This document shows positions 1 through 64,000 of a DNA stretch of 64,000 bases, piece by piece. A program made the position numbers and the translations under genes. The stretch covers positions 1 to 64,000 of the IMG/VR virus record IMGVR_UViG_3300046660_000513. One strand, given 5' to 3'. Numbering within the stretch: the first letter of the stretch is position 1; each line of letters opens with the position of its first letter. Source of the stretch: a virus. The notes beneath the pieces were generated by a model. That model had not been told where the DNA came from and made no database searches. It saw nothing but the letters and a program-made list of their open reading frames with translations.

Positions 1-197
1 CCGGGCTGCCCACCAAACGGATCGGATACGCCTCCCTGGCGGATCACAAGAAGGAGCGCCGCGCTCTGGTGCTGTGCGGGTGGTCGGAGTCGCACGTGCC
101 GTTGAAGGACGCTAGGGCGTGGCAGGAGGAGTTGCCGGAGGACCGGGAGGCACTGGGGGTTCCGGAGCAGCGGATAGAGCGGCTGCCGTTGTTCTGA
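1..197 (+). CDS. C-terminal end of an unrecognised protein (5' truncated)
   Basis: An open frame enters from the left edge and ends at TGA 195-197. The readable part is 64 residues, beginning GLPTKRIGYASL and ending IERLPLF; the first part is basic and the last third is Glu/Arg-rich. I recognise no motif. The frame is uninterrupted, and its stop lies 26 bases before the first promoter repeat, as at other gene ends here. The beginning of the gene lies outside the window, so its function cannot be judged. Confidence 0.7.
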   Translation, partial: GLPTKRIGYASLADHKKERRALVLCGWSESHVPLKDARAWQEELPEDREALGVPEQRIERLPLF

Positions 198-223
198 CGG
201 GGTTGTATCCCGCCTACTCGACA

Positions 224-241
224 TGCTAGGGTAGATATATC
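224..241 (+). promoter_or_regulatory. Promoter repeat, type copy, for gene 276
   Basis: TGCTAGGGTAGATATATC. This is the first of about 49 copies in the window. TAGGGT (227-232) reads as an extended -10 with the TGC before it; a -35 TTGTAT lies at 203-208 with an 18-base spacer. By the geometry of the leaderless genes (for example 22147), transcription should start at base 16 of the element. The leader that follows contains the GAGGAG ribosome site, a layout repeated at most copies. Confidence 0.85.
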
Positions 242-275
242 AGGACAGGGAAACACCACACCGAGGAGACTCCCA

Positions 276-422
276 ATGAACGCCAAGCAGCTCACCCAGA
301 ACACCGCCACCCTGATCATCGCGGCAATCCTTTTCCTTCCCCTCCTGATCGTAGGAATCCCCCTCCTGAAGCTGTGGCTCTGGGCCGTCAAGACCTTCGG
401 CCCGAAGAACCCCCAGATCTGA
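276..422 (+). CDS. Small single-pass membrane protein, 48 residues
   Basis: The ATG lies 9 bases after a GAGGAG site, in the leader of the promoter at 224. Residues 12-37 form one long hydrophobic stretch (TLIIAAILFLPLLIVGIP and beyond) that could span the membrane, followed by a short polar tail. It is too small to assign. A holin-like or membrane-regulator role is possible but unsupported, since no lysis gene is adjacent. Confidence 0.75.
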   Translation: MNAKQLTQNTATLIIAAILFLPLLIVGIPLLKLWLWAVKTFGPKNPQI

Positions 423-493
423 TCCCGCACCCTCACCGCCCGCCTCCTGGAACACTCCAGGAGGCGCCCCTATACCCCCAAGGAGCCTTCCAG

Positions 494-961
494 ATGAACG
501 CCCTGATCTACCTCCGCACCGAAACGCCCGTTATCACCGGGGAAGACCTGGAACGCCTCGATCTGATGCGTCCGTACGCCCTGGCCGCCGGGTACACCGT
601 TACCGAGGTGTGGCCGGTGTACGCCCCGTTCGAGTCGCCGACGGACATCAAGCACTGGACGAACGCCCGCCAGGACCTGGAAGAGGGGCGGTTCGATGCA
701 ATCGTGTTCTGGCATGAGGGGCAGGGCACACCGCGTCCTCGCCATCAGACCCGGGAAGATCTCGGCTACGACCGGGGTACTTCTGACTCCGCGTCTCCGG
801 AGGGTTTCCAGCCGGGTGCCCGGGTGAAGTACGACGACGCGGCGGGGGAGGTGCTGGAGCGGGTTTATTCGACGGCTCGGGGGGCCTGGGACTGCCAGGT
901 GCAGTTCGATGGTGTGGAGGGCACGGGGACGGTGTGGGAGTCGGATCTCGTGCCGGAGTGA
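494..961 (+). CDS. Protein resembling a serine-recombinase N-terminal fold without the catalytic serine
   Basis: The ATG at 494 has AAGGAG 8 bases upstream; an earlier in-frame ATG at 374 lies inside the preceding gene and is rejected. The product is 155 residues. The first 80 follow the resolvase pattern: ALIYLR at 3-8, then a helix, a VxEVW strand, and an ExGRFDAIVFW strand. The serine expected soon after IYLR is missing (TETP follows), and the usual DRxxR after the last strand is replaced by HEGQGTPRPR. The C-terminal part resembles a small beta barrel. I infer a non-catalytic resolvase-like domain of unknown role. Confidence 0.6.
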   Translation: MNALIYLRTETPVITGEDLERLDLMRPYALAAGYTVTEVWPVYAPFESPTDIKHWTNARQDLEEGRFDAIVFWHEGQGTPRPRHQTREDLGYDRGTSDSASPEGFQPGARVKYDDAAGEVLERVYSTARGAWDCQVQFDGVEGTGTVWESDLVPE

Positions 962-977
962 TCATGGGGTACACCGA

Positions 978-1003
978 GGGGGATCGGGAAACCGGTCCCC
1001 TTT
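978..1003 (+). terminator. Hairpin after gene 494
   Basis: GGGGATCGG and CCGGTCCCC pair around GAAA and are followed by TTT. The last T of this run begins the -10 of the next gene. Confidence 0.6.
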
Positions 1004-1014
1004 AGTGTTGCGCC
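1003..1014 (+). promoter_or_regulatory. -10 region of leaderless gene 1015
   Basis: TAGTGT (1003-1008) followed by exactly six bases and then the ATG at 1015, the same spacing as in the leaderless genes that use the 18-base repeat. There is no ribosome site upstream of the ATG and no clear -35; the position of a -35 is occupied by the terminator hairpin. Confidence 0.55.
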
Positions 1015-1368
1015 ATGAGCCCTGTACCGGATCGTCGTCCCCTGTATCTGCAAGTAGCGGAGGAGCTGCGCCGCGATGTTGTGCAGGGGCGGAAGCCCGG
1101 GGATCCGCTGCCGTCGATCCGGGCGCTCCAGGAGCGGTTCCAGGTGGCGAACATGACCTTGCGGGCTGCTCTGGGGGTGCTGAGGGATGAGGGTTTGATC
1201 TATACGGTCCAGGGGCGCGGCAGCTATGTCACGGGCGGCGCTGAGGAACCGGTGACGGGGGAGGGAATCTCGTGGGCTGCTCTGGTGGGGATGGTGGTGG
1301 AGCTGCGGGAAGAGGTCGGGGAGTTGCGGCGGTTGGTGGAGGAGCTGAGGGCGGGCCGGGGCGTGTAG
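1015..1368 (+). CDS. GntR-family transcriptional regulator with C-terminal coiled coil
   Basis: 117 residues. Residues 8-75 are a GntR winged helix: PLYLQVAEELRRDVVQG, then GDPLPSIRALQERFQVANMTLRAALGVLRDEGLI and the wing YTVQGRGSYVT. No effector domain follows; residues 85-114 are a Leu/Glu-rich helix (VVELREEVGELRRLVEEL) suited to dimerisation. The gene appears leaderless. It is one of two small GntR proteins here (the other is at 18129) and is a candidate for binding phage promoters; that role is inference. Confidence 0.88.
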   Translation: MSPVPDRRPLYLQVAEELRRDVVQGRKPGDPLPSIRALQERFQVANMTLRAALGVLRDEGLIYTVQGRGSYVTGGAEEPVTGEGISWAALVGMVVELREEVGELRRLVEELRAGRGV

Positions 1369-1392
1369 GGGTTGTGCCTCCTATCTCGAATC

Positions 1393-1410
1393 TGCTAGGG
1401 TAGATACATC
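1393..1410 (+). promoter_or_regulatory. Promoter repeat for genes 1439-2027
   Basis: TGCTAGGGTAGATACATC, with -35 TTGTGC at 1372-1377 and an 18-base spacer to TAGGGT at 1396. Confidence 0.85.
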
Positions 1411-1438
1411 AGAGACACCGTGACAGAGGAGACTCCCC

Positions 1439-1645
1439 GTGCGCCACATCCACCGCCGCAACATCTGTGACCACGGCTACGAGGGAACGCCCTGCCACCC
1501 CGGCAACCACAAGGCCGTAGGCCACGCCGAGTGCTCCGAAACCGCCTGCCCCACCAACACCCTGGAACGCCACGCCTACAACCCCCACAAGTCCGGCATC
1601 GGCTGCACGTGCGGATTCGGCCCCTACGACAAAGTCCACTTCTGA
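1439..1645 (+). CDS. Cys/His-rich small protein, possible zinc binder
   Basis: Starts at GTG 1439, 8 bases after GAGGAG. 68 residues with seven cysteines and eight histidines: CDHGYEGTPCHPGNH at 10-24, CSETACP at 32-38 and CTCGFGPYDKVHF at the C-terminus. The spacing suits one or two structural zinc sites. It is followed 13 bases later by a second cysteine-containing gene from the same promoter. The role is unknown. Confidence 0.75.
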   Translation: MRHIHRRNICDHGYEGTPCHPGNHKAVGHAECSETACPTNTLERHAYNPHKSGIGCTCGFGPYDKVHF

Positions 1646-1658
1646 GGAAAGTCTGACC

Positions 1659-2027
1659 ATGACCGAGAACGTCACCCATCGTTGCCGTAGCTGCGGAGTC
1701 ACCGTGTACATAGGCGACGAGTGGACGTATTGCAGCGGCGGTTCCCAGTTCTGCTACAACAGCGGCCCTAACCCGAGCAAGATGCTGCGCTGGGCCAAGG
1801 ACGCCGGTCTGAAGATCGTGTGCTCTGTGGCCCCGTACGAGGGCCGGGAGGTGGTGTACGACTCGGGCTATTCCGGCACGCATCCGCGCCCTTGGGTGCT
1901 TCTGGGGACGGGGCTGCGGTTCTCGGGTAAGGAGTGTCTCGCCCTGCCTCTCCCTCCGGTGCTCCAGCCGTCTCCGCCGTCTTCCCGGGGGTTCCTGTCG
2001 CGCATCACGGGGCGCTGGGCCCGTTAG
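1659..2027 (+). CDS. Zinc-ribbon-like hypothetical protein
   Basis: 122 residues, with the ATG preceded by AGGAAAG. The N-terminus has CRSCGVTVY (9-17) and CSGGSQFC (25-32), a four-cysteine knuckle. The middle is a mixed alpha/beta region (WAKDAGLKIVCSV) and the C-terminus is proline- and serine-rich, ending in basic residues. No family recognised. Confidence 0.7.
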   Translation: MTENVTHRCRSCGVTVYIGDEWTYCSGGSQFCYNSGPNPSKMLRWAKDAGLKIVCSVAPYEGREVVYDSGYSGTHPRPWVLLGTGLRFSGKECLALPLPPVLQPSPPSSRGFLSRITGRWAR

Positions 2028-2095
2028 TTCTGATCTTCGTTGCAAGGCCCCTGCCTTCGGGTGGGGGTTTCTTGTTGTGCGCTCTCAGCTCTGTA

Positions 2096-2113
2096 TGCTA
2101 GGGTAGATACATC
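2096..2113 (+). promoter_or_regulatory. Promoter repeat for the operon 2142-4928
   Basis: TGCTAGGGTAGATACATC, with -35 TTGTGC at 2075-2080 and an 18-base spacer. It drives the longest run of coupled genes in the left arm. Confidence 0.85.
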
Positions 2114-2141
2114 AGGACACACCAAAACCGAGGAGAGTCCC

Positions 2142-2315
2142 ATGGAGCAGAACCCCTTGTTCCTGATCGTTGCCTGCGACGACAGGTGGGGCCAGTACAA
2201 AGAGCTGCGCCTTCGGGCGGCCGACCTGGAAGACGCCCTGACCAGGATCAAACAGGACACTCGCTGGCGCCCCTCGTACAGGATCGTCGGCTGGCTGACA
2301 GAAGGAGAGTTCTGA
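2142..2315 (+). CDS. Hypothetical protein, 57 residues
   Basis: First gene of the operon. The ATG lies 8 bases after GAGGAG; an upstream in-frame ATG at 2040 precedes the promoter and is rejected. The sequence MEQNPLFLIVACDDRWGQY continues into a helix (LRAADLEDALTRIKQ) and ends with a predicted strand, a small alpha/beta protein. Function unknown. Confidence 0.75.
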   Translation: MEQNPLFLIVACDDRWGQYKELRLRAADLEDALTRIKQDTRWRPSYRIVGWLTEGEF

Positions 2316-2317
2316 CC

Positions 2318-2668
2318 ATGGCGAAGAAGGAATCCCTCAAGAAAGCCGTCGCCCTCCCTGAAGGCGGCCTGCAATGGTCCTGGAACGGCCTCGGGGAAGT
2401 CCGGCACACAGTCACCTGGGACGGGAAAACGGGCCAGTCAGTTTGGGTCGTCTGGCACGGCGAACTCCCCATGCGGGCCGAACTGCCCTGGTTCCTGGTC
2501 AAGGCGCGCGGCGAGGTGCAGGAGAACATTCGGCATTTTCGCAACGCGCATCTTGATCGAATCCACGCCAACAGGGCCCTGCACGCTGTAGGGATGCTGG
2601 CAGATCAACACTTCGACACGCCTGGATACTGCAACTGCTGGCGCTGCACCCCTGAGGAGACCTCGTGA
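2318..2668 (+). CDS. Hypothetical protein with C-terminal cysteines
   Basis: 116 residues. The ATG follows GAAGGAG, which lies inside the end of the previous gene. The centre is beta-rich (VRHTVTWDGKTGQSVWVVW), followed by a helix with several histidines and the C-terminus YCNCWRCTPEETS. The last residues are encoded by the GAGGAGACC that serves as ribosome site for the next gene, whose GTG overlaps this stop. Confidence 0.75.
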   Translation: MAKKESLKKAVALPEGGLQWSWNGLGEVRHTVTWDGKTGQSVWVVWHGELPMRAELPWFLVKARGEVQENIRHFRNAHLDRIHANRALHAVGMLADQHFDTPGYCNCWRCTPEETS

Positions 2669-2895
2669 CGTCGCCTGAACAGTCCGATCTTGTGAAGATC
2701 GGCCGCGTCTACACCGGCCCGTACGGCTGGAAGTTCCGTATCGACGTGATCACCACCCACCCCGACCCTGCTGACGGGGAACCGATGGTTCTCGGCTGGA
2801 AGTTCTTCAACGGCTACTGGCAGGCTGCCTCTTACGGCCTGTCCGAGTGGCTGGGGATGGAAGACCACGAGTGGCTGCCTGAGGAGACCCCGTGA
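2665..2895 (+). CDS. Hypothetical protein, 76 residues
   Basis: Starts at a GTG overlapping the previous stop (GTGA). The sequence is tryptophan- and aromatic-rich (YGWKFRIDVI, LGWKFFNGYWQAA, EWLGMEDHEWL), a likely small beta protein. The C-terminus PEETP coincides with the embedded ribosome site of the next gene. No family recognised. Confidence 0.75.
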   Translation: MTSPEQSDLVKIGRVYTGPYGWKFRIDVITTHPDPADGEPMVLGWKFFNGYWQAASYGLSEWLGMEDHEWLPEETP

Positions 2896-3296
2896 ACACC
2901 CCCAAGAAGCCCGGCGGCATCCACGTCACCGAGGAAACCGTCTACAAGCTGATCCCCGACGCGGACGCCCTGGCTCTGGCCTGGATCAAGGCGTGGGCCG
3001 ACAAGGTGCCCTCGGGCACTCAGATGATCTTGGCCAAGATGCGGTGCGCCCTGGCTGACGGGCCGTGTGGGTGCCCCGAGGACGCCTATACGTTCAAGTG
3101 CACGGGCCCGTACCCGCCGGTCCCTCTGGAGATCCTCATGGCCTGGGTTACCCCCCTGGAAAGCTCCCCGGGCCCTATCCCCGGTGTGGTGGAGGGCGTC
3201 ATGCTCCCTGCGCCACAGGCTGTTGTGTCGGGCGGTCACGTGCGTGAAGTCCAGTTCGTGGGGCCGGGGATGGCCCTGTATCTCAAGAAGATCTGA
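2892..3296 (+). CDS. Hypothetical protein, 134 residues
   Basis: Starts at a GTG overlapping the previous stop. N-terminal helices (ETVYKLIPDADALALAWIKAWADKV), a cysteine cluster CGCPEDAYTFKC at about 56-67, then a beta-rich C-terminal half ending MALYLKKI. Function unknown; it is translationally coupled in the 2142-4928 operon. Confidence 0.75.
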   Translation: MNTPKKPGGIHVTEETVYKLIPDADALALAWIKAWADKVPSGTQMILAKMRCALADGPCGCPEDAYTFKCTGPYPPVPLEILMAWVTPLESSPGPIPGVVEGVMLPAPQAVVSGGHVREVQFVGPGMALYLKKI

Positions 3297-3306
3297 GGGG
3301 CGTCCC

Positions 3307-3561
3307 GTGCCTGACGAGAACACCCCTACCGGTAACCGGCCGGATTATCAGCATCCCGCCCACAAGGTCCCTCTGGGTTCCTGGACTGGGCAGCGTCACC
3401 AGAAACGGATCATCGGCTTCGAGCAGCGTGCTGAGATCCTGGAGAAGTTCCGGACCGCCCGCGAGGGCAACCCGGCTCTCTCCAAGGCGGCGTTCGCCCG
3501 TGCTACGGCCCTCGACTACGGGGTATCCGCTTCCACCATCCTCGCTATCCTTGCTGGTTGA
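3307..3561 (+). CDS. Small protein with helix-turn-helix-like C-terminus
   Basis: 84 residues from GTG 3307, 10 bases after the previous stop; a longer frame opening at 3067 lies inside that gene and is rejected. The first 35 residues are polar (NTPTGNRPDYQHPAHK). Residues 40-84 form two or three helices (QRAEILEKFRTAREGN, SKAAFARATAL, VSASTILAILAG) resembling a helix-turn-helix. DNA binding is an inference. Confidence 0.65.
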   Translation: MPDENTPTGNRPDYQHPAHKVPLGSWTGQRHQKRIIGFEQRAEILEKFRTAREGNPALSKAAFARATALDYGVSASTILAILAG

Positions 3562-3574
3562 GACTGGAGACCCC

Positions 3575-3805
3575 GTGACTCCCGGGTGCGAGCTGTTTGC
3601 CGGGTCCCTTCACGACGCCGACCCGCCGCCTGCTGCCGTACAGGTCATCCTCGAATGGATCACCGGTGACGGCTCCATCAGGCACAGCACCAAGAACCTG
3701 TGCGCGGCCTGCTACGACGACAAGATGCGCGAGTTCACCGACACCGCCACCGAGGGCCGTTACAGCCTTATCACCGTTATCCAGCGCTACCAGGAGACCC
3801 CGTGA
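3575..3805 (+). CDS. Hypothetical protein, 76 residues
   Basis: Starts at GTG 3575 after GGAGACCCC. Contains a C..C pair (NLCAACYDDK) and a helical end VIQRYQETP. The C-terminal ETP is produced by the ribosome site of the next gene. No family recognised. Confidence 0.7.
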   Translation: MTPGCELFAGSLHDADPPPAAVQVILEWITGDGSIRHSTKNLCAACYDDKMREFTDTATEGRYSLITVIQRYQETP

Positions 3806-3987
3806 TCACGGAACAGCAGCTCGCCGAGTACAACGAGGCGATCATGACCTACCAGCACCACGTCCCTGTCGGATTCAACTGCTGCTCCGCACACCCTGCC
3901 GCAGAGGCCAGCATCCGCCTGTACGCCGAAGTCCTCCGGCTCCGCGCCGCTGTTACCGCCTACGAGACTGCCCGGGAGACCCCGTGA
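3802..3987 (+). CDS. Hypothetical helical protein, 61 residues
   Basis: The GTG overlaps the previous stop (GTGA). Mostly helical: EQQLAEYNEAIMTYQHH, then FNCCSAHPAAEASIRLYAEVLRLRAAVTAYE. Ends ARETP at the embedded ribosome site. Function unknown. Confidence 0.72.
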   Translation: MITEQQLAEYNEAIMTYQHHVPVGFNCCSAHPAAEASIRLYAEVLRLRAAVTAYETARETP

Positions 3988-4307
3988 ACCCCGTCGAGAA
4001 CCCCCGTGACCGCATCCATTTCAGGTTCTGCCCTGACGACATGTGCAGGGTCCAGCACAACGCGCCCGGCGACCGCTGCAAGGATCTGGACGAGCTGCTC
4101 GATCAGGTCGCCGACCCCAACACCTCCCTTGTAGCCGCCTACCGGCAGCTCTTGGACATGCACATGGACACGCTGCTCACTCACGGCCCCCAGGTAGCTC
4201 AGGGGCTTGCCCTGGCTATCACGAAGCTGGCTCCCCTGTTGCCTGCCGAAGGGGCCCCGTGGGTCGTGGCCTCTCCGTACCCCGACCCGATTCAGGAGAC
4301 CCTGTGA
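3984..4307 (+). CDS. Hypothetical protein, 107 residues
   Basis: GTG overlapping the previous stop; preceded by GGGAGACCCC. The N-terminus is basic and cysteine-containing (RFCPDDMCRVQHNAPGDRC), possibly metal-binding, followed by long helices (LDELLDQVADPNTSLVAAYRQLL). Ends IQETL at the next embedded ribosome site. Confidence 0.72.
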   Translation: MNPVENPRDRIHFRFCPDDMCRVQHNAPGDRCKDLDELLDQVADPNTSLVAAYRQLLDMHMDTLLTHGPQVAQGLALAITKLAPLLPAEGAPWVVASPYPDPIQETL

Positions 4308-4501
4308 CGTCGCGTTGGCTCGTCTTCCACGTAGAGATCGAAACCGACACTGATGATCCGGCAGCTATCGCCGCGATCATCGACCACATCGACAGCCAGG
4401 TTTCCGGCCTACCACAGATGATCAAGGCCGACTGTGCCGACGGGATCGACACCGTGGCCTACCAGGCTGTTTCCATGCACGGCCAGGAAAGGGACGACTG
4501 A
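4304..4501 (+). CDS. Hypothetical small alpha/beta protein, 65 residues
   Basis: GTG overlapping the previous stop. The pattern is strand (RWLVFHVEIETD), helix (AAIAAIIDHIDSQV), strand and a short tail, ending in acidic QERDD. It could be a ferredoxin-like half domain; no family recognised. Confidence 0.7.
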   Translation: MTSRWLVFHVEIETDTDDPAAIAAIIDHIDSQVSGLPQMIKADCADGIDTVAYQAVSMHGQERDD

Positions 4502-4503
4502 TC

Positions 4504-4641
4504 ATGGACGGCAACACACTGGAAGACGCCCGTGAACTGTTGGCGCGGTTCCAGGAGGTGATAACGGCTGCCGAGGCGGGCGGGAAGCCGGGTTGGGGTC
4601 CGTTCGCGGACATCGTGATCATGAAAGTAGAGGGGGAGTAA
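4504..4641 (+). CDS. Hypothetical peptide, 45 residues
   Basis: ATG two bases after the previous stop. Helical N-terminal half (TLEDARELLARFQEVITAA) and a strand-like end (PFADIVIMKVEGE). Its TAA overlaps the ATG of the next gene by one base (TAATG), so the two are translationally coupled. It is too short to find by length alone but continues the operon without a gap. Confidence 0.65.
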   Translation: MDGNTLEDARELLARFQEVITAAEAGGKPGWGPFADIVIMKVEGE

Positions 4642-4928
4642 TGAGCTGGGGAGGGCCGGGCGGGCTCACAGGAGACGCCGCCGTGCTGGAGGGGCAGGAA
4701 CTCCAGGCTTATCTGGACGTCTGGATCGAGCAGGGGATTTTCCGGGAAGGGAAGGTCATCTGGGATCCGCAGGAGGGTCGCCACTGGGTGGAGGTCAGCC
4801 TCACTTCCGGGTTCTCCCGTCGGGAGTGGTCGGCAGAGGAGTTCCGCGCTTACATCCAGGGCGTGAAGGACGCTACCCGGCATCACCGCAGGGAAAAGCC
4901 TGGGGTGGGCGACGGTGCCGGAGGGTAG
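4641..4928 (+). CDS. Hypothetical protein, last gene of the operon
   Basis: 95 residues from the ATG that overlaps the previous stop; an in-frame ATG at 4593 lies inside the preceding gene. Contains helix LEGQELQAYLDVWIEQGIF, strands GKVIWDP and RHWVEVSL, and an aromatic-basic helix before a glycine-rich tail. A strong terminator follows. Function unknown. Confidence 0.72.
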   Translation: MSWGGPGGLTGDAAVLEGQELQAYLDVWIEQGIFREGKVIWDPQEGRHWVEVSLTSGFSRREWSAEEFRAYIQGVKDATRHHRREKPGVGDGAGG

Positions 4929-4969
4929 GCTATTTGGCGGACCCTTCGGGGTTCGTGACGGAGACAGGG

Positions 4970-5004
4970 ACGGCCGGACGTGTGGAAGCGTCCGGCCGTT
5001 TCGT
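4970..5004 (+). terminator. Terminator of the 2142-4928 operon
   Basis: ACGGCCGGACG pairs with CGTCCGGCCGT around an 8-base loop, followed by a T-rich tail. Confidence 0.85.
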
Positions 5005-5037
5005 TGTGTCTGGGTGTTGTGCCTCCTTCAATCCATG

Positions 5038-5055
5038 TGCTAGGGTAGATATATT
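5038..5055 (+). promoter_or_regulatory. Promoter repeat for genes 5089-5803
   Basis: TGCTAGGGTAGATATATT, with -35 TTGTGC at 5017-5022 and an 18-base spacer. The final base departs from the consensus. Confidence 0.85.
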
Positions 5056-5088
5056 GAAGCACAGGGACACCAAACCGAGGAGACCCTC

Positions 5089-5229
5089 ATGTCGTACGCC
5101 ACGATCCTCCGATTCGCCGCCGTCCTCGCCCTTATGGGCACGGGTCACTGGATCATCGCCCTGCTGGTCTGGGGAGTCGGCTACGGCGCCCAGAAGGCCC
5201 TGTACACCCACCTGATGAACAAGATCTGA
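5089..5229 (+). CDS. Small membrane protein, 46 residues
   Basis: ATG 9 bases after GAGGAG. Residues 4-36 are hydrophobic (LRFAAVLALMGTG, then WIIALLVWGVGYGA) and could form one or two transmembrane helices; the tail is QKALYTHLMNKI. Compare the membrane peptides at 276 and 5908. Function unknown. Confidence 0.72.
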   Translation: MSYATILRFAAVLALMGTGHWIIALLVWGVGYGAQKALYTHLMNKI

Positions 5230-5241
5230 GAGGGGACCGTC

Positions 5242-5355
5242 ATGGAACCGCGCACACCCTGCGAGGAGTACGGCCACGACTACGAGACCGATCCTGAGGA
5301 CATCCTGCTCCACGTTTGCACTGAGCCTGGCTGCGGCGACTGGTACCGAGACTGA
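5242..5355 (+). CDS. Cysteine-containing acidic peptide, 37 residues
   Basis: ATG at 5242, preceded by GAGAGGGG. The peptide carries C7, H11, H24, C26, C31 (CEEYGHDY, LLHVCTEPGCGDWY), the CxxxxC-H pattern of a degenerate zinc knuckle common in Streptomyces phage peptides. It sits 12 bases after one gene and 10 before the next, in the same direction. Function unknown. Confidence 0.65.
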   Translation: MEPRTPCEEYGHDYETDPEDILLHVCTEPGCGDWYRD

Positions 5356-5365
5356 GGAGCATTCC

Positions 5366-5566
5366 GTGTCTACGCCCTCTTACAAGATCACCTGGACTGT
5401 CGGTCTGCTTTTTCGCCGCACCGTTCGCCGGACCCTCCTGCGGGACAGTGTCAGGTTCTCCGAGGACAAGAGCCTTGTGGACTCTCTGTTCATTATCCGG
5501 CCGACCTCCCGGGCGCAGTACGACGCCCTGATGGCCTGGATGCGCCGCGTATCCGAAACCAACTGA
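5366..5566 (+). CDS. Hypothetical protein, paralogue of genes 5576 and 10087
   Basis: 66 residues from GTG 5366, 6 bases after GAGGAG. The sequence YKITWTVGLLFRRTVRRTLL then SLVDSLFIIRP aligns with YEITFTVGLRYRGGVRRQL and SLLDSLITIRT of gene 10087, and less closely with the next gene. The pattern strand, basic helix, strand, helix suggests a small ferredoxin-like fold. Function unknown. Confidence 0.72.
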   Translation: MSTPSYKITWTVGLLFRRTVRRTLLRDSVRFSEDKSLVDSLFIIRPTSRAQYDALMAWMRRVSETN

Positions 5567-5575
5567 GGAGCCCTG

Positions 5576-5803
5576 ATGAACGAGAGCCCCCTTTACTTCC
5601 AGAGCATCCACCCGGTGGGTGTGGTCTTGTTCCGCTCCAGCCGTCTTCACAGGCGCCGTATCCACACGCACCTCCAGGCTCTCGGCTTCATGTACATGAG
5701 TGCTCTTTGGTGGGTCCTGTGGGTCGATTTCATCGTGTGGCCCCCCACTCATGCCGAAGCTGTTGAACTTCAGGACTGGCTGCGGGGCCTCGGCGTCTCC
5801 TAA
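5576..5803 (+). CDS. Hypothetical protein, paralogue of gene 5366
   Basis: 75 residues; ATG after TGAGGAG. Shares the spacing of the gene before it: a V-rich strand (HPVGVVLFRSS), an RRR-containing helix, a hydrophobic WVDFIVWPP strand and a final helix EAVELQDWLRGL. Probably a tandem duplication that diverged. Function unknown. Confidence 0.72.
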   Translation: MNESPLYFQSIHPVGVVLFRSSRLHRRRIHTHLQALGFMYMSALWWVLWVDFIVWPPTHAEAVELQDWLRGLGVS

Positions 5804-5815
5804 TCCTCTGCCCGA

Positions 5816-5846
5816 ACCCCCTGTCGACACCGGCAGGGGGGTTTTT
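5816..5846 (+). terminator. Terminator after gene 5576
   Basis: CCCCCTG and CAGGGGG stems followed by TTTTT, ending just before the next promoter repeat. Confidence 0.85.
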
Positions 5847-5850
5847 CATG

Positions 5851-5868
5851 TGCTAGGGTAGATAAATA
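5851..5868 (+). promoter_or_regulatory. Promoter repeat for gene 5908
   Basis: TGCTAGGGTAGATAAATA; the 3' end departs from the consensus and no TTG-type -35 is visible, because the terminator occupies that position. Confidence 0.7.
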
Positions 5869-5907
5869 CCAGGCGCACCGTGTGCCTGGATACAAATGGG
5901 GTGCGGA

Positions 5908-6069
5908 ATGCGCGGTCTGTGGTGGGTTCTTGCTGTAGCGCTGTACATACTGGCGCTCGGAGGGGTAATGGCCGGACTGCACGGGGACTTGTTCTCTTTC
6001 CTCATCGCGGCCGGACTCGCCGGATGGGGCTGGGCCTGCCAGAAGAAGGCCACCCGGACACCCAAGTAG
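5908..6069 (+). CDS. Two-helix membrane protein, 53 residues
   Basis: ATG at 5908 behind a weak GGGGTGCGG site. Two hydrophobic segments (about residues 5-22, WWVLAVALYILALGGVMA, and 29-43, FSFLIAAGLAGWGWA) joined by a short loop, then a basic tail CQKKATRTPK. Size and layout would suit a holin or small membrane regulator, but nothing else supports that. Confidence 0.7.
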   Translation: MRGLWWVLAVALYILALGGVMAGLHGDLFSFLIAAGLAGWGWACQKKATRTPK

Positions 6070-6092
6070 TCGCAGCGGCCAGTACCAGAGGA

Positions 6093-6119
6093 ACCCCCGT
6101 CCGATCGGACGGGGGTTTT
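6093..6119 (+). terminator. Terminator after gene 5908
   Basis: Near-perfect palindrome ACCCCCGTCCGATCGGACGG continuing to GGGT, followed by TTT. Confidence 0.88.
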
Positions 6120-6159
6120 CTGTCGCACAGATAAGGGTCTATTTACCCAAAGTAGGACA

Positions 6160-6171
6160 TAGGATTCATAT
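6160..6171 (+). promoter_or_regulatory. -10 region of leaderless gene 6172
   Basis: TAGGAT (6160-6165) and then six bases to the ATG at 6172. No Shine-Dalgarno sequence lies between them. Same geometry as at 1003 and 22147. Confidence 0.55.
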
Positions 6172-6441
6172 ATGAAGATCGGTATGGGATGGGGCTCCGA
6201 CCAGGTAGGCCACGCCTGGGGAGAATTCCCCACCGTAGAGGCGGCAGCACAGGTGTTCCAGGGTTTTCTGCGTCGCATCCGGACTCGCTGGGTCCCCGGC
6301 TTCATGGGGGACCCGTTGGTGCGGGACGGCAAGCGGCTGTTGATCCGCATGTGTACCGACGGCGTGCGTGCGGTGCAGCAAGGCAAGCCGTGGCGTGCGC
6401 AGATCGGCGATGTGTGGGTGTCGTTGTTTCCCCGACAGTAG
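6172..6441 (+). CDS. Hypothetical protein, probably leaderless mRNA
   Basis: 89 residues. Contains a beta-rich start (MKIGMGWGSDQVGHAWGEF), a helix (TVEAAAQVFQGFLRRIRTRW), a strand with RDGKRLLIRM and a helix before a final strand GDVWVSLFPRQ. No family recognised. The start codon immediately follows a -10-like hexamer plus six bases, with no ribosome site. Confidence 0.72.
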   Translation: MKIGMGWGSDQVGHAWGEFPTVEAAAQVFQGFLRRIRTRWVPGFMGDPLVRDGKRLLIRMCTDGVRAVQQGKPWRAQIGDVWVSLFPRQ

Positions 6442-6467
6442 GGGTGTTGTGGGATCTACAGGGAACA

Positions 6468-6485
6468 TGCTAGGGTAGATACATC
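6468..6485 (+). promoter_or_regulatory. Promoter repeat for gene 6519
   Basis: TGCTAGGGTAGATACATC, with -35 TTGTGG at 6447-6452 and an 18-base spacer. Confidence 0.85.
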
Positions 6486-6518
6486 AGCTCAGGGGAACAC
6501 CAAACCAAGGAGACTCCC

Positions 6519-6707
6519 ATGGAAGCCGTCAACAAGATCGCCACGCACCTGCTGTTCGTCGACAACGACCCCGAGATGATGGACCACGGCAAGCAGCGCG
6601 TAGCTGAGCAGTTCGCCCGGAAGGCCGGTCTCCAGGGCCTGGGCATCGAATACCCCGAGCTGGTGGCTCGCGCCCGCGCTCACGTCCGTGAGAACCTGAT
6701 GGGCTGA
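6519..6707 (+). CDS. Hypothetical helical protein, 62 residues
   Basis: ATG after AAGGAGACTCCC. Almost wholly helical (VNKIATHLLFVDNDPEMMDHG, QRVAEQFARKAGL, PELVARARAHVRENL). Single-gene cassette between its own promoter and terminator. Function unknown. Confidence 0.75.
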   Translation: MEAVNKIATHLLFVDNDPEMMDHGKQRVAEQFARKAGLQGLGIEYPELVARARAHVRENLMG

Positions 6708-6724
6708 TTGTCAGATGTACCGAG

Positions 6725-6747
6725 GGGGCCGGGAAACCGGCCCTTTC
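6725..6747 (+). terminator. Terminator after gene 6519
   Basis: GGGCCGG and CCGGCCC around GAAA, then TTT. Confidence 0.75.
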
Positions 6748-6783
6748 GGCGTTTCCGGGGGTGTTGTGGGCCCTCACCTCATG

Positions 6784-6801
6784 TGCTAGGGTAGATATAT
6801 C
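6784..6801 (+). promoter_or_regulatory. Promoter repeat for gene 6836
   Basis: TGCTAGGGTAGATATATC, with -35 TTGTGG at 6764-6769 and a 17-base spacer. Confidence 0.85.
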
Positions 6802-6835
6802 AGCAGGGAACACCACACCAGGGGAGATCTCAAAA

Positions 6836-7264
6836 ATGACCGTCAAGGCCTTTTACTCCGGCACCTACACCCCCGACACCCAGGTCTACTACTGGCTGGT
6901 CAACAAGGACGGACGGGATCTCATGATCACCCGTCGCCGGGCCGCTGAAATCCAGAACGACCCCTCCCTCCCGTACGGCTGGACGGTCGAACGCCGCATG
7001 GTCACCAAGATGGTCGCGGCCTGCCCCTGGTGTGGCGCACGTCCCGTCCAGTGGGAAATGGACTGCGACGGGTGGGCCAGCACGGGCACGTGCGGAAGCA
7101 AGCAATGTAACCGACTCCGCCGATGTGAGGGCTGCGGAACGGACGGCACCGCCCGCATCGGCAGTGTCCGGGGCCATCTCTGCCTGAGCTGCAACGAGAC
7201 GGCCCGTCAGAACAACCTGGAAGCCGCCCGCGACCGGTACGAGCTGGTCCCGAGTACCTGGTAG
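6836..7264 (+). CDS. Multi-cysteine zinc-ribbon protein
   Basis: 142 residues; ATG after GGGGAGATCTC. The N-terminal third is a mixed alpha/beta region with ITRRRAAEIQ. From residue 62 there are four cysteine pairs: CPWCG, CDG...CGSKQC, CEGCG and CLSC, enough for two treble-clef or ribbon zinc sites. Last rightward gene before the convergent terminator. Nucleic-acid or protein binding is plausible, not shown. Confidence 0.75.
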   Translation: MTVKAFYSGTYTPDTQVYYWLVNKDGRDLMITRRRAAEIQNDPSLPYGWTVERRMVTKMVAACPWCGARPVQWEMDCDGWASTGTCGSKQCNRLRRCEGCGTDGTARIGSVRGHLCLSCNETARQNNLEAARDRYELVPSTW

Positions 7265-7281
7265 GCCCTTGAGCACACAGA

Positions 7282-7314
7282 AAAGCCCCGACTCCTCCAG
7301 GGAGCCGGGGCTTT
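7282..7314. terminator. Bidirectional terminator between convergent genes
   Basis: AAAAGCCCCG...CGGGGCTTT with A- and T-runs on both sides. It separates the rightward left arm from the long leftward block. Confidence 0.85.
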
Positions 7315-7324
7315 CTCGTATGCC

Positions 7325-7870
7325 CTACTCGGGGCCTGTAGAGCCGCCTGCGCGGCTCTGTCCCCACTCGACGACCTCCGGGGACTCCGGAATGGATCCG
7401 ATGCGCATCACGGGTGGAACGAACGGGTACAGCTTGCCGGTCACGTTTTGCCGGACAGCCATGTGCATCGCCTGGAGGGCCGTCCGCAGCGACGAATCCA
7501 TCTTCTGTCCGTGCATCCGCTCCCAGACCGTCACAGCCCGCTTGAACAGGGCCGCCCACCTGCCGGTGCTGATGTGGGCGGCGCACGCCTTGCACGCCGA
7601 CCAGTCTTCCCCGGACATGTGCTGTGACTGTCCGGGGAGGGGGAAGTCCTTCACGGGCAGGATGAACGATGCTTCGTCGTCCTGGTTGCAGAAGTCGCAC
7701 CGGTACAGCGGCTTCACTTCGTCCTGCTCCACGGGTACAGGCGCGTGTCCTCCGGCGTCCTGGAGGCCGTGTACCCATTCCTGCCGGGTGCCGTCGTCGC
7801 TTTCGAGCAGGGAGAGGATGCGGCGGCATACAGCGCATACTTTTGCCCGGCCGGGTCGGGTGTCGCCCAT
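7325..7870 (-). CDS. Hypothetical protein with HNH-like cysteine pairs
   Basis: 181 residues, ATG after GAGGAGATCTC. Two cysteine pairs, CAVCRRIL (12-19) and CDFCNQ (57-62), and a third pair CKACAAH at about 92-98, then helices with TVWERMHGQK. The cysteine layout fits a zinc-binding domain. A reversed copy of the promoter repeat lies upstream at 7907. No family recognised. Confidence 0.72.
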   Translation of the reverse strand: MGDTRPGRAKVCAVCRRILSLLESDDGTRQEWVHGLQDAGGHAPVPVEQDEVKPLYRCDFCNQDDEASFILPVKDFPLPGQSQHMSGEDWSACKACAAHISTGRWAALFKRAVTVWERMHGQKMDSSLRTALQAMHMAVRQNVTGKLYPFVPPVMRIGSIPESPEVVEWGQSRAGGSTGPE

Positions 7871-7906
7871 GAGATCTCCTCGGGTGGTTGGTCCCTGTTG
7901 CCATCG

Positions 7907-7924
7907 TAACAGGGTAGATAATTC
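7907..7924 (+). promoter_or_regulatory. Reversed repeat copy upstream of leftward gene 7870
   Basis: TAACAGGGTAGATAATTC. It points away from the only nearby gene, so it cannot be that gene's promoter in the usual sense. Read as an operator it would sit 37 bases upstream of the gene start. No gene follows in its own direction. Confidence 0.45.
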
Positions 7925-8010
7925 TTCGTTTGCGCCGTTCGTGCACCAGATCTACGGTGAAATCACAAGACTCCGGGCTAACCCGGACGACATACCTCGT
8001 AACCACCACA

Positions 8011-8056
8011 GGGAAGGCCCGTACACGCCTCACATTGCCGCCGTACGGGCCTTCCC
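8011..8056 (-). terminator. Second hairpin after gene 8124
   Basis: GGGAAGGCCCGTAC and GTACGGGCCTTCCC form a perfect 14-bp stem with an 18-base loop. Lies behind the hairpin at 8083. Confidence 0.75.
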
Positions 8057-8082
8057 ACTGTCAGCCGCTGCCTCGGTGAACG

Positions 8083-8114
8083 CGACAGGGCGCAGCCGAA
8101 GCTACGCCCTGTCT
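8083..8114 (-). terminator. Terminator of gene 8124
   Basis: GACAGGGCG and CGCCCTGTC stem directly after the stop codon of the leftward gene. Confidence 0.75.
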
Positions 8115-8123
8115 GGGGGTTGA

Positions 8124-8369
8124 TCAGTAGTCGTACCTGGATCCGATCTTGACGACGGACCCGTTGGAGTTGACGTGGCGCTGGAACACGCGCTCCGCCT
8201 CGTTCTTCTCGTGCTCGAAGAGGGCGAGGAGTTCGATGACGGTCAGGTCCGGGTTCTTTTCGAGCGCCGCCCGGGTGGTGTTGGTCGCGTAGGTGCGGGA
8301 CATCACCCAGGAGTCTTCGAAGGTGCGCTGGGGGGACTTGAAGCCTTTTCCGTCCATGCCGTCTTCCAC
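8124..8369 (-). CDS. Hypothetical acidic helical protein
   Basis: 81 residues from GTG 8369, spaced 7 bases from AAGGAG; the internal ATG four codons later is less well spaced. Contains a helix with DLTVIELLALFEHEKNEAERVF and ends VKIGSRYDY. Function unknown. Own promoter and own terminators. Confidence 0.72.
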   Translation of the reverse strand: MEDGMDGKGFKSPQRTFEDSWVMSRTYATNTTRAALEKNPDLTVIELLALFEHEKNEAERVFQRHVNSNGSVVKIGSRYDY

Positions 8370-8398
8370 GGGAGTCTCCTTGATGTTGGTGTCTCACT

Positions 8399-8416
8399 GA
8401 TATATCTACCCTAGCA
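8399..8416 (-). promoter_or_regulatory. Promoter repeat for gene 8369
   Basis: TGCTAGGGTAGATATATC on the minus strand, with -35 TTGCCT at 8432-8437 and an 18-base spacer. Confidence 0.85.
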
Positions 8417-8466
8417 CGTTCCTTGAAGGTTAGGCAACCATCTCCTCGGGTGGGGAGCAGCAAAGA

Positions 8467-8501
8467 GGGGGATCGGGCTGGAGACAGCAGCCCGATCCCC
8501 C
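8467..8501 (-). terminator. Terminator of gene 8517
   Basis: GGGGGATCGGGCTG and CAGCCCGATCCCCC, a perfect 14-bp stem with a 7-base loop. Confidence 0.88.
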
Positions 8502-8516
8502 GTCGCGGTACCGCGT

Positions 8517-9287
8517 CTAGTTCACGCGGAAACCACCCTGGTTCATGGCGTACTGAAGAAAGCCCAGCCACTTCAGCCAGTAGTCGCGGCCCTGCTCGCT
8601 GATTCCCGCCTTTTCCAGGGCGGCCTTAACGGTTTCGCCGGTGTGGGTGCGGTAGGTGGTGAGGGCCGCGTCGATTTGAGCGGGCGAGACAACCCACCCG
8701 TCGTTACTGCTGAAGCATTCACTGTAGATGCCGGTGACGGGGGTGGGAGTCCAGGTCAGCTTGCGAATCATCGCGTCCGCATAGTCCGAGATGGTCTTGC
8801 GGACGGGGAGGGTGGTGTCGGTGGCCTGCTGTCCACCGGAGAGGGCGATCAGACGGTTGTCGATCTCCGCGTAAACGGCTTCCCAGTCGTCGTCTCCGAT
8901 GGTGTCGGACTCGGGCCACTCGGGCGGAGTCTGATCGATGCTGCGGGTCTGGAGCATCCCCAGCAGGCCCATGGCGGTGTGGTAGCGGCCCATGCCGCCG
9001 ATGTTGAGCCGGAAGGTGGTCCGGTCTGCGGCAATCAGGGCTTCGTACGCATCATTTACGGCGTCCTGGGCTTCGATGTAGCGCTGGGTACGGCCGGGGT
9101 ACAGCTCGTGAGCCTCCCAGTCGAGTCCCTTTTCTTCCTGGGCGCGCTTGACGTCGAACTGTCCGGACTCTTCCTTGGGCAGGCTGTCCCGGACCTTGAC
9201 GGCGGCGAAGAACGTCTTGCTGGTCTCGTTGTAGGCGGCCGTCTCGACTGCGGTCATCGGCTGGACGGTGCGGAAGTCGTAGCCCAC
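8517..9287 (-). CDS. Hypothetical protein, 256 residues
   Basis: Start set at GTG 9287, 8 bases after GAGGAG; the longer frame to 9332 would run back through the promoter. Mostly helical with a central TAMGLLGMLQTRSIDQTPPEW and a C-terminal helical bundle ending WLKWLGFLQYAMNQGGFRVN. It begins GYDFRTVQPMTAVETAAYNE, reminiscent of a phage protein with an extended N-terminal strand. I do not recognise the family. Confidence 0.72.
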   Translation of the reverse strand: MGYDFRTVQPMTAVETAAYNETSKTFFAAVKVRDSLPKEESGQFDVKRAQEEKGLDWEAHELYPGRTQRYIEAQDAVNDAYEALIAADRTTFRLNIGGMGRYHTAMGLLGMLQTRSIDQTPPEWPESDTIGDDDWEAVYAEIDNRLIALSGGQQATDTTLPVRKTISDYADAMIRKLTWTPTPVTGIYSECFSSNDGWVVSPAQIDAALTTYRTHTGETVKAALEKAGISEQGRDYWLKWLGFLQYAMNQGGFRVN

Positions 9288-9319
9288 GGGGTCTCCTCGG
9301 TGTTGGGTTGGTAGGGCAG

Positions 9320-9348
9320 AGCATATCAACATTCTAGGGTAGATACAA
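9320..9348 (-). promoter_or_regulatory. Promoter of gene 8517 overlapped by a reversed repeat
   Basis: On the minus strand TTGTAT (9343-9348) and TATGCT (9320-9325) are separated by 17 bases. The -35 lies inside the reversed repeat at 9332-9349, so a protein bound to that repeat would cover this promoter. Confidence 0.5.
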
Positions 9349-9349
9349 C
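9332..9349 (+). promoter_or_regulatory. Reversed repeat copy over the promoter of gene 8517
   Basis: TTCTAGGGTAGATACAAC pointing right; three bases further on is a terminator hairpin and no rightward gene follows. Best read as an operator for the leftward gene. Confidence 0.5.
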
Positions 9350-9351
9350 AA

Positions 9352-9382
9352 ATGAGGGGTAGCTGTTACGGCTACCCCTCAT
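9352..9382 (-). terminator. Terminator of gene 9395
   Basis: ATGAGGGGTAGC and GCTACCCCTCAT, a perfect 12-bp stem with a 7-base loop. Confidence 0.85.
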
Positions 9383-9394
9383 CCTGCAACCCCT

Positions 9395-9673
9395 TCAGTC
9401 CTCCCGGAGGATCTCCCCAGGCTCAAGCCGGTAGATGAAGCCCTTGGAGACGGCGTAAACGAGGCCGTCCCGGTATTCCTGCACCCGCCCTGTGATGCGG
9501 ACCCCTTCGTACATGAAGGCCACGGTGTGTCCGATCTTCCGCAGGCAGTAGATCTTGGTGGTCAGGGCGTCCAGGGCGCGGACGGCGACAGGATCGAGGA
9601 TCGGGCCCTCGGCCAGGTCGCGGTATCCGGCGATGGCGTCGTCCAGCATTTCCAGCTCTTGGGGAGTGAACAC
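9395..9673 (-). CDS. Hypothetical protein, 92 residues
   Basis: GTG 9673 after GAGGAGACTCCC. Helical N-terminal half (QELEMLDDAIAGYRDL, AVRALDALTTKIYCL), then a beta-rich C-terminal half (GHTVAFMYEGVRITGRVQEYRDG) that resembles a small SH3-like barrel. Single-gene cassette. Function unknown. Confidence 0.75.
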   Translation of the reverse strand: MFTPQELEMLDDAIAGYRDLAEGPILDPVAVRALDALTTKIYCLRKIGHTVAFMYEGVRITGRVQEYRDGLVYAVSKGFIYRLEPGEILRED

Positions 9674-9700
9674 GGGAGTCTCCTCGGTTCGGTGTCTCTT

Positions 9701-9718
9701 GATGTATCTACCCTAGCA
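9701..9718 (-). promoter_or_regulatory. Promoter repeat for gene 9673
   Basis: TGCTAGGGTAGATACATC on the minus strand; TTCCCC lies 17 bases upstream of the -10. Confidence 0.8.
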
Positions 9719-9738
9719 CATAAGGAAGGAAAGGGGAA

Positions 9739-9763
9739 CCCCGCCTGATCGGATCAGACGGGG
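9739..9763 (-). terminator. Terminator of gene 9780
   Basis: CCCCGCCTGATC and GATCAGACGGGG pair with one mismatch. Confidence 0.7.
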
Positions 9764-9779
9764 TCAGGAGACCTTTCGG

Positions 9780-9998
9780 TCACTTTCTCCACTCGTACCC
9801 GGCTCTTTTCATATCCTGCCGGAAATTCTTCAGGGCATAGTGGCAACTGGGGCTCAGGGCCATCGTGGCGACGCGTACACCGTCCTTTCGGATGGTGTAG
9901 TGGCTCGTTCGGGGGTTTTTGATGACCTCTATGCCCTGGTTTCGTCCCCAAGATCCCTCCAGCTCGCGGAGGATCACACGGACTTCTTTGCTCGACAT
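9780..9998 (-). CDS. Small basic protein, loosely HicA-like
   Basis: 72 residues; ATG after GAGGAGACTGTC. The order SSKEVRVILRELEG, strand VIKNP, strand HYTIRKDGVRVATMAL, helix LKNFRQDMKRAG matches the layout of the HicA mRNA-interferase fold, but the catalytic GSH motif is absent and no HicB partner lies next to it. It could be an RNA-binding relative. Low certainty on family. Confidence 0.6.
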   Translation of the reverse strand: MSSKEVRVILRELEGSWGRNQGIEVIKNPRTSHYTIRKDGVRVATMALSPSCHYALKNFRQDMKRAGYEWRK

Positions 9999-10019
9999 GA
10001 CAGTCTCCTCTGTGGTGCA

Positions 10020-10037
10020 GGTATATCTACCCTAGCA
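10020..10037 (-). promoter_or_regulatory. Promoter repeat for gene 9998
   Basis: TGCTAGGGTAGATATACC on the minus strand. Confidence 0.78.
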
Positions 10038-10044
10038 CTCATGG

Positions 10045-10056
10045 TAGGATCCGACT
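10045..10056 (+). promoter_or_regulatory. Candidate -10 for rightward gene 10087
   Basis: TGGTAGGAT gives an extended -10 with TAGGAT at 10045-10050; predicted start near 10057. It overlaps the upstream region of the divergent repeat at 10020. No clear -35. Confidence 0.4.
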
Positions 10057-10086
10057 ACCACTTTCACACAACAAGGAGTTTCCGTC

Positions 10087-10284
10087 ATGTACGAGATCAC
10101 TTTTACAGTCGGCCTCCGCTACCGGGGAGGCGTCCGGCGGCAGCTGCGCGACCTCGGCTTGGACTACACCGAGGCCCGGAGCCTGCTGGACTCACTGATC
10201 ACGATACGCACGGACTGCCGGGAGCTGTACGAGATCCTGGCAGACGAGATCCACGAGACCGCTGCGAGCAGGGCCCTCAGATAA
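10087..10284 (+). CDS. Hypothetical protein, paralogue of gene 5366
   Basis: 65 residues; ATG after AAGGAGTTTCCGTC. Nearly the same motifs as gene 5366 (YEITFTVGL, VRRQLRDLG, SLLDSLITIR). It is a rightward gene inside the leftward block, with its own terminator, so it may have arrived by cassette transfer or duplication. Function unknown. Confidence 0.75.
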   Translation: MYEITFTVGLRYRGGVRRQLRDLGLDYTEARSLLDSLITIRTDCRELYEILADEIHETAASRALR

Positions 10285-10294
10285 CCCTGAACGC

Positions 10295-10334
10295 AAACGG
10301 CCCGATCACAGGAATTGTGATCGGGCCGTTTTTC
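10295..10334. terminator. Strong bidirectional terminator after gene 10087
   Basis: AAACGGCCCGATCAC and GTGATCGGGCCGTTT, a perfect 15-bp stem with a T-run to the right and an A-run to the left. The 215 bases that follow, to 10549, hold no supportable gene. Confidence 0.9.
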
Positions 10335-10549
10335 TGTTCCTGCAACAAATCCTGCACACCCTCCAGAACAGACAGAACGGCCCTCAGGAGCGCCTGGAAC
10401 CCCCGGGCAGGTCCCGATACCCCGGAGAGATCCCGGGAGCCCTGTAAAACGCCGTCCAGAGCGGCTACGGTGAGGCCTGCCCTCGGAGGGCACAAACCGC
10501 TGACACCGTCGCCGGAACTAGGGTGTCGCGGGCCCTTCCGAGGGCACCC

Positions 10550-10984
10550 TCATGTCTGCGGGCTGTCGGCGGGTACCGGGTCGGTCGGGCAGCCGCAGCC
10601 CCAGTTGTGGGTCTCCGGGGTCGGACAGTGGACGTCGTGCTCGATCCCGGCGTCGCAAGCGGGGCAGTCGGTGGCCACCGGTTTCTCCGGGGTGAGCTGC
10701 ACGGAGGCCCCGCAGTCGCAACGCTGGTCCCCATGCCAGGGGTCGCCGTCGCACTCCGGCACCCATTCCAGGGTCACCGGGATGGCTTCCATGGTCACGA
10801 GGTCGTGCCAGTCGCCCCACGAGCTGGGAGGCTGCTTGCCGCAGGCGGCGTGAACCAACTGGGCCTGCCCCTCCTCGATCTCCAGCTGGTAGCGGTTGTC
10901 TCCGGGAGGGCACGTGCAGCCGGTCTCTTCGTACTCCGGTTCGTCGGAGGGGTCGACGGGTTCGAAGAAGTTCAGGGTGTCCAT
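10550..10984 (-). CDS. Cysteine-rich hypothetical protein
   Basis: 144 residues; ATG after GGAGATCACCCC. Ten cysteines in three groups: CTCPPGDNRY near residue 23, CDCGASVQ near 89, and CPACDAGIEHDVHCP plus WGCGCP at the end, suggesting two zinc sites. Overlaps the upstream gene by 13 bases, so the two are coupled. Function unknown. Confidence 0.7.
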   Translation of the reverse strand: MDTLNFFEPVDPSDEPEYEETGCTCPPGDNRYQLEIEEGQAQLVHAACGKQPPSSWGDWHDLVTMEAIPVTLEWVPECDGDPWHGDQRCDCGASVQLTPEKPVATDCPACDAGIEHDVHCPTPETHNWGCGCPTDPVPADSPQT

Positions 10985-11193
10985 GGGGTGATCTCCGGAT
11001 CGATCTCGTCGGCGGCCTCATTGCAGTCGTCCATGTGGTCATCGGTGTAGTCGCGGAGCCGTTCCGAGTTACGGATTGTCTCCGCCAGCTCGTGGGCGAA
11101 GGCGTCGATACGGGCACTCGCTTTCTCGGAACGTTCGGGGGAGTGAGGGCCGCCAGCCATCAGGGCCGCGTACAGGTCTGCCCTAGCGCTCAC
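10972..11193 (-). CDS. Hypothetical acidic helical protein
   Basis: 73 residues from a GTG that overlaps the upstream stop (GTGA). Two helices (ARIDAFAHELAETIRNSERL and a D/E-rich stretch DDHMDDCNEAADEIDPEI). Function unknown. Confidence 0.7.
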   Translation of the reverse strand: MSARADLYAALMAGGPHSPERSEKASARIDAFAHELAETIRNSERLRDYTDDHMDDCNEAADEIDPEITPWTP

Positions 11194-12314
11194 GGGGTTT
11201 CCTCCGGGTCGGGCCGGTCCGTCTCACAGATCAGGCAGACGCGTCGGTGGTTTTCCTTGCTGCACACCGGGCAGATCCACGCCGGGCCGATCCCGAGTTC
11301 CGCTTCCAGTACCTTCACGCGGGCTTCCGCGTTGTTCGCGCGCTGGAGAACCTTGCTGTAGACCGACCAGAGGACCGGCCGCTCCTTGCCGTCGGCGTAC
11401 CGCTGCACTTCTTCCATCAGCGCGTTGTTTTTCTCATCAGCCCGCCGCAGCCCTTCCTTGTAGCGGGTGCGGTGGTTCTCCAGGGCGGCCACGGCGTTTG
11501 CGCTTGCCCGCCGCTCCAGTTCCTTGAGCATGTTCCGAGAGCCGTCGATGGCGCGGGCGAGGATCGCGTTCCTCAGCTGGTCCGACGTGTACGAGACTTC
11601 GCAGGTGACCTCCTGCTCACAGAGGCTGTGATCGCCTTCCTCGTGCGCCCACTCCCTCTCGTGCCGATCACACGGTTCTCCGCCGTCCTCGCACGGGAAT
11701 TCATCGCAAGGGGTCGGCTTCGGTGCCCCCTCGGCCTCTGTATCCGCCTGTTCGGCGTCTGCGACCGCTATCACGGCGGAAACCAGATCAGCGGGGCAGG
11801 TGCCACCCGTAACGGCGTCCATGGCCGCTGCGTACCGCTGCCACCGGGTGGTAGGCGTCTGAGCCCGGTTGGCCTCACTGAGGACGTCGATACCACAGCC
11901 CCGGTAGGAGCAGGTACACCGCAGGGCCGACGCTTCCACGTCCGAGACGGTGACCCGCTTCCAGTCAAAGGGGGATTGCAGGCCCTCGGGGGCGTGCTTC
12001 AGGCACCGGAGCATGTGAGGCGACACCCAAGAGCGGTAGCCCACCAGGCGGCTTCCGTCCCCGGTCAGGAGAGACGGCGTGTAGATCTTTCCGCCGTCTC
12101 CGTACACGGTCCGCCCCTGCTGAAGGTGCCAGACGTCCGCGAAGCCGAGCGGCCCTCCCTGGCAGTCCATCAGTGGAGGGCAAACCTTGTCCGCTCCGGG
12201 CTTGTTCAGGCAGAGGCAGCGGTGCCAGCACTTTGACTTGTGGCTGACGGCTCCGTCGCATTCGGCGCCGGGGGCGTGCTGTGGGTGCTGGCAGTTCGGG
12301 CAGAGGTCTTTCAT
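11190..12314 (-). CDS. Large zinc-binding protein with central coiled coil
   Basis: 374 residues. N-terminal zinc knuckles (CPNCQHPQHAPGAECDG, then CWHRCLCL), a middle region with CTCSYRGCG, an acidic cysteine stretch (CDEFPCEDGGEPCDRHE), a long helix (about 250-345: SRNMLKELERRASANAVAAL and following heptads), and a C-terminal CPVCSKENHRRVCLIC finger. The architecture suggests a nucleic-acid or scaffold protein. ATG is coupled to gene 12311 by a 4-base overlap. Ends DPEETP at an embedded ribosome site. Confidence 0.75.
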   Translation of the reverse strand: MKDLCPNCQHPQHAPGAECDGAVSHKSKCWHRCLCLNKPGADKVCPPLMDCQGGPLGFADVWHLQQGRTVYGDGGKIYTPSLLTGDGSRLVGYRSWVSPHMLRCLKHAPEGLQSPFDWKRVTVSDVEASALRCTCSYRGCGIDVLSEANRAQTPTTRWQRYAAAMDAVTGGTCPADLVSAVIAVADAEQADTEAEGAPKPTPCDEFPCEDGGEPCDRHEREWAHEEGDHSLCEQEVTCEVSYTSDQLRNAILARAIDGSRNMLKELERRASANAVAALENHRTRYKEGLRRADEKNNALMEEVQRYADGKERPVLWSVYSKVLQRANNAEARVKVLEAELGIGPAWICPVCSKENHRRVCLICETDRPDPEETP

Positions 12315-12754
12315 GCCGGGTCTCCTCCGGAGTCAGCGCGGACGGCGTCGATGATGATCTTCCGCATTTTCGGTGTCATCTTGGGGTGGAAGGCGAAGAG
12401 GATCCGTACGCCGATTTCCCCGTTCTCGGTGGGGATGTCAACGGTGTCGGCATGGGGTTCCAGACCGTCGGCTCCGAGGTTGACGGCCCAGTCGGATACG
12501 TCGGCTGCCCTCGTGAGTAGGGTGTCGATGCTGCGCTGCGCCGCCTCGAAGTCTTCTTGGGGGAGATGGCTCCAAGCACGGCTCATCTCCAGCGGTTCGC
12601 CGGTCTCCGGCTCCAAGTCGACGACTGTGGAAGGGATCGGCGTACCGTCCATCTGCTCTCCGATGCCCATGAAGTCCGGGTCTTCCGTGAGCGTGATGTG
12701 CTGCCGGGCGGCTTCGGCGCGGAGGTCGGCGTCGGTGTACGGCTGTTCAGTCAT
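12311..12754 (-). CDS. Hypothetical acidic protein, 147 residues
   Basis: ATG after GGAGATAAACG. The sequence is acidic, with a helical stretch EDFEAAQRSIDTLLTRAADVS and a strand GVRILFAFHP before a final helix. No family recognised. First gene of the unit 12754-10550; no copy of the promoter repeat is visible upstream. Confidence 0.72.
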   Translation of the reverse strand: MTEQPYTDADLRAEAARQHITLTEDPDFMGIGEQMDGTPIPSTVVDLEPETGEPLEMSRAWSHLPQEDFEAAQRSIDTLLTRAADVSDWAVNLGADGLEPHADTVDIPTENGEIGVRILFAFHPKMTPKMRKIIIDAVRADSGGDPA

Positions 12755-12778
12755 CGTTTATCTCCTGGTGGTATGAGG

Positions 12779-12813
12779 ACGGCCGTCCCGCCACTGGACG
12801 AGACGGCCGTTTT
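12779..12813 (-). terminator. Terminator between genes 12831 and 12754
   Basis: ACGGCCGTC and its partner ACGGCCGT with an A/T-rich tail. Confidence 0.75.
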
Positions 12814-12830
12814 GCCGGGTGCGGTGGGTG

Positions 12831-13295
12831 TCAGAGGGACCCTGCGATCAGGTCCAGAGCGCTGTTCGCTGCCGCCCGCCGTTCGGTGGGGGTCATAGGC
12901 ACGATGACCCCCAGCATTTTTGCGGCGGTGAGGTCTTCGGTGTCCTGGTTGACTCCGGCGTTGGCGATTTTCCGGAATTCTTGCGAGGCGAACCCTGGGG
13001 TGTCGGGGTTCAGCAGTGACGACGGGAGCCCGCCACCTGTTACCTCGGCCACGGCGATGCATGCCACGCTCACCATCCGGGCTGTGGTTACGGGGTCTTC
13101 TGCCAGAAGGGTCAGCAGCGGGTCTTGACAGGTGGTGCATCCGTCGAGGGCGGCCCCGATGAGGTCCGCGAGGAGTCCGCCGTTTACCGGCAGTCCTCCG
13201 AAGTCGTTGGTGTCGTGGTCGAATCCGGTGCTGTGGTCGTGCGTGACGGGTTCGGGGCGTTCCCGGCGGGGCTTGCTCGGCTTCTGCCGTCCCAT
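12831..13295 (-). CDS. Hypothetical protein, 154 residues
   Basis: ATG after GGAGAAACCC. Basic N-terminus (GRQKPSKPRRERPEP), then a helical domain with CTTC near residue 54, hydrophobic helix ARMVSVACIAVAEVTG and TPTERRAAANSALDLI at the end. Function unknown. Confidence 0.72.
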   Translation of the reverse strand: MGRQKPSKPRRERPEPVTHDHSTGFDHDTNDFGGLPVNGGLLADLIGAALDGCTTCQDPLLTLLAEDPVTTARMVSVACIAVAEVTGGGLPSSLLNPDTPGFASQEFRKIANAGVNQDTEDLTAAKMLGVIVPMTPTERRAAANSALDLIAGSL

Positions 13296-13353
13296 GGGTT
13301 TCTCCAGGTTTCTGGGGGTTGTTGGGGCGGTCTGAGGCTATCGGGCGGGTCTG

Positions 13354-13396
13354 ACACGCCCCGAACCCGCCGCGTGCTGCGACGGGTTCGGTGTGG
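13354..13396 (-). terminator. Terminator of gene 13404
   Basis: ACACGCCCCGAACCCG and CGGGTTCGGTGTG stems with a long GC-rich loop. Confidence 0.75.
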
Positions 13397-13403
13397 GGGA
13401 GGG

Positions 13404-13742
13404 TCAGCGTGCGTTTTGGTAGCGCGCGGCGTCCTGCTGCATGCCCTGCCAGACAACTTCGAACATCTGGGCGAGGATCATTTCCCGGGCGCCGAGGTTG
13501 CGCTTGTTCTGCGTGTTCGCCTGCACGAAATGCAGCTTGGCGGCGCGCTTCCGGCGGAGTATGGCGTTGGCGATGGCTTCGTCGGTGGCGTTGCGGAGGC
13601 GCCAGTTGCCGATGGTCTGGAGAACGATCCGGAATCCCCAGTTGAAGAGGCGTTCCGAGTCGGCGGCGGTCATTACGCCCTGTTCGACCTTTTCGGCGAG
13701 CATGTTGCGGGCAGCGGTTTCGGTGTTGGCGATGACACGCAT
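13404..13742 (-). CDS. Hypothetical basic helical protein, 112 residues
   Basis: ATG after GAGGGGATCGTC. All-helical: TETAARNMLAEKVEQGVMTAADSERLFN, WRLRNATDEAIANAILRRKRAAK, then GAREMILAQMFEVVWQGMQQDAARY. Basic and amphipathic; could bind nucleic acid. Function unknown. Confidence 0.75.
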   Translation of the reverse strand: MRVIANTETAARNMLAEKVEQGVMTAADSERLFNWGFRIVLQTIGNWRLRNATDEAIANAILRRKRAAKLHFVQANTQNKRNLGAREMILAQMFEVVWQGMQQDAARYQNAR

Positions 13743-13767
13743 GACGATCCCCTCGGGTGGTCGAGCT

Positions 13768-13785
13768 GATGTATCTACTCTAGCA
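13768..13785 (-). promoter_or_regulatory. Promoter repeat for gene 13742
   Basis: TGCTAGAGTAGATACATC on the minus strand; the -10 is TAGAGT instead of TAGGGT. Confidence 0.75.
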
Positions 13786-13837
13786 GCTACGGGTTCGCTT
13801 GCCTAGCATCATGCAGCCTTTGATGCAGGGATAGCAA

Positions 13838-13866
13838 ACGGGGGCACAGCCGAAGCCGTACCCCCG
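13838..13866 (-). terminator. Terminator of gene 13878
   Basis: ACGGGGG and CCCCCGT with a 15-base loop. Confidence 0.65.
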
Positions 13867-13877
13867 TCTCTCGCCGG

Positions 13878-14153
13878 TCACTCCGGCAACAGTCCCAACT
13901 CCCGGCACACCCGCACCGCTACCTCTGCGATGGCCGTCGTGGAACCGTCCAGATGCACCACGCCGTTGCTGGTAGCAGTCCAACGGATGTCGTGGGCATC
14001 CCAGCACTCTTGTTCGGTCATCTCACAGTCGATGCCGTTGCACTCGTACGCCTCAGCCGTCAGGTTCTGTACCAGCCGCTCCCTGAACGCCTCTACAGAC
14101 ACCGGCCGCATCTCCTCGGGCGTAGGCCCGTGGCGCTCCCCGAACCATCCCAT
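13878..14153 (-). CDS. Hypothetical protein, 91 residues
   Basis: Start set at ATG 14153 (GWFGERHGPTPEEM) because it follows AAGGGTGGGAC and overlaps the stop of the upstream gene (TGATG). Helical, with CNGIDCEMTEQECWDAHDIRW in the middle and a helix TTAIAEVAVRVCRELGLLPE. Function unknown. Confidence 0.7.
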   Translation of the reverse strand: MGWFGERHGPTPEEMRPVSVEAFRERLVQNLTAEAYECNGIDCEMTEQECWDAHDIRWTATSNGVVHLDGSTTAIAEVAVRVCRELGLLPE

Positions 14154-14302
14154 CAGTCCCACCCTTCCTCGCTGCGCTGCATCCGGGACGTGGACTCCGG
14201 CCGCTCCCATAGCTGTTGGTCCAGCTCCCACAACTCCCGCCAGCCCTCCTGTTCGTTCCAGTCGGGTATCTCCGGGTCCTCATCCGGGTGTCTGCGCCTC
14301 AC
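14153..14302 (-). CDS. Acidic tryptophan-rich peptide, 49 residues
   Basis: GTG 14302 overlaps the stop of the upstream gene (GTGA), and its TGA overlaps the ATG of the downstream gene, so it closes the gap between two coupled genes. Sequence is acidic and Trp-rich (PDWNEQEGWRELWELDQQLW). Function unknown. Confidence 0.68.
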   Translation of the reverse strand: MRRRHPDEDPEIPDWNEQEGWRELWELDQQLWERPESTSRMQRSEEGWD

Positions 14303-14724
14303 TGCTGCTCACTCCCACGCTTGACAACGAACATTCCGCCGCCGATGTTGACGACCGTGTCCCCGGGGTGGGCGTACACCACACCACCCCGTGGGCCCCA
14401 GCCGACCAGCTCGTACGCTCCGCCAGCACGCCAGCCGCCAACCCATGCGGCGATCTCGTCCGCGTTGTCCCGGGTCAGCGTGCGGGTGTCCGGCGGGCAG
14501 TCGTAGCCGTGCTGGCCGCAGAAGTTGTGACCGCGAGTGCACGGGTTGACGGGCTCCCGGTGCGCCGTGTCGTCGCCTGTGTGCCCCGCGACAGCTGCCC
14601 CGGCAGTGGCCTCCCGGGCACATTCCTGCGCGTACACGTCCAGGATGTCGGCGAGCTTCTCCGGGTCCATACCGAGCCGTTCGGCTGCTGCCAGTGTCGC
14701 CGGGGTGATCCGGTTCTCTTCCAT
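14299..14724 (-). CDS. Hypothetical protein, 141 residues
   Basis: ATG 6 bases after a TAGGAGG ribosome site. N-terminal helices (ITPATLAAAERLGMDPEKLADILDV), a central CTRGHNFCGQHGYDCPP that may bind zinc, and a beta-rich C-terminus (AYELVGWGPRGGVVYAH, TVVNIGGGMFVV). Function unknown; first of three coupled genes. Confidence 0.73.
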   Translation of the reverse strand: MEENRITPATLAAAERLGMDPEKLADILDVYAQECAREATAGAAVAGHTGDDTAHREPVNPCTRGHNFCGQHGYDCPPDTRTLTRDNADEIAAWVGGWRAGGAYELVGWGPRGGVVYAHPGDTVVNIGGGMFVVKRGSEQQ

Positions 14725-14738
14725 GGTTCCTCCTAGGA

Positions 14739-14770
14739 AAGAAGCCGCCCACGAGCTGGACGGCTTCTTA
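14739..14770 (-). terminator. Terminator of the 15163-14776 unit
   Basis: AAGAAGCCG and CGGCTTCTT stems, A/T-rich at both feet. Confidence 0.8.
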
Positions 14771-14775
14771 CGGGT

Positions 14776-14907
14776 TTATCCGTTCACGGCTACGGCGGCG
14801 GCCATACCTCCAAGAAAGCCGATGATGAGTAGCGCCGCGTAGAGAATCAGTGCGACAGGTATGGCGAGTGTGATCAGGATTGCGCGGCGGACGGTTCGGG
14901 CTTTCAC
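14776..14907 (-). CDS. Single-pass membrane peptide, 43 residues
   Basis: GTG 14907 behind GAAGAAGAGG is chosen; an in-frame CTG overlapping the previous stop would add eight residues. Basic start (VKARTVRRA), then a hydrophobic run through residue 35 (ILITLAIPVALILYAALLI). Last gene of a three-gene unit of very small proteins. Function unknown. Confidence 0.6.
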   Translation of the reverse strand: MKARTVRRAILITLAIPVALILYAALLIIGFLGGMAAAVAVNG

Positions 14908-14927
14908 GGCCTCTTCTTCGGTGTCGG

Positions 14928-15029
14928 TCAGTTGTGCCAGAGGCCGATGGCGAAGCCTGTGGCGATGATCAGGGCTACGGCGCTTCCTGCGATGAGCAGG
15001 AGTAGGCAGCCGATTCCTTTGGGGATCAT
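14928..15029 (-). CDS. Hydrophobic peptide, 33 residues
   Basis: ATG 15029 three bases beyond the previous stop. Almost entirely hydrophobic (GCLLLLIAGSAVALIIATGF). It could be a small membrane anchor or part of a holin-like pair with the next peptide. Both are too short for firm prediction. Confidence 0.58.
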   Translation of the reverse strand: MIPKGIGCLLLLIAGSAVALIIATGFAIGLWHN

Positions 15030-15031
15030 GG

Positions 15032-15163
15032 TCAGTGTGCTCCCGGTGCGAGCTTGGCGAGGAGACGGCCCAGGCGGGCCGATCCGGCGGGGGAAAGACG
15101 CTCGAACTTGATCTTCTGCGTCTTGGGCTGCTGAGGGTTGCGATTGTACGTCTGGTTAGGCAT
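15032..15163 (-). CDS. Basic peptide, 43 residues
   Basis: ATG after TAGGAGGCGTTCAC. Starts MPNQTYNRNPQQPKTQKIKF and continues with RLSPAGSARLGRLLAKL; strongly basic. First gene of a three-peptide unit under the promoter at 15181. Function unknown. Confidence 0.68.
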   Translation of the reverse strand: MPNQTYNRNPQQPKTQKIKFERLSPAGSARLGRLLAKLAPGAH

Positions 15164-15180
15164 GTGAACGCCTCCTAGGG

Positions 15181-15198
15181 AATGTATCTACCCTAACA
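15181..15198 (-). promoter_or_regulatory. Promoter repeat for genes 15163-14776
   Basis: TGTTAGGGTAGATACATT on the minus strand. Confidence 0.78.
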
Positions 15199-15203
15199 GA
15201 AGA

Positions 15204-15234
15204 GGGACGGGAGATCTAGTAGTCTCCCGTCCCC
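15204..15234 (-). terminator. Terminator of gene 15242
   Basis: GGGACGGGAGA and TCTCCCGTCCC with an 8-base loop. Confidence 0.85.
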
Positions 15235-15241
15235 CAGACGC

Positions 15242-15745
15242 TCAGATCGTCGTCCGTCCCGCGTACTTCCACGTCGCATCGAGAGGGATCCCACCAGGGC
15301 AGCGCCCCGGACGGTGTTGGGGGATCTCATCTCCCTTGTCCGAGTAGCCGTAGCGCGTGAACGGGCACTTGAGGCGGTCGCACTTGCCCTCGGCCGTGAA
15401 CACGTACCAGGTATCACCCTGGTGAGCGACGACGTCCGAGAGGCTGCTCCCTGTGGACCACGGATACCAGGCGCCCCAAGACACGTACACCAGCACCGAC
15501 TTACCGTCTACGTCCAGGCGCCACCTGTACAGGCTCGGGGAGATGCCCGGGTTACCGGGGTTGTCCCCCTCGCCTGCCGGAACTGCCTCCGCCATGCTGA
15601 ATGTGCGGGCGTCCGTTCCTACCAGGGACTGGGGGACGTACACCTTCCAGGTCTCCGCGCGGCGCTCGTCGTACCAGTAGGGGCGTCGTAGCCTGATCTG
15701 GGTACCGGCCTTACGGGTCTTGCACAGTGGCTTGTTCCGCTTCAT
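15242..15745 (-). CDS. Hypothetical beta-rich protein, 167 residues
   Basis: ATG after a GGGGGTAAACG site. Basic start (MKRNKPLCKTRKAGTQIRLRR), then strands (TWKVYVPQSL, YRWRLDVDGKSVLVYVSWGAWYP, DTWYVFTAEGKCDRLKCPFTRY) and a C-terminal GYSDKGDEI. Lone gene with its own promoter and terminator. Function unknown. Confidence 0.73.
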   Translation of the reverse strand: MKRNKPLCKTRKAGTQIRLRRPYWYDERRAETWKVYVPQSLVGTDARTFSMAEAVPAGEGDNPGNPGISPSLYRWRLDVDGKSVLVYVSWGAWYPWSTGSSLSDVVAHQGDTWYVFTAEGKCDRLKCPFTRYGYSDKGDEIPQHRPGRCPGGIPLDATWKYAGRTTI

Positions 15746-15759
15746 CGTTTACCCCCTTT

Positions 15760-15777
15760 GATATATCTACCCTAGCA
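15760..15777 (-). promoter_or_regulatory. Promoter repeat for gene 15745
   Basis: TGCTAGGGTAGATATATC on the minus strand. Confidence 0.82.
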
Positions 15778-15819
15778 CACGGAAGGGGCGGAAGGCCAGT
15801 AGCCCCCGCCCCTTCCGTG
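15778..15819 (-). terminator. Terminator of gene 15826
   Basis: CACGGAAGGGGCGG and CCGCCCCTTCCGTG, a 14-bp stem with a 14-base loop; it abuts the next promoter repeat. Confidence 0.85.
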
Positions 15820-15825
15820 CAACGC

Positions 15826-16758
15826 TTACGCGCTCGCCAGCTCCGCCGTCTCCAGCTCCGGCGACTCGATGGCCTTTACGTACGTCCGGAACATGGAGAG
15901 AACCTGCTTACCGACCTGCTGTACGGCCTTCATGACGTCCTCAGGGTCCTTGCCCGCCCAGGTGGCGATGTAAGGGGCGGAATAAGAGGCCGTCTCCAGT
16001 CCGTAGTACTGAGAGACCATGTAGGCGAAACTCTCGGCCACAGTCTCCGCGATACCCCGGTGCTCCCGGTACTCCGCCAGGTCCGAGACGTGGTCCGCCA
16101 GAATGTGACCGAGTTCGTGAACCAAGGTCTTGGTCTGCTGTGCAGGTGACACCCTGTCGCTCACACGCACGACCATCGCCTTGGGGTCGGTGTAGCCGTT
16201 CGCGCTGCCCGTGTTGCCGTGCTCGATGGTGTAACCGAGCTTCTCGATCTGTCCGGCGACGTCGTCCCACATTTCGGCAGGGGCCTCGCCCTGAAGGTGC
16301 TTGACAACCTTGGGACGGCTGACCGTGGGCGTGATGAAGTAGGTGGCCGCGCCCTCGTGCTGCCAAATCGGCTCCGTTTGTGAGACATCGAACTCGGCCT
16401 GGAGGCGGAAGCCGACGATCTTTGTTTTGTCTGGATTGCGCTCGTCCTTGGCCGTGATGGGGGAGGAGACGCGCAGGGACTTGGTGCCCTTCATGGGGAA
16501 TCTGCCGCGAGCCGCCCAGGCTTTCGAGGTGATCACGGCCGTTGCGTCCGGGCACTGCGAAAGGATCCAGAGCATGTTGTTGAAGGAGAACCGCGACAGC
16601 TCGGTCCCGTTCTTCTCCGTCATGGCCTTGAGGAGCTTGGGCCAGGCGTCGGAGGTGACGAGTTCCTGCACGGTGTCGGCGAGCTTCTCGTGCAGCTCGT
16701 TAGCGAGCTGCTTGGTCTTGCTGGGGGACTTGCTCGCGTAGCGCTTGGCGTAGGCCAT
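15826..16758 (-). CDS. ArdC-like antirestriction protein with zincin metallopeptidase motif
   Basis: 310 residues; ATG after GGAGATCCTGATGGCC context. The N-terminal 150 residues match the ArdC single-stranded-DNA-binding domain: FSFNNMLWILSQCPDATAV, then WAARGRFPMKGTKSLRV. The C-terminal half has the zinc site LVHELGHILADH (about 215-226) and a downstream AETVAESFAYMV helix supplying the third ligand. Family members on conjugative plasmids protect incoming DNA from restriction. It is upstream of a terminator and has its own promoter, divergent from the 16928 pair. A counter-restriction role is inferred from the family. Confidence 0.88.
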   Translation of the reverse strand: MAYAKRYASKSPSKTKQLANELHEKLADTVQELVTSDAWPKLLKAMTEKNGTELSRFSFNNMLWILSQCPDATAVITSKAWAARGRFPMKGTKSLRVSSPITAKDERNPDKTKIVGFRLQAEFDVSQTEPIWQHEGAATYFITPTVSRPKVVKHLQGEAPAEMWDDVAGQIEKLGYTIEHGNTGSANGYTDPKAMVVRVSDRVSPAQQTKTLVHELGHILADHVSDLAEYREHRGIAETVAESFAYMVSQYYGLETASYSAPYIATWAGKDPEDVMKAVQQVGKQVLSMFRTYVKAIESPELETAELASA

Positions 16759-16788
16759 CAGGATCTCCTCGGTTCGGTGTTCCGTCTT

Positions 16789-16806
16789 GATATATCTACA
16801 CTAGCA
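16789..16806 (-). promoter_or_regulatory. Promoter repeat for gene 16758
   Basis: TGCTAGTGTAGATATATC on the minus strand; TAGTGT replaces TAGGGT. Four bases separate it from the divergent copy at 16810. Confidence 0.78.
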
Positions 16807-16809
16807 CAC

Positions 16810-16827
16810 TACTAGGGTAGATGCGCA
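16810..16827 (+). promoter_or_regulatory. Divergent repeat copy toward gene 16928
   Basis: TACTAGGGTAGATGCGCA; the 3' half departs from the consensus. It gives a back-to-back pair with the copy at 16789. Confidence 0.6.
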
Positions 16828-16867
16828 AGAGGGATTCACAGCCAAACCGGGAAGGGACACACCCTCG

Positions 16868-16893
16868 GTGTGCGAATCGGCTAGAGTTCACAC
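16868..16893 (+). promoter_or_regulatory. Candidate promoter/operator of the 16928-17649 pair
   Basis: TAGAGT at 16882-16887 could be a -10. It is flanked by the inverted words GTGTGCGAA (16868-16876) and TTCACAC (16887-16893), which would suit autoregulation by the XRE protein encoded second. Confidence 0.4.
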
Positions 16894-16927
16894 ATCAATC
16901 CGGTGAATCCGTGGAGAGGGGACACCC

Positions 16928-17416
16928 ATGTCCGATTCTGCAACACCCGCTGTAAAACCCCGCAACAAGTGGTTTTGGCTGCGCGGGGTACCCGCTACCA
17001 TCGTGGTCGGCATTCCGGCCGGTACCGGTGTCCAGTACTTCACCGGACTGCATGACTCGACCCTGCGCGACCGTATCCAGGGCGGGGTGGCCTGGATCTT
17101 CGTATCGGTTGTCACCGGACTCACGGCCTACGCCCTGTACCGGATCAAGGTCAACATGGCGTACAACCGGCGGCCTTTCACCCCGAAGGACCGGGCGTAC
17201 TGCAACGGGGCCGCGTGTACTGCACTTCTCGGGGCCGTGGCCATCGCAATCAGTCAGCTGATCTGGAAGACCCCCACAGGCCACAGCATCGGTTTGGTCG
17301 ATGTGCTCTCCGCACAGGTGCTCACCTGCATCATCGTGTCCTGGGTCTTGTTCCTGCTGGCCGAGGTTCACAAGCGGGGTGCCGAGCTGTTCGACGAGCT
17401 GGAGCAGGGCGTATGA
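16928..17416 (+). CDS. Four-helix membrane protein of DUF2975-like layout
   Basis: 162 residues; ATG after GAGAGGGG. Four hydrophobic segments: about 20-38 (VPATIVVGIPAGTGV), 53-70 (GVAWIFVSVVTGLTAYAL), 95-115 (ALLGAVAIAISQLI) and 125-147 (VLTCIIVSWVLFLLAEV). It overlaps the following XRE gene by ATGA. The pairing of a four-helix protein with a YozG-type regulator is known in many Gram-positives; I infer the same module. It is a rightward island in the leftward block, hence a candidate for expression in lysogens. Confidence 0.75.
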   Translation: MSDSATPAVKPRNKWFWLRGVPATIVVGIPAGTGVQYFTGLHDSTLRDRIQGGVAWIFVSVVTGLTAYALYRIKVNMAYNRRPFTPKDRAYCNGAACTALLGAVAIAISQLIWKTPTGHSIGLVDVLSAQVLTCIIVSWVLFLLAEVHKRGAELFDELEQGV

Positions 17417-17649
17417 CCGAGGCCCTGGAAGAAACAGAGTCGGGGATCACGATCCGCCTGGACATTCTGCTGGTGCAACGGAAAATGACGTTGACTCAGC
17501 TGGCCGCAGAGGTCGGGATGCACATCAACGCCTTGTCTCGGCTGAAGAACGGGGACGTCTCGTTCATCAGAATCGAGACTCTGCGGAAGCTCTGCAAGGT
17601 GCTGGACTGCCAGCCGGGGGACCTGCTCGTCTACACCGATCACCCGTAG
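17413..17649 (+). CDS. XRE/YozG-type helix-turn-helix regulator
   Basis: 78 residues. Begins with a short acidic tail, then IRLDILLVQRKMTLTQLAAEVGMHINALSRLKNG and LRKLCKVLDCQPGDLLVY, the YozG pattern of the Cro/C1 superfamily (helix-turn-helix at about 27-50). Coupled to the membrane gene by a 4-base overlap. Candidates for its target are the inverted word at 16868 or the phage promoter repeat; neither is shown. Confidence 0.87.
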   Translation: MTEALEETESGITIRLDILLVQRKMTLTQLAAEVGMHINALSRLKNGDVSFIRIETLRKLCKVLDCQPGDLLVYTDHP

Positions 17650-17661
17650 CTCAGACAGCAA

Positions 17662-17699
17662 AAACGGCCGGTACGGGAGAGATCCCGTACCGGCCGTTT
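17662..17699. terminator. Bidirectional terminator after the 16928-17649 pair
   Basis: AAACGGCCGGTACGGGA and TCCCGTACCGGCCGTTT, a perfect 17-bp stem with a 4-base loop and A/T feet; it also ends the leftward gene 17708. Confidence 0.9.
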
Positions 17700-17707
17700 G
17701 CGTCCTG

Positions 17708-18115
17708 CTAGTCCGGCGCCTTTACCAGCGTCGGTTCGGTCCCCTTGTTCATGGCGGCCCGCACCTTCAGGATCAGCTCTCCGATCCGGCCCTCTACCCG
17801 GGCGATGTCCTCCGCCGTGTGGGAGTAGGTGTCCTTCTTCATCTGGCCGAGCCGGTTGCCGGTGTAGTCGATGAACCCCTGAAGGGTGAGCGGCTTGAGC
17901 GGCGGGGTGAGAACGTCCCGGCTGGTCAGCATCTCAAACGGCGACGGGCAGGAACAGCCGCTGTCACTGGCGTAGAACAGCTCACCGGTGGTGATGTCCT
18001 GCCAGACGGTCGTCATATCGAACTGATAAGCGTCATCGTCCCAGGAGAGGTTTCCGATGATCTTCAGGCCGAACTTCTCCGGGCTGCTGAACAGGTCGGG
18101 ATCGTTGTAACCCAT
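17708..18115 (-). CDS. Hypothetical phage protein with SGCSCPSPFE motif
   Basis: 135 residues; ATG after GAAAGGAAGCCGTCC. The segment AYQFDMTTVWQDITTGELFY followed by SDSGCSCPSPFE resembles a conserved uncharacterised family seen in actinobacteriophages (I believe DUF7574, not verified). The C-terminus is a long basic helix (DIARVEGRIGELILKVRAAM). Leftward, coupled loosely to the GntR gene 18129. Confidence 0.75.
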   Translation of the reverse strand: MGYNDPDLFSSPEKFGLKIIGNLSWDDDAYQFDMTTVWQDITTGELFYASDSGCSCPSPFEMLTSRDVLTPPLKPLTLQGFIDYTGNRLGQMKKDTYSHTAEDIARVEGRIGELILKVRAAMNKGTEPTLVKAPD

Positions 18116-18128
18116 GGACGGCTTCCTT

Positions 18129-18338
18129 TCAGGGGCGGGCGGTGACGAAGGTTCCCAGGTGGTTGGTGTAGATCAGCCCATCACGCTTGACGAGACGGAA
18201 GGCTCGGGCGATGGATACTGTGCTGACGTTGTAGGCCCTCGCTAGCTCTGCCTGGGTGGGGAGCTGTTGGCCTGCAACATAGGTGTTGTCGGCTATGCAG
18301 CGTCGGATCTCGTTGGCGATCTCTACGTACCTTGCCAT
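18129..18338 (-). CDS. Minimal GntR-type DNA-binding protein, leaderless
   Basis: 69 residues, a bare winged helix: MARYVEIANEIRRCIADNTYV, GQQLPTQAELARAYNVSTVS, RAFRLVKRDGLIYTNHLGTFVT. No effector or dimerisation domain is present. Its ATG is the last three bases of the promoter repeat, so the mRNA has no leader. Being both regulated by and possibly binding the repeat would make it a self-limiting master regulator; that is inference. Confidence 0.87.
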   Translation of the reverse strand: MARYVEIANEIRRCIADNTYVAGQQLPTQAELARAYNVSTVSIARAFRLVKRDGLIYTNHLGTFVTARP

Positions 18339-18353
18339 GTATCTACCCTATCA
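18336..18353 (-). promoter_or_regulatory. Promoter repeat of leaderless gene 18338
   Basis: TGATAGGGTAGATACATG on the minus strand; the final ATG is the start codon. Confidence 0.85.
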
Positions 18354-18359
18354 CGAGAA

Positions 18360-18388
18360 AGCCGCCCCAGGGATCCCCCGAGGCGGCT
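18360..18388 (-). terminator. Terminator of the endolysin gene
   Basis: AGCCGCC and GGCGGCT with a 15-base loop. Confidence 0.65.
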
Positions 18389-18425
18389 CCTCACATCCGG
18401 CAACTAGCCTCCGTCAGGCCACTTG

Positions 18426-19937
18426 CTATCCCCTGACATCGAACCCCCGCCGCCTGCCGAGGGCCTTGAGAGACGTCGCTCCGGGGTCTCCAGTGGCATC
18501 GCTGCCGGTGAGGTGCAGTACCTCGCGGCGGAAGCGGTTATACGCGTCGTCGGTCTTGGTACCCCAGGAGCCGTCCGCGTACTTCTTGTCGAGGAAGCCC
18601 TCCGCAACCAGGGCGTTTTCGACGATCTTGACATCAGCGGGGTACGTCTTGTGCCCGGTGGCCGCCGGAAGATCCTTCTTGCGGGCCGCGATGATGTTGG
18701 ACAGGTCAACGACCGGCTTCACAGGCGGCTTCGGCTTCACCGGAGGCTTCGGAACAACCGGAGCAGACCAGCGGTACGACGCCACGGCCTTGCCGCCACG
18801 CGGGTCCTGCGGGTCAGCGGTAGGCGGGCACACGCCGTCTGCGAACTTGGGGGCGAAGTAGCCAATCACACGGGGCGAGCGGCGCGGGGTGCTGTGAGAC
18901 CAAACCCCGTTGCCCTGCCCGGCGTCCGTGGATCCGGCCTTGACGGAGTTGCCACCCTTGGTGAAGACGTTGTCCGCGTCGAACCCGACGACGACCTCCG
19001 TGTGCCCGTTGCCGAAGTTGCACCAGGCTCCGATGGACGGGTACTCCGACCACTGGCCGTGCTTCTTGGCCCAGTTGGTGAAGACGACCACGTTGTCGAC
19101 CTTGGGGACGATCCCCGATAAGCCGACCTCGTTGTACATGCACCAGTCCCAGATGACGCACCAGGCGACCTTGTTCTCCCCGTACTCCTTGCCCCACGGG
19201 TTGTCGTTGTTCCAGCCGACGGCCGACTCCCACGTCTCGTAGATCTTCTCCGGGACGCTCATGACGTGGTTCAGCAGAGTCAGCCACTGCGGTACAGCCG
19301 GAGTCGGCGGAGTCGGCGGAGTCGGCGCGGCGGGGGAGGGAACCGCGAGCTTTGCCCACGCGGTGGCATCACCGTTGAACAGGTTCCGGTCGAGGCCTCC
19401 GCTGATCGCGTACTGGTGGATCACCCACGTCTTCCAGCCTGCGATGCTGGGCTTCCCCGCAGCATGGTTGGGGTCGGCGATCCACAGCGGGTAGGACCGT
19501 AGCGTCTCCGCGTCCGTCTTGGAGGCCGCCGCAAGCAGGGCGTTGAGGTAGCTGGTGTAGGAGTACACCAGGGCCTTGACGCCGGTCTTCGCCTTGATCC
19601 GGGCGAGGAACTTGAGCGCGTAGGACATCCGCTGGGCCTGGGTGCCTTCGGACGCCTCTAAGTCGAGGGCTAACAGGTCACCGGGCTTGGCCTTGGCCTT
19701 GGACAGGAAGAAGTCGGCTTCCTTGACCGGGTCCTGTGTGGGGTGGCCGAAGTGGTAGTGACCGACCTTCTTTCCTGCGGTGCGGGCGATGGTCACGAAT
19801 GCATCGTGGTCGGCATCCGCTGTGTGCTCCCCTTCGGAAGCCTTGGCGATGACGAAGGCGGCGGTTACGGCTGCGAGGGCAGCGGAGACCGTGGGTATTC
19901 CGTTGTTGTTCGAGACGTCGATACCAGATAGAGACAT
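18426..19937 (-). CDS. Endolysin: GH25 muramidase, CHAP-like and cell-wall-binding domains
   Basis: 503 residues; ATG 19937 after AAAGGACATTTCC, 26 codons inside the longest frame. Residues 3-195 are a GH25 lysozyme (GIDVSNNNG start, HYHFGHP, LLALDLEAS, YPLWIAD). After a proline linker (PTPPTPPTPAVP), residues about 225-360 look like a CHAP amidase or endopeptidase, with WCVIWDWC carrying the cysteine and GHTEVVVGF the histidine. A second proline linker precedes a peptidoglycan-binding-type domain (VKIVENALVAEGFLDKKY). Degrades host cell wall at lysis. Two TTA codons encode leucines of LLALDLE. No holin is recognisable beside it. Confidence 0.93.
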   Translation of the reverse strand: MSLSGIDVSNNNGIPTVSAALAAVTAAFVIAKASEGEHTADADHDAFVTIARTAGKKVGHYHFGHPTQDPVKEADFFLSKAKAKPGDLLALDLEASEGTQAQRMSYALKFLARIKAKTGVKALVYSYTSYLNALLAAASKTDAETLRSYPLWIADPNHAAGKPSIAGWKTWVIHQYAISGGLDRNLFNGDATAWAKLAVPSPAAPTPPTPPTPAVPQWLTLLNHVMSVPEKIYETWESAVGWNNDNPWGKEYGENKVAWCVIWDWCMYNEVGLSGIVPKVDNVVVFTNWAKKHGQWSEYPSIGAWCNFGNGHTEVVVGFDADNVFTKGGNSVKAGSTDAGQGNGVWSHSTPRRSPRVIGYFAPKFADGVCPPTADPQDPRGGKAVASYRWSAPVVPKPPVKPKPPVKPVVDLSNIIAARKKDLPAATGHKTYPADVKIVENALVAEGFLDKKYADGSWGTKTDDAYNRFRREVLHLTGSDATGDPGATSLKALGRRRGFDVRG

Positions 19938-20019
19938 GGAAATGTCCTTTCGCGCGAATTGGACAAGTGCCAGTCTCTCACGATGGAAATGGCCTATGGA
20001 ATTAGGATTGGGCATGAAA

Positions 20020-20050
20020 AAGGGGCCGACCTGTAGTAGGTCGGCCCCTT
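20020..20050 (-). terminator. Terminator of gene 20060
   Basis: AAGGGGCCGACCT and AGGTCGGCCCCTT, perfect 13-bp stem with a 5-base loop. Confidence 0.9.
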
Positions 20051-20059
20051 GTTCTAGTG

Positions 20060-20449
20060 CTACATCTCAGGCCAGACGATCTTCGGCTCGATGCGGCAGG
20101 CCTCTCCGTTTTTCACGTACACCCGCCAGATGTCGGTATTTTCCTCACCCTCGCACTCCAGGTATCCGACGAAGTCATGTCCCGGGGCGGAATTGACGAC
20201 GTTCTGAACGTGATCGATCAGGTTGTCGGCCCGGTACTCGTCGATCTCTCGCATGACCAAGGCAGTTGCCTTACGACGAAAAAGGGGGCCTTCCTCGGTA
20301 TCGACGGTTTCCTCTTCGATTCGCAAGATCACATCGGGGTCATATCTGCTGGTGACGTTGTGCGGGGCGTACTTGCTGTCCCTGATTTTGTTCCAGGGGA
20401 GCGGCGGCACGATGGTGAACTCGCCGGTCACGTGTGTGCGGTAACCCAT
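20060..20449 (-). CDS. DUF6205-like hypothetical protein
   Basis: 129 residues; ATG after AGGAGGGCCCC. Opens MGYRTHVTGEFTIVPPLPW, which matches my recollection of the DUF6205 family of Streptomyces and its phages. Beta-rich: strands VILRIEEETVDTEEG, KATALVMREIDE, then FVGYLECEGEENTDIWRVYV. The role of the family is unknown. Confidence 0.75.
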   Translation of the reverse strand: MGYRTHVTGEFTIVPPLPWNKIRDSKYAPHNVTSRYDPDVILRIEEETVDTEEGPLFRRKATALVMREIDEYRADNLIDHVQNVVNSAPGHDFVGYLECEGEENTDIWRVYVKNGEACRIEPKIVWPEM

Positions 20450-20470
20450 GGGGCCCTCCTTATCGCCTTT

Positions 20471-20767
20471 TTAGCGGGATTCGTTGCGCCGGAGCAGAAC
20501 GGATTGCGGAACGGTGTAGGTGCCGATCCAGTGCATTACTTCTGTCGCGGATTGCAGGGTGTCCAGGTGCAGGGTGATCCGGTTAGCATCCCATTCCGCG
20601 ATCTCCTGGAAGGTTTCCGGGAGGAGGCCCCAGAGTTCGATGAGATACGCGATGAGGCGGCTGCATTCGTCCTGGGGGAAAGCCAGTTCCGGGTCGGTCT
20701 TCTCCTGTACGGCCAGGTCATCGAAGTGGATGGTGAGGGCCCAGCAGTCGGGTTCGGGTTGGGTCAT
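20471..20767 (-). CDS. Hypothetical protein, 98 residues
   Basis: ATG after AGGAGCCCC. Contains strand WALTIHFDDLAVQ, helix ECSRLIAYLIELWGLLPE, and a second helix LDTLQSATEVMHWIGTYTVP. Transcribed from the promoter at 20811 through an inverted repeat. Function unknown. Confidence 0.73.
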   Translation of the reverse strand: MTQPEPDCWALTIHFDDLAVQEKTDPELAFPQDECSRLIAYLIELWGLLPETFQEIAEWDANRITLHLDTLQSATEVMHWIGTYTVPQSVLLRRNESR

Positions 20768-20781
20768 GAGGGGCTCCTACG

Positions 20782-20799
20782 GGTGAGGGTAGATAAGCC
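20782..20799 (+). promoter_or_regulatory. Reversed repeat copy between promoter 20811 and gene 20767
   Basis: GGTGAGGGTAGATAAGCC pointing right, facing the copy at 20811. The pair forms an inverted repeat (AGGGTAGATAAG and CTTATCTACCCT, 12 bp) that could be a double operator or an RNA hairpin in the leader. Confidence 0.5.
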
Positions 20800-20810
20800 A
20801 TCGTCGTGAC

Positions 20811-20828
20811 GACTTATCTACCCTATCA
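20811..20828 (-). promoter_or_regulatory. Promoter repeat for gene 20767
   Basis: TGATAGGGTAGATAAGTC on the minus strand. Confidence 0.75.
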
Positions 20829-20829
20829 G

Positions 20830-21216
20830 CTAGTCGGCGATTTTTCCGTGAAACGTCATCCCCTTGACCCGCTCGTACCGGTCATCGGCGAACGGCAGAT
20901 ACGGGACGTACAAACCCGTGCGCTTGATCCTCTGCGCAAACGCCGCATCCGTGCTCTCCGGGTACACCCGCTTGTCCGGGATCAAATCCGGCACAAACGC
21001 CTTCTCCTGAGCAGCGTGCCTGATGGGAGAGTGGTCCAGCGTGCTGGCGTACACGTAACGGTGGATCAGACCGTCCTTCAGGTACACGTGCCAGGACTCC
21101 CGGTCGCAGGTGTACCCGTACAACAGAGTCCGGTCGGGCCCCAGGAAGCTGTGAGCCCAGATCACACGGTCATCCGGCGGCGTCTGGTGCAGCTGCTTGA
21201 ACTGTTCGCGATTCAC
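20830..21216 (-). CDS. Hypothetical protein, 128 residues
   Basis: GTG 21216 overlaps the upstream stop (GTGA), which decides the start over a longer frame to 21276. Contains LYGYTCDRESWHVYLKDGLIH and VPYLPFADDRYERV; beta-rich with several Tyr/His. Similar in style to the neighbouring genes 21213 and 24988 (WHVYLK, HVYVEK, WHVFTK strands). Function unknown. Confidence 0.73.
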   Translation of the reverse strand: MNREQFKQLHQTPPDDRVIWAHSFLGPDRTLLYGYTCDRESWHVYLKDGLIHRYVYASTLDHSPIRHAAQEKAFVPDLIPDKRVYPESTDAAFAQRIKRTGLYVPYLPFADDRYERVKGMTFHGKIAD

Positions 21217-21434
21217 TTCGTCCCCTCCGCCAGGTCCCACAGGCGCCGCACAGACTCCTCCGCGCGCTTCACGCACTGCTCTTTTTCGACGTACACGTGC
21301 CCTCCGGGGCGCGTGTACGTGTTCTTGATCGTGTGGACGTGCACGCCCAGGAAGTAGACCTGGATATCCTCGTCCTCGCCGGTACGGTCCGGCACCTCAC
21401 GAAACTCGATGTACGGGTTACTTTCCATGATCAC
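21213..21434 (-). CDS. Hypothetical protein, 73 residues
   Basis: GTG 21434 overlaps the upstream stop. Strands EDIQVYFLGVHVHTIKN and GGHVYVEKEQCV followed by a helix AEESVRRLWDLAE. Middle gene of a coupled trio 22147-20830. Function unknown. Confidence 0.73.
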   Translation of the reverse strand: MIMESNPYIEFREVPDRTGEDEDIQVYFLGVHVHTIKNTYTRPGGHVYVEKEQCVKRAEESVRRLWDLAEGTK

Positions 21435-22147
21435 GCCACCTTCTTGATGTGAGTGAAGATCACGGTCCCGGCAGCGTGGCGGTCAAAGCCCTTCTCGCCC
21501 CCGTGATAGGTGAACTCGTAGACACCGGCCGGGATCCGCACGATCTCAGCGTCCTCATCGAGGTTCTTGACGTCGCCGCCGCGAGCCACCCAGTCCCCGA
21601 AGTCAGCGATCGAGTAGGACCATACGGCGCCGTCCACGCCCGCCAGCCGAGTCCAGCCCTCAGGGGTGCGAGGACCGTCCAGCTCCTCATCCCAGCCGCA
21701 GTTCGCGAGGACATACTCACCGTCGCCGGTCTGGAAGAGGTCCGGCCAGGCGTCCCCGACGAAGCCGAACGCGCAACCCTGCTTGGCGAACTCTTCGACG
21801 ACCTGTGCCACCCCGAGGTTGCTGGTGTAGTCGGCGAAGCCCTCGCGGCCGTAGCCGTCGTAGACGGGCCGCAAGTCGTCGTTGATGACGAGCTTTCCGG
21901 AGGGCACGTTCAGCCGGATCGTGGTGGTGATGCCGTCGGAGTACTTGCACGGGTTGTCCACGTGGACGGCATCGTCAGTGATCGTGTAGTGCACGTAGTC
22001 GCCGCAGTAGGCGCAGCTGAACAGGTGGCTTACGAGCATGGGGGTGTCTGGATTGTCGCCGCCGGTCGGGATCATGGCGACCTTTACGGTGTCTTCGCGA
22101 AGAAGTCGGTGGCCGTTGGCCTTGAGGGGGAGAGTTCGAATCGTCAT
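21431..22147 (-). CDS. Hypothetical protein, leaderless, 238 residues
   Basis: The ATG is formed by the last three bases of the promoter repeat. Beta-rich N-terminal domain with a CAYCGDYVHY pair near 45-54 and CKYSDG, then an acidic middle (LDGPRTPEGWTRLAG) and a C-terminal strand pair VYEFTYHGG and GTVIFTHIKK. No family recognised. Heads the trio with genes 21213 and 20830. Confidence 0.78.
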   Translation of the reverse strand: MTIRTLPLKANGHRLLREDTVKVAMIPTGGDNPDTPMLVSHLFSCAYCGDYVHYTITDDAVHVDNPCKYSDGITTTIRLNVPSGKLVINDDLRPVYDGYGREGFADYTSNLGVAQVVEEFAKQGCAFGFVGDAWPDLFQTGDGEYVLANCGWDEELDGPRTPEGWTRLAGVDGAVWSYSIADFGDWVARGGDVKNLDEDAEIVRIPAGVYEFTYHGGEKGFDRHAAGTVIFTHIKKVA

Positions 22148-22162
22148 GTATCTACCCTAGCA
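22145..22162 (-). promoter_or_regulatory. Promoter repeat of leaderless gene 22147
   Basis: TGCTAGGGTAGATACATG on the minus strand; only the final C-to-G change from consensus makes the start codon. Confidence 0.9.
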
Positions 22163-22284
22163 TATTGACGGCCAAAAGGAAACGGCCCGCCCCTGTTAGG
22201 ACGAGCCGCCGTAACCGAGGCCGCTACGCGGGAACAGGCTTGCCCTGGGACGGGCCAGGCGTCGGCTCCGGTACCTCAGAACAG

Positions 22285-22333
22285 CCCGAAGCCCCCACGC
22301 CCTACGGGGGGTTAAGGGCATGGGGGCTTCGGG
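22285..22333 (-). terminator. Terminator of gene 22400
   Basis: CCCGAAGCCCCCACGCCCT pairs with AGGGCATGGGGGCTTCGGG (19 bp, one mismatch). The stretch 22163-22284 beyond it holds no gene I can support. Confidence 0.88.
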
Positions 22334-22399
22334 AAAGGGCTGGTGAGCGGGGAGACCTCCCCAGGTTCCCTCTGCACCAGCCGGGCGCTATCTACCGTA

Positions 22400-22687
22400 C
22401 TACTGTTTGAGCAGCGGGGGTAGTACACCCTCTGCCCGCAGCTTTTTCCGCAGCGTCTTCATACGACCCAGACTCGGGATGAAGATGTGCCAGATCTCGG
22501 AGTTGTTCCCGCTGGTCTCGGTGCACTTCTGGGCGTTGGCCAGGCTGCGCGGTGTACCAGGGTGGGACTCTGCCCGCATCATCTGGGCGTCCCATATGGC
22601 GTTCAGCTTGTCGTATTTCAGCAGGCCATGCACCGCACAGACGCTTGGGTCATCTGTGGTCGTGCCCTTCAAGCGTTGATAGGTCAT
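22400..22687 (-). CDS. Hypothetical protein, leaderless, 95 residues
   Basis: The ATG lies in the promoter repeat at 22685. Contains a short CAVHGLLKYDKLNAIWD segment, a central polar region and a basic C-terminal helix (SLGRMKTLRKKLRAEGVLPPL). A small DNA- or RNA-binding role is possible; no family recognised. Confidence 0.74.
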   Translation of the reverse strand: MTYQRLKGTTTDDPSVCAVHGLLKYDKLNAIWDAQMMRAESHPGTPRSLANAQKCTETSGNNSEIWHIFIPSLGRMKTLRKKLRAEGVLPPLLKQ

Positions 22688-22702
22688 GTATCTACCCTAC
22701 TC
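22685..22702 (-). promoter_or_regulatory. Promoter repeat of leaderless gene 22687
   Basis: GAGTAGGGTAGATACATG on the minus strand; lacks the TGC extension but keeps TAGGGT-N6-ATG. Confidence 0.82.
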
Positions 22703-22818
22703 TTTTGGTTCACGAACGATCCAGTACCCTGCGCCAGCTTGCACCTACTAGTCTCCCCGGCCTACCGTGGTTCACGTAACACGGTTCTACTCCCTGGTGT
22801 TCCAACCATCGGGCTGCA

Positions 22819-22880
22819 ACAACGAGAGGCCCGTACGACTGCAACCCTGTTGGCGCAGGAGTCGTACAGGTCTCTCGTTG
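22819..22880 (-). terminator. Terminator of gene 22898
   Basis: CAACGAGAGGCCCGTACGACT and AGTCGTACAGGTCTCTCGTTG pair almost perfectly around an 18-base loop. The stretch 22703-22818 also contains ACCGTG/CACGGT and shows no gene. Confidence 0.85.
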
Positions 22881-22897
22881 TGTTCGGGATCCAGGCG

Positions 22898-23242
22898 TCA
22901 GCAGCCCATGCAGCGGTCCCAATCGCCCTTCAGGACGCGCGGACAATGCTCGTTACAGTGCACACGGATGCGCTCCCCGTCCGGCTCCTCGTGCACGGTG
23001 CAGGTACACAGACCCCGGTCGTGGATCCGGATCAACTGTTCCGTGACCTGGTCGGCAACTCTCCTGGCCCTGTCCGCGTCGCCTCCGAACGTCTCCTGGA
23101 TGACCTTGGCGGACCGGTGGCTCATCCAGGTATCGACGGGTACGAGACGGTGAATCAGGGCCGCCAGTTCGCTCTGTGACAGATCGAACCGCATGCGGGG
23201 TTCGGTGACGATACGCGGGAGGTACTCGGGGTCTGATGTCAT
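22898..23242 (-). CDS. Hypothetical protein with C-terminal zinc-like cluster, leaderless
   Basis: 114 residues. The N-terminal part is helical (DLSQSELAALIHRLVPVDTW, SAKVIQETFGGDADRARRVADQVTEQL). The last 35 residues hold six Cys and three His (GLCTCTVHEEPDG, HCNEHCPR, CMGC). Its ATG overlaps the stop of the endonuclease VII gene and lies in a promoter repeat. Function unknown. Confidence 0.77.
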   Translation of the reverse strand: MTSDPEYLPRIVTEPRMRFDLSQSELAALIHRLVPVDTWMSHRSAKVIQETFGGDADRARRVADQVTEQLIRIHDRGLCTCTVHEEPDGERIRVHCNEHCPRVLKGDWDRCMGC

Positions 23243-23676
23243 GTCTCTACCCTAGCACGTTGAGTAGCCAGCCCCGAGAACATGGCTTGGATCAGGTCAC
23301 CTGTCTCATCGGAGCTGCGGTCCAGCAACACCAGGGGATCCACCGGACCGAATAGATCGTGATAGATCACCTGCAAGCCAAGCATTGTCGCCGGGTTCTG
23401 GGTGCGGTACCCGCTGATTCGAGGATCCGAGTTCCGACCGGCCTTCCCTTCGCGCACGTTGCAGCCCTGACACAACAAGCCTCGAACCAGGGTCGTCCGG
23501 TGACAGTGGTCCATTACCAACCGGTCTCTCCGGTACCCGCAGAGAGCACACCGGTTGTCTTGCCAAACCGTCAGCAGCTCGCGGGCTTCTGGAAAGCCGT
23601 CCTCGGCCAGCGCTGCGACTTGTATCCGGTGATCCTCAGTGACTGCCCAGTCCCAGCAGGCCGGTTTGCCGTCCAT
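23239..23676 (-). CDS. Recombination endonuclease VII-type nuclease
   Basis: 145 residues; ATG after AAGGGACTACCG. The motif CALCGYRRDRLVMDHCHRTT then VRGLLCQGCN (about 43-75) is the His-Me finger of T4 endonuclease VII, with zinc cysteine pairs CALC/CQGC and catalytic DH. The family resolves branched DNA. Preceded by the serine recombinase gene, 12 bases away. Its last codons contain the promoter of the next gene. Confidence 0.9.
   Translation of the reverse strand: MDGKPACWDWAVTEDHRIQVAALAEDGFPEARELLTVWQDNRCALCGYRRDRLVMDHCHRTTLVRGLLCQGCNVREGKAGRNSDPRISGYRTQNPATMLGLQVIYHDLFGPVDPLVLLDRSSDETGDLIQAMFSGLATQRARVET
23240..23257 (-). promoter_or_regulatory. Promoter repeat of leaderless gene 23242, inside the endonuclease VII coding end
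   Basis: TGCTAGGGTAGAGACATG on the minus strand. It encodes the last residues (ARVET) of endonuclease VII and ends in the ATG of the next gene. Confidence 0.85.
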
Positions 23677-23688
23677 CGGTAGTCCCTT

Positions 23689-24438
23689 CTAAGCGGTGAG
23701 TTTCAGGGCGTCTTGCCCCAGAGCGACCTTGCGAGCGGTAGCGGGCCACCAGCACCGTCCGCCGTGGGCGGTGGGGACCTGGTCGGCATTCAAGCCCGCT
23801 GCGATCGAGGCCCAGGTTTTTTCCCCGCCGACACGTTCTCCGATAATGCGAGCGACGACCTCGTGCGGCAGCACGGAGGGTCTGCCCAGACGAACACCGC
23901 GTGCCTTGAGAGCGGCCAGAGCCTCCCGGGTGCGGGCCTTGATGAGGTTGCGCTCCATCTCGGCGAACACGGCTTGGATCTGAAACAACGCGATGCCTCC
24001 GGGGGTGGTGAGGTCCACTTCGCCATCGGCGGTGGCCATGGACCAACCCTCTTCCTGGCACTGGGCAGCCAGGTTGAGCAGATCCTTGGCGCTGCGGGCA
24101 AGCCGGTCCACGCGCATGAACAGGAGGACCGATGAAGGACCCTGCTGCATACGCTGCAAACAGTTACTAAGCGCCTCTCGGTGCAGGGGAGGGATGGACC
24201 CGGAGACACCGTCGTCCACGAACCAACCGTCGTCGGGGATGTACAGGTTCTGTTTGGCGGCACGTTCTTCAATGCCTGCCTTCTGAGCTTCGAGTCCGGC
24301 ACCGGATTCGACCTGTTCCTCGGTGGACACTCTCAGGTAACCCAAGGCCATAGCTTTGTCTCGATGGATGGCTGTAAGGGCTCGTCGTCTGCGTCGGGGC
24401 TTACCTGGAGGTTTGTTCGATTCGGGGTGGGTGATCAT
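23689..24438 (-). CDS. Serine recombinase of resolvase/invertase size
   Basis: 249 residues. Catalytic domain: MALGYLRVSTEEQVESGAGL (the S of VST is catalytic), then LLFMRVDRLARSAKDLLNL and EMERNLIKARTREALAALKARGVRLGRP, the long E helix. The last 50 residues form a helix-turn-helix (EKTWASIAAGLNADQVP). At this size it is a resolvase/invertase, not a 450-600-residue phage integrase. A basic N-terminal tail (residues 1-29) precedes the canonical start; a later ATG is an alternative. With ParA nearby, dimer resolution of a plasmid prophage is plausible. Confidence 0.93.
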   Translation of the reverse strand: MITHPESNKPPGKPRRRRRALTAIHRDKAMALGYLRVSTEEQVESGAGLEAQKAGIEERAAKQNLYIPDDGWFVDDGVSGSIPPLHREALSNCLQRMQQGPSSVLLFMRVDRLARSAKDLLNLAAQCQEEGWSMATADGEVDLTTPGGIALFQIQAVFAEMERNLIKARTREALAALKARGVRLGRPSVLPHEVVARIIGERVGGEKTWASIAAGLNADQVPTAHGGRCWWPATARKVALGQDALKLTA

Positions 24439-24450
24439 GCGTAAACTATA
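24439..24450 (-). promoter_or_regulatory. -10 region of the leaderless recombinase gene
   Basis: On the minus strand TATAGT (24445-24450) is followed by exactly six bases and the ATG at 24438; no ribosome site lies between them. Confidence 0.55.
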
Positions 24451-24620
24451 CGCCCCTTTGGTATACGTGACTCGTCGTCAACTTGTACCTAATTAGGGCA
24501 GTTGTCCGAATGAGCCGACAGCTAGCTCCACCCGCTAGCACTTCCTGTACTAACGCAACTACTAACTACCCACTAGTAACTTCCAAACTAGTACTTGCGC
24601 ACGCGGGTAGTTGCGGACAA
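24451..24620. other. AT-rich, repeat-bearing segment next to the recombinase (res or att candidate)
   Basis: Non-coding and poorer in GC than its surroundings. It holds GTACTAACGCAACTACTAAC, two ACTAGT words (24573-24590), paired GCTAGC words near 24521-24538 and an inverted TTGTCCG/CGGACAA pair (24502, 24613). Serine recombinases often act on sites beside their own gene. No exact crossover site can be named. Confidence 0.4.
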
Positions 24621-24623
24621 CAA

Positions 24624-24655
24624 ACAGCCCCTCCCGAGTCATCGGGAGGGGCTGT
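24624..24655 (-). terminator. Terminator of gene 24670
   Basis: ACAGCCCCTCCCG and CGGGAGGGGCTGT, perfect 13-bp stem. Confidence 0.88.
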
Positions 24656-24669
24656 CAGTTCTTCGGCTG

Positions 24670-24963
24670 CTACCCGATCACTTCGACCGTGGGGCAACCC
24701 TTGATGATCTCGGTCAACTCGGCCCGGGTGACGGGGGTTCGGGCCCGGCGGCCGGTCAGTCCGGCGTGCAACGCTATGGCCGGGGCTTCCAGGACGGTCG
24801 GCATGCGGTACCTCCGGGCGCGTACTACCAAGAAGTAGTCCCCGAAGCAGAGTTCGTCTCCGATCTGGGGGCAGGGGGCACTGAACAGGTTCCAGTTGAA
24901 GGTGAGGTATTCCACGTCCTGCGGGGTACTTTGCAGCTTGACGACGACTCGTACGACGCTCAT
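24670..24963 (-). CDS. Hypothetical protein, 97 residues
   Basis: ATG after GGAGTTCTCT. N-terminal strands (SVVRVVVKLQSTP, EYLTFNWNLF) and FGDYFLVVRARRYRMP; C-terminal helix VTRAELTEIIKG. Cotranscribed with gene 24988. Function unknown. Confidence 0.72.
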   Translation of the reverse strand: MSVVRVVVKLQSTPQDVEYLTFNWNLFSAPCPQIGDELCFGDYFLVVRARRYRMPTVLEAPAIALHAGLTGRRARTPVTRAELTEIIKGCPTVEVIG

Positions 24964-24987
24964 AGAGAACTCCAGGTCAGAGGGCGG

Positions 24988-25338
24988 TTACTTGAGCCAG
25001 GACAGTCGGAGGATGACGCGGAGGTGCATCCGGCCGTACATCAGCTTGAGCCGGTTCGGTACGTACAGCTGGACCCAGTAGTGCTCCATGAGGACGGCCG
25101 CGCACTTCTCCAGTCCGGCGCGCATCTCGGCGGTTGCGGCCTCTTCGTCTTTTGTGAAGACGTGCCAGATGATCTTGGTTTCGCCTTCGTTGTCTTCGGC
25201 GTGCCAGACTTCGAAGCCTGCGCGCTGTTCTTTCCAGGAGTACTCCGGGATCCCGAAGCGACGCAGGTAGATGCGGTAGTTGTCCTGCATCATCTTCGAG
25301 GTCTTCAGGGTGTGGACCTGGACGGCAATGATCGGCAT
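24988..25338 (-). CDS. Hypothetical basic protein, 116 residues
   Basis: ATG after CGAGGAGCCCCC. Strand IIAVQVHTLK, helix MMQDNYRIYLRRFGI, strands AGFEVWHAED and KIIWHVFTKDEE, then a helix with cysteine and the basic C-terminus MYGRMHLRVILRLSWLK. Function unknown. Confidence 0.73.
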   Translation of the reverse strand: MPIIAVQVHTLKTSKMMQDNYRIYLRRFGIPEYSWKEQRAGFEVWHAEDNEGETKIIWHVFTKDEEAATAEMRAGLEKCAAVLMEHYWVQLYVPNRLKLMYGRMHLRVILRLSWLK

Positions 25339-25361
25339 GGGGGCTCCTCGGGCTATTCGGC

Positions 25362-25379
25362 GATGTATCTACCCTATCA
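25362..25379 (-). promoter_or_regulatory. Promoter repeat for genes 25338-24670
   Basis: TGATAGGGTAGATACATC on the minus strand. Confidence 0.8.
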
Positions 25380-25494
25380 CACACTCCGGGTATACTGGAA
25401 GTCTCCTCAGTTCGTACAACGGCCCGCTCCGGCGGGGACTGCTGACACCTCGCCCGGGGGCGCCCAAGTATTACCCGGCATGAGATGAATGAAG

Positions 25495-25555
25495 GCGGTC
25501 AGGACACCCCCTGAGGTGGGGGAGACGGGGGTTCGACTCCCCCACTGGGGACCGC
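25495..25555 (+). ncRNA. tRNA-like structure without D and anticodon arms
   Basis: GCGGTC (25495-25500) pairs with GACCGC (25550-25555). Inside lies a CCCCC/GGGGG hairpin and then a canonical T-arm, GGGGG-TTCGACT-CCCCC (25527-25543), with the conserved GTTCRA. No anticodon loop with U33 is visible. It could be a degenerate tRNA, a tRNA mimic or a tRNA-derived attachment site. Besides this element, the 25380-25715 gap has a TATACT word at 25392 and nothing else I can support. Confidence 0.4.
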
Positions 25556-25715
25556 GTTTCACTCTTACCGAACCTCGGCTAGCACAGCTCAGTGCGCTTG
25601 TTCGCATTTTCCCCAACCAGCAAGCAAGTGACGGCATATGACGTACCGTCATGCCAGAGGGACGGAACATCCTGTCTTTCGCACACCGTTTTACGACACT
25701 GGAGGAGTACCCCCT

Positions 25716-26225
25716 ATGACCACCTCTCAGACGGGGCTCATGTCGTCTGCTCTCGGTCTGCTCAACAACGACGATGCCGAGCGTGTTGCCGCTTTGGTCG
25801 TACGTGACAACGAGGGCGTCACCGACCAGGCCCAGGCTCTCGCCATCGTCGACGAGGCGCTGAAGTTCCTCAGCGCCGCCACCACGAGCAAGCCCGGCGA
25901 CGGCCGCAGGCTGCGCCCCTCGCGCGTCGTCGATATGGGCTGGCACGCCCTCATCCTGCACACCGAGCTGTACATGACGCTCTGCCACAAGATCGGGCGC
26001 TACATCCACCACCGCCCCGAGGGCCCCGAGACGCTGCGTCGTGAGGCCACCACCCTCGACATCACCCAGGCCGCGATCCGCGAGGCCGGATACGAGCCCG
26101 TCGAATACTTCTGGGGCACCAAGGGCGACACCGAGATCAAGGGTGGCGACTGCCAACACACCGAGTGCCACCAGGACCCCGGCTGCACCGCGCCTCCCGT
26201 GGCCCAGATCGCCGTCGGCGGCTAG
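25716..26225 (+). CDS. Protein of the glycine-rich-domain (GRDP/DUF1399-like) type
   Basis: 169 residues; ATG 25716 after GGAGGAGTACCCCCT, chosen over an upstream ATG at 25638 with no ribosome site. The segment VVDMGWHALILHTELYMTLCHKIGRYIHHRP (about 73-102 in this product) matches the conserved WH...Y..FC..IHH pattern of that family. C-terminal DCQHTECHQDPGC could bind metal. Biochemical role of the family is unknown. Rightward island in the leftward block. Confidence 0.78.
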   Translation: MTTSQTGLMSSALGLLNNDDAERVAALVVRDNEGVTDQAQALAIVDEALKFLSAATTSKPGDGRRLRPSRVVDMGWHALILHTELYMTLCHKIGRYIHHRPEGPETLRREATTLDITQAAIREAGYEPVEYFWGTKGDTEIKGGDCQHTECHQDPGCTAPPVAQIAVGG

Positions 26226-26278
26226 TCACGCCGCGTGGGAACAACGGTACAGTGAGTCACGGTTCCTAGGAGGGGTAC

Positions 26279-26479
26279 ATGAGTGAGACCAGGTGGGTTG
26301 ATCCCCGGTACGCCGAACTGGTGGACATGTTCGACAAGCTGGTTGCCCGTCGCCGCCGTCAGGGACCGGTGATGCGATGCCGCGCCTGCACTCACGGCCT
26401 CGGGGCCATAGTGATGGTCGACCTCGCAACCAAGAAGCCGATCACCCCGATTCGCTGTGCCCGCTGTTCATCCCTGTAG
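26279..26479 (+). CDS. Small zinc-ribbon protein, 66 residues
   Basis: ATG after AGGAGGGGTAC. Helical N-terminus (YAELVDMFDKLVARRRRQG) and a ribbon CRACTHG and CARCSSL. No family recognised. Shares the strand with gene 25716, 53 bases downstream. Confidence 0.72.
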   Translation: MSETRWVDPRYAELVDMFDKLVARRRRQGPVMRCRACTHGLGAIVMVDLATKKPITPIRCARCSSL

Positions 26480-26501
26480 GTGGCCTTACGCCCTCTACAT
26501 C

Positions 26502-26542
26502 AAAAAGACCCCTCCCGCCGGATGGTCGGGAGGGGTCTTTTT
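26502..26542. terminator. Bidirectional terminator between convergent genes
   Basis: AAAAAGACCCCTCCCG and CGGGAGGGGTCTTTTT, perfect 16-bp stem with a 9-base loop. Confidence 0.92.
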
Positions 26543-26543
26543 G

Positions 26544-26717
26544 TCACACGCCCGCAGGCGTCGGGGAGAACAGACGGCAGTTCAGGCAGAGCCGTCCTTC
26601 CACCCAACACTCAGGTATACAGGGCCCGTTGTGCTTGCTTGGCGGCTTGGTGGTGTAGGCCTTGGTGTTGGTCGAGCGGCAGTTACGACACTGGTGTGGG
26701 GTGGCGGGAGTACTCAT
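26544..26717 (-). CDS. Zinc-finger peptide, 57 residues
   Basis: ATG 26717 with a weak ribosome site, 16 bases after the upstream stop; TGA at 26544 abuts the terminator. Cysteines CRNCRS (10-15), CIPEC (33-37) and CLNC (44-47) make a plausible zinc ribbon. It fills an otherwise empty interval in frame. Function unknown. Confidence 0.62.
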   Translation of the reverse strand: MSTPATPHQCRNCRSTNTKAYTTKPPSKHNGPCIPECWVEGRLCLNCRLFSPTPAGV

Positions 26718-26732
26718 GACAGGTAGTTTCCC

Positions 26733-27467
26733 CTATGACGTGGGTGGCAGGAACTGGATAATGTCGATGTCCTGGGGGAGGAACTCGGCGTTGTCGGGGA
26801 ACCGTTCGCGCCACTTTGGCGGGATAGTCCCCTGGCACCACAGGTTGTTCGTGGTGACCGTGCGGCCGTCGAAAAACGTGATGCACCAGCGCCGCCCGCC
26901 AAAGCCCTTGAAGCCGTGAGACGACGTGTCGAGGCTGATGATGTAGTGCGTGTGGTCCACGACAACCCGCTGCGTCGGATCATCACCGTCGCGCACCCCG
27001 CCGGGTCCCCAGAACCAGTCGGCATGGTCCTCAGAGTCTTCGATCTGTACGAGGGTTTGTCCATTCGGCGGCAAAGTGGCGGTGATCAGGTGGTTTGTGT
27101 TGGTTCCGTCTGCGTTTCCCTGGCTGTACATGCACCGGGCGACCGCTGTGCCGTCATCGTGATGGGTGAACAGGGGAGCCCCGCGTGAGCTGCCGTGACG
27201 CCCTTGGGGCATACGGTCTATGGTTTTCTGGACGGCTTTCCAGAGGGTGTCTTCCTCCTGCTTCTTGCTGGCGACGAACTCCAGGGTCTGGGTGCCGAGT
27301 TCTGTCATGGCGCCTTGGTTGGGGCCGGTGAGTTCCACAAGGCCTTGTGCTGCGAGGGTAGTCAGGGCTTTCTGCTCGGATGCGTTGTAGGCCGTGATCT
27401 TCCCGTGGCTGCGCTGGGCTACTTCTAGCTTCCAGCGTTCATCATGGGTGAGGTTGATGATGGTCAT
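26733..27467 (-). CDS. Hypothetical protein with winged-helix-like N-terminus
   Basis: 244 residues; ATG 27467 after GGGGGACTAC, since the longer frame crosses the promoter. Residues 1-65 (LTHDERWKLEVAQR, SEQKALTTLAAQGLVELTG, LGTQTLEFVASKKQEE) look like a winged helix. The rest is beta-rich with histidines (HYIISLDTSSHGFKGFG, WCITFFDGRTVTTNNLWCQG). No family recognised. Confidence 0.74.
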   Translation of the reverse strand: MTIINLTHDERWKLEVAQRSHGKITAYNASEQKALTTLAAQGLVELTGPNQGAMTELGTQTLEFVASKKQEEDTLWKAVQKTIDRMPQGRHGSSRGAPLFTHHDDGTAVARCMYSQGNADGTNTNHLITATLPPNGQTLVQIEDSEDHADWFWGPGGVRDGDDPTQRVVVDHTHYIISLDTSSHGFKGFGGRRWCITFFDGRTVTTNNLWCQGTIPPKWRERFPDNAEFLPQDIDIIQFLPPTS

Positions 27468-27489
27468 GTAGTCCCCCAAGATTACAGAT

Positions 27490-27507
27490 GATGTATCTAC
27501 CCTAACA
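27490..27507 (-). promoter_or_regulatory. Promoter repeat for genes 27467-26544
   Basis: TGTTAGGGTAGATACATC on the minus strand, with -35 TTGACG at 27522-27527 and a 17-base spacer. The -35 lies in the loop of the upstream terminator. Confidence 0.88.
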
Positions 27508-27509
27508 CT

Positions 27510-27539
27510 AAGGGGGAGGGCCGTCAAACCCTCCCCCTA
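27510..27539 (-). terminator. Terminator of gene 27554
   Basis: AGGGGGAGGG and CCCTCCCCCT around an 8-base loop. Confidence 0.85.
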
Positions 27540-27553
27540 GCTCTGACCTGGGA

Positions 27554-27814
27554 TTAGTCCTCCAGGCCCGTCGCCCACGCGAACAGGGTGGCGAGGTTGA
27601 CGGCGGCGACCGGCTCCCCGTCTTTCTTGAGGATGACGTGCTGTTCCACGGTGACGGAACGGGTCGCGTCGGCGGGCCAGAATCCCGCGTTGTCGAACGA
27701 GGTGCCGTGGGTGAGGGCCGTGACCTCCTGCTCATCCGGCTCGTGCCAGTCGGGGCGGACGCCAAGGGTGTTGGCGAGGGCAACCAGCTGGGCCTTTGTG
27801 GTGATGCGCTGCAT
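27554..27814 (-). CDS. Hypothetical protein, 86 residues
   Basis: ATG after GAGGAGATTCCC. Helix TKAQLVALANTLGV, acidic loop, strands SVTVEQHVILKKDGEPVAAVNL, final helix LATLFAWATGLED. Single-gene cassette. Function unknown. Confidence 0.75.
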   Translation of the reverse strand: MQRITTKAQLVALANTLGVRPDWHEPDEQEVTALTHGTSFDNAGFWPADATRSVTVEQHVILKKDGEPVAAVNLATLFAWATGLED

Positions 27815-27835
27815 GGGAATCTCCTCGGTGGTGGG

Positions 27836-27853
27836 TATATATCTACCCTAGCA
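27836..27853 (-). promoter_or_regulatory. Promoter repeat for gene 27814
   Basis: TGCTAGGGTAGATATATA on the minus strand. Confidence 0.82.
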
Positions 27854-27855
27854 CA

Positions 27856-28050
27856 TCAGTCGGGGACACGTCGAGACGCCGCCAACAACCAGATACGCAC
27901 ATCCCCCAACTGCGCCGCTGTCATCCGGTCATCCTTCAACACGCCCCGCTCCTCCAGACGCTCGGCCACCTCCCGGACATTCTCCTCAGCCGTCCGCAAC
28001 AGAGCGGCCAGCGGGAAACTCCCCAACGGGACAGCAGGCTCCTCGGCCAT
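27856..28050 (-). CDS. Hypothetical helical protein, 64 residues
   Basis: ATG 28050 after GGAGGTGTCGC; nine extra residues to 28077 lack a ribosome site. Sequence AALLRTAEENVREVAERLEERGV then TAAQLGDVRIWLLAASRRV; all-helical, amphipathic. TAGCGT at about 28082-28087 could be its -10. Function unknown. Confidence 0.68.
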   Translation of the reverse strand: MAEEPAVPLGSFPLAALLRTAEENVREVAERLEERGVLKDDRMTAAQLGDVRIWLLAASRRVPD

Positions 28051-28131
28051 GCGACACCTCCAGTCGATATGGCCCACACGCTAGGGGACCCCACTGACAA
28101 ATGCCGTCCACTGCCGCGTCCGGGTACAAAA

Positions 28132-28187
28132 ATCCACCCCTGACGGCCGTCAACGTCCTCGCGAGACTCGGGCTGTCAGGGGTGGAT
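28132..28187 (-). terminator. Terminator of gene 28221
   Basis: ATCCACCCCTGAC and GTCAGGGGTGGAT, perfect 13-bp stem with a long 30-base loop. Confidence 0.8.
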
Positions 28188-28220
28188 CTGGGCAATCGTC
28201 TTACACCAGGGGCGAGCCTA

Positions 28221-28493
28221 TCAGGCCCTCCCGTCGATCTGAACGAAGGCCGTCTCACCGTTGACGGTGAACTCGTAGGGGAGGTAATCGCTCTCGGTCA
28301 TCTCCCGGCGCTGGATCCTTACAGCGTGAACCGTGGGCGGCTTCACTCCGTCCCAGGCCAGCAGTTCCCGGGTGAGGTCACTGTCTCCGGCGTAGTAGTC
28401 GCCTTCCCACATCTTGGCGTAGTCGCGGAGGGTTCCGGCGACGAGGAGCCCGTCTCGAATCCACGCGTAGCGCTTCGGTTCGGTGTCGCTCAC
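28221..28493 (-). CDS. Hypothetical protein, 90 residues
   Basis: GTG 28493 overlaps the upstream stop. Contains helix LRDYAKMWEGDYYAG, strand TVHAVRIQRREM and C-terminal strands EFTVNGETAFVQID. Last of four coupled genes 29375-28221. Function unknown. Confidence 0.73.
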   Translation of the reverse strand: MSDTEPKRYAWIRDGLLVAGTLRDYAKMWEGDYYAGDSDLTRELLAWDGVKPPTVHAVRIQRREMTESDYLPYEFTVNGETAFVQIDGRA

Positions 28494-28630
28494 TTGCCGT
28501 CTCCGCTCTCAATGTCCCGGTCAAGGTAGGGGTCGTGGCCCATGGGCAGGTAGCCGTTCTGGTGGCGCCAACTGGCCAGAGTGTCCGGGTGTTCGGCGAA
28601 CCATTGTTCCCAGATTTCGTCGAAGGTCAT
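28490..28630 (-). CDS. Hypothetical peptide, 46 residues
   Basis: ATG 28630 overlaps the upstream stop (ATGA) and its TGA overlaps the next GTG. Sequence MTFDEIWEQWFAEHPDTLASW then NGYLPMGHDPYLDRDI; aromatic and acidic, likely helical first half. It bridges two coupled genes exactly. Confidence 0.68.
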   Translation of the reverse strand: MTFDEIWEQWFAEHPDTLASWRHQNGYLPMGHDPYLDRDIESGDGK

Positions 28631-29010
28631 GCGTCGTCTCCTTCATCGGTGGGCCGGTAGGGCGGGAAGAGGGCTCCTCCGTCGTCTTCCCAGACGCGGA
28701 CAGGCAGCTTCATGCGTTCCCTCCGCCGGTACTCTTTGGCCCGCTTTCTCTGGCGATCCTGTTCCTTGCGCAGGAGCTGCCCGGGTGGGGGTTCCCCGGT
28801 TTTGGAACGCCGTCTGCGGGCTGTGCGGGGTTCTGCGAGGTTGTCCTTGCGGCGCTTCTTGAGCCGGTCGTAGGTGTGCCACCAACCGCAGACGCACTTG
28901 TAGGATTTGAACAGGGTTCCAAGGTGTTCGCCCTGGTTGGTGGCCGTGATGTCGGCCCATTCCTTGTTGAAGTGCTTCAGTTTGCCGGTGGGGCAGTGTC
29001 TGCGCTTCAT
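28627..29010 (-). CDS. Strongly basic hypothetical protein
   Basis: 127 residues; ATG 29010 overlaps the upstream stop. Short CVCGWWHT motif after a helical N-terminus, then a long Arg/Lys-rich helix (RLKKRRKDNLAEPRTARRRR, RKEQDRQRKRAKEYRRRER). Likely nucleic-acid binding; acidic C-terminus. Confidence 0.74.
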   Translation of the reverse strand: MKRRHCPTGKLKHFNKEWADITATNQGEHLGTLFKSYKCVCGWWHTYDRLKKRRKDNLAEPRTARRRRSKTGEPPPGQLLRKEQDRQRKRAKEYRRRERMKLPVRVWEDDGGALFPPYRPTDEGDDA

Positions 29011-29375
29011 GGATTAGTCGTTGGGAGTCCGTTGCAGGGTCCGGAGCCGGGTGTGCCGCAGGCGTGATCAGGGCGGGTGCACTTCTGGGGGTCGTTGCGG
29101 TGGATGATGGCTTCAGCTGCGATTAGGGCCAGGTTGTAGTGACCCCCCTCGTACGCCGCGCAGAAGGCATTTTCGATCAGCGTTGCCAGTTCGGGCACGG
29201 TGTAGGTGTCGCTGCCGATCGATGGGTATCCGTCGGTGTCTTGGTAAACGACGGCCATGCTGACGGTCGGTTCAGGGCGTGCGGATTCTGGGGCGAGGTC
29301 ACAGTCTCCCCAGGTGTAGGTGTGCTGTTCGGAGCAGGTACGTTTGCAGCCGCGTTCATACCAGTCGGTGGGCAT
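29007..29375 (-). CDS. Hypothetical cysteine-containing protein
   Basis: 122 residues; ATG after GGAGGGATTATG context. CKRTCSEQHTYTWGDCDL near the N-terminus, strand VSMAVVYQDTDGYPS, helices PELATLIENAFCAAYEGGHYNLALIAAEAII, and C-terminal CTRPDHACGTPGSGPC. Function unknown; first gene of a coupled set of four. Confidence 0.74.
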   Translation of the reverse strand: MPTDWYERGCKRTCSEQHTYTWGDCDLAPESARPEPTVSMAVVYQDTDGYPSIGSDTYTVPELATLIENAFCAAYEGGHYNLALIAAEAIIHRNDPQKCTRPDHACGTPGSGPCNGLPTTNP

Positions 29376-29400
29376 AATCCCTCCAAGATCAACTCGGCAA

Positions 29401-29418
29401 GTTATATCTACCCTACCA
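29401..29418 (-). promoter_or_regulatory. Promoter repeat for genes 29375-28221
   Basis: TGGTAGGGTAGATATAAC on the minus strand. Confidence 0.78.
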
Positions 29419-29448
29419 GAAATTCTGTTGTAAGGGCTAGCAAAAGAG

Positions 29449-29488
29449 ACGCCCTAGCCCCTGCCTGAAACAGAGTGGACTAGGGCGT
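29449..29488 (-). terminator. Terminator of gene 29553
   Basis: ACGCCCTAG and CTAGGGCGT with a 22-base loop. Confidence 0.65.
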
Positions 29489-29552
29489 GCGCCGGAAATA
29501 CGTCCCCGACGAAAAGGGAAGTTAAGTTACTTACAAGTAACTGAGCGGAACC

Positions 29553-29789
29553 TTACCGGGACGGCTTCCGCAGCTCGTAGAAGTCATTGCCGAGGCGGAT
29601 CATGTAGATGGTCCGGTCGTCGTTCTCGATGAGCCGGGCGCTCTTATCGCCGTCCAGGAGAGCCCAGGCATCGGCGCACTTGGCGGGCTTGGTGGTTCCG
29701 GAGGCTGAGTCGTACTTGCGGCAATCGGTGTATGCGTCCCGGATGTTGATCACGTACTGGCGCCTGTTGCGGCCAATGGTCGTAGGCAT
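29553..29789 (-). CDS. Hypothetical protein, 78 residues
   Basis: Start at ATG 29789, 9 bases after GGGAG; an in-frame ATG seven codons earlier is worse placed. Contains NRRQYVINIRDAYTDCRKY, a central CADAWALLDG and strands RTIYMIRLGNDFYEL. Function unknown. Confidence 0.7.
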   Translation of the reverse strand: MPTTIGRNRRQYVINIRDAYTDCRKYDSASGTTKPAKCADAWALLDGDKSARLIENDDRTIYMIRLGNDFYELRKPSR

Positions 29790-29821
29790 GGGTACATTCT
29801 CCCAGGTCAAAGCGTTCGATT

Positions 29822-29839
29822 GTTGTCTCTACCCTATCG
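29822..29839 (-). promoter_or_regulatory. Promoter repeat for gene 29789
   Basis: CGATAGGGTAGAGACAAC on the minus strand, with -35 TTGCAG at 29855-29860 and an 18-base spacer. Confidence 0.78.
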
Positions 29840-29841
29840 CA

Positions 29842-29874
29842 AAGCCCCGCCGACCTGCAAGATCGACGGGGCTT
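29842..29874 (-). terminator. Terminator of gene 29889
   Basis: AAGCCCCG and CGGGGCTT stems around a 17-base loop. Confidence 0.72.
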
Positions 29875-29888
29875 CTGCTACATATGTC

Positions 29889-30080
29889 TCACACGTTCTC
29901 CATGTCGGGCGGAAACTGCTTCTCCCACTCCTCCATGGCACGGGATGCGGCCTCGTGCTTCGTGCAGAACCCGTCATCACTCTCCGGGTCCGACTCCAGC
30001 TCGCACTGTTCCGGAGGGGTATCCGGGTAGCTTCCCCCAACCTGCCAGGTACAACCCTCTTCTTCCGGTGCAGTCGTCAT
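29889..30080 (-). CDS. Hypothetical acidic peptide, 63 residues
   Basis: ATG 30080 overlaps the upstream stop (ATGA); the longer frame to 30185 lies inside the upstream gene. Acidic, with CTWQVGGSY, a CELESDPESDDGFC pair and helix HEAASRAMEEWEKQFP. The CTW...C...C layout recurs in phage zinc peptides. Function unknown. Confidence 0.7.
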   Translation of the reverse strand: MTTAPEEEGCTWQVGGSYPDTPPEQCELESDPESDDGFCTKHEAASRAMEEWEKQFPPDMENV

Positions 30081-30559
30081 ACGGCGCTCTGACCAGAGGG
30101 CCGGGACTGCCCGTCCTGCACGGATACAAAGCCAGCTTCCTCGGCCTCCTGAAGGTCCCTCTCGAACGCGCGGCCGAGAGTCCACGCGTCGTCGTACTTA
30201 CCTTCGAACAGCAGCTTCGCGACCTGACCGGCGATGTGGACCTGCGAGAGGGTCCCGCTGATCCAGTTGAACAGCCAGACGTTACCCGCCTGGTACGTGT
30301 GCAGCGGATCCGTCTCATAGCCGCGCATGCAGAAGGTCACGAAGAACTTTTCCAGCTGGTCCCGCTCGCCCCGGAACGCTTCGATCAAGGAGAGCGACTC
30401 CGGGAAGTTCTGGTCTGCGGGCCAGGCAACCATGGAGCCCCCGGCGCTCATGCCCATCTTCCAGGAGCCGGAGGTCTTCGCGGTCTTCGGCAGGGTGTCG
30501 TAGGGCCACGCGGTGGGGTTCGCGACGTTGGCCGGGATCTGTGGGTTCCGGTGTGCCAT
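30077..30559 (-). CDS. Hypothetical protein, 160 residues
   Basis: ATG after GACAGGACACGGC, a weak site. Helical: SLIEAFRGERDQLEKFFVTF, LFNWISGTLSQVHIAGQVAKLLFEG, DAWTLGRAFERDLQEAEEAG. Cotranscribed with gene 29889. No promoter repeat upstream. Function unknown. Confidence 0.73.
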   Translation of the reverse strand: MAHRNPQIPANVANPTAWPYDTLPKTAKTSGSWKMGMSAGGSMVAWPADQNFPESLSLIEAFRGERDQLEKFFVTFCMRGYETDPLHTYQAGNVWLFNWISGTLSQVHIAGQVAKLLFEGKYDDAWTLGRAFERDLQEAEEAGFVSVQDGQSRPSGQSAV

Positions 30560-30597
30560 GCCGTGTCCTGTCTCTTGGGTGGTGGGTTGAAACGCTA

Positions 30598-30628
30598 CCG
30601 GTACGGTCTGACATCCAGACCGTACCGG
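30598..30628 (-). terminator. Terminator of gene 30648
   Basis: CCGGTACGGTCTG and CAGACCGTACCGG with a 5-base loop. Confidence 0.88.
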
Positions 30629-30647
30629 CGGGTTTTACACGAGGGCC

Positions 30648-31193
30648 TCAGGCGCTCTGTACGGGTGCCGCCAGGGCCTTGCGGACCGCCTCGACGACCG
30701 GAGCCCCCGCGATGTCCCCGATGGCCTTGAGAGCGGCATCCTGGGCCTGCTTGACGGCCTTGGCGACCTCACCGTGCAGCTCCTTGCGGACGGCCTCGGC
30801 GATGACCTGATCGATCGACTTGGTGTTGCTGTGGTGAGAGTTCCGGTTGGGCGTCCAAGCCTTCTGCGCTTCGTCCATGATGACGTCCCGCAGCGTAGTA
30901 GGCTCCCCGCTCGACTCACCCCAACTGTTCGTCTTCCGGATCGGGTTCTGGAGAGCCTCCATGATGATCGGGTCCAGCTTCTCCCGGATCATCTCGGTGC
31001 GGATCTCGGTGACCCGGGCCTTGAGGCCGGTGTACTCCGGCGCCCGGAACACCGCCTCCGCGATGCGCTTGGCAACCTTGTCACCGACGGTCTCCACCCC
31101 GTCCGGGTACGACTCCCCGTCCTCATCGACGGAGATGACGTCCGCGACCACGGTTGCAAGGGTGATCTCCGGGACAGTTACTACGATTTCCAC
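30648..31193 (-). CDS. Hypothetical helical protein, 181 residues
   Basis: ATG after AAAAGGAAGCACTGTG. Short beta start (MEIVVTVPEITLATVVADVI), then long amphipathic helices (DKVAKRIAEAVFRAPEYTGL, RVTEIRTEMIREKLDPIIMEAL, DQVIAEAVRKELHGEVAKAVKQA). Function unknown; a structural or DNA-associated role is possible. Confidence 0.74.
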   Translation of the reverse strand: MEIVVTVPEITLATVVADVISVDEDGESYPDGVETVGDKVAKRIAEAVFRAPEYTGLKARVTEIRTEMIREKLDPIIMEALQNPIRKTNSWGESSGEPTTLRDVIMDEAQKAWTPNRNSHHSNTKSIDQVIAEAVRKELHGEVAKAVKQAQDAALKAIGDIAGAPVVEAVRKALAAPVQSA

Positions 31194-31217
31194 AGTGCTT
31201 CCTTTTCAGGATGAGAC

Positions 31218-31242
31218 AGGGGCGGCCGGTTGACCGCCCCTT
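31218..31242 (-). terminator. Terminator of gene 31252
   Basis: AGGGGCGG and CCGCCCCT around CCGGTTGA. Confidence 0.7.
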
Positions 31243-31251
31243 GAGGGTGGA

Positions 31252-31665
31252 TCAGGCAGCCAACGCGTACTTCGCGGCCAGCACCGCCTTCGCGGCGGCG
31301 TACGAGGCCTTACGCGGCTTGTAGGTGTTCAGCAGGGTCTGCACCTGGAGGGCAGTGAAGTGATACACGATGTGGGACTTGGCCTCCCGTCGCGCCGGAT
31401 CCCCTGCCCGCCCCGACAGACGAGCCATACGGCCGCCCTTCCCGTCCACGGTGTTCCGGGTGCGCGTGATCTTCGCGGGCTTCATGCCGGTTCGCTTGGC
31501 GACACCTCGCAGGGCGATCACCATGCCCTTGGCGGTCTCGGGGTCGATCTCCGCCGCGATCATGTGCGTCGCGAGTGAACGGCCGCGCTTGAGGGAGGCG
31601 TTGAAGCGCGTGGCGGCGGAACGCTGGCGAAGGGTGCGGCGGTTCTGGCGGGTGTTGGCAAGCAT
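31252..31665 (-). CDS. Strongly basic helical protein, 137 residues
   Basis: ATG after GAGGGAGACCCAA. Rich in Arg/Lys/Ala: TRQNRRTLRQRSAATRFNAS, RGVAKRTGMKPAKITRTRNT, SGRAGDPARREAKSHIVYHF, KASYAAAKAVLAAKYALAA. Likely DNA-binding, perhaps nucleoid-like; no family recognised. Confidence 0.74.
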   Translation of the reverse strand: MLANTRQNRRTLRQRSAATRFNASLKRGRSLATHMIAAEIDPETAKGMVIALRGVAKRTGMKPAKITRTRNTVDGKGGRMARLSGRAGDPARREAKSHIVYHFTALQVQTLLNTYKPRKASYAAAKAVLAAKYALAA

Positions 31666-31695
31666 TTGGGTCTCCCTCGGGTGGTGTCCCTTGCT

Positions 31696-31713
31696 GATGT
31701 ATCTACCCTAGCG
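31696..31713 (-). promoter_or_regulatory. Promoter repeat for gene 31665
   Basis: CGCTAGGGTAGATACATC on the minus strand. The -35 TTGTAT at 31728-31733, spacer 17, is provided by the reversed copy at 31717. Confidence 0.85.
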
Positions 31714-31716
31714 TAC

Positions 31717-31734
31717 TGCGAGGGTAGATACAAG
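31717..31734 (+). promoter_or_regulatory. Reversed repeat copy facing promoter 31696
   Basis: TGCGAGGGTAGATACAAG pointing right into the 3' end of a leftward gene. Like 9332, it supplies a -35 in reverse and would cover the promoter if bound. Confidence 0.5.
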
Positions 31735-31749
31735 CGAGACCCCGAGTTT

Positions 31750-32295
31750 CTAGTCCCAAGACCTGTCGTCCCACTGCACCGTGAGATGCAGCCCCCGGTC
31801 GTCCCCGTAGCCCTTGATCTCCGTGCGTACCTTCTGACCGATCGGGCAGACCTGCCCTCCCGGCAGATTGACGTACACCAGGCGAGCCCCGTTGTTGAGG
31901 TCAACGGTCCGGTCGAACGGTTCCCGCAGCCAGCCCGTGATGCTCCGGCACCCGGTACGTCCAACAGGCCAGTTCGAGTGCACGTTCCAGGTCCACCCGT
32001 GGATGCGGAGTTCGCACACCGCATCGCCCTTACCGATCCGGAGCGTGGCATCGGGGGCTGCCGGGCACTCGTACCGGTCGTGCCCGAAGTCGGGGCCCTG
32101 GGACACCATCACATCCCACGACATACCGCACGCACACGTCACCTGCGGGTCTTCCTTGAGCACACCCCACAGGAAGTCTTCATGCATCGTGTCGTAGGCG
32201 TTGGCCAGGTAGAACCGGGCGTCGTCCCGGCAGCCGGGGGAGGCCCCGGTCATCGCGGCGTCGATCCAAGTCAGCGGAACATCCTTCTTGTCCAT
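31750..32295 (-). CDS. Hypothetical cysteine-containing protein, 181 residues
   Basis: ATG 32295 after GGGGTGGTGAGC; the longer frame lies in the upstream gene. Contains helix CRDDARFYLANAYDTMHEDFL, CACGMSWDVMV, a RYECPAAPD stretch and beta strands (GDAVCELRIHGWTWNV, GARLVYVNLPGGQVCPIG). Four to six cysteines could bind zinc. Function unknown. Confidence 0.73.
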   Translation of the reverse strand: MDKKDVPLTWIDAAMTGASPGCRDDARFYLANAYDTMHEDFLWGVLKEDPQVTCACGMSWDVMVSQGPDFGHDRYECPAAPDATLRIGKGDAVCELRIHGWTWNVHSNWPVGRTGCRSITGWLREPFDRTVDLNNGARLVYVNLPGGQVCPIGQKVRTEIKGYGDDRGLHLTVQWDDRSWD

Positions 32296-32297
32296 GC

Positions 32298-32465
32298 TCA
32301 CCACCCCATAGTGTTCAGTTTGTTCATGAGATCTGCTGTTTCTTCCGGGGTCAGACATGCAGGCCACCGGCAGGGATGGGTACAGGGGTGGGGCAGTGTC
32401 GTACACCCCCGATGGCAGCCGCACTCTTCCCGCTTGTCCGCTGGTTCATCGGTCGGCTGGGTCAC
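32298..32465 (-). CDS. Cys/His-rich peptide, 55 residues
   Basis: GTG 32465 after AGGAGGGG. Contains CGCHRGCTTLPHPCTHPCRW and a helical end TPEETADLMNKLNTMGW, so nine Cys/His ligands within 25 residues. Stop two bases before the ATG of the next gene. Function unknown, zinc binding likely. Confidence 0.66.
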   Translation of the reverse strand: MTQPTDEPADKREECGCHRGCTTLPHPCTHPCRWPACLTPEETADLMNKLNTMGW

Positions 32466-32473
32466 AACCCCTC

Positions 32474-32626
32474 CTAAACGTACTTCCAGTTACGGCGGGT
32501 GATGATGTGGCCAATGGTTGTCCGGGACACCTTGTACTTATCGGCCAACTCCCGCTCCAACACCCCACCTTGGGCGTATTCCTTACGTATCGCCCATACA
32601 TCCTGCCTGGTGAGCTTTGCGGTCAT
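32474..32626 (-). CDS. Helix-turn-helix peptide, 50 residues
   Basis: ATG 32626 overlaps the upstream stop (ATGA). The sequence TRQDVWAIRKEYAQGG, ERELADKYKVSRTTIGHII and RRNWKYV matches the small helix-turn-helix often found at the C-termini of phage homing nucleases and as stand-alone peptides. DNA binding is likely; target unknown. Confidence 0.8.
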   Translation of the reverse strand: MTAKLTRQDVWAIRKEYAQGGVLERELADKYKVSRTTIGHIITRRNWKYV

Positions 32627-33168
32627 GCCGTCACCACCGTGTAGTTCGGCCGGAGCCAGAGAACGCTTTCGCAATCCCAGCCGTACATGCTGAGACTCCG
32701 GTCTCCCGGGATCCGTGTTGCTGCCTGCCCGTGATCGGTCAGGTAGAGCGCGGCATACCCGTCGTCGGCCAGCTGTTCCCAGTTGAAGACCGCCCAGAAC
32801 CCCCCGAGAAAGTCCGGCTCAGCGGCTACCCGGTAGGTCCCGAGGATCGCCTCCACGTCTGGAAGGCTGTCGATGACCAGGCCCTTGAAGTCAGGGGCTG
32901 GGGCGATCTCCAGGAAGCGCGTGTAGTCGTTCTGACCGAAGTCCTCGGACTGGTAGTACTCAGTCCACGTGGTGGAGATGATCTCCCCGGTGTAATCCAC
33001 GTCGGTGATAGTTGCCGTCCACAGCCCCCCGGCCAGGGGCTTGGGATCGTACGTCGAGTTGATGACGGGCCGAAACTTCTGAGGCTGTGTCAGGGCGAGG
33101 TCGTGTTCCATCCCGTGGGCGTAGGCCTGTCGGGGCAGGTCGGCGGCTGTGATCGTCGGCAGGGTCAC
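32623..33168 (-). CDS. Hypothetical protein, 181 residues
   Basis: GTG 33168 overlaps the upstream stop. Beta-rich, with GGLWTATITDVDYTGEIIST, FEIAP-like strand FLEIAPAPDFKGLVIDSL, aromatic segment FWAVFNWEQLADDGYAALYL and a final strand. No family recognised. Middle of the coupled set 33389-31750. Confidence 0.73.
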   Translation of the reverse strand: MTLPTITAADLPRQAYAHGMEHDLALTQPQKFRPVINSTYDPKPLAGGLWTATITDVDYTGEIISTTWTEYYQSEDFGQNDYTRFLEIAPAPDFKGLVIDSLPDVEAILGTYRVAAEPDFLGGFWAVFNWEQLADDGYAALYLTDHGQAATRIPGDRSLSMYGWDCESVLWLRPNYTVVTA

Positions 33169-33389
33169 TTCGAGCCCTTCTCTGCCAGCAGCTCGATCAG
33201 CCGGTCCCGGACAATCTCCGCCTGCGCCCTGCTCAGGGACAGGTAACTCCCTTCACTGCTGTACTCCGGGTCATCCGGGTCGTGCAGGAACAGGGCGTCG
33301 TAGTGACGGTTGCCGTGGATGTTCTCGATGTGCACCTCCCCGCTGTAGAGAGTTACAACGGGAGTGACGGTGGTGGGCTCTGCTGTCAT
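33165..33389 (-). CDS. Hypothetical protein, 74 residues
   Basis: ATG after CAGGAGCCGGTC. Strands VVTLYSGEVHIENI and HYDALFLHDPDD, then helix SRAQAEIVRDRLIELLAEK. First gene of the coupled set. Function unknown. Confidence 0.74.
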   Translation of the reverse strand: MTAEPTTVTPVVTLYSGEVHIENIHGNRHYDALFLHDPDDPEYSSEGSYLSLSRAQAEIVRDRLIELLAEKGSK

Positions 33390-33409
33390 GACCGGCTCCT
33401 GGGGTGTGG

Positions 33410-33427
33410 GATGTATCTACCCTAACA
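33410..33427 (-). promoter_or_regulatory. Promoter repeat for genes 33389-31750
   Basis: TGTTAGGGTAGATACATC on the minus strand. Confidence 0.8.
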
Positions 33428-33431
33428 GAAA

Positions 33432-33476
33432 CGCGGGAGGGGTGTCGAGCCTCAACAGCCCAACACCCCTCCCGCG
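33432..33476 (-). terminator. Terminator of gene 33486
   Basis: CGCGGGAGGGGTGT and ACACCCCTCCCGCG, perfect 14-bp stem. Confidence 0.88.
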
Positions 33477-33485
33477 AACAGGCGC

Positions 33486-34412
33486 TTACAGGATCTCAGG
33501 GATCGGCTCACCCAGCGGGTGGACCATCCGAGACAACGGCTTACCCCGCCGATGTGCGTTCCAGGCCCTCACGATGTACCCGATAGCCCGCACATCCTTG
33601 ACCCGGATGCCCTGGTCACGGTCGCTGCGAACACGCTCCCGCAACGTCAGCACCGGACTGCTCTCATCCAGCTTCGCACCCGTCTCGATGGCACCGAAGA
33701 ACCAGGGAGTGTCCTCCGCGCTGACCTGGTGCAGCAGGAAGTGCGACGTACCCAGCACCGACGGGGACAAGGGCTTGAAGGAACGGTGCACCCGCTCCCC
33801 GATCTCCGCTGAACGTCGCAGCTCCGGGTACTTCTCCATCGTTTCCGACAGCTCACCGAACGAAACAGCCTCGCGGAACGACCGGTCTCCGCGTTCCCAC
33901 AGAGTCACACGGCGCGCAATAGCAGCGAGAGCCTTGGAGTGCGTCTCACCCCGCAAGGTCAGGTTGTCGGTGTGGGTGCGCTTCTTACCCGCATCCATCG
34001 TCTCCTGGGTCTTCAGGGGCAGGTTGAAGATGACCAGCATCTTGACGGGGATACCGGCCCTGACGATGGCCCACAGACGGTGCTGGCCGTTCAGGAGGGT
34101 CCCGTCGACAGCGATTTGGATGGCTTCGCCGTTCAGCATCCACCTGCCTTCCGTCATGTCCCGGGCGTACAGCGCAACGGCGCTTTCGGTGAGCCTGCGG
34201 TTGCAGACGTTCTTCTTGAGCCACTCCGCAGCTTGTTCCGGTGTGACGTCGAGAATCTCCGTCAGGATCTCGGGAACGATCAGGGCCTTCTTCGTCTGGA
34301 GGCGGGGTGTGCGGGTGGATCCGGTGGTGGCTGCGGCGCGAGTCGGTGCGGGAATCTTCTTTGCGGCGCTTTTTTGCGATGCAGCAGAAGCTGTCTTGCG
34401 GGTGGATGCCAT
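33486..34412 (-). CDS. ParB/sulfiredoxin-fold protein
   Basis: 308 residues; ATG after GAAGGCGCGCCAGCT. A Lys/Ala/Thr-rich tail (1-45) precedes a ParB-like nuclease fold: TEGRWMLNGEAIQIAVDGTLLNGQHRLWAIVRAGIPV with the signature LNGQHRLWA near residue 106. The remaining 170 residues are helical. It is far from parA (47 kb) and has no visible CTPase GERRW-type box, so it is more likely the phage ParB-like nuclease family than the ParA partner. It lies beside the 34.5-34.8 kb repeat region. Confidence 0.85.
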   Translation of the reverse strand: MASTRKTASAASQKSAAKKIPAPTRAAATTGSTRTPRLQTKKALIVPEILTEILDVTPEQAAEWLKKNVCNRRLTESAVALYARDMTEGRWMLNGEAIQIAVDGTLLNGQHRLWAIVRAGIPVKMLVIFNLPLKTQETMDAGKKRTHTDNLTLRGETHSKALAAIARRVTLWERGDRSFREAVSFGELSETMEKYPELRRSAEIGERVHRSFKPLSPSVLGTSHFLLHQVSAEDTPWFFGAIETGAKLDESSPVLTLRERVRSDRDQGIRVKDVRAIGYIVRAWNAHRRGKPLSRMVHPLGEPIPEIL

Positions 34413-34440
34413 AGCTGGCGCGCCTTCCTACTGGGGTTGG

Positions 34441-34458
34441 GATGTATCTACCCTAGAT
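34441..34458 (-). promoter_or_regulatory. Promoter repeat for gene 34412
   Basis: ATCTAGGGTAGATACATC on the minus strand, with -35 TTGCTC at 34474-34479 and an 18-base spacer. Confidence 0.82.
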
Positions 34459-34479
34459 CATACGGAGGGACGGGAGCAA

Positions 34480-34840
34480 GCACCCCCGTTGATTCGGTCG
34501 TAAGCCTTCCACGGTGAGGGCGGCTTGGTTACCCCGCGAGGGGTAGAGGCGAAAGTAACCAGGGGGTCTATCGTTAGCCTGCCTAACGTTTTCAAGATCA
34601 TCTTTTACCAAACGAATAGACGTTACTCGGACGGTACCCCAAAATTACTCGGCAAAAAGTAACCCAACTACCCTATCTGACCTGCATGTTTAAAGATCAT
34701 TACCTGGTTACCCCTGATGTATGCCTGCATGCGCGCGCACGTCATGCGCGCGGAACACAACACGTCCTTATCTGGATTTGGGGTAACCGGGAAACCGGGG
34801 GGTTGGGCCAGGATGGGGCGGGCGTCGTGAACATGATCGC
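34480..34840. other. AT-rich non-coding region with GGTTACC words at a divergent junction
   Basis: No gene. GGTTACCCC occurs at 34527 and 34707 and inverted as GGGGTAACC at 34780; related GTAACC/GGTACC words lie at 34555, 34633 and 34660. AAGATCAT is repeated (near 34591 and 34692), CATGCGCGCG is repeated near 34731 and 34743, and CGTTAG/CTAACG forms a small palindrome at 34573-34589. Iterons, low GC and a divergent gene switch suit a replication origin or a partition site. Confidence 0.5.
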
Positions 34841-34844
34841 AATG

Positions 34845-34862
34845 TGCTAGGGTAGATACGTA
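34845..34862 (+). promoter_or_regulatory. Promoter repeat for gene 34896
   Basis: TGCTAGGGTAGATACGTA; first rightward promoter after the junction. Confidence 0.8.
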
Positions 34863-34895
34863 CTGAAGAGGACACCAGCACTCCGAGGAGACCTC

Positions 34896-35084
34896 ATGAA
34901 CGAGCAGCGCGATCAGACCGCAGACAAGACGGTCATCGACTCGTATCCGACCGAAGACGCGGCGTGGGCTCAGGCGCACAAGTTCGCCGCGACGCTCAAG
35001 TCCCGTGGCCTGGCAGCCAAGATGGGTGTCACCGTAAAGAAGGCATCCGGAGTCTGGTTGATCGTCCTGGTCAAGCGAGGCTAG
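34896..35084 (+). CDS. Hypothetical protein, 62 residues
   Basis: ATG after GAGGAGACCTC. Helix TEDAAWAQAHKFAATLKSRGL and strands MGVTVKKASGVWLIVLVKRG, a small alpha/beta fold like the N-terminal part of many phage peptides. Function unknown. Confidence 0.75.
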   Translation: MNEQRDQTADKTVIDSYPTEDAAWAQAHKFAATLKSRGLAAKMGVTVKKASGVWLIVLVKRG

Positions 35085-35114
35085 GCCCCCGGGGTTGTAT
35101 CTACCCCCGAGACC

Positions 35115-35132
35115 TGCTAGTGTAGAGACATC
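35115..35132 (+). promoter_or_regulatory. Promoter repeat for gene 35165
   Basis: TGCTAGTGTAGAGACATC; the -10 is TAGTGT. A partial reversed copy (TTGTATCTACCC) lies at 35095-35106. Confidence 0.75.
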
Positions 35133-35164
35133 GCAAACGGACACCGAAAACATAGGAGACCGTC

Positions 35165-35521
35165 ATGAGTGACCAGAAGCCTGCTGCTGTTGCCGCCGTC
35201 ATCGTTCCTGCTGCCGCCATCCGCGCCGGGTACAAGGTCGCGTATCCCGTGGACGTCAACGGCAAGGAGATCATCAGCCGTGGCGAAGTCTTCTCGTTCC
35301 GTCGCGTCGGCCACAACCGCGCGGAGATCACTCTCCTGCACGCCAAGACCGGCTCGTTCTTCACGAACGTGATCAAGGGCGGCGACCCCGTGCAGGTGCA
35401 CTCCGACGCTCTCGTTGCTGAGCCCACGGACGCGCTCTCCGTCGCCCTCATGGAGCACGTGAAGGAGCTGCTGAAGAGCCAGGCGAGCGACTTTTATTCG
35501 ATCTTCCCCATCGAGGACTGA
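35165..35521 (+). CDS. Hypothetical protein, 118 residues
   Basis: ATG after TAGGAGACCGTC. Alanine-rich N-terminus (PAAVAAVIVPAAAIRAGYKV), then strands (EIISRGEVFSFRRVGHNRAEITLLHA, SFFTNVIKGGDPVQV) and a C-terminal helix LSVALMEHVKELLKS. Function unknown. Confidence 0.75.
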   Translation: MSDQKPAAVAAVIVPAAAIRAGYKVAYPVDVNGKEIISRGEVFSFRRVGHNRAEITLLHAKTGSFFTNVIKGGDPVQVHSDALVAEPTDALSVALMEHVKELLKSQASDFYSIFPIED

Positions 35522-35531
35522 CCCCCAGACT

Positions 35532-35565
35532 CCCCCGCCGTCCGTGACCGTGCCGGACGGCGGGG
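35532..35565 (+). terminator. Terminator-like hairpin after gene 35165
   Basis: CCCGCCGTCCG and CGGACGGCGGG with a 9-base loop. Confidence 0.78.
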
Positions 35566-35605
35566 TGTTCCTCCTCCCTGCCGCCCTTCAAGAGATAGAG
35601 AAATC

Positions 35606-35797
35606 ATGAGACTGTTCCTGCTTCGCCTCGTGCTGCCCATGTCCCTGTTCGCGGTGGCGCTGACAGTGACCGCGTGTGAGCCGTCCGGGCACTCCCACCC
35701 CCACACCACCACGGTCCGGCAGCCCGGCGAGACTCCCAAGACTCCCAAGCCGTCCAAGCGGGTCACGGTACGCAAGGTGCCGGGCAAGCGCCGGTAA
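35606..35797 (+). CDS. Small lipoprotein, 63 residues
   Basis: ATG at 35606; GAGATAGAG upstream is a weak site. Residues 1-24 are a lipoprotein signal: MRLFLLRLVLPMSLFAVALT then VTAC, a lipobox with lipidated cysteine 24. The mature part is His/Pro/Lys-rich (GHSHPHTTTVRQPGE, KTPKPSKRVTVRKV). Phage lipoproteins of this size can block superinfecting phages at the membrane; that role is inference. Confidence 0.78.
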   Translation: MRLFLLRLVLPMSLFAVALTVTACEPSGHSHPHTTTVRQPGETPKTPKPSKRVTVRKVPGKRR

Positions 35798-35851
35798 TTC
35801 CGGACGGATCGGGGGCAAAAGGCGGGGGAGCACAAGCTCTTCCGCCTTTTC

Positions 35852-35869
35852 GGCTAGGGTAGATACCCA
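35852..35869 (+). promoter_or_regulatory. Promoter repeat for genes 35901-36436
   Basis: GGCTAGGGTAGATACCCA. Confidence 0.75.
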
Positions 35870-35900
35870 AAAACTGAACACCACCCCAAGGAGATCAGTC

Positions 35901-36203
35901 ATGGCCCAGTACCCGTATTTGGTCGTTTTCGCGACCGCGACCGACCGCTACCCCTACGTTGTGCGTGCCAACGATGCGGTGCAGGCCGCCCGCCGGGGTC
36001 GGAGGATGTACGAAGCAGACCAGGGCGAGAACGCCACAGGTGAACTGCTGGGGCGGGTCCTGGATCTGAATCCGAAGCAGGTGGACGGCAAGTTTCTTCC
36101 TCGCCTCAACGGCAAGGTGGTGTCGTCGGATCCTTACGAGACCCCACAACAGGCTATCGATGCCACGCTGGCGTTCCTCAACACCCGGAGGTCCATCGCA
36201 TGA
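35901..36203 (+). CDS. Hypothetical protein, 100 residues
   Basis: ATG after AAGGAGATCAGTC. Strands YPYLVVFATATDRYPYVVRA, helix DAVQAARRGRRMYEADQ, then GELLGRVLDLNPKQV and a final helix. Coupled by ATGA to the next gene. Function unknown. Confidence 0.74.
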   Translation: MAQYPYLVVFATATDRYPYVVRANDAVQAARRGRRMYEADQGENATGELLGRVLDLNPKQVDGKFLPRLNGKVVSSDPYETPQQAIDATLAFLNTRRSIA

Positions 36204-36436
36204 CTGAACTGGAGCGGGCCGTACTCCCGTACTTGGGGCATGTGCACGTAGAACGTACGAAGGCGTGTACGTGCCCTGAGGACAGCTGGGCCCCGTGCGG
36301 GGGTCAGTATGCGGGCCGGTACGACGTGGCTTGTCCTCATCACAGGAGGTTGGGCCCTTGGGGGTCGTCGCACGATCCGTCGGGTTGCCCTAACCAGGAT
36401 GACCGGGCGCAGCCCCTCACCGTGGAGGGCAACTGA
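36200..36436 (+). CDS. Cys/His-rich hypothetical protein, 78 residues
   Basis: ATG overlaps the previous stop. Ligands CTCPEDSWAPCGGQY, CPHHRR and CPNQDD suggest a zinc site. N-terminal helix ELERAVLPYLGHVHVERTKA. Function unknown. Confidence 0.72.
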   Translation: MTELERAVLPYLGHVHVERTKACTCPEDSWAPCGGQYAGRYDVACPHHRRLGPWGSSHDPSGCPNQDDRAQPLTVEGN

Positions 36437-36500
36437 CGTGCCGTTAGGGATATTAGGGGGGTTAGGCGGATGGAATCCGATGCTTCCCCGATCCCATTTA

Positions 36501-36518
36501 TGGTAGGGTAGATACATC
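36501..36518 (+). promoter_or_regulatory. Promoter repeat for gene 36546
   Basis: TGGTAGGGTAGATACATC. Confidence 0.82.
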
Positions 36519-36545
36519 GTACGAAACACCGTCAAGGAGATCGCT

Positions 36546-37049
36546 ATGCCCAAGATCGTTGTAAGCGCCGAAGTCGAGAGCCGGATCACCCGGCACGCCG
36601 ACCCCGACGACATCTGGGATGCAGGCGACACGGCAGGCGAGGTCAGCAACGTAGAGGCTTTCATCGATCGCCACGACGGCCGTTACTACGGTGAGTCCGT
36701 CGCCCGTGAGCTGGACGTGAAGATCGGCGACACCGTGTACGCGGTCGTCGCGGACTACGAGAGCGGCAGCACCTTCGGCCGCAGCGGCGGGCATGCGACC
36801 GTCCTTGATGTCTTCACCACCCTGCTGGAAGCAGAGGGTCTCCTCGAAGCCGCTCAGGCGCCTCCGGCGAGTGACGACTACAGCGACCGGTACTCGTTCA
36901 CGCACAACGGCGTGGATTACCACCGGTCTTGGGTCGGTCACTTCGAGAGTCTCAACAGCCTGGACATCTGGGACATACAGGTCAAGCAGAACCCCCACGA
37001 CCCGATCAAGAAGGGTCCTGGCCGCTACAGCCTCAAGCGGGGGCATTGA
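36546..37049 (+). CDS. Hypothetical protein, 167 residues
   Basis: ATG after AAGGAGATCGCT. Beta-rich with acidic loops: PKIVVSAEVESRITRHADPD, GDTVYAVVADYESGSTFGRS, HATVLDVFTTLLEAEGLLEA, YSFTHNGVDYHRSWVGHFES. I recognise it only as a phage protein type with an N-terminal immunoglobulin-like or SH3-like pattern. Function unknown. Confidence 0.75.
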   Translation: MPKIVVSAEVESRITRHADPDDIWDAGDTAGEVSNVEAFIDRHDGRYYGESVARELDVKIGDTVYAVVADYESGSTFGRSGGHATVLDVFTTLLEAEGLLEAAQAPPASDDYSDRYSFTHNGVDYHRSWVGHFESLNSLDIWDIQVKQNPHDPIKKGPGRYSLKRGH

Positions 37050-37057
37050 ATCGCCGC

Positions 37058-37090
37058 ATAGATCCCGGGTGTTGCTCACCCGGGATCTAT
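37058..37090 (+). terminator. Terminator of gene 36546
   Basis: ATAGATCCCGGGT and ACCCGGGATCTAT, perfect 13-bp stem; its last base is the first base of the next promoter repeat. Confidence 0.88.
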
Positions 37091-37107
37091 GCTAGGGTAG
37101 ATACATC
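37090..37107 (+). promoter_or_regulatory. Promoter repeat for the leader RNA and TerD
   Basis: TGCTAGGGTAGATACATC, consensus copy. Confidence 0.82.
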
Positions 37108-37112
37108 AACAA

Positions 37113-37262
37113 GGGCGGAATGGCGAGCGTAGGCCGGTTCGAGTCCGGCCGTCCCGCAGGTCGCGGGTGTGAGGTTCAATTCCTCTTAACCACGGTGGCA
37201 AAAAGTGAGGGGCGCGCCCCCGATGACCGCGCAGAGAGGTTCGAGTCCTCTCCCGCCCGCGC
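37113..37262 (+). ncRNA. Leader with three tRNA T-arm-like hairpins
   Basis: Between the promoter and the TerD gene lie three sequences of T-arm type: GCCGG-TTCGAGT-CCGGC (37133-37149), GAGG-TTCAATT-CCTC (37171-37185) and AGAGG-TTCGAGT-CCTCT (37235-37251). All keep the invariant GTTCRA and closing C. I cannot fold a full cloverleaf with an anticodon around any of them. They could be remnants of a tRNA array or a deliberate tRNA mimic. Confidence 0.45.
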
Positions 37263-37297
37263 AAGACTCTCCCCAACTGACCACGGAGGTCACATCC

Positions 37298-37894
37298 ATG
37301 AGCACTCCCATGATCACCCTCACCAAGGACAGCGGCCCCGCCGACCTCGACGGCGTCACCCACATGGCCATCGGCGTCTCCTGGGACACCACCGCCGGAA
37401 GCAGCGGCGGCCCCCTGGGCGCTCTTCGTCGCAAGGTCGGCACTGACCTCGACCTGATTGCCGTCGCCATGCAGGGCCCGGACCCGGTGCGTCTCGCAGG
37501 CCTCGACTCCCTGGACCCTCTGGGCAACAGCTCCCTGGTGCACAGCGGCGACAACCAGACGGGCAAGGGCGAGGGCGACGACGAGATCGTCACGGTCGAT
37601 TTCGCCAAGGTCCCCGCGAACGTCACCGCGATCGTGTTCATCGCCGCTGCCTACAAGAAGGGCAGTTCCTTCCAGAAGGCCCGCAACATCAGCTTCAAGG
37701 TGTACGACGCCACAGGGGGCAGCAGCACGCAGGTCGCCGACATCTGGCCGTCCCTTCTCAGTTCGGACAACGGGTGCGCGGTCGCCAAGGCCTTCCGCGT
37801 CGGCTCCGGCTGGAAGCTCCAGGTGGTCAACGAGACCGGGAAGATCAAGCAGGGTGACGAGTTCGCTCTGATGCGGTTCGCCATCAGCAAGTGA
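37298..37894 (+). CDS. TerD-family protein
   Basis: 198 residues; ATG 37298 after GGAGGTCACATCC; a longer frame lies in the leader RNA. The fold is a calcium-binding TerD/CABP sandwich: HMAIGVSWDTTAGSSGGPLG, LDLIAVAMQ, SLVHSGDNQTGKGEGDDEIV, and IVFIAAAYKKG. The GDNQTGKGEGDD loop is the family signature. The family is linked to stress and tellurite resistance and is frequent in Streptomyces; its use by phages is unclear. Confidence 0.9.
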   Translation: MSTPMITLTKDSGPADLDGVTHMAIGVSWDTTAGSSGGPLGALRRKVGTDLDLIAVAMQGPDPVRLAGLDSLDPLGNSSLVHSGDNQTGKGEGDDEIVTVDFAKVPANVTAIVFIAAAYKKGSSFQKARNISFKVYDATGGSSTQVADIWPSLLSSDNGCAVAKAFRVGSGWKLQVVNETGKIKQGDEFALMRFAISK

Positions 37895-38070
37895 CCGTTT
37901 ACGACTACGAGCCGGGCGCGGGCCCGGTTGTACCGGTTTGCCCTGACGAGAACTGCACGAACACGGAAGACCTCTGGGTTCAGGAGTGCGCCCCCGGCCG
38001 TACGTGGGCGTTCTCCAGCAGTGTCTGCGGTCACTGGGGCTTCATCCACAAAAAGTCCGACGACGCGTGA
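37891..38070 (+). CDS. Cysteine-containing peptide, 59 residues
   Basis: GTG overlaps the TerD stop (GTGA), so the two are coupled. Contains CPDENC, EC and CGHW, a possible zinc knuckle. Ends KKSDDA before a terminator. Function unknown; perhaps a partner of TerD. Confidence 0.66.
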   Translation: MTVYDYEPGAGPVVPVCPDENCTNTEDLWVQECAPGRTWAFSSSVCGHWGFIHKKSDDA

Positions 38071-38076
38071 TTCCAT

Positions 38077-38106
38077 AACCCCCGGGGCTTCCGAGCCTCG
38101 GGGGTT
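38077..38106 (+). terminator. Terminator of the TerD unit
   Basis: AACCCCCG and CGGGGGTT with a 14-base loop. Confidence 0.78.
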
Positions 38107-38108
38107 CG

Positions 38109-38126
38109 TGCTAGGGTAGATACATC
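38109..38126 (+). promoter_or_regulatory. Promoter repeat for gene 38145
   Basis: TGCTAGGGTAGATACATC, two bases after the terminator. Confidence 0.83.
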
Positions 38127-38144
38127 GACTAACAAGGAGACATC

Positions 38145-38453
38145 ATGGCTCGCTGGGACATCCTCGCAACCCCCGCCAATCTCCCCCTCACCCGTGACCG
38201 CCTCGTAAATGCCGTCCAGCACACGGACGGTGTGGACGTCGGTGAGATCGTCTGGGAGTACGACGGAATGCCCGGCTTCGGCTTCACCGTCGTCGGCAAC
38301 GAGACCGCCGCGTTCGGCCGGTTCCTCCTGGCGGTCACCCGGATGTTCGAGGACGACCCGCTGACTCAGATCTTCGTGGACCGCGTGGTCGTGGGGCGCT
38401 CTGGGGGCTACAAGAAGGTTGTGTTCTTCCCGGTTCAGCTCCTCAACGACTGA
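38145..38453 (+). CDS. Hypothetical protein, 102 residues
   Basis: ATG after AAGGAGACATC. Contains strands (VGEIVWEYDGMPGFGFTVVG) and helix TAAFGRFLLAVTRMFEDD, then IFVDRVVVGRSGGYKKVVFF. Single-gene cassette. Function unknown. Confidence 0.75.
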   Translation: MARWDILATPANLPLTRDRLVNAVQHTDGVDVGEIVWEYDGMPGFGFTVVGNETAAFGRFLLAVTRMFEDDPLTQIFVDRVVVGRSGGYKKVVFFPVQLLND

Positions 38454-38466
38454 CCCCATCCCTACC

Positions 38467-38498
38467 GGCGCCGCCTCTCGAACCAGAGGGGCGGCGCC
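38467..38498 (+). terminator. Terminator of gene 38145
   Basis: GGCGCCGCC and GGCGGCGCC with a 14-base loop. Confidence 0.82.
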
Positions 38499-38535
38499 TA
38501 GTACGTTCTACCCTGCAAGAGATAGGCTTGATCCT

Positions 38536-39468
38536 GTGTCCGAAAAACTTGAGGCAGCGCTCGAATGGCTGGCAGACGGCTACGTCCTGACCAAGCTGCA
38601 CGGCGTGACGCGTCGTGGAAACTGCTCCTGTGGCGGGGGCTGCGGCAAGCGTGTAGGCAAGCATCCTGTTTTTAAGGACCCGCACGGGGAGCACGCGATC
38701 CGCACCCCCGAGCAAGCTGAGGATGCCTTCGGAAGCGGGCTCTATAACCCTGGCCTCGTGACAGGCAGTCCCACCGGCGTCGTCGTGTTGGACGTGGACA
38801 CCGACGACGGCAAGGTGGGCCGGGAGTCCCTGGAGAGGCTGGCGGCGGCGCACGGCTGGGACGATCTGGAGGCCACCCGGCAGCACCGGACTGGCGGGGG
38901 CGGGACGCAATACCTCTTCACGTATAAGGGCCCTGCGTTGAAGACAACGCTGTCGGTTCTCGGGCCGGATCTGGACTTCAAGGCGGGGGACGGCGGGGCG
39001 TTCATCGTGCTTCCTCCGTCGCGCAGTGCTAAGGGCTTGTACGAGGTGCTGTCGGACGACCCTATCCAGAAGGCCCCCAGCTGGCTCCTGAAGCTCTGTG
39101 AGAGACAGAGTGATCCGACGGGCCGTGAAGGTACCGTGCAGGCCTCCAGCGTGGCGTACACGGCTCCTCCAGACGCTGCGACGGCCCAACGCTGGGACTA
39201 CTACGCGGAGCGGGTCATCTGGGAGGCCCGGGACAAGCTCCGGGATCTCCAGACCGCCCGGAGCGGGTGGACGATGGGGATCTTTTCCGCCTGCTGCACG
39301 ATCTTCGAAATAGCTAACTCCCCCTGGAACACGGTCAGCGTCCGGGAAGCGGAGCGGCTGATCAGGCAGGTACTGCCGACCGTGACGGACGGATCTGACT
39401 TCAATCCGTGGGACGTGGTTGAGCAGGCAAAGCGCAGAACAGCGGGCAGGGGACGGCCCGCCCCCTGA
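38536..39468 (+). CDS. Prim-Pol domain protein (bifunctional DNA primase/polymerase N-terminal family)
   Basis: 310 residues. Start set at GTG 38536, eight bases after TAGGCT with no ribosome site, so it may be leaderless; the longer frame crosses the previous terminator. Motifs of the Prim-Pol family: HPVFKDPHGEHAIRTPEQAE, GVVVLDVDTDDG with the metal-binding DxD, then TGGGGTQYLFTY and DFKAGDGGAFIVLPPS with the third acidic residue. The C-terminal third is helical. No helicase domain is fused. Likely priming or repair synthesis of phage DNA. Confidence 0.88.
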   Translation: MSEKLEAALEWLADGYVLTKLHGVTRRGNCSCGGGCGKRVGKHPVFKDPHGEHAIRTPEQAEDAFGSGLYNPGLVTGSPTGVVVLDVDTDDGKVGRESLERLAAAHGWDDLEATRQHRTGGGGTQYLFTYKGPALKTTLSVLGPDLDFKAGDGGAFIVLPPSRSAKGLYEVLSDDPIQKAPSWLLKLCERQSDPTGREGTVQASSVAYTAPPDAATAQRWDYYAERVIWEARDKLRDLQTARSGWTMGIFSACCTIFEIANSPWNTVSVREAERLIRQVLPTVTDGSDFNPWDVVEQAKRRTAGRGRPAP

Positions 39469-39492
39469 CCCTGGATGGCTTGGGAGGGTGTA

Positions 39493-39861
39493 ATGGATTT
39501 TACGGCGGATCAAATTGCGCACGTAGTACACGAGGCGAACCGGGTGTTACAGCGGATCACGGGGGATGCGGTGCTGTCGCGGTCCTGGTGGGAGGCCCCG
39601 CAGGTTCAGCGGGAGGGTCTTGTACACGGGGTGCAGAAGGCCCTTGAAGGGGCGACTCCTGAGGAGCTGCATGAGGAGTGGGTGCGGTATCGGGCGGCTC
39701 GGGGGTGGAAGTACGGTCGTTTGAAGGATGAGCATGCCCGGACTCATCCGTGCATGGTTCCTTTTGATCAGCTTCCTCCGGAACAGCAGATGAAAGACCG
39801 GTTGTTCCACGCGATTGTGCATACGTTGGCTGGTCATCTGGTTTCGGTTGAAAAAGCCTAG
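39493..39861 (+). CDS. RyR-domain protein
   Basis: 122 residues; ATG 39493 after GGGAGGG, preferred to an in-frame ATG at 39475. The pattern SWWEAPQVQREGLVHGVQKA, TPEELHEEW, GWKYGRLKDEHARTHPCMVP and QLPPEQQMKDRLFHAIV is the ryanodine-receptor RyR domain found in many phages. In other systems RyR domains bind nucleotides or are linked to defence; the role here is unknown. It carries a TTA codon near residue 19. Confidence 0.9.
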   Translation: MDFTADQIAHVVHEANRVLQRITGDAVLSRSWWEAPQVQREGLVHGVQKALEGATPEELHEEWVRYRAARGWKYGRLKDEHARTHPCMVPFDQLPPEQQMKDRLFHAIVHTLAGHLVSVEKA

Positions 39862-39882
39862 TTGCTACCCCCTAGTACACTG

Positions 39883-39900
39883 TGCTAGGGTAGATATATC
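39883..39900 (+). promoter_or_regulatory. Promoter repeat for gene 39934
   Basis: TGCTAGGGTAGATATATC, with -35 TTGCTA at 39862-39867 and an 18-base spacer. Confidence 0.86.
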
Positions 39901-39933
39901 GCAAGGAGGAATACCTACCCCAAGGAGATCCCC

Positions 39934-40443
39934 GTGTCCTCACCTCTGCTGCTTCTCGATGTCGATGGTGTTTTGTCCCCCACCTTCGCGACGCACAAGC
40001 CCCAGGGCTACAACGCGTTCCAGGTCATGCGTGCGGAGCTGGGGGTTTTCCGGCCGCAGCTCCGACGGATATGGCTGAACAAGAACCACGGGACGTGGCT
40101 CAAGGCGCTCGACGTCGACATGGTCTGGGCCACAGCGTGGGAGGCTGCCGCGAACTGGGAGATCGGACCCCGTATCGGCCTGGGCCCCATGGATCACATC
40201 ACCTTCAGCAACAGGACATTTCAGCGCAATCTGGATGGGTCGCACTGGAAGCTGGATGACTTGATGCTGAACGCGGACGGGCGCCCTTTCGTATGGGTAG
40301 ACGATGGCATCTCAGGCGCCGACACGGTGCGCGTGGCCCTGGAGTACCCGGCGCCTGCGCTTCTGTACCGTGTCGACCCGCGATGGGGGCTCACCTTGGA
40401 CGATATGACGAGTATCTGGCAGTGGATCGATGTCGTGTCGTGA
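39934..40443 (+). CDS. HAD-superfamily hydrolase
   Basis: 169 residues from GTG 39934 after AAGGAGATCCCC. Motif I is LLLDVDGVLSP (residues 6-16) with the catalytic D9/D11; motif II is WATAWEAAAN; motif IV VWVDDGIS near 118. Short cap region. Substrate unknown; phage HADs often act as nucleotide or polynucleotide 5'-phosphatases. Own promoter and terminator. Confidence 0.9.
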   Translation: MSSPLLLLDVDGVLSPTFATHKPQGYNAFQVMRAELGVFRPQLRRIWLNKNHGTWLKALDVDMVWATAWEAAANWEIGPRIGLGPMDHITFSNRTFQRNLDGSHWKLDDLMLNADGRPFVWVDDGISGADTVRVALEYPAPALLYRVDPRWGLTLDDMTSIWQWIDVVS

Positions 40444-40469
40444 CGGGGGATGCACAGTCCGTAGCAGGG

Positions 40470-40501
40470 AAGCCTGTCAGCTCCAGCTGACGGGCTTTTT
40501 T
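40470..40501 (+). terminator. Terminator of the HAD gene
   Basis: AAGCCTGTCAGCT and AGCTGACGGGCTT followed by TTTTT. Confidence 0.93.
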
Positions 40502-40520
40502 GCGCGTAAGATCTGTTTTT

Positions 40521-40538
40521 AACTAGGGTAGATAAACT
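40521..40538 (+). promoter_or_regulatory. Promoter repeat for gene 40559
   Basis: AACTAGGGTAGATAAACT; diverged at both ends. Confidence 0.68.
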
Positions 40539-40558
40539 TATTTAGCGAGGGGCGCAAC

Positions 40559-40792
40559 ATGGATCTGTCAAGGCTTGAGGCGGTTGACCCGGTGAACGCG
40601 GTGGATCCGAATGAGTTGCTGCGCAGGCTGAGGGAGGCCTGTCAGCAGACAATGACGGACCTGGACGACCCGGTGACTGCGGAGGATGTACCAGCCAACG
40701 AGGCGGGTATGGCGACACTTTTCTTGCAGCTTGACGACTGGGTTGCCCGGGGAGGTTTTCTCCCGCAGGCGTGGCAGGACTCAGCCGAATAA
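40559..40792 (+). CDS. Hypothetical acidic protein, 77 residues
   Basis: ATG after GAGGGGCGCAAC. Mostly helical (DPNELLRRLREACQQTMTDL, GMATLFLQLDDWVARGG) with few basic residues. Function unknown. Confidence 0.72.
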   Translation: MDLSRLEAVDPVNAVDPNELLRRLREACQQTMTDLDDPVTAEDVPANEAGMATLFLQLDDWVARGGFLPQAWQDSAE

Positions 40793-40795
40793 ATG

Positions 40796-40813
40796 TGCTA
40801 GGGTAGATCTATC
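40796..40813 (+). promoter_or_regulatory. Promoter repeat for gene 40959
   Basis: TGCTAGGGTAGATCTATC. The leader to the ATG is unusually long (about 145 bases). Confidence 0.8.
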
Positions 40814-40904
40814 CGCGTGAGGCAGGTTGGCGGTCGAATCGAAGCACCCTATCGCACAAACGAGGGATAGCTCACAAGTTCGACCCAAATCACCCATAAA
40901 CAGG

Positions 40905-40932
40905 CCTGACCCCGGTGTAATACCGGGGTCAA
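40905..40932 (+). promoter_or_regulatory. Leader hairpin before the secreted NlpC/P60 gene
   Basis: TGACCCCGGT and ACCGGGGTCA around GTAAT. It lies between promoter and gene without a clear U-run, so it may be an attenuator or an mRNA-stabilising hairpin. Confidence 0.5.
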
Positions 40933-40958
40933 GTTGTGTTCCGAACAAGGAGCTACCC

Positions 40959-41435
40959 ATGCGCAAAATCGCTGGCACCGCTGTGTCCCTCTCCCTGGCG
41001 GGAGGGCTGGTCCTCTCCGCCGCAGCAGACTCTCAGGCAGCCCCCTCGCTACGGTCCAGAGCTGAGGCCATAGCCGAAAAACAGATCGGCGACCCCTATC
41101 GATGGGGCGCCACAGGCCCTAACGCCTTCGACTGCTCCGGCCTGGTGAAGTACTCGTTCAGCAAGGCCGGAAAAACGATTCCCCGCACTGCCCAGCAGCA
41201 GTACAACGCCTCGCATCACGAGTCCTGGCGGTCCCGCACGAAGGGAGACATCGTGGCCATCGGCACCTCGGCCCGCCGCATCACGCACATCGGGATCTAC
41301 GTGGGGTACTGGAAGGGCAAGAGCTGGATGGTGAACGCCAGCTCCGGCCGGACGACCAAGCACGAGGTCATGATCGCCCCGATCAATTGGTACCTCGGCG
41401 GCGGTCGTCACACGTACTACGGGCGGATCAGCTGA
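40959..41435 (+). CDS. Secreted NlpC/P60 cell-wall peptidase
   Basis: 158 residues; ATG 40959 after AAGGAGCTACCC; the longer frame lies in the leader. Residues 1-29 are a Sec signal peptide (MRKIAGTAV then LSLAGGLVLSAAADSQA, cut likely after SQA). The rest is NlpC/P60: PYRWGATGPNAFDCSGLVKY with catalytic cysteine in DCSG, and HIGIYVG with the histidine. Export ahead of lysis is unusual for a phage enzyme; it resembles host-type secreted hydrolases. Its role could be wall modification or superinfection control. Confidence 0.91.
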   Translation: MRKIAGTAVSLSLAGGLVLSAAADSQAAPSLRSRAEAIAEKQIGDPYRWGATGPNAFDCSGLVKYSFSKAGKTIPRTAQQQYNASHHESWRSRTKGDIVAIGTSARRITHIGIYVGYWKGKSWMVNASSGRTTKHEVMIAPINWYLGGGRHTYYGRIS

Positions 41436-41512
41436 GCAGGGTTTGATGCAGTAGACTCGCAGCGTTCCTACACCGCGCAGGACGCTACAAACCTGACGTG
41501 ACCAGCGGAAAG

Positions 41513-41544
41513 ACGGGCGGAACATCTCAGGATGTTCCGCCCGT
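41513..41544 (+). terminator. Terminator of gene 40959
   Basis: ACGGGCGGAACAT and ATGTTCCGCCCGT, perfect 13-bp stem with a 6-base loop. Confidence 0.9.
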
Positions 41545-41569
41545 TGCTGTTCTCCCCTACTAGGCCATG

Positions 41570-41587
41570 AGATAGGGTAGATATATG
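41570..41587 (+). promoter_or_regulatory. Promoter repeat of leaderless gene 41585
   Basis: AGATAGGGTAGATATATG; the last three bases are the start codon. Confidence 0.85.
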
Positions 41588-42133
41588 ACTGACTCGTCCC
41601 CACTGTCTCCGCAGGAAACCAAGGTAGTCCGGCTCCTGGCTGAAGGACTGACGCCGACTGCGATAGCCGCTTATCTGGGTCTTCGGTCCAGCGGAACCGC
41701 GTCTCACTACATGGGCCGCATCCGCACGAAGCTGGGGGTACAGACGAACGAACAGGCCGTAGCGTATCTGGCCTGGTACCACCCGAAAGTCCTCGCAGGC
41801 TGCATGATCAAGCACGGCACGCTGCAAGCCCTGGACTGGCACGATGAGCACGAGATCCCGTTGTGCCGGATGTGCCAGGCACTCACGGACATCCGGGCGG
41901 CCCGCGTGAAGATGCCCGGGAAGCGGCCTGGTCCGAAGCGAGGCACGACGTACCAGCGTCTGAAGCCGGTGGATTCGCTCGTGCCGTCCGGGGCTCCGAT
42001 GGAGCACGGGACCATCGAGATGGCCCGCAGGCATATCCGCAGTAAAGACCGGATCAACGATCTGACGTGCGGGTGCCGGGAGGCGTATCAGGAGTGGTGG
42101 CGGGAGTATCAGCGGGCCCGCAACGCGAGTTGA
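41585..42133 (+). CDS. LuxR/GerE-type helix-turn-helix protein, leaderless
   Basis: 182 residues. Residues 6-66 are a GerE helix-turn-helix: LSPQETKVVRLLAEGLTPTA, AAYLGLRSSGTASHYMGRIR, KLGVQTNEQAVAYL. The middle has CRMCQALTD and the end CGCREAYQEWW, possible zinc ligands, with a basic linker KMPGKRPGPKRG. A putative transcription factor; target unknown. Like the GntR genes, it appears leaderless. Confidence 0.86.
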   Translation: MTDSSPLSPQETKVVRLLAEGLTPTAIAAYLGLRSSGTASHYMGRIRTKLGVQTNEQAVAYLAWYHPKVLAGCMIKHGTLQALDWHDEHEIPLCRMCQALTDIRAARVKMPGKRPGPKRGTTYQRLKPVDSLVPSGAPMEHGTIEMARRHIRSKDRINDLTCGCREAYQEWWREYQRARNAS

Positions 42134-42140
42134 CGGACGA

Positions 42141-42180
42141 CCCCCGGACAGGCAGGCAGTGGCCCTTGTCCGGGGGTTTT
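42141..42180 (+). terminator. Terminator of gene 41585
   Basis: CCCCCGGACA and TGTCCGGGGG followed by TTTT. Confidence 0.9.
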
Positions 42181-42199
42181 GCGTTTCCTTCACGTCGTA

Positions 42200-42217
42200 T
42201 GCTAGGGTAGATATATC
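42200..42217 (+). promoter_or_regulatory. Promoter repeat for gene 42247
   Basis: TGCTAGGGTAGATATATC, with -35 TTGCGT at 42179-42184 and an 18-base spacer. Confidence 0.86.
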
Positions 42218-42246
42218 AGTCGGGCACCAGAACCGAGGAGACCGTG

Positions 42247-42543
42247 ATGACTGTCAAGCTGCTGGCGATCGACCCCTACGACTGCGGGTGCAACGAGTGC
42301 ATGACCGGCGAGTACAAGCCTCTGATGAGTGCGACGGATGACGACATCGCGGATCTGCTGGCGGGGCGTCTGCGGGACAACACCTATGGCGGGTCGCTGG
42401 ACGTCTCGGTGAACTACCGGACCAGCAAGGGCAGCCACTCCCGGATGACGCTGGAAATCGACAGCGTCACGGTGACGTACACGGACTACGACGGCTCCGA
42501 GAGGACGTGGAGCCCCGACCCGTACCGCGCGGGTCTGGCGTAG
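42247..42543 (+). CDS. Hypothetical protein, 98 residues
   Basis: ATG 42247 is six bases from GAGGAG; an in-frame GTG one codon earlier is closer. N-terminal strand and CGCNECMTGEY, a central acidic helix, then strands (SLDVSVNYRTSKGSHSRMTL, DSVTVTYTDYDGSERTW). Function unknown. Confidence 0.74.
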   Translation: MTVKLLAIDPYDCGCNECMTGEYKPLMSATDDDIADLLAGRLRDNTYGGSLDVSVNYRTSKGSHSRMTLEIDSVTVTYTDYDGSERTWSPDPYRAGLA

Positions 42544-42584
42544 TAGTTCGGTAAGGGGGCGGGTTGTGTACTCGCTTCCCTTGC

Positions 42585-42602
42585 TGTTAGGGTAGATATA
42601 AC
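42585..42602 (+). promoter_or_regulatory. Promoter repeat for genes 42631-43997
   Basis: TGTTAGGGTAGATATAAC, with -35 TTGTGT at 42564-42569 and an 18-base spacer. Confidence 0.85.
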
Positions 42603-42630
42603 GCAGGACACCGAAACCGAGGAGACCGCG

Positions 42631-42870
42631 ATGGACGCCACCGAGATGTTCGCCTTCCAGTACCGCGAGGAAAACGGCTACCTGCCGGACGAGGTCTACA
42701 TTCCCACCGACGAAGACGACTTCTCGGACCCCGACCAGCGCGAGATCATCACCATGGTCATGGAGCAGTACCGCCTGACCAACGAGGCCCGCCGTGCCGA
42801 TCGCGACCGGCAGCGCATCGCGTCCCTTGAGCAGCTCCTCACCGACCACGGAATCGAGATTCCCGAATGA
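42631..42870 (+). CDS. Hypothetical acidic protein, 79 residues
   Basis: ATG after GAGGAGACCGCG. Acidic N-terminus (REENGYLPDEVYIPTDEDDF), then a long helix REIITMVMEQYRLTNEARRA continuing to RQRIASLEQLLTDH. Coupled to the next gene by ATGA. Function unknown. Confidence 0.74.
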   Translation: MDATEMFAFQYREENGYLPDEVYIPTDEDDFSDPDQREIITMVMEQYRLTNEARRADRDRQRIASLEQLLTDHGIEIPE

Positions 42871-43115
42871 GCACCCTGGAGTTCCGAGACACCCAGCGCG
42901 CGGACGAAATCAGCCTCCGCGACTACATCCAAATCCGGGACGATCACGGCGAGTGGATCCAAGGCAAGGTCACCGAACTCGCCCTGCATGGCGAGACGTA
43001 CGAAACCATTCTCATCACGCTCCTGGTGACAGATCCTCCGCGTCTCGTCCGGATCCGCCGTTTGCCCGGCGACTCCATCAGCTACTCCCTCTACGGCCCC
43101 GAGGACACCCTGTGA
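42867..43115 (+). CDS. Hypothetical small beta protein, 82 residues
   Basis: ATG overlaps the previous stop. Beta-rich: ISLRDYIQIRDDHGEWIQGK, VTELALHGETYETILITLLV, RLVRIRRLPGDSISYSLYG. Pattern resembles a small SH3-like barrel. Ends EDTL at the next embedded ribosome site. Confidence 0.74.
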   Translation: MSTLEFRDTQRADEISLRDYIQIRDDHGEWIQGKVTELALHGETYETILITLLVTDPPRLVRIRRLPGDSISYSLYGPEDTL

Positions 43116-43645
43116 CTGATCAGCCGTCCCGTTTCCACGCCTCCCCCGCCCAGATCGACGCGTTCCTCCGTCAGAATTTTGCCGAGGACGTTCTCCTGAA
43201 CTTCTACCGCGCCGCCGGGGATGAGGTGCTGGACGAAGTACGGACCAGCGCCCAGACGTTCAAGAGTCTCAAGGCGCAAGGGCAGGCCAAGCACGCGTAC
43301 CTGGCGGCGATCGACGACACCATGGACTACGTCTGGGATGACCGGTACTTCCCGGCCAAGCTACCGAACCTGGCCACCTACGACCGGCCGTTCAACCTGC
43401 CCCGGACCGTGCAGGACTGGGGTCGCGAGTTCCTTCCTTGCACAAAGTGCGGTGGTCCTCCTGAGGACCACATCGGATGGGACCGGCGTCACCTGTACAC
43501 CACGGCCTCCCCGGACCCCGCCCCGACGGCAGACGTACCCTCTCCCTGCTACCGCAAGAAGGTGCACGAGCCTCACAAGTGGCTGAAGGGCCGTCGCGCG
43601 GTCCAGTGCCCCGGACATCCGATTGAGGAGAACCCTGATGTCTGA
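43112..43645 (+). CDS. Hypothetical protein with C-terminal zinc-like cluster
   Basis: 177 residues from a GTG overlapping the previous stop. Helical first half (AQIDAFLRQNFAEDVLLNFY, AGDEVLDEVRTSAQTFKSL), then FLPCTKCGGPPEDHIGWDR and, near the end, SPCYRKKVHEPHKW and QCPGH. Function unknown. Confidence 0.73.
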   Translation: MTDQPSRFHASPAQIDAFLRQNFAEDVLLNFYRAAGDEVLDEVRTSAQTFKSLKAQGQAKHAYLAAIDDTMDYVWDDRYFPAKLPNLATYDRPFNLPRTVQDWGREFLPCTKCGGPPEDHIGWDRRHLYTTASPDPAPTADVPSPCYRKKVHEPHKWLKGRRAVQCPGHPIEENPDV

Positions 43646-43997
43646 GCCCACCGCCGCACAGCAGCTAATCGAGTACATCGACAGCGCTCACCTGGACCCC
43701 GAGTACGTGGAAACCCTGATCGACAAGATCGCCTCAAAGGCCATTGAGGGGGCCCGGGACCGCATGGTGAAGTCCGTGTGGAAGCAGATGTGGCCGAACG
43801 CGCAGAAGGACCGCCAGGGCCTCAGCCAGGCCTATGTTGGTGGCTGGGACGACGCGACAGCGACCGCCGTGGACAACATCAAGAACGCCTGGCTTCACAC
43901 CTGCGGCGAGTGCGAGCAGCCCATCGGCTACACCGGATCCCGGTGGGCGCACGAAACCCACCCTGACGACAACCACGACGCCCGCCCCGTCCGATAG
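43638..43997 (+). CDS. Hypothetical protein, 119 residues
   Basis: ATG 43638 after GAGGAGAACCCTG, overlapping the previous gene by 8 bases. Helices AQQLIEYIDSAHLDPEYVET and IASKAIEGARDRMVKSVWKQM, then CGECEQPIG and histidines HETHPDDNHD. Function unknown. Confidence 0.72.
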   Translation: MSEPTAAQQLIEYIDSAHLDPEYVETLIDKIASKAIEGARDRMVKSVWKQMWPNAQKDRQGLSQAYVGGWDDATATAVDNIKNAWLHTCGECEQPIGYTGSRWAHETHPDDNHDARPVR

Positions 43998-44008
43998 GAA
44001 TGCGGCTG

Positions 44009-44037
44009 TGTGCGGAAAGCAGTAAGCAAGCTAGACT
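44009..44037 (+). promoter_or_regulatory. Candidate promoter of genes 44099-44894 (TAGACT class)
   Basis: TGTGCG (44009-44014) and TAGACT (44032-44037) are 17 bases apart. The sequence differs from the 18-base repeat after the -10. A terminator lies only 11 bases downstream, before the genes. Confidence 0.45.
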
Positions 44038-44048
44038 GGTACCACCCA

Positions 44049-44079
44049 CCCGTCCTCTTTCCGAGGGCGGGTTTTTTCT
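44049..44079 (+). terminator. Terminator between promoter 44032 and gene 44099
   Basis: CCCGTCCTC and GAGGGCGGG followed by TTTTTT. It may end the upstream operon and also act as an attenuator for the genes behind it. Confidence 0.88.
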
Positions 44080-44098
44080 TGCCCAGAGGAGAACCACT

Positions 44099-44314
44099 GT
44101 GACTATGGAAGAAGCAATGCGCAGGGTCACCGGTGTCATCCTCCACCCTGTCTTCGAAAAAGCCCGCCCCGATATCGTCGTAGCGCCCGGCCCTAACCGC
44201 ACGGTCTCCGTGAACGGCCCGAGAGACCACCTGGACGGCATTTCACGGGCCCTAACCCGCACCGGCTTAGAGATAGTCCGTCCCGCCCCTGCGACACTCG
44301 TAGTCGTATTCTGA
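44099..44314 (+). CDS. Hypothetical protein, 71 residues
   Basis: GTG 44099 is 7 bases from GAGGAG; the ATG two codons later is an alternative. Strand-helix pattern: VTGVILHPVFEKARPDIVVA, RTVSVNGPRDHLDGISRALT, GLEIVRPAPATLVVVF. Carries one TTA codon near its end. Function unknown. Confidence 0.72.
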   Translation: MTMEEAMRRVTGVILHPVFEKARPDIVVAPGPNRTVSVNGPRDHLDGISRALTRTGLEIVRPAPATLVVVF

Positions 44315-44327
44315 AGGCTTCGGAAAG

Positions 44328-44894
44328 ATGCCTTCCACTGTCCCGCCTCCCGCCCACGAACAGAAAATTCTGCTACGCGCCCGGGAGGTCGCTTTGATCG
44401 TCAATACACCGCAGCCGGGGGATATCGGCTTAACGTCCATTACCGGATTCGTCGGCGGACTCATACGGGTGGGTCAGTTATGTAACGGCGACGGATGGTC
44501 CCATTACGAGCACGCATTCATCGTCCTGGAAGACGGAATGCTGATCGAAGCCATGCCCGGCGGAGCGCAGATCGTTTCCCTGAACGAATACGACGACCGC
44601 GACGTCCTTTACGTGCGCCCCGCCGGTCTCACCGACGCCGACCGGAAGCGGGTATGCGAGGTGGCCCGGAAGTTCGAAGGCGTCGAATACTCATTCGTCG
44701 ACTATGCGGCTATCGCGGCTCATCGGTTGCATCTCCCGATTCCCGGACTGCGGGATTTCGTGGCCGATACGGGTCATATGATTTGCTCGCAGTTGGTCGA
44801 CCGCGCTTACGCCCAGGCTGGAATCAAGCTGTTCTCAGACTCGCGTTGGGACGGCTGGGTGACCCCCGGCGCGCTGTACAAGCGCCTCGCCTGA
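44328..44894 (+). CDS. Permuted NlpC/P60-like papain-fold enzyme
   Basis: 188 residues; the ribosome site is weak (GAAGGCTTCGGAAAG). Order of motifs is that of the permuted family: PGDIGLTSITGFVGGLIRVG, WSHYEHAFIVLEDGMLIEAM with the histidine first, EYSFVDYAAIA, then GHMICSQLVDRAY with the cysteine. Active members hydrolyse amide bonds. It carries two TTA codons (residues 35 and 51). Lies at the end of the right arm, next to a strong terminator; a role in lysis, entry or maturation is open. Confidence 0.85.
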   Translation: MPSTVPPPAHEQKILLRAREVALIVNTPQPGDIGLTSITGFVGGLIRVGQLCNGDGWSHYEHAFIVLEDGMLIEAMPGGAQIVSLNEYDDRDVLYVRPAGLTDADRKRVCEVARKFEGVEYSFVDYAAIAAHRLHLPIPGLRDFVADTGHMICSQLVDRAYAQAGIKLFSDSRWDGWVTPGALYKRLA

Positions 44895-44910
44895 CGGCAG
44901 TACGCTGACA

Positions 44911-44953
44911 CGACGAAGCCCGCTCCTCGTTCCAGGGGGAGCGGGCTTCGTCG
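44911..44953. terminator. Bidirectional terminator between genes 44894 and 45018
   Basis: CGACGAAGCCCGCTCC and GGAGCGGGCTTCGTCG, a 16-bp stem. Confidence 0.9.
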
Positions 44954-44999
44954 GTTCGGAACGGGTTCGGAACTGGTTCGGAACTGGGGCACCGTTCAG

Positions 45000-45520
45000 G
45001 TTCGGGCGTCCCGCTGTTCAGGTTCCCGTTCCGGTGCTCGGTTCCAGTTCCAGATCGAAGAGGTCTGACGCGTTCGGAACGCGGGCCTTGTTCCGGTTCC
45101 ACTCGGCCTTGGCCTCCTTGAGCCGGTGGTGCGCGGTGGTCCGGGGGATCTCCGGGTGGTGGGTCTTGATCACCTTGAGGTCCACGCCGTCGATTCCGAA
45201 CTGTTCCAGAAGTTCCATCACCTGCCTGACCTGCGCTTTCTTCTTGGTCGCCCGATCCGTGATGTTCGCGGTTCCAGTTCGCGGTTCCGGTTCAGGTTGT
45301 TCCGGTTCAGGTTCCGGTTCCAGTTCAGACGGCAGTTCAGGTTCCGGTTCAGGTTCGACCCGTTCCGGTTCAGGTTCGAAGTTCCAGTTCCGATTCAACA
45401 GTTCCAGTTCCCGTTCCAGTTCCATCGGGATCCCTACGGGTTCCTCCAGGTACGGTTCCGGTTCAAGTTCAAGTTCCGGTTCGGGATCCGGCACTATGTC
45501 CGCCCCCGCCACCTGTTCCA
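45000..45520 (-). repeat. GGTTC/GGTTCC simple repeat array, mostly coding
   Basis: Dozens of GGTTC, GGTTCC and GGTTCAGG units on the plus strand, with GTTCGGAAC units extending to 44954-44990 past the stop. On the minus strand the frame reads Pro-Glu-Leu-Glu runs. Homogenised repeats such as this often vary in copy number. Confidence 0.8.
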
Positions 45521-46235
45521 GTTCCAACGCTTCCTGAACGGGGCCAGGCGCCGCCATCAGTTCCGGAACACCTGCCGGTGCCGTCTCTCCCATCCGCAGC
45601 CGCACCCGCTGGACCATCGTTGTCTTCCGGCGCCATCCTCGCCCGTGCTTGTCCTTCAGTTCCGCCCTGGCCATGAGCCGCTGGCTTTCCAGCCGCAGCC
45701 CTGTCCGGTAGGAGGTGACCTCCCACAGGACCATCCGCCTCCACAGGCGGGCCGTGGAGAACGGGTCCAGGATCCACCGGGACTTTCTCACTCGTTCCAT
45801 GCGGCGCCCGGTAACGGCTCCGATGAGTGCCCGGTATACGTGTGCGGCAATTTCTGAACAGACCACCCACAGCAGTGGGAGGGATCCGTGTCCAATCTGC
45901 GGTGCGAGACCGTCCCGGGCGGCGGAAATGTTCAGGTATACGGTCACCGCTGTGAGGGCCCACGGAACAGCCCGGACCCATCCGAGCGGCATATCGGCTC
46001 GAATCAGCAGGAGGTGGGCGAGGGAGAATACGGGGATGGCTATGTCAACGGCTACGGGGAGAATCCAGAAGGGATGAAATCCCCATTCCTGTGCTTGTTG
46101 TCCGACCGTATCGAAGGATGCGAGGAGGCCGAGTGTGCCGACGCCGAAAGCGCCAATGATCACCGTTACCAGTAGCTTGCGTTCGAAGGGCAACAAGTCG
46201 GGGATCTTGTTGTCGGGGGGCGGATCTGACGTCAT
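45018..46235 (-). CDS. DUF2637 membrane protein with acidic repeat and C-terminal helix-turn-helix-like region
   Basis: 405 residues. Residues 20-135 hold four hydrophobic helices (LLVTVIIGAFGVGTLGLLAS, ILPVAVDIAIPVFSLAHLLL, AVPWALTAVTVYLN, LPLLWVVCSEIAAHVY), the DUF2637/SpdB pattern known from Streptomyces plasmids. Then a basic stretch, an acidic EPEPELE repeat (about 240-320), and a C-terminal domain (VRQVMELLEQFG, VDLKVIKTHHPEIPRTTAHHRLKEA) that could bind DNA. Family members are linked to plasmid spread; neighbours parA and the ParB-like gene support a maintenance role. Confidence 0.85.
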   Translation of the reverse strand: MTSDPPPDNKIPDLLPFERKLLVTVIIGAFGVGTLGLLASFDTVGQQAQEWGFHPFWILPVAVDIAIPVFSLAHLLLIRADMPLGWVRAVPWALTAVTVYLNISAARDGLAPQIGHGSLPLLWVVCSEIAAHVYRALIGAVTGRRMERVRKSRWILDPFSTARLWRRMVLWEVTSYRTGLRLESQRLMARAELKDKHGRGWRRKTTMVQRVRLRMGETAPAGVPELMAAPGPVQEALELEQVAGADIVPDPEPELELEPEPYLEEPVGIPMELERELELLNRNWNFEPEPERVEPEPEPELPSELEPEPEPEQPEPEPRTGTANITDRATKKKAQVRQVMELLEQFGIDGVDLKVIKTHHPEIPRTTAHHRLKEAKAEWNRNKARVPNASDLFDLELEPSTGTGT

Positions 46236-46245
46236 TTCGCATATC

Positions 46246-46263
46246 CTTTCGGGTAGATCAAGT
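46246..46263 (+). promoter_or_regulatory. Weak reversed repeat copy upstream of gene 46235
   Basis: CTTTCGGGTAGATCAAGT keeps GGGTAGAT only. It lies between promoter and start of a leftward gene, as do the other reversed copies. Confidence 0.35.
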
Positions 46264-46269
46264 GGTGGT

Positions 46270-46278
46270 AGTCTAGCA
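46270..46278 (-). promoter_or_regulatory. -10 of gene 46235 (TAGACT class)
   Basis: On the minus strand TGCTAGACT, an extended -10 like that of the repeat but without the following GATACATC. No convincing -35. Confidence 0.5.
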
Positions 46279-46300
46279 CTTTTATGCAGGTCAGAGACGG

Positions 46301-46330
46301 CTATAGCCGCCCACTGCTGGACGGCTATAG
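46301..46330 (-). terminator. Terminator of the parA/ParB-like unit
   Basis: CTATAGCCG and CGGCTATAG around a 12-base loop. Confidence 0.72.
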
Positions 46331-46345
46331 ACCCTGATTCACCAG

Positions 46346-47029
46346 TCAGGAACGGTGCTTTTTCCGAGGAAGATCAGGAAGCCACCAGTCCAGTACCGCA
46401 TCAAGGAAATCCGACCGGGACGGGAACTCATACCCCTTCCAGAGGGTGTCAATGACAGCCAGCTCCTGCCGGGAGGGCCGGAAAGGCTGCTGTGCCGTCT
46501 GTTTGATCCTCCCGCGCGCAGACCGACGGCCCTCCACCTCCCCGAACAGACTGCCTGAATCGTCTTCATCGGGCTGGAGCCGCGCGAGGGCCCTTTCCCG
46601 GATTTTGAAGAAGGCCCCGGCGTTGTTCGCGGCATTCACAGCCCGGCGGACCACCACAGCGTTAGTGGGGGTCCGGCCCGTCTCCTGACTCTTGGCCGCC
46701 TGATACGCGTCAAACCGTTCCTGTACGTCCAAGGAGATGTTGACCGCGCACTGCATGGTCAGTTTTCCCGTCGTCCCGAGGTCCGGGAACGGGAGGGTGA
46801 TCGGGTCCGGCTGTCGGGCGCTCTCCGCCGGGACGGGTTGCGCGGGTACCAGAACGGCTTCAGGCGTCTCCGGATCGGGTACGACAGCCGGTTCCTCAGG
46901 GACGACCGGCGGAGGCGCTACAGGGGTCTCTGGAGGCTGTGCAACGCGGGGTTTCTCCCGCTGGGGCCGACGGGCGAAAGCTGCCGCCAGATCCGGATCA
47001 TCCGGGAGCCCGCCAATTCGGTCGGTCAT
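46346..47029 (-). CDS. Putative ParB-type partner of ParA
   Basis: 227 residues; ATG overlaps the parA stop by 4 bases (ATGA). A proline-rich N-terminal half (PETPVAPPPVVPEEPAVVPD) precedes a helical segment with AVNISLDVQERFDAYQAAKS, which resembles a ribbon-helix-helix, and a basic C-terminus. It is not a classical ParB but sits where the DNA-binding partner of ParA normally lies. Inferred to bind a centromere such as the repeats at 48165. Confidence 0.72.
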   Translation of the reverse strand: MTDRIGGLPDDPDLAAAFARRPQREKPRVAQPPETPVAPPPVVPEEPAVVPDPETPEAVLVPAQPVPAESARQPDPITLPFPDLGTTGKLTMQCAVNISLDVQERFDAYQAAKSQETGRTPTNAVVVRRAVNAANNAGAFFKIRERALARLQPDEDDSGSLFGEVEGRRSARGRIKQTAQQPFRPSRQELAVIDTLWKGYEFPSRSDFLDAVLDWWLPDLPRKKHRS

Positions 47030-47997
47030 GCCGCGTCCGCCTCATCGTCCAGGGCGAACCACGTCTGCACGACTTCCATCGCAAGTGACTGGTAGTCCCC
47101 GGCGAGCGCCCGGATCGACGGCAGCAGCTTGGGGTCCACATCCTTGGAGTTCCTCAGCTCCTGCGGCACCTTGCCCAGCTCACGGCACTTCACGGCCGCA
47201 GCCTCTACATGGCGGATGGCCTGATCGAACACTGGAGCGGTGCCCTGGAGATCCCGTTCCAACTGCTCCTTGATGTTCTTCTGCACCTTGGTAGCCGACG
47301 TGTTCGTGGAGAACAGGACGACACCCAGCAGCCGCAGAAGCGGGTTCAAATCCAGTGCGGTGACGAACCGTCGGGCCACGACCCGGAGCCCCTTACGGGA
47401 CGAAGGATCCGACTTGGAGGGGATGAGAACCATGTCCCCGGACGTGAGCGCCTGTAGCTGGAGAACGTCCGAGCCGGGTGCCACGTCGAGGATGATGCAG
47501 TCGAACTCCTCGCGCAGCGGGTCGATCGCAGCCGCGTACATGCCCATCCACGCGGTGCGGTCCTCGGACTCGCCCTGGGCTCCGGCGATACGCCGCTGTA
47601 CGTACAGCTCTTCAACCACGTTCTCCAGTTCGGTGCCACCCGGGACGACGTACAGGTTCGGGCGTGCGGTGCCGGTGGGGACCAGGGGCTTGCCCTCCAG
47701 GATGGCGGCAGCTTGAGCGGCGCCGTTGTCGTCGAGGGCTGATTTGGTGATGCCGAGGTCTTCGCAGTTGTTGCCCTGTTCGTCCATCTCGATGAGCAGG
47801 GTCTTTTTGCCGATGGCGGCGAGGGCTACAGCGAGAGCGGCGGCTGTGGATGATTTGCCGACGCCTCCCTTGCCGTTGACGATGACGATGATCTTGCGGA
47901 GCAGGTCGCCGTTTTCGATGAGCTGGAGTCGGCGGCGGAGCGCCTTCTTCACCGTGTCGAGCTGGACCAGCGTGATGCTGGCTTGGATGGTTGGCAT
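47026..47997 (-). CDS. parA: ParA partition ATPase
   Basis: 323 residues. Deviant Walker A motif VNGKGGVGKSSTAAALAVAL (about 41-60), Walker A' LLIEMDEQGNN, and Walker B DCIILDVAPGSDVLQLQAL. Helical N-terminal extension of 30 residues as in type Ia proteins. Moves plasmid or chromosome DNA along the nucleoid; in a phage it implies an extrachromosomal prophage. Paired with the gene at 46346. Confidence 0.93.
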   Translation of the reverse strand: MPTIQASITLVQLDTVKKALRRRLQLIENGDLLRKIIVIVNGKGGVGKSSTAAALAVALAAIGKKTLLIEMDEQGNNCEDLGITKSALDDNGAAQAAAILEGKPLVPTGTARPNLYVVPGGTELENVVEELYVQRRIAGAQGESEDRTAWMGMYAAAIDPLREEFDCIILDVAPGSDVLQLQALTSGDMVLIPSKSDPSSRKGLRVVARRFVTALDLNPLLRLLGVVLFSTNTSATKVQKNIKEQLERDLQGTAPVFDQAIRHVEAAAVKCRELGKVPQELRNSKDVDPKLLPSIRALAGDYQSLAMEVVQTWFALDDEADAA

Positions 47998-48115
47998 GGG
48001 GATGACTTCCTGTGACGGGTTGGGGTCGGGCCAGTCCCAGAGGCTACACAGGATGAGGGGAGATACAACGGTGACGGGTCGTTATGTACTCGTATGGGAG
48101 ATCCCACGCACAAAA

Positions 48116-48141
48116 AAGGCCCGGCACGGGGCCGGGCCTTC
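48116..48141 (-). terminator. Terminator of gene 48226
   Basis: AAGGCCCGGC and GCCGGGCCTT with an A-run at the left foot. Confidence 0.85.
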
Positions 48142-48164
48142 GGTGTTCGGTACGGGGTCGGCGC

Positions 48165-48208
48165 TTAGCACGCTAGTGGACACAGCCATTAGCACGGGTA
48201 TTAGCAGT
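48165..48208. repeat. Three direct repeats upstream of parA, candidate centromere
   Basis: TTAGCACG at 48165-48172 and 48189-48196, and TTAGCAGT at 48201-48208, spaced 24 and 12 bases. They lie in the 228-base gap between parA and the deaminase gene. Spacing in multiples of 12 fits binding on about one face of the helix. Confidence 0.45.
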
Positions 48209-48225
48209 CTGGCGGGTGTCTACGC

Positions 48226-48873
48226 CTACGGCTTGAGGGGCTCCCAGCAGCCGCAACCAGTACGACAGTGGGTGTGCTGGCGAGTATTCGGGTCCCAGTG
48301 ACTGGCGAGGACGTGCCCGCACCCGCGACGCTCACAAACCGGTGGATCGTCTACCGGGTAAAGGTTTTTGTTGTGCTCGACGTGCTTCGGATCCCGGTCG
48401 TCCCCGTATTCCTCCATAAGCCGCTGCCGGGTGACAACCTGTATTCCCAGGGAGTCAAGTAGAACGGCGCATTGCATACAGGGTTCATCCGTACAGAAAG
48501 ATGTGGCCCCCCGCAGGGCCGCCTTCCCCACTGCCTCGATGGCCTGAAGGACGGCGTTGTGTTCTGCGTGTATCCCGCTACACCTCCAGCCCGGCTGGTT
48601 GTAGTCCCCGCCGGGCGGGACCTCTTCCTTCGTGCGTAGACCGCGCTCACAGCCCTTTTCCTCGAAGGAGCAGTGGGGCTTTCCGGGGCCGGTGCCGTTG
48701 TAGCCGGTACCGAGGATGCGGGGCGGGGTTCCTCCGACGATCACCGCGCCGACGTGGCGCCGAACGCAGATGGCCATCTCGGCTTCGGCGTAGGCGTGCC
48801 CCAGGTTGATCCGGTCCCGGAGTTCCTTGCGCTGCCGCTTGTATTCCGGGCCGCGCTCGACAGGGGGTTCCAT
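48226..48873 (-). CDS. Deoxycytidylate (dCMP) deaminase-type protein with C-terminal zinc knuckle
   Basis: 215 residues; ATG after GGAGAAAGCC. The cytidine/deoxycytidylate deaminase zinc site is clear: SGIHAEHNAVLQAIEAVG (about 103-120, catalytic H-A-E) and CTDEPCMQCAVLL (PCxxC). An N-terminal helix AYAEAEMAICVRRHVGAVIV fits the ComEB-like group. The last 40 residues add CERRGCGHVLASHW and CRTGCGCWEP, an extra zinc knuckle. Supplies dUMP for phage dTTP synthesis. Confidence 0.92.
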   Translation of the reverse strand: MEPPVERGPEYKRQRKELRDRINLGHAYAEAEMAICVRRHVGAVIVGGTPPRILGTGYNGTGPGKPHCSFEEKGCERGLRTKEEVPPGGDYNQPGWRCSGIHAEHNAVLQAIEAVGKAALRGATSFCTDEPCMQCAVLLDSLGIQVVTRQRLMEEYGDDRDPKHVEHNKNLYPVDDPPVCERRGCGHVLASHWDPNTRQHTHCRTGCGCWEPLKP

Positions 48874-48935
48874 GGCTTTCTCCGTTTCACGAAGAGGGGC
48901 CGCACGGTTTCCCGTACAGCCCTCTCAGGGTTGTC

Positions 48936-49973
48936 TTACAGCCCCTCAGCGATCTTGTGCAGTTCCTGCACGGGACCGGTCTCCAGCTGGTCCGTCCACT
49001 CGGTCGGCCACTCGACTCCGGCAGCGCCACGGATGTTGCCCGCGATCGCCGCGAGGGAGTCGCTGTCCCCGTTCGAGACGGCCGCCCGCTGGAGAACCTG
49101 AACCGGCTCGTCCCAGAGACCGACGGTGCACAGCATCGCCCCGGCAAGCGCCTCGGGAGCCGTCCAGCCCTCGCCCGTGATCTGGCAGGGGTCGGAGTCT
49201 CCGGCCCATCCGTGGTTCAGGGCGTCCCTCGCGGACAGCAGGTAGCCCTTGCACAGCTCGTATCCGGCCCGCAGGTATGCCTTGCTGGAGCCGTACTCGG
49301 ACTGCCCCCACAGATCCCCGAGAACGCGGGTGGGGTAGGTGCCCGGTGCCCGGCAGATCTCGATCAACAGGTCCAGGATCTCCCGGCCTTCCATGCCATC
49401 GTAGGCGCCGAGGATTGCAGCCACCGTGAGCGCGGCCGAGGCCAGTGCTGCCGGGTGAGCGTGCGTGATGGCAGCCGACAGGTAGGCCAGGTGGATGGGG
49501 GACTCGTACAGGTCGTTGGACAGTGCGATCGGTGCGACGCGCATGTTGGCGCCGCATCCCATGGTGTTGATGTCCGTGGCGTCCTGCCAGGTGTAGCCGT
49601 CGCGCAGCATGTCGCAGGCACGCATGCAGGCGTTGCCGGGCGCCCGGTGGTTGTCAGGGTGCTGCGACCAGTAGACGTACTTACTGACCAGCTCGTCCGC
49701 GAAGCTCTCCGTGTACGTCCCGAGGTTGCTGGGTCGCATCTGAAGGAGGGCCCGGCCGGTGGCGATGGTCATCTGGGTGTCGTCGGAGATGAGTACCTTG
49801 CCGTCGGCGTCGCGGTAGCACTTGGCGTGGGGGGCGTTGTCAAAGTCGGCGGTCTGCCAGTTCCGGCCGGGAAGGAAGTTCAGGATGTCGCTGGTGCGGT
49901 TGAACTCGCGGCTGTAGCCGAGGGCGTCTCCGAGGGCGCCTCCGATAAGCGAGGAAAGGGCCTTGTCATTCAA
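48936..49973 (-). CDS. ADP-ribosylglycohydrolase
   Basis: 345 residues. Start set at TTG 49973, 7 bases after TAGGAG and right behind the promoter; the ATG frame to 50066 crosses the promoter. Family motifs: IGGALGDALGYSREFNRTSD, LISDDTQMTIATGRAL with the dinuclear-metal SDDTxM, TMGCGANMRVAPIALSN, and near the end SNGDSDSLAAIAGNIRGA. Removes ADP-ribose from proteins or nucleic acids. In a phage it could undo host or toxin ADP-ribosylation; the target is unknown. Confidence 0.93.
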   Translation of the reverse strand: MNDKALSSLIGGALGDALGYSREFNRTSDILNFLPGRNWQTADFDNAPHAKCYRDADGKVLISDDTQMTIATGRALLQMRPSNLGTYTESFADELVSKYVYWSQHPDNHRAPGNACMRACDMLRDGYTWQDATDINTMGCGANMRVAPIALSNDLYESPIHLAYLSAAITHAHPAALASAALTVAAILGAYDGMEGREILDLLIEICRAPGTYPTRVLGDLWGQSEYGSSKAYLRAGYELCKGYLLSARDALNHGWAGDSDPCQITGEGWTAPEALAGAMLCTVGLWDEPVQVLQRAAVSNGDSDSLAAIAGNIRGAAGVEWPTEWTDQLETGPVQELHKIAEGL

Positions 49974-50001
49974 GGGTGCTCCTAGGGCGGGTGGCTGGGT
50001 T

Positions 50002-50019
50002 GATGTATCTACCCTAGCA
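50002..50019 (-). promoter_or_regulatory. Promoter repeat for the ADP-ribosylglycohydrolase gene
   Basis: TGCTAGGGTAGATACATC on the minus strand, with -35 TTGCGC at 50035-50040 and an 18-base spacer. Confidence 0.87.
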
Positions 50020-50046
50020 CACTTGTGAAATGATGCGCAAGCGTGG

Positions 50047-50262
50047 TCAGTCCGACTGCCGGGCAATCGCCGCGTTTGCCCACATCATGACGCCCTCCAG
50101 ATGTGTCATCGCAAGCGCCTTCTCCCGCCCATCCGGCACGAGGAGGTTGAGCGCCACAGCAAGCGTCAGACATTGAGCCCTCACCTGCTCGTGCTGCTCC
50201 CTCCGGTCTTGCGTCGCCGTTGGGTGAAACGCGAACCTGTTCTCCAGCTCAACGGGATCCAT
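50047..50262 (-). CDS. Acb2/Tad1-type hairpin-domain protein
   Basis: 71 residues; ATG 50262 after GAGAGGAAATTGATC. The pattern ELENRFAFHPTATQDRREQH, helix VRAQCLTLAVALNLLVPDG and REKALAMTHLEGVMMWANAA matches the Acb2/Tad1 family, whose studied members bind and sequester cyclic oligonucleotide or cyclic ADP-ribose signals of CBASS and Thoeris. Length (70-95) fits. Coupled with the exonuclease gene upstream. Ligand here is not known. Confidence 0.85.
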   Translation of the reverse strand: MDPVELENRFAFHPTATQDRREQHEQVRAQCLTLAVALNLLVPDGREKALAMTHLEGVMMWANAAIARQSD

Positions 50263-50264
50263 GA

Positions 50265-50816
50265 TCAATTTCCTCTCTTCGCTTCCAGGTACATCAGGTA
50301 CTCGTGCACCCGACGGTTCCACCGGGCGTCTTCCAGCGCGTTGTGCTCCCCAGCCAGCTGCCCCGGCAGCTTCGGATTCCCGAGGCGTACGGCCTCCTGC
50401 TTGAGGTCACCCGTGTACATCGGAACACCCTCCGGCAGGTCGATCATCCGGCCCCACAGCTGAGCCAGCGCTACATGGTCATACGCGCTGTACCAACCGA
50501 ACAGCTGCGGAGAGGCGAACTGAGTGATGAACTTCCGGACGCCCTCCGCCAGATCCTTCTTGGACCCCAGGAACCCGCTGTCCGGGTGCTCCTCATCCCA
50601 CTCCAGCCCCCACATGAACACCCCGTTCCACCGCTTCAGCGGGAGCGAAGGCACCACATGCTCAAGCAGCCAGTCGTGCTTAGCTATTCGGTGCAGCGGG
50701 GCCTCTCGGTTGATGCCATAGAAGTGATGCCCGCCCTCGGAAACCAGGCCGATGCTGATCAGTTCGATGGTGGCCCCGTCCTCCAGGAACTCCGTGTCGA
50801 TGTAGAGGCGTGTCAT
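50265..50816 (-). CDS. DEDD-family 3'-5' exoribonuclease-like protein
   Basis: 183 residues; ATG overlaps the upstream stop (TGATG). Exo I LYIDTEFLEDGATIELISIG with D/E, Exo II GWYSAYDHVALAQLW, Exo III HNALEDARWN (HxxxxD). This is the pattern of the RNase AS/polyadenylate-specific 3' exoribonuclease group of actinobacteria and phages. Likely RNA or oligonucleotide turnover; a role in degrading signalling oligonucleotides is speculative. Confidence 0.87.
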   Translation of the reverse strand: MTRLYIDTEFLEDGATIELISIGLVSEGGHHFYGINREAPLHRIAKHDWLLEHVVPSLPLKRWNGVFMWGLEWDEEHPDSGFLGSKKDLAEGVRKFITQFASPQLFGWYSAYDHVALAQLWGRMIDLPEGVPMYTGDLKQEAVRLGNPKLPGQLAGEHNALEDARWNRRVHEYLMYLEAKRGN

Positions 50817-51004
50817 CAGATCCCCTCCAGATACGCGTCAAGGGCCTGCTCGCCTCCGCTGCGGAGAACGTGCAGACCCTGCTCTATGTCGGTCGGATAG
50901 GTGGCGGCGTACGCGGCGAACCAGACGTCATCGGCGGCCGGGCCCAGGTACCAGAGTGCCGCCGTGAGAATGGCATCCCGGAGAGCTGTCCGGGTGTTAT
51001 TCAT
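50816..51004 (-). CDS. Hypothetical helical protein, 62 residues
   Basis: ATG 51004 overlaps the end of the HNH gene; the longer frame to 51052 lies inside it. Sequence RTALRDAILTAALWYLGPAA then VWFAAYAATYPTDIEQGLHV; aromatic-rich helices. Its stop overlaps the exonuclease start. Function unknown. Confidence 0.7.
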   Translation of the reverse strand: MNNTRTALRDAILTAALWYLGPAADDVWFAAYAATYPTDIEQGLHVLRSGGEQALDAYLEGI

Positions 51005-51428
51005 CGGTCTTCTTGCGGGGTCCATAGCCGCCCGGCTTGCGTCGCAGCGCATTTCGGGTCTCCCGCCAAGCCGCCTTGTGCTCCTGACAGGGGGAGCAAG
51101 GGCACTTGTACCGCATCCATCCGGTGGTCGTACCGTGCGTGAAACCGGTCATCTCGTCACCGGTCTTGCGCTCATGGCACGGCTTGCAGAGCAGTTGGCA
51201 CTTAGCCAGCTCCGCAAGAACATCACCGCGCTTCAACGACATGTTGTCGCTGATCTCCATGGTCTTTTGCGCACGGTCAATGTGATCCACCTGAAGACGT
51301 TCGGTAGCACCGCAGCGCACGCACTTACCGCCCAGGTGGTCATATATCGCCTGACGACGCTTGTGGTAGTAGTCCCGGTGGTACCCCTGCGGGTCCGCCA
51401 GGTAGCGGGGGAGGGGATTGGTAGTCAC
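50997..51428 (-). CDS. HNH endonuclease
   Basis: 143 residues from GTG 51428, two bases after the 3' end of the tRNA gene, with no separate ribosome site. CVRCGATERLQVDHIDRAQK (HNH start with DH), CQLLCKPCHERKT (second zinc half with CxxCH), then a further CPCSPCQEH. Basic ends. A free-standing HNH next to a tRNA looks like a homing-type element; a packaging role is less likely so far from terL. Confidence 0.88.
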   Translation of the reverse strand: MTTNPLPRYLADPQGYHRDYYHKRRQAIYDHLGGKCVRCGATERLQVDHIDRAQKTMEISDNMSLKRGDVLAELAKCQLLCKPCHERKTGDEMTGFTHGTTTGWMRYKCPCSPCQEHKAAWRETRNALRRKPGGYGPRKKTDE

Positions 51429-51430
51429 GT

Positions 51431-51504
51431 GCCGCCGGTGGGATTCGAACCCACACTGACCGGGACTTGAATCCGGTGCCTTCTGCCAATTGGGCTACGG
51501 CGGC
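51431..51504 (-). tRNA. tRNA with CAA anticodon (leucine UUG reader)
   Basis: Full cloverleaf on the minus strand: acceptor GCCGCCG/CGGCGGC, D-arm GCC...GGC with AATTGGCAGAA, anticodon loop TTCAAGT (stem CCGGA/CCCGG, one A-C mismatch), short variable loop TCAGT, T-arm GTGGG-TTCGAAT-CCCAC, discriminator A. CCA is not encoded. A leucine tRNA normally has a long variable arm; this one is of short type, so aminoacylation identity is uncertain. Confidence 0.85.
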
Positions 51505-51546
51505 TGGTCCTGCAACAAACGTTGTGAGGTGGTGATTATGCCGGTC

Positions 51547-51575
51547 AGAGTACGGCTGAGGGGGACCGCCGTCAA
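51547..51575 (-). promoter_or_regulatory. Promoter of the tRNA-HNH unit
   Basis: On the minus strand TTGACG (51570-51575) and TACTCT (51547-51552), spacer 17. A sigma-70-type promoter without the 18-base repeat. Confidence 0.6.
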
Positions 51576-51587
51576 CAGTCCCCCTCT
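51558..51587 (-). terminator. Terminator of gene 51616
   Basis: GAGGGGGAC and GTCCCCCTC with a 12-base loop, overlapping the promoter at 51547. Confidence 0.8.
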
Positions 51588-51615
51588 AGCACCCGAACCC
51601 GAGAAGATCCTAGCA

Positions 51616-52437
51616 CTACTCCAGTTCAAGCCGCCCACCGGGGACCTCGGTCTGACCTACCATCGCCTGCCGACCGGCAACGGTTCCGTGGTCCCAGCCG
51701 TCGGTACTCCACTGACCGCCTGAACGGGCACTCCGGAGTTTGAGATCTTCGAACATCCGGGCAATCCGGGCTGCGGTGTCGACAAGAACGACCTGGTATC
51801 CCCGGCCTGCCTCCTGGACGGCATCCGCCCGCTTGAGCCGGATCCGCTCGGCTGCTTCTACGTAGAACGCCAGGCAGAACGACCTACGCCGCGCGCGGAT
51901 CTCGGAGTTGAGGTGCCGCACGAAGTCCTTGGGGTCTGCCCCGTCGTTCTTCATGGCTGTGATGAGGCGTTGGATGTGGGTGATGGACGGGTCTTGCCGG
52001 GTCTCCGCGATGTACTTGATGTTCGCGTTGACTTCTTGCAGCATCAGGGACGGGAGCAGCACCTTGAGAATTTCCATGGTCGACTCGGTGGCGTAGGCGA
52101 CGAGTTCCTCTTGCTCTCCCTTCTTTCCGTATGGGATGCGACGGGCGTATCCTCGGCCGCCCATGGCCTCCAGTACTTCGATGACGCCGTAGCCCCGGGT
52201 CGTGTTGAGGCCGTAGGACGTCGGGTAGGTGAAGGTGTGGATGACGATGTCTTCCCGCTGGTATTGCCCGTTGTGCGGGTTCAGCTTCGTGGCGTCGACC
52301 CGGTGTTTGTTCGCGAGCCGGTACACCCGGTCCATGGCGAGATCGCGCTCATCCTGCGACGTACCGGGGTCTTCGGCGAGACGGAGCAGGGATTCGATCT
52401 GTTCCCGGATGCGCTCGGGGCTCGTGTTCTTGGCCAT
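51616..52437 (-). CDS. DUF2786-family protein
   Basis: 273 residues; ATG after GAGGAACC. The N-terminus SPERIREQIESLLRLAEDPG then SQDERDLAMDRVYRLANKHRVD is DUF2786. The middle has IHTFTYPTSYGLNTTRGYGV and RYARRIPYGKK-like basic strands. The C-terminal half is helical with RSFCLAFYVEAAERIRLKRA. Common in Streptomyces and its plasmids and phages; role unknown. Confidence 0.85.
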   Translation of the reverse strand: MAKNTSPERIREQIESLLRLAEDPGTSQDERDLAMDRVYRLANKHRVDATKLNPHNGQYQREDIVIHTFTYPTSYGLNTTRGYGVIEVLEAMGGRGYARRIPYGKKGEQEELVAYATESTMEILKVLLPSLMLQEVNANIKYIAETRQDPSITHIQRLITAMKNDGADPKDFVRHLNSEIRARRRSFCLAFYVEAAERIRLKRADAVQEAGRGYQVVLVDTAARIARMFEDLKLRSARSGGQWSTDGWDHGTVAGRQAMVGQTEVPGGRLELE

Positions 52438-52525
52438 GGTTCCTCGGAAGTGATGGGGGTTAGTTACCCCAGAGTACCAGGATAGATAGATCTTGAAATA
52501 GGTGTTGTAGATCTTCCCGGGGGCG

Positions 52526-52543
52526 TGCTAGTGTAGATACATC
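52526..52543 (+). promoter_or_regulatory. Promoter repeat for genes 52577-54003
   Basis: TGCTAGTGTAGATACATC, with -35 TTGTAG at 52505-52510 and an 18-base spacer. Confidence 0.84.
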
Positions 52544-52576
52544 GCAAGACGGAGACACCAAACCGAGGAGACTTCC

Positions 52577-53071
52577 GTGGCCACCACCTTCGCCCCCAAG
52601 ATGATCAGCCCCAAGCAGTCCGCCTACATCGCCTCCCTCATCGAGTCGCGCACGGCGCCCCAGGGTCTGATCGGGCGATTCACGGAGGACATGACCGCGA
52701 CGTCGGCGTCGGACCTGATCGAGAAGCTCCTCAAGTGCCCGTGGAAGAACGACAAGCCCCAGGTCAAGAAGTCGCCGAAGGTCACGGAGATCGTTCCCGA
52801 GGGCTTCTACTGCCACGACGAGAAGTACTACAAGGTCCAGACCTCCAAGACCTCGGGCAAGCGCTACGCGAAGATCTGGACCGGCAAGAGCTGGAGCTAC
52901 AACGCGGGCGGGATCTACCAGCTGACCTTGGCCGACAAGATGACGGCTGAGCAGGCCAAGAAGTTCGGCAAGAAGACAGGCAACTGCATTTGCTGCGGCC
53001 GACTCCTTACCGTCAAGGCTTCGGTTGAAGCGGGAATTGGGCCCGTATGCGCTGAAAAGTACGGATTCTAA
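52577..53071 (+). CDS. DUF6011-type protein with C-terminal zinc motif
   Basis: 164 residues from GTG 52577 after GAGGAGACTTCC. N-terminal helices (SPKQSAYIASLIESRTAPQG), a basic linker (KNDKPQVKKSPKV), a beta region (GFYCHDEKYYKVQTSKTSGK), and the ending NCICCGRLLTVKASVEAGIG then PVCAEKYG, which I recognise as the DUF6011 cysteine motif found in phages. Role unknown, perhaps single-stranded nucleic-acid binding. Confidence 0.84.
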   Translation: MATTFAPKMISPKQSAYIASLIESRTAPQGLIGRFTEDMTATSASDLIEKLLKCPWKNDKPQVKKSPKVTEIVPEGFYCHDEKYYKVQTSKTSGKRYAKIWTGKSWSYNAGGIYQLTLADKMTAEQAKKFGKKTGNCICCGRLLTVKASVEAGIGPVCAEKYGF

Positions 53072-53087
53072 CCTAGATGTTCTATTC

Positions 53088-53111
53088 GGGAAGGGCTCTC
53101 GGGCCCTTCCC
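53088..53111 (+). terminator. Hairpin between genes 52577 and 53130
   Basis: GGGAAGGG and CCCTTCCC with an 8-base loop; it precedes a coding continuation, so read-through is expected. Confidence 0.68.
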
Positions 53112-53129
53112 ACCTTCATAGGAGACACC

Positions 53130-53405
53130 ATGCGTAAGCGCCTGTATGGGACCCGATTCACCACCGGCTGCGGCCACTCCTGGCGCCGCCGCTACCCGAA
53201 GTGGACGGTCCGCGACCTGGGTGGGGCCTCCACCGACTGCGCGGCCTGCGGAGAGCTGCTGATGATCCCGGCCGAACAGTTCGAGGGCCAGAACCCCGCC
53301 GCGTTCCCGGTAAACGTACACATGCCCCTGTTCCACCTGTACCTCCACCAGCAGGACGCGCGGTGGCCTGCCGACGGCGGGGGAACCGGCTTCGCGGAGT
53401 TCTGA
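53130..53405 (+). CDS. Zinc-finger-like protein, 91 residues
   Basis: ATG 53130 after AGGAGACACC. Begins MRKRLYGTRFTTGCGHSWRR, then TDCAACGELLM, and a His-rich region HMPLFHLYLHQQDARW. Cys-His ligands (CGH, CAAC) suggest zinc. Function unknown. Confidence 0.72.
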   Translation: MRKRLYGTRFTTGCGHSWRRRYPKWTVRDLGGASTDCAACGELLMIPAEQFEGQNPAAFPVNVHMPLFHLYLHQQDARWPADGGGTGFAEF

Positions 53406-53413
53406 TCCCAACT

Positions 53414-53435
53414 GGGGGCCTTCGGGCCCCCCTTT
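53414..53435 (+). terminator. Hairpin after gene 53130
   Basis: GGGGGCC and GGCCCCC around TTCG, followed by TTT. Confidence 0.75.
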
Positions 53436-53457
53436 CACCCATTTGAGAGGAAACCCC

Positions 53458-54003
53458 ATGGAAGACATGATCAACTGGCCAGGCACTCTGGACTACGAGG
53501 ACTCAGGGGAGGGCGGCCTGTTCGCCTGGATGATCGTGCCTGAGTTCATCAGTTCCGGCGAGGCGTACGGCGCCAACGTCTACGGCAACAACTGCCACGT
53601 GGACGTGGACGCGTACCTGTCCCGGCCCCGGGTCATGCTCAAGTCCCCCGACGTGTGCGTGAGTCCCGAGGGGCGCAAGGTATTCGAGCCGTACAACCAC
53701 CGGGACAGCTGGTTCAACCAGTCCATGAGGCTGGACCGAATGGTTCGGGAGTATCTGGGGGAGGACCGGGAGCGCGGGTTGCGGCAGGGTCTGATTCAGT
53801 CGCTCGGCGCGGACGACATCAGTGTTCCGATGCTGGCGTCCGTGTTCCTCGGGTCGACGGGCCAGAGCCTCTACAGCCACCGTCAGGGCGGTTACTTCGC
53901 GGTGACGAAGAACGATCTGACCCTGAACGGGAAGACGCTGTATAACGCGTTCCAGCAGGCGTTCGGCGTCGATCCGATCATCCTGACGTTTTTGGACACA
54001 TGA
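53458..54003 (+). CDS. Hypothetical protein, 181 residues
   Basis: ATG 53458 after GAGAGGAAACCCC. Acidic N-terminus and beta-rich core (LFAWMIVPEFISSGEAYGAN, VYGNNCHVDVDAYLSRPRVM), then helices with QSMRLDRMVREYLGEDRERG and C-terminal ILTFLDT. Function unknown. Confidence 0.74.
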   Translation: MEDMINWPGTLDYEDSGEGGLFAWMIVPEFISSGEAYGANVYGNNCHVDVDAYLSRPRVMLKSPDVCVSPEGRKVFEPYNHRDSWFNQSMRLDRMVREYLGEDRERGLRQGLIQSLGADDISVPMLASVFLGSTGQSLYSHRQGGYFAVTKNDLTLNGKTLYNAFQQAFGVDPIILTFLDT

Positions 54004-54009
54004 CCGTAC

Positions 54010-54042
54010 CGGGGAGGGGGCCATTTGCGGTTCCCCTCCCCG
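54010..54042 (+). terminator. Terminator of gene 53458
   Basis: CGGGGAGGGG and CCCCTCCCCG with a 13-base loop. Confidence 0.85.
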
Positions 54043-54044
54043 TT

Positions 54045-54062
54045 CGCTAGGGTAGATATAAC
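54045..54062 (+). promoter_or_regulatory. Promoter repeat for gene 54080
   Basis: CGCTAGGGTAGATATAAC, with -35 TTGCGG at 54025-54030 and a 17-base spacer. The -35 sits in the terminator loop. Confidence 0.83.
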
Positions 54063-54079
54063 CCAACCCGGAGATGATC

Positions 54080-55309
54080 ATGGCCGACTTTTCTAAGCAC
54101 CAAACCGAATCGGACATCAGGCAGGAGATGCGACGGCTCCAGTCGGACCGGATCCGGACGAAGAGGGCTCTCAAGGACGCGGCCCAGGGGATGCGAGCCC
54201 GTCCGGGCCTGGCTCCCCCGCAAAGCATGATGGACATGTTCCCCCACGCCACACACCCGTGGACGGCTGCCAAGTTTGTATCCGAGCTGGAACGCCGACA
54301 CTTCGGAGCGGTCGAGTGGCTCGAAAATGCCGGATGGGAGCCGGTCGCTGATGCCTTGCTCGGGGATGACGGGAAGATGCCCGAGGTTCCCATGACGGTG
54401 AGTTCCGTCCTCCAGTATCACCTTCAGATGACCGCGCAGGAGGTCGCAGTACACCGCCTGTGGGGGCGATACAAGGTCGTGTTCGATGTCCACCCCGGGC
54501 TCACCCGTCATCTGCGGTCGTCCAGCAGCGACAAGTTCCCGCCGATGGTGCTCCAGAGCCTGACCCACATCAACCCGGTGGTGTTCCTGGAAGAGCCGGT
54601 AAGCCTGCGGGACTCGGCAGGCAAACCGGTCCGGTTGATCGGCTGGTACGTCGCGGGCATGAGTGCGCGTAAGGGGTATATCGACACCACTGATCCGCGC
54701 GCGCAGTCGTTTCATCTGACCACCATCTCTGAGGTGCTGAGCCAGGACGAAAAGGAAGTGATCGACTGGGACCACTGCCGGATCACGCTGCCCGTCACGG
54801 GATCTGACGCCACGGTGGGCGAACTCATTGAGCAGGCCCTCGATGCGTTCCAGTGGGACCCCACAGTGTCCGGGCAGACCCAGGAATTGCAGCGACAGTT
54901 CATCTCGGACTTGCTGTACGTGGCCGTGCCGCACATGTTGTACCTCGTGTCCCAGGGGCTGGAGACCCAGCCGAAGCCGTTCCACACCCCGGCGGCACCG
55001 AAGAAAAACAGCTGGGAAAAGAAGCGAGGTGGCGGAAAGGTGATCCGGCAGCTGGTGGGGTTCCGTACGGGACCCGCGCTGGCGGCCATGGACCGTTGGG
55101 GGGACGACGTTTCAGAGAGCCGTGAACCCCGGGGGCTTCAGGGGCTGCGGAGGTCTCCTGTGGCGCATATGAGGCGGGCGCACTTTCACACGTTCCTGGC
55201 GGGTCCCCGGGATGCGCCGGAGCGCGAGAAGCGGGTGAAGTGGCTTCCTCCGATTCCGGTCAACGCGGAGGGTTCGCCTACGGAGACCGTGGCGGTGAAG
55301 ATCAAGTAG
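54080..55309 (+). CDS. Hypothetical protein, 409 residues
   Basis: ATG 54080, six bases after CCGGAG; an ATG two codons earlier has no room for the site. One of the larger unassigned proteins here. Basic helical start (DIRQEMRRLQSDRIRTKRAL), a middle with SELERRHFGAVEWLENAGWE and TVSSVLQYHLQMTAQEVAVH, and a C-terminal basic segment (APKKNSWEKKRGGG, GPRDAPEREKRVKW). I see no catalytic signature. Own promoter and terminator. Confidence 0.75.
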   Translation: MADFSKHQTESDIRQEMRRLQSDRIRTKRALKDAAQGMRARPGLAPPQSMMDMFPHATHPWTAAKFVSELERRHFGAVEWLENAGWEPVADALLGDDGKMPEVPMTVSSVLQYHLQMTAQEVAVHRLWGRYKVVFDVHPGLTRHLRSSSSDKFPPMVLQSLTHINPVVFLEEPVSLRDSAGKPVRLIGWYVAGMSARKGYIDTTDPRAQSFHLTTISEVLSQDEKEVIDWDHCRITLPVTGSDATVGELIEQALDAFQWDPTVSGQTQELQRQFISDLLYVAVPHMLYLVSQGLETQPKPFHTPAAPKKNSWEKKRGGGKVIRQLVGFRTGPALAAMDRWGDDVSESREPRGLQGLRRSPVAHMRRAHFHTFLAGPRDAPEREKRVKWLPPIPVNAEGSPTETVAVKIK

Positions 55310-55313
55310 GACT

Positions 55314-55344
55314 GGGGGAGGGGACACTTGATGTCCCCTCCCCC
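55314..55344 (+). terminator. Terminator of gene 54080
   Basis: GGGGGAGGGGACA and TGTCCCCTCCCCC, perfect 13-bp stem whose loop carries the -35 of the next promoter. Confidence 0.88.
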
Positions 55345-55347
55345 TAG

Positions 55348-55365
55348 TGTTAGGGTAGATACAAC
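55348..55365 (+). promoter_or_regulatory. Promoter repeat for gene 55390
   Basis: TGTTAGGGTAGATACAAC, with -35 TTGATG at 55328-55333 and a 17-base spacer. Confidence 0.84.
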
Positions 55366-55389
55366 GTAATCGACCGAGGAGACGGCCCC

Positions 55390-55635
55390 ATGACCGCACG
55401 TAAGACGGACTACTCCACCACCCGCCCGGACGGCATGGAGTTCATCTGTAACCGGTGGGTATTCGCTGGTGACAAGGGCTACCGCGTCAAGCCCAACGAC
55501 GACGGTCACGGCGACGACGGCACGTTCAACGTGTACTCGTACGCGCACACGCAGGAGCGAGTGGTCGGCACCTTCGGCATGAACTTGACAGAGGACGCGG
55601 CGCACGAACTGGCCGCGTCCCTCGCAAAGCGTTAG
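55390..55635 (+). CDS. Hypothetical protein, 81 residues
   Basis: ATG after GAGGAGACGGCCCC. Contains EFICNRWVFAGDKGYRVKPN, a GHGDDGTFNVYSYAHT strand pair and a helix LTEDAAHELAASLAKR. Function unknown. Confidence 0.75.
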   Translation: MTARKTDYSTTRPDGMEFICNRWVFAGDKGYRVKPNDDGHGDDGTFNVYSYAHTQERVVGTFGMNLTEDAAHELAASLAKR

Positions 55636-55643
55636 AGCCCGGA

Positions 55644-55689
55644 TACGCCGAAGGGGCGGAGAGTCGGAAGACTCCCGCCCCTTCGGCGT
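55644..55689. terminator. Bidirectional terminator between convergent genes
   Basis: ACGCCGAAGGGGCGG and its partner CCGCCCCTTCGGCGT. Confidence 0.88.
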
Positions 55690-55698
55690 GCATACGGC

Positions 55699-56232
55699 TT
55701 AGTAGTTGCCGTTGCTGAGGATCTCGCCGGTCTTGTCATACACCGTGACGAGACCGTTCTTGCTGTCCTTGCCCCGGCTGGTCTGCCAGTCGGTGAACGC
55801 ACTGGCAAGCAGCTTGCCGTCACTCCCGTGCGGGCCCATCAGACCGCCGCTGTAGTCGGTGTAAATGTCGGCGGTGTCCAGGATGTCGTTCTTCTTGTCG
55901 GCACCCTGGATCTTGGTGACGTGCTTCACGGCGGCCTGCTCGGTGGCGGTCCCGTTCTTGTTCACGTACGCCTTGAACGCCTGCACCGGGGTTTGTGCGG
56001 GCGCCGCGTCCTTGCCAGCGGTCAGGGTCGGCCGGGCGTTGTGGGAGGGAGCGGAGTCGTCTGACGTGCCCTTGCTGCCGTTGGAAGAAGCGGCGACCGC
56101 GACAACCCCGACTGCGACAAAGCCGATGAAGGCGTACAGGCAGCCCTTGCCCTTGCGCTTCTTCGGCTCCGGCTGCGGCGCGTACTGCGGCGCGGGGTAC
56201 TGGGGCGGCTGCTGCGGTTCCTGCTGAGACAT
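55699..56232 (-). CDS. Single-pass membrane-anchored protein, 177 residues
   Basis: ATG 56232 after AGGGGGAACC. Gln/Pro-rich cytoplasmic tail (SQQEPQQPPQYPAPQYAPQP), basic KKRKGKG stop, one transmembrane helix (CLYAFIGFVAVGVVAVAA, about 30-47), then an extracellular domain with TPVQAFKAYVNKNGTATEQA and a beta-rich end (GLVTVYDKTGEILS). Resembles Streptomyces envelope proteins; could alter the cell surface of the lysogen. Only leftward gene in the right-hand 11 kb. Confidence 0.8.
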   Translation of the reverse strand: MSQQEPQQPPQYPAPQYAPQPEPKKRKGKGCLYAFIGFVAVGVVAVAASSNGSKGTSDDSAPSHNARPTLTAGKDAAPAQTPVQAFKAYVNKNGTATEQAAVKHVTKIQGADKKNDILDTADIYTDYSGGLMGPHGSDGKLLASAFTDWQTSRGKDSKNGLVTVYDKTGEILSNGNY

Positions 56233-56318
56233 GCGGGGTTCCCCCTGAGGTGAGTTGGGGCCTGCGGGCGCATGGCGGCACAACAGGCGGAGAGCAGCAT
56301 ACGGTATTGACCGAGGCC

Positions 56319-56336
56319 GTTCAATCTACCCTCTCA
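56319..56336 (-). promoter_or_regulatory. Promoter repeat for gene 56232
   Basis: TGAGAGGGTAGATTGAAC on the minus strand; diverged in the 3' half. Confidence 0.6.
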
Positions 56337-56467
56337 CCCCGAGCCATTTGCAGGCCTATTTGCAGGACTTGTTGTAGGCTCCCGTAAACGTGATCGGTAA
56401 GCTACCGTGAACATCACCGAACACAATCAGGCCTCATATGCCGGACCTGTAGCACCTGTAGGGGATC

Positions 56468-56734
56468 ATGAGCCTCATAGACGATCTGGTGAGCATCGAA
56501 TCCCGGCGCGGTACCTATCCCGGGCCGCAGTGCACCGTCGCAAAGATCATGGGACAGATCAGCGAAGACGACCGCGCCCAGTTGTGCCGGGTCCTGGACA
56601 ACCCCGACGTCCCCGGGTCTGTCATCGCCGGGGCTCTTACCCGCAACGGGTATCCCGTCGCCGACAAAACGGTTCTGCGCCATCGCAAGCGTGGTACGTC
56701 CTCCGGCTGCCACTGCCCCAAGGAAGACGCGTGA
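56468..56734 (+). CDS. Hypothetical protein with helix-turn-helix-like region, first gene of the packaging block
   Basis: 88 residues; ATG after TAGGGGATC. Helices LIDDLVSIESRRG, VAKIMGQISEDDRAQLCRVL and VPGSVIAGALTRNGYPVADK then a basic RHRKRG and CHCPKEDA. Position before the phosphoesterase and terL and the helix-turn-helix-like fold would suit a small terminase or regulator; not proven. Stop overlaps the next GTG. Confidence 0.7.
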   Translation: MSLIDDLVSIESRRGTYPGPQCTVAKIMGQISEDDRAQLCRVLDNPDVPGSVIAGALTRNGYPVADKTVLRHRKRGTSSGCHCPKEDA

Positions 56735-57981
56735 GCAGCGGTCTCTCCGGCGACCTGGAGGCCTTACTGCGCCTCCCCGTCGGTCAAGCGGGACCCTCCA
56801 GCACCGGACACGTCCCCACAGCCGCTGTCGGCCGGGAATGGCAGCCCGGAGTCGCATTCAACGCTGACGGGGCCATGACCGTCGTCACCGCCCCCACCAC
56901 GACCAGCCCGCAAGACCCCCAGGCCTGGAAAGCTGCCGTCGAAGAACTCGGCCTCGCAGTCCCCGAAGGCTGGACCGTCCAGCTTGCCGAAGCCAAGTAC
57001 GATCCAGCCGCCTGGCACCGGGACGCCCAGGGCGAAGAAGCCGTCACCCGGCCGGTATGGCGGCTGAAGTTCCGGGTTGCTCCGTCCTCTCTGGCCGGGT
57101 ACGGCGCGGAGGATGTCGCGACGATGGTTCGGGACGCCATGCGCATCAAACGCACCCCACGGCCCCCTGTAGCCCCGTCTCGGGGCCTTGTAGTCGCCTA
57201 CTCCGACCCCCAGACGGGCAAAGTCGACCGCAGGGGCGGCACGCCAGAGCTGATCGCCCGCATCGCGGAGAAGTTCGACCGGCTCCAGGACCACGTCAGA
57301 GACCTCAAGACCCTCGGCCGTCCGGTGGACTCCGCCTACTGGATGGATGCCGGGGACTGCGTCGAAGGTCAGCAGAACGTCGCCTCGCAGCTTGCCACGA
57401 ACGATCTGACCATGACGGAAATGGTCCGGCTGCACCGCAGGCTGACGTTCGATGGACTGTCTCGGCTGGCCCGGCAGTTCGACTCCGTAACGGCTGCGGT
57501 GTGCGCGTCCAACCACGCCCAGCACCGCATCAACGGCAAGGTCGTCGGACCGCCGTCCGACGACTGGGGCATCGAGACGATGCAGCAGGTTGCCGACGCC
57601 TTCAACTGCAACCCGGACTCCTTCGGTCACGTCAAGTTCATCCTGCCTGAGAAATGGGAGGAGACCGTGAGCGTGGACGTCGCCGGAACAGTCGTAGGTC
57701 TTTCCCACGGTCACCAGGTGCGTGGTCCCGGCAAGGTTGTGGACTGGTGGCGCGGCCAGACGTTCGGAGAGCAGCCGGTAGCCGCCGCGAAAATCCTTCT
57801 GACCGGGCATTTCCACCACTTCCGGGCGGAAGAGGTCGGCTCCGGCAAGCTGTGGGTACAAGCCCCGGCCCTGGACAACGGGTCTTCCTGGTACGCCAAT
57901 CGCACCGGCGACGACTCCCGGGCGGGTCTGCTGGTGTTCTCCGTAGGTGCGGACGGCTGGTCCGACCTTGTCATTCTCTGA
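56731..57981 (+). CDS. Calcineurin-like metallophosphoesterase
   Basis: 416 residues from a GTG overlapping the previous stop; the longer frame from 56407 covers that gene in another frame. The N-terminal 150 residues are unassigned. The phosphoesterase motifs are GLVVAYSDPQTGK, YWMDAGDCVEG, VCASNHAQHR (GNH-type), GLSHGHQVRG and LLTGHFHHF, which supply the metal ligands of the MRE11/calcineurin fold. Probably a DNA-processing nuclease or phosphatase of the packaging region. TTA is codon 12. Confidence 0.9.
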   Translation: MSSGLSGDLEALLRLPVGQAGPSSTGHVPTAAVGREWQPGVAFNADGAMTVVTAPTTTSPQDPQAWKAAVEELGLAVPEGWTVQLAEAKYDPAAWHRDAQGEEAVTRPVWRLKFRVAPSSLAGYGAEDVATMVRDAMRIKRTPRPPVAPSRGLVVAYSDPQTGKVDRRGGTPELIARIAEKFDRLQDHVRDLKTLGRPVDSAYWMDAGDCVEGQQNVASQLATNDLTMTEMVRLHRRLTFDGLSRLARQFDSVTAAVCASNHAQHRINGKVVGPPSDDWGIETMQQVADAFNCNPDSFGHVKFILPEKWEETVSVDVAGTVVGLSHGHQVRGPGKVVDWWRGQTFGEQPVAAAKILLTGHFHHFRAEEVGSGKLWVQAPALDNGSSWYANRTGDDSRAGLLVFSVGADGWSDLVIL

Positions 57982-57995
57982 GAGGGGTATCCGCT

Positions 57996-58325
57996 GTGTC
58001 TCATGACGACGCTGAATCCGAGGGCGAAGAGCTGGCGCTCCCTCCGGGGATGCTGCCCCTGATCCAGATCCAGGAACCGGAGGGCGACGCACTTCGGTGG
58101 ACCCCCACCACGTTCTTGATTGACCTGTTCATGGCGTTCGCCGGGGTGCTGGAAGCCATCGCCGGTTTCTACGGAGACCAGGCACGCTCCCTCGCCGCGC
58201 GGGCCTCCCTCAAGGAAGAGCTGAAGGACCGGGACATCCGGCAGCGCATCAAGACGGAGGAACGTCTCCGGATGCAGCTGCACACCCTGGAGGACATCTC
58301 GTACTTACCCGAGGCCCAAGAGTGA
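57996..58325 (+). CDS. Hypothetical protein, 109 residues
   Basis: GTG 57996 after GAGAGGGGTATCCGCT. Acidic start (SHDDAESEGEELALPPGMLP), a hydrophobic helix TFLIDLFMAFAGVLEAIAGF, then a charged helix (SLKEELKDRDIRQRIKTEER). Between phosphoesterase and terL. Function unknown; a TTA lies near its end. Confidence 0.74.
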   Translation: MSHDDAESEGEELALPPGMLPLIQIQEPEGDALRWTPTTFLIDLFMAFAGVLEAIAGFYGDQARSLAARASLKEELKDRDIRQRIKTEERLRMQLHTLEDISYLPEAQE

Positions 58326-58379
58326 TAGCCTAGTTCTCCGCAGTCAGGATCGCACCCCATGGCGGTCAGGTCTGCTTCC

Positions 58380-58418
58380 ACGAACCCCGGTCTCTTACGA
58401 GCAGACCGGGGTTTCGTC
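58380..58418 (+). terminator. Hairpin before terL
   Basis: ACGAACCCCGGTCT and AGACCGGGGTTTCGT with a 9-base loop. The 80 bases after it lead to terL; TACAAT at 58453 could be a -10. Confidence 0.8.
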
Positions 58419-58499
58419 ATTTCCGGCATTCCCCCAGCTCTTGACTGTTCCGTACAATGATCAGACAAGTGAGCATTGACCGGGGAAAGAGGATAAGGC

Positions 58500-60206
58500 G
58501 TGGCGCGTAACGCATGGGCGGACAGACTCGCCACGCTCTACGAATTACAGGCGAAAAAGGACTCCCACCGGAACCCCGCCGTATGGGTAAACGACATCCT
58601 CGGCGAAGACATGTGGTCCATGCAGACCGCCATTTGCGAGAGTGTCCGGGACCACCGATTCACAGCCGTCCAGTCCTGCCACGCCGCAGGCAAGTCCCAC
58701 CTTGCCTCCCGCCTCTCAGCCTGGTGGATCGCCACCACACCCATGGAAGAAGTCTTCCTCGTCACCACGGCGCCCACCGCCCGTCAGGTGGCCTCCATCC
58801 TCTGGCGCTATATCCAGCGCGCCCACAACCTCGCCAAAGAGCGCGGATTCACCATCCCCGGCCAGATCCTCTCCTCGCCGATCCCGTCCTGGAAAATCAA
58901 CGGTGAACTAGTCGGCATCGGGCAGAAGCCGCCGGACAAGGAAGACTCGGCCTTCCAGGGTTTCCACGCCGAAAAGATCCTCGTTGTCATCGACGAAGCG
59001 TGCGGCGTCGACCGGTCCATCTGGGACGCCGTGGACTCCCTCGTCACCAACGAGTCGTCCCGGGTCCTCGCCATCGGGAACCCCACCGACCCCGCGTCAC
59101 ACTTCCGGCAGGTGTGCTCCCCTGAGTCCCCGCTAGGCGAGAAATGGAACAAGATCCGCATCGACGCCCTGCGGTCCCCGCTGATGACCGAAGAGGCCTG
59201 CTCCCGGTACCCCCGCCTGGTGGAGTACATGAAGGAGGAAGGGATCCCCTTCGCCACCGAAGAGGTCTCCCCGACGCTCCAGAAGACGCTGGTGGGCCCG
59301 ACCTGGGTCTATGAATCCATGGTGGGCTGGGGCAAAGACTCCAGCCTGTTCAAGTCCAAAGTGCGGGCCGAGTTCCCCGAAACGTCCTCCGAGGGCGTTA
59401 TCCCGCTGGCCTGGGCAGAAGCCGCCATGGCCCGGTGGGAGAAATGGCGGGACGGGACCTACATCATCGACCCGGACACCGAAGAACCCGTGTGCCTGAT
59501 CGAACCGCGCGCCCAGCAGATCGGCGAGATCGTCATCGGTGCGGACATCTCCGACGGCGGCGAGGATGAGACAGTCGCCGCGATCCGGCAGGGCGAGGTG
59601 ATCCGTGAACTGATCGCGTTCCCCTCCAAGGACCCGCTGACCACCGCAGACGACCTCCAGGTGATCGCGGCCAAGCACGGGGCCCCGACGAACGCCAAGT
59701 ACATCGTGGACGGTATCGGCGTCGGCTCCGGTGTCGTGGCCAAGCTGCGCCGGGACTCCCAGGACACGTACGCGTTCATCGCGGCGGCCAACAGCGGTCG
59801 CAAGGACACCACCCAGAAAATGTCGTTCATCAACGACAGGGCGGCGGCCTGGTGGAACCTGCGCGAGATTCTGAACCCGGCCCGTAAGGGCGGCGCTGTT
59901 GCCGCGTTCCCCCGGGACGACAAGCTGCTTGCGGAACTGACCTGCCCCCGGTTCGACACACAGCCCGGTACCCCGAAGTACAAAATCGAGAAGAAGGAAG
60001 ACATCAGAACCCGGCTGGGGCGGTCGACCGACCGGGCAGACGCCGTGATTCAGGCGTTCTGGCTGCCTTCTGCGGTACCGGGCCCTGAGGAATTGAAGGA
60101 CAACGCCTGGAAGGCTTCCGAGGAACGCTACATCGGCAACGATGATTCAGAGGCCGTGGTGGAAAAGTGGGATACGGCCTCGGATATGGAACTCTCAGGC
60201 TGGTAA
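58500..60206 (+). CDS. terL: Terminase large subunit
   Basis: 568 residues from GTG 58500 after AAGAGGATAAGGC. ATPase: Walker A-like SCHAAGKSHLASRL (about 59-72), adenine-binding TTAPTARQVASILWRY, Walker B ILVVIDEACGVD near 160. Nuclease: IVIGADISDGGEDETVAAIR with the first metal aspartate, then YIVDGIGVGSGVV and TDRADAVIQAFW with the last aspartate. Cuts and pumps phage DNA into the prohead. Codon 16 is TTA. Confidence 0.95.
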   Translation: MARNAWADRLATLYELQAKKDSHRNPAVWVNDILGEDMWSMQTAICESVRDHRFTAVQSCHAAGKSHLASRLSAWWIATTPMEEVFLVTTAPTARQVASILWRYIQRAHNLAKERGFTIPGQILSSPIPSWKINGELVGIGQKPPDKEDSAFQGFHAEKILVVIDEACGVDRSIWDAVDSLVTNESSRVLAIGNPTDPASHFRQVCSPESPLGEKWNKIRIDALRSPLMTEEACSRYPRLVEYMKEEGIPFATEEVSPTLQKTLVGPTWVYESMVGWGKDSSLFKSKVRAEFPETSSEGVIPLAWAEAAMARWEKWRDGTYIIDPDTEEPVCLIEPRAQQIGEIVIGADISDGGEDETVAAIRQGEVIRELIAFPSKDPLTTADDLQVIAAKHGAPTNAKYIVDGIGVGSGVVAKLRRDSQDTYAFIAAANSGRKDTTQKMSFINDRAAAWWNLREILNPARKGGAVAAFPRDDKLLAELTCPRFDTQPGTPKYKIEKKEDIRTRLGRSTDRADAVIQAFWLPSAVPGPEELKDNAWKASEERYIGNDDSEAVVEKWDTASDMELSGW

Positions 60207-60263
60207 GGCGAAAATCCTGAATGTTAGCATAAGCCGGACAGATGCATAGACTAGGGGAGCACC

Positions 60264-61820
60264 GTGGCGGATGAGCAGTTAAATGGCAGCGACCTGCCTG
60301 CGGGCAGCGCGCTTGCCAATTATGCCTCGGACTACCTGAACAAACCCCTGACCAAGACCGTCAACGGCGCCCCTGATGTAATCCTGGACGCCGAAGAAGG
60401 CAGCCTCTACACCTGGGCCGACTCCCTCGCCGCATCGTGGTCCGGCATACCCGGACGCATCCTCCTCGACGAGAATGAATTCGAAAGCCTCTCGTTCGAT
60501 GAAATGCTCAGCCGGGACGGCAAGGCCCGCACCATTCAGCAGGTGCTCACCCTGCCCATCCGCTCCGCCCCGTGGAAAATCCTTCCGGGTCCCGGAGACA
60601 GCGGAGAGGCCGCCTTCGTACAGGCCGCGCTGACCAAGCCCGCCAACCAGGGGGGTATGAAGACCCCGATGCGGCTGCTCATCGCCCAGGCACTGTCCGC
60701 GCGCACGAACCGGAAAGCCTGTTTCGAGAAGGTCTTCACCGAACGGGACGGCAAGATCGTCTACGAGCGCCTCGCGTTCCGGCCCTCCCCGACGACAGCC
60801 ATCGCCCGCGACCCGAAGACAGGGGCTTTCCGGGGGTTCCGGCAGCGCCCCGTAGCTGTGGGCGGTGAGATCTGGCCGGACATCTGGATCGACATCCCCG
60901 CGCAGTACTCCTGGGTGCACCTGAACAACCAGCACATCAACGCCGCGCGCGGGCACTCCGACATGGAACTGATCTACTGGCTGCACGACAAGAAGCAGAA
61001 AGTGCTGTTCCTTTGGGCGACGTTCCTGGAGGCGAACGCGCTCGGCCGCTACGTGGTGCAGGCTGAGGATGAGACTCGGGCCAAGCAGTACGCACAGGCC
61101 CTGCGGTACGTCAAAAACGGCGGTGTCCTCGGCACTTCCAATGAGATCAAGGTAGAAACCCTGGAGCTGGGCACCGGTGCGGCCGGGCTGTTCAAGGACT
61201 TCATCGACTACCTGGACAACCAGATGGCGGCCTCGGTCCTCGCGGGGTTCACCAACCTCCCGGACAGTCCCGGCGGTTCCTACGCGCTGTCCAAAGACCA
61301 GTCCGACTTCTTCCTCCAGTCCCTCACAGGTACCGCCAAGGAGCTGGCAGAGTCCATCACGAACTACGTGATCGCCGACCTGGTGATGTACAACTACGGG
61401 CCGAAGGGCGTTTGCCCGACCTTTGAGTTCGGTCCGCTGTCTGAGGGCGACTTGGAGACGGTCAAGGCGCTGCTGCTCGGATTCGGCACAACGCCGACGG
61501 AACTCCGGGTGCCGCAGGCATTCATGACCGAGCTGACCAAGATGATGGGCACCTATCTTGACATGCCCATGGATGAGGTCAACAAGGAATTCCAGCAGCT
61601 GGAAGAGCGCATCGACCAGCGAATGGACCTGGAGCTGGAGACAAAGAAGGCCGGTCTCGATGCCCAGAAGCAGATGGCCGCGCAGGGTGGTCCTCAGGCC
61701 GGAGCTGCGGTAGGCGCCGCGAATCAGCAGAAAAAAGCTGAGATGGCGAAGGCCGGGGCCAAGATCAACAAGGCTGCACAGATGGTCAAGCAAAAGGCCG
61801 CAGCCGCCAAGGGCAAATAA
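60264..61820 (+). CDS. Portal protein (DUF935/Mu gp29-like)
   Basis: 518 residues from GTG 60264 after GGGGAGCACC. Typical order: NEFESLSFDEMLSRDGKART, QQVLTLPIRSAPWKILPG, DMELIYWLHDKKQKVLFLW, then NQMAASVLAGFTNLPDSPGG and a C-terminal helical, Lys/Ala-rich tail. Follows terL and precedes a MuF-like gene, the standard head-gene order. Forms the DNA entry vertex. Codon 6 is TTA. Confidence 0.93.
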   Translation: MADEQLNGSDLPAGSALANYASDYLNKPLTKTVNGAPDVILDAEEGSLYTWADSLAASWSGIPGRILLDENEFESLSFDEMLSRDGKARTIQQVLTLPIRSAPWKILPGPGDSGEAAFVQAALTKPANQGGMKTPMRLLIAQALSARTNRKACFEKVFTERDGKIVYERLAFRPSPTTAIARDPKTGAFRGFRQRPVAVGGEIWPDIWIDIPAQYSWVHLNNQHINAARGHSDMELIYWLHDKKQKVLFLWATFLEANALGRYVVQAEDETRAKQYAQALRYVKNGGVLGTSNEIKVETLELGTGAAGLFKDFIDYLDNQMAASVLAGFTNLPDSPGGSYALSKDQSDFFLQSLTGTAKELAESITNYVIADLVMYNYGPKGVCPTFEFGPLSEGDLETVKALLLGFGTTPTELRVPQAFMTELTKMMGTYLDMPMDEVNKEFQQLEERIDQRMDLELETKKAGLDAQKQMAAQGGPQAGAAVGAANQQKKAEMAKAGAKINKAAQMVKQKAAAAKGK

Positions 61821-61824
61821 AAAA

Positions 61825-61864
61825 CCGAACCCCGCCAGGAGCCAAGCTCAACCGGCGGGGTTCG
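61825..61864 (+). terminator. Hairpin after the portal gene
   Basis: CGAACCCCGCC and GGCGGGGTTCG with a 17-base loop; between cotranscribed head genes, so probably partial. Confidence 0.8.
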
Positions 61865-61904
61865 ATCACCCAACCACCCAAAATGGATATTACTGGGAGG
61901 GTGC

Positions 61905-62534
61905 ATGTCGGAGCAAGCTCAGCAAAAGGCCCAAAGCGAATCTTCACAACAGGATGCCGAGATTGCTGCTGTCGTCGCCATTCTGGTAGCGGGTCCGCCC
62001 CTCATTACCGCAATGAAGGCCATTTCAGTTGCAGCGAAACTCCCCAAAAAGCTAGTACTAGCCCTACTAGCCATCATCAAGTACAAACCAGGCAAAAAGG
62101 CACAGGCCAAGGGATCCGGCCCCGTCACAGCCGCCCTGAAAAAGAACATGCGCTACCGGGCCGCCTACCTCATCAACGCCGCACAGAGACTGGCCGCAGC
62201 CCCCGACCTGGAAGCAGCCATCGCCCGGGAAAAAACGCTGTTTGCCGCCCACAAGGAGGCCTCAGCACGCCGCACCGCAGCAGCGAAAGCCTCCGTAGCC
62301 ATGGCCACCACCAGCCACAGCCCCGTCCTGGGATGGGGCGGCATCCTCGACAACCGCACCACCCCGGACTGCCGCTGGCTCATCGGGAAAAACTATTCCG
62401 TCGACAACCCGCCCGAAGGACTCCACCCCGGCGCCCGGCACCCGCGCTGCCGGTGCTACCCAACTCCGTCCTACCCCGGAAAACCGGTCGTCACAGAACT
62501 CCCGGCACACCTCAGCGGGAATTCTCCCCTATAG
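61905..62534 (+). CDS. MuF-like minor head protein
   Basis: 209 residues; ATG after GGGAGGGTGC. Hydrophobic and basic first half (AEIAAVVAILVAGPPLITAM, LPKKLVLALLAIIKYKPGK), then the MuF C-terminal signature GWGGILDNRTTPDCRWLIGK and GLHPGARHPRCRCYPTPSYP. Shorter than most MuF proteins. Sits between portal and scaffold-like genes as usual. Confidence 0.88.
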   Translation: MSEQAQQKAQSESSQQDAEIAAVVAILVAGPPLITAMKAISVAAKLPKKLVLALLAIIKYKPGKKAQAKGSGPVTAALKKNMRYRAAYLINAAQRLAAAPDLEAAIAREKTLFAAHKEASARRTAAAKASVAMATTSHSPVLGWGGILDNRTTPDCRWLIGKNYSVDNPPEGLHPGARHPRCRCYPTPSYPGKPVVTELPAHLSGNSPL

Positions 62535-62619
62535 GTACTAGCCTCCCAGATTGACGAATAAACAGGTAGTTTGGTATCCGGCATGCCTGCTGAAAACACG
62601 CGCGCAAGGAGACCTCACT

Positions 62620-62943
62620 ATGGCTACCGCCTTAACTGTCCTTTCTGCCTCCAATGGTGGCCTGTCCACCTTTACCACCGTCGCAGCGGACACCACCGGG
62701 AACACGTTCTCGAATGACGGCCGCACCTGGCTGTTCATCGACGGGGGCGCCGCCGGTGGCACGCTCATCGTGAAGTCCAACGCCATTCTCCCCACGGGCC
62801 TGGTCGTTCCGGACAAGACGTACACCATCGCCGCGACCACCACGTACCTCCTCGACCCGTCGGACTTTCCGTACGTCGTCACCGGCGACACCGTGAAGGT
62901 CACCGCGTCCGTCACCACGATCAAGCTCGCCGCGTTCCACTAA
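62620..62943 (+). CDS. Small beta-rich structural protein, possible decoration protein
   Basis: 107 residues; ATG 62620 after AAGGAGACCTCACT; the longer frame to 62551 lacks a site. Almost all beta: LTVLSASNGGLSTFTTVAAD, GTLIVKSNAILPTGLVVPDK, TIAATTTYLLDPSDFPYVVT, then VKVTASVTTIKLAAFH. Thr/Ala/Val content and head-gene position suggest a capsid decoration or fibre-like protein. Codon 5 is TTA. Confidence 0.78.
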   Translation: MATALTVLSASNGGLSTFTTVAADTTGNTFSNDGRTWLFIDGGAAGGTLIVKSNAILPTGLVVPDKTYTIAATTTYLLDPSDFPYVVTGDTVKVTASVTTIKLAAFH

Positions 62944-62972
62944 ACACGCCGTAACTCCTTGGAGCGCAGGAC

Positions 62973-64000
62973 ATGAGTGCAGAGACTGGGGCGTTAGCGA
63001 CCACCCCGCATCCGTTAGGAAAGCCGAACGGACCGGGTCTTTTCGGAAACAAGTCGTTGAGCCTCCCGCCGTATGTGCAAAACGTGGCCCAGAGCCTTAT
63101 GGAGAAGCGCGGGATGGATCGCTCCCGGGCAATCGCCACGGCCATCGGAGTCATGAAGAACTGGGCATCCGGGCAGGGGAAGGTGCACCCCGAGGTCCGT
63201 GCTGCGGCAGGCGCGGCCCTGGCGGAGTGGGAAGCCGCAAAAATGAAGGCCCACGCCACCCCCAACAAGGGCGCTGTGAGCCTGTCCCAGCCGATGACTC
63301 TCCTGCGCTCCATCCTGGACGGCTCCACTGCGGTGGAACTGGCGCAGACCGCCACAGAGCCCTCAGGAGGCCCGAAGCCCGCCAAGGCCCCGGCCAAGCA
63401 GGACAAGAAGGCCCAGCAAGACCAGCAGCAGACCAAGCACCAGCTGCCTCCGGGCGCTACAGGCTGGAAGCATGGGTGGATTCCTGTCGATTCGTCCGGA
63501 AAAGCTGTCGGTCCATCGCAGATGAACAAGTCTGCGCAGGAGATCAAGGACATGACGGGCCACGACCAGGCCACCAAGGACGCGATCGCCTCCGCGTACC
63601 ACAACAAGTCAGTTGCTGACGGCAAGAAAGCCGCCACAAAGGCCAAGTCCGCCAAGAAGAAGGCGGACGCCGCCGCCAAGCATGCCGCAAAGGCCAAGAC
63701 CGCAGCCGCCAAGAAGGCGCTCCGGGCCAAGGTAGTCGCCGCGAAGAAGGCTGCGGTGGCTGCCAAGAGGAATGCCGCAGCTATCGCGAAAAACAAGGCT
63801 GCGAAGACGAAGGCCCGTCAGAAGCTGGTCACTCAGGCCACCCGGCAGGCGCTCGCGGACAAGAAGGCGGGCCGGTCGCTGACGCCGTCACAGGTCCGGC
63901 TGCTGGACGCGTACAACTCTCAGCAGGCCTCGCAGCTGGACAACCTGCGTAACAACGTGTCGCTGTCTCAGCCGGTTGGCGGGGAATCCCAGGTCACTGT
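62973..64000 (+). CDS. Head-region protein with scaffold-like Lys/Ala-rich helix (3' truncated)
   Basis: ATG 62973 after GGAGCGCAGG; open to the right edge, 342 codons visible. Residues 25-80 (LPPYVQNVAQSLMEKRGMDR, AIATAIGVMKNWASGQGKVH, EVRAAAGAALAEWEAAK) form a helical domain seen in phage capsid maturation or scaffold proteins. From residue 210 a long Lys/Ala stretch (KKAATKAKSAKKKADAAAKH and similar repeats) resembles histone H1 tails. TTA codons at positions 8 and 15. Protease, scaffold or internal DNA-binding protein are all possible. Confidence 0.75.
   Translation, partial: MSAETGALATTPHPLGKPNGPGLFGNKSLSLPPYVQNVAQSLMEKRGMDRSRAIATAIGVMKNWASGQGKVHPEVRAAAGAALAEWEAAKMKAHATPNKGAVSLSQPMTLLRSILDGSTAVELAQTATEPSGGPKPAKAPAKQDKKAQQDQQQTKHQLPPGATGWKHGWIPVDSSGKAVGPSQMNKSAQEIKDMTGHDQATKDAIASAYHNKSVADGKKAATKAKSAKKKADAAAKHAAKAKTAAAKKALRAKVVAAKKAAVAAKRNAAAIAKNKAAKTKARQKLVTQATRQALADKKAGRSLTPSQVRLLDAYNSQQASQLDNLRNNVSLSQPVGGESQVT

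Follow-up and report, generated by a model that had tools for sequence, protein, structure and literature searches.

A putative type I partition cassette with a predicted tandem ribbon-helix-helix partner on a ~125-kb actinobacterial tailed phage

Introduction

What does a pair of plasmid-maintenance genes do on a tailed phage? The question is raised by one locus in the 64,000-nucleotide stretch of virus DNA analysed here (the window), which comprises the first 64,000 bases of the 76,251-bp record IMGVR_UViG_3300046660_000513 (hereafter G000). A first-pass annotation had described the locus as one leftward block of a clear ParA ATPase, a coupled putative DNA-binding partner and a DUF2637 plasmid protein, and had suggested a Streptomyces prophage that replicates as a plasmid with its own segregation system. 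We consider it likely, with a probability of about 0.8, that the locus is a type I (ParA) partition cassette, by which the prophage of an actinobacterial tailed phage of ~125 kb is passed on as a low-copy plasmid.

Results

The following features bear on the identity of the element:

58500..60206, plus strand: large terminase (PHROG terminase large subunit, E 5e-31)
60264..61820, plus strand: portal protein (PHROG portal, E 8e-35)
38536..39468, plus strand: Prim-Pol primase-polymerase, which may replicate the phage or prophage (PF09250, E 1.6e-20)

The genes for terminase and portal, between 58.5 and 61.8 kb, mark this element from soil as a tailed phage; its large terminase is ~38% identical to that of Streptomyces phage Stuff. 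Virion genes and maintenance genes are found on one replicon, with terminase, portal and the ParA pair all within the 76-kb record. This record has no end repeats. G001 (124,939 bp) is colinear with all of it, mostly at 70-88% DNA identity, and spans its ends: G000 434-970 corresponds to G001 124105-124626, and G000 from 2316 onward to G001 from 494 onward. Since the alignment runs round the ends of G000, the phage genome appears to be circular or circularly permuted and ~125 kb in size, and, judged by this alignment, G000 is a 76-kb fragment of it. A further contig, G004, overlaps G000 58719-76251 at 99.98% identity and adds ~32 kb downstream; together the two cover ~108 of the ~125 kb, with ~17 kb lying outside. 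Among the proteins scanned, which form a part of all proteins, no plasmid replication initiator (Rep) was recognised, the Prim-Pol at 38536-39468 being present. The idea of a Z-genome, suggested by a DpoZ-like polymerase, was dropped, there being no PurZ-like gene.

A Streptomyces host is plausible, but no close relative of the terminase was found in 393 Streptomyces genomes, in which three distant matches reach 41-45% identity. The same terminase search found no lysogen of the phage or of a close relative. This would suit a lytic phage that had acquired a plasmid cassette with no role in its life cycle, as would the large size of the phage, the genes for a polymerase, a thymidylate synthase and recombination that G001 brings with it, and the relative G005, for which no parA was found in the 89 kb available. 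The cassette is nevertheless intact in both G000 and G001, where ParA is 97% identical against ~70-88% DNA identity over most of the genome, and the repeats upstream of parA described below are kept in G001 and in G003. We therefore regard a lytic phage with an idle cassette as unlikely, and return to the reading of an inherited prophage.

The locus itself contains the following:

47026..47997, minus strand: parA, encoding a deviant Walker-type ParA ATPase of 323 aa (PF13614, E 4e-26; PHROG ParA-like partition protein, E 1e-38)
46346..47029, minus strand: partner, a putative centromere-binding protein of 227 aa (4-bp overlap with parA; predicted fold)
46299..46331, minus strand: inverted repeat CTATAGCC...GGCTATAG in the 110-bp gap from partner to DUF2637
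45018..46235, minus strand: DUF2637 membrane protein, acidic in its linker and HTH-like in its C-terminal tail (PF10935, E 6.8e-15)

The Pfam and PHROG matches bear out the ParA call. The protein has an N-terminal extension of ~35 residues and is without a large N-terminal HTH domain. Its deviant Walker A motif with the signature lysine, KGGVGKSS, is invariant in 10 aligned relatives, to which it is 63-97% identical.

The start of the partner gene overlaps the parA stop by 4 bp, and the same is seen in every close relative examined that has both genes complete. The partner belongs to no family in Pfam, PHROG or NCBIfam, and a comparison of its sequence with those in the PDB gave nothing meaningful and no detectable match to solved structures. 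With Pfam, neither a ParB_N nor an HTH_ParB domain is found in it, whereas the ParB of the plasmid-phage pZL12 does match HTH_ParB. In an AlphaFold2 model, the N-terminal third is disordered and a strand-helix-helix unit occurs twice, at residues 94-137 and 178-216, with block pLDDT of ~89-94 in the cores. Foldseek searches with this model return weak matches (best E 0.047) that nevertheless lean in a single direction, with F relaxosome chains, AcaB and VirC2 at the top (E 0.73 for VirC2). We predict the partner to be a single-chain tandem ribbon-helix-helix protein.

The DUF2637 gene call stands, and all three genes are on the minus strand where the first-pass annotation had put them, but the single unit that it drew does not hold. 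The 110-bp gap with its inverted repeat separates DUF2637 from the partner. Because G005 keeps DUF2637 though no ParA was found there, and because the gene is unlinked to parA in other elements (55 kb away in CP109516, and also far from it in NZ_CP107843 and G007), we rejected membership in the partition unit; going by gene order, DUF2637 is probably a neighbour outside it. Its C-terminal tail looks HTH-like by eye in G000, CP109516 and NZ_CP107843.

Upstream of parA, three further features were found:

48159..48206, minus strand: candidate centromere/operator of four in-phase 12-bp iterons, TGCTAATACCCG TGCTAATGGCTG TGTCCACTAGCG TGCTAAGCGCCG (held-out matrix)
48118..48133, minus strand: intrinsic terminator-like hairpin between iterons and parA (present in G001 and G003 too)
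48041..48053, minus strand: conserved TGTGTAG element, ~44 bp before parA begins (recognised by visual comparison in most relatives' upstream regions)

The block as first annotated ended at 48208, the edge of the iteron array, which that annotation had not named. The iterons share a GCTA core, and in-phase 12-bp units lie upstream of parA in every close relative; five phased units are present in G001 and five at the same place in G003, an independent member, while G000 has only four, one of them poor. When an iteron matrix trained without the tested group was scanned over the whole element, the parA-upstream array ranked first element-wide in 6/6 cases (G000, G001, CP109516, NZ_CP107843, pRVR1 and G002), and in G000 it scored 11.6 bits versus 5.8 for the next array. 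Against dinucleotide shuffles, an excess of CTA at 12-bp spacing was detected in 13 of 14 close relatives (p 0.001-0.03), the value for G000 itself being p 0.07, not significant alone. In a motif-blind lag test, a lag of 12 or 24 came out among the best for most close relatives; the signal was weak in G000 and G001 and absent from L034. From its sequence pattern, then, the array is a likely centromere and we treat it as the candidate one. The hairpin probably ends the upstream (dCMP deaminase) unit, and the TGTGTAG element is a possible -10 region of parA, with no match to the sigma-70 consensus.

In more distant ParA relatives, from Arthrobacter and Pseudokineococcus, the partners are smaller and the period is mostly 8 bp, which is the repeat size of RedRock parS (PMC7157519).

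The ParA-partner pair was found on G001, G002, G006, G007, CP109516, NZ_CP107843 and pRVR1, as well as on contigs of Streptomyces, Actinacidiphila and Nocardia; G003 carries the start of the same parA. In PLSDB, the partner is present in 19/19 of the records that have ParA at 64-68% identity (20 records in all). A search of 50,697 phage records detected no partner and, for ParA, nothing beyond distant matches at 28-29% identity; a megablast of the locus against phages gave no match. CP109516 and NZ_CP107843 are complete circular Streptomyces plasmid records that carry both the cassette and virion genes, and the ends of G002, G006 and G007 are direct repeats of the kind expected for closed circles. 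The PHROG terminase model finds nothing in CP109516, whose annotation lists a terminase family protein; that negative is therefore left out of the argument. pRVR1 was considered as a phage-plasmid and rejected, being a linear plasmid with genes of pilus and transfer type and no terminase match. The genes that G000 and G001 have in common with the other carriers are parA, the partner, DUF2637, a lysin, a tail-fibre-like gene and a few small genes. Since so few are shared besides the cassette, the latter looks like a portable maintenance module.

The comparison of CP109516 with its close relative pZL12 (GQ919031), a characterised Streptomyces plasmid-phage (PMC7157519), bears directly on function. 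Their alignment matches up to 27334/8451 (CP109516/pZL12) and resumes from 29536/10408. Between these breakpoints pZL12 has ParA and an HTH-ParB, and CP109516 has ParA and the partner, so that the exact par locus is exchanged gene for gene. The replacement of parAB by the cassette at one locus argues that both do the same job.

A different job was also considered, namely that the ParA pair and the membrane protein DUF2637 serve DNA transfer or cell-pole positioning in the manner of VirC1/VirC2, which act in DNA transfer (PMC8406263), and not segregation. VirC2 and the F relaxosome chains are among the top Foldseek matches, weak as these are, and in NZ_CP107843 a few genes separate DUF2637 from that of a transfer ATPase. 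This ATPase has no homologue among the G000 and G001 genes compared, however, DUF2637 and parA are unlinked in other elements, and it is a canonical parAB whose place the cassette takes in CP109516. A role in transfer thus appears very improbable, and we proceed with segregation.

One more gene bears on how the prophage would be kept:

23689..24351, minus strand: small serine recombinase of 220 aa (PF00239 only, E 3.6e-34)

The resolvase-size serine recombinase reported earlier at 23.7 kb is confirmed; at 220 aa it is too small for a large serine integrase. No tyrosine integrase was found in the 76,251 bp of G000 or in the ~32-kb extension from G004, so the earlier statement on a missing integrase applies to ~108 of the ~125 kb. 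As an argument for a plasmid state, however, this absence is weak, because G001, G005 and the elements CP109516, NZ_CP107843 and pZL12 carry a tyrosine recombinase, the last three being plasmids all the same. The flanks of the serine recombinase gene (G000 23258/24517) correspond to G001 18292/19408, which there enclose a tyrosine recombinase (18289-19353); G005 has one at 57273-58175, in the interval matching the G000 serine recombinase. Relatives of the G001 enzyme occur on CP109516, G002, G006, G007 and pZL12.

The phage might instead integrate into the chromosome by site-specific recombination, with the ParA pair as a passenger or backup stabiliser. The tyrosine recombinases of G001 and G005 in the interval of the serine enzyme would fit this, and ~17 kb of the genome lies outside G000 and G004. 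Against it stand the small size of the G000 enzyme and the company kept by tyrosine recombinases of the G001 family, which sit on CP109516, pZL12, G002, G006 and G007, either circular records or elements with closed-circle end repeats. Moreover, when 150 Streptomyces genomes were searched with 1.5 kb around the recombinase, no attB-like identity emerged consistently, only short matches of 75-96% that are scattered and taken as noise; a short attachment core could escape such a search. Chromosomal integration therefore seems to us improbable. Because unlike enzymes replace each other at a single site while the elements remain circular, multimer resolution would fit the recombinase better than integration does.

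Discussion

Taken together, our results support a partition system of the ParA type, carried by a tailed phage. The plasmid-like prophage proposed in the first-pass annotation is still favoured, on grounds other than the missing integrase: the cassette occurs on circular plasmid records that bear virion genes, and it swaps for the parAB of pZL12. We propose that the two predicted ribbon-helix-helix units of the partner bind the 12-bp iterons in front of parA, where the partner would build the partition complex and probably also repress parA. ATP-bound ParA on the nucleoid would then be stimulated by the partner's flexible N-terminal tail, so that sister copies are pulled apart. Multimers would probably be resolved by a distinct site-specific recombinase, of the serine type in G000 and the tyrosine type in relatives.

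A type I partition cassette is in itself of a known kind; what is new here is the partner and the repeat unit. On balance we favour, with reservation, a distinct actinobacterial type I subclass, in which a one-chain double ribbon-helix-helix centromere-binding protein would read 12-bp iterons and the cassette would pass, as an exchangeable unit, from one phage-plasmid or plasmid to another, unrelated one, taking over the locus of an HTH-ParB system.

According to a 2020 study, cluster A supplied nearly all known actinobacterial extrachromosomal prophages, pZL12 being the exception (PMC7157519). The phage described here putatively adds an unrelated ~125-kb group to them. For the ribbon-helix-helix systems, a BLAST-based survey of partition types on plasmids took pB171 and pSM19035 as references (PMC13245405); such a survey could well miss the present partner, which is outside Pfam, PHROGs and NCBIfam. 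The small cassette could also serve stable Streptomyces vectors.

Among known systems, pZL12 and CP109516 resemble G000 in being tailed phages with partition genes, and carry a tyrosine recombinase; CP109516 has this very cassette at its par locus. pZL12 differs in its own ParA with an HTH-type ParB, its size of ~90 kb, and in having hardly any DNA similarity to the G000 phage. Cluster A actinophages have parABS instead of an integrase and replicate extrachromosomally (PMC7157519). Their prophages (RedRock, Alma, Miko) likewise combine a partition cassette on an actinobacterial tailed phage with a direct-repeat parS. The RedRock ParB, however, reads 8-bp direct repeats (PMC7157519), eight of which make up its parS, as opposed to the 12-bp iterons of G000; in cluster A, parABS occupies the integration-cassette locus, whereas the G000 recombinase lies elsewhere, in a genome of ~125 kb.

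VirC1/VirC2 of Agrobacterium Ti plasmids also pair a ParA-like ATPase with a ribbon-helix-helix partner, as predicted for G000, but they act in DNA transfer and the fold match of VirC2 to the G000 partner is weak. The type I systems with a ribbon-helix-helix ParB (pB171 ParA/ParB, pSM19035 delta/omega and TP228 ParF/ParG) share with G000 a ParA without a large HTH domain, a ribbon-helix-helix partner (predicted in G000) and an array of centromere repeats (in G000 the candidate one upstream of parA). Unlike them, G000 has a longer ParA (323 aa) and a partner whose single chain is predicted to combine two ribbon-helix-helix units with a long disordered N-terminus.

Other genes and repeats of the phage genome

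A 170-bp direct repeat occurs at positions 34571-34736 and 71949-72118 of the virus record, its two copies lying 37 kb apart with 82% identity; related copies are also held by G001, a colinear relative. The window carries one tRNA-Leu (CAA) gene (51429-51504), which is distant from the small serine recombinase gene and thus offers no obvious attachment site.

The protein encoded at 15826-16758 combines an ArdC-type domain at its N-terminus with an IrrE-like metallopeptidase domain, and is possibly an anti-restriction protein. Just past the window's end, flanked by portal and capsid genes, the record encodes a 1,839-aa protein (64136-69655; L002:4137-9656) that carries an ADP-ribosyltransferase domain at its C-terminus (PF03496, E 5.5e-11). 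The same record holds an ADP-ribosylglycohydrolase gene (PF03747) at 48936-49973.

For the DNA polymerase of G001 (98317-100335; L150:317-2335), the nearest family is the aminoadenine-incorporating DpoZ, at a score of 303 bits that lies below the family cut-off of 350 bits. No adenylosuccinate-synthetase-like PurZ was found in the virus record, G001, the overlapping contig G004 or G005, another relative.

Comparison with other ParA cassettes and plasmids

The ParA cassettes of Arthrobacter and Pseudokineococcus (L037-L044) are more distant, with a partner of about 150 aa; in several of them, the direct repeats upstream of parA have a period of 8 bp, not 12 bp. Finally, a further group of Streptomyces plasmids, with records of 125-133 kb, carries a distant terminase. 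These plasmids look like another phage-plasmid lineage, given that the annotation of NZ_CP108441 lists portal, capsid and ParA/ParB genes.
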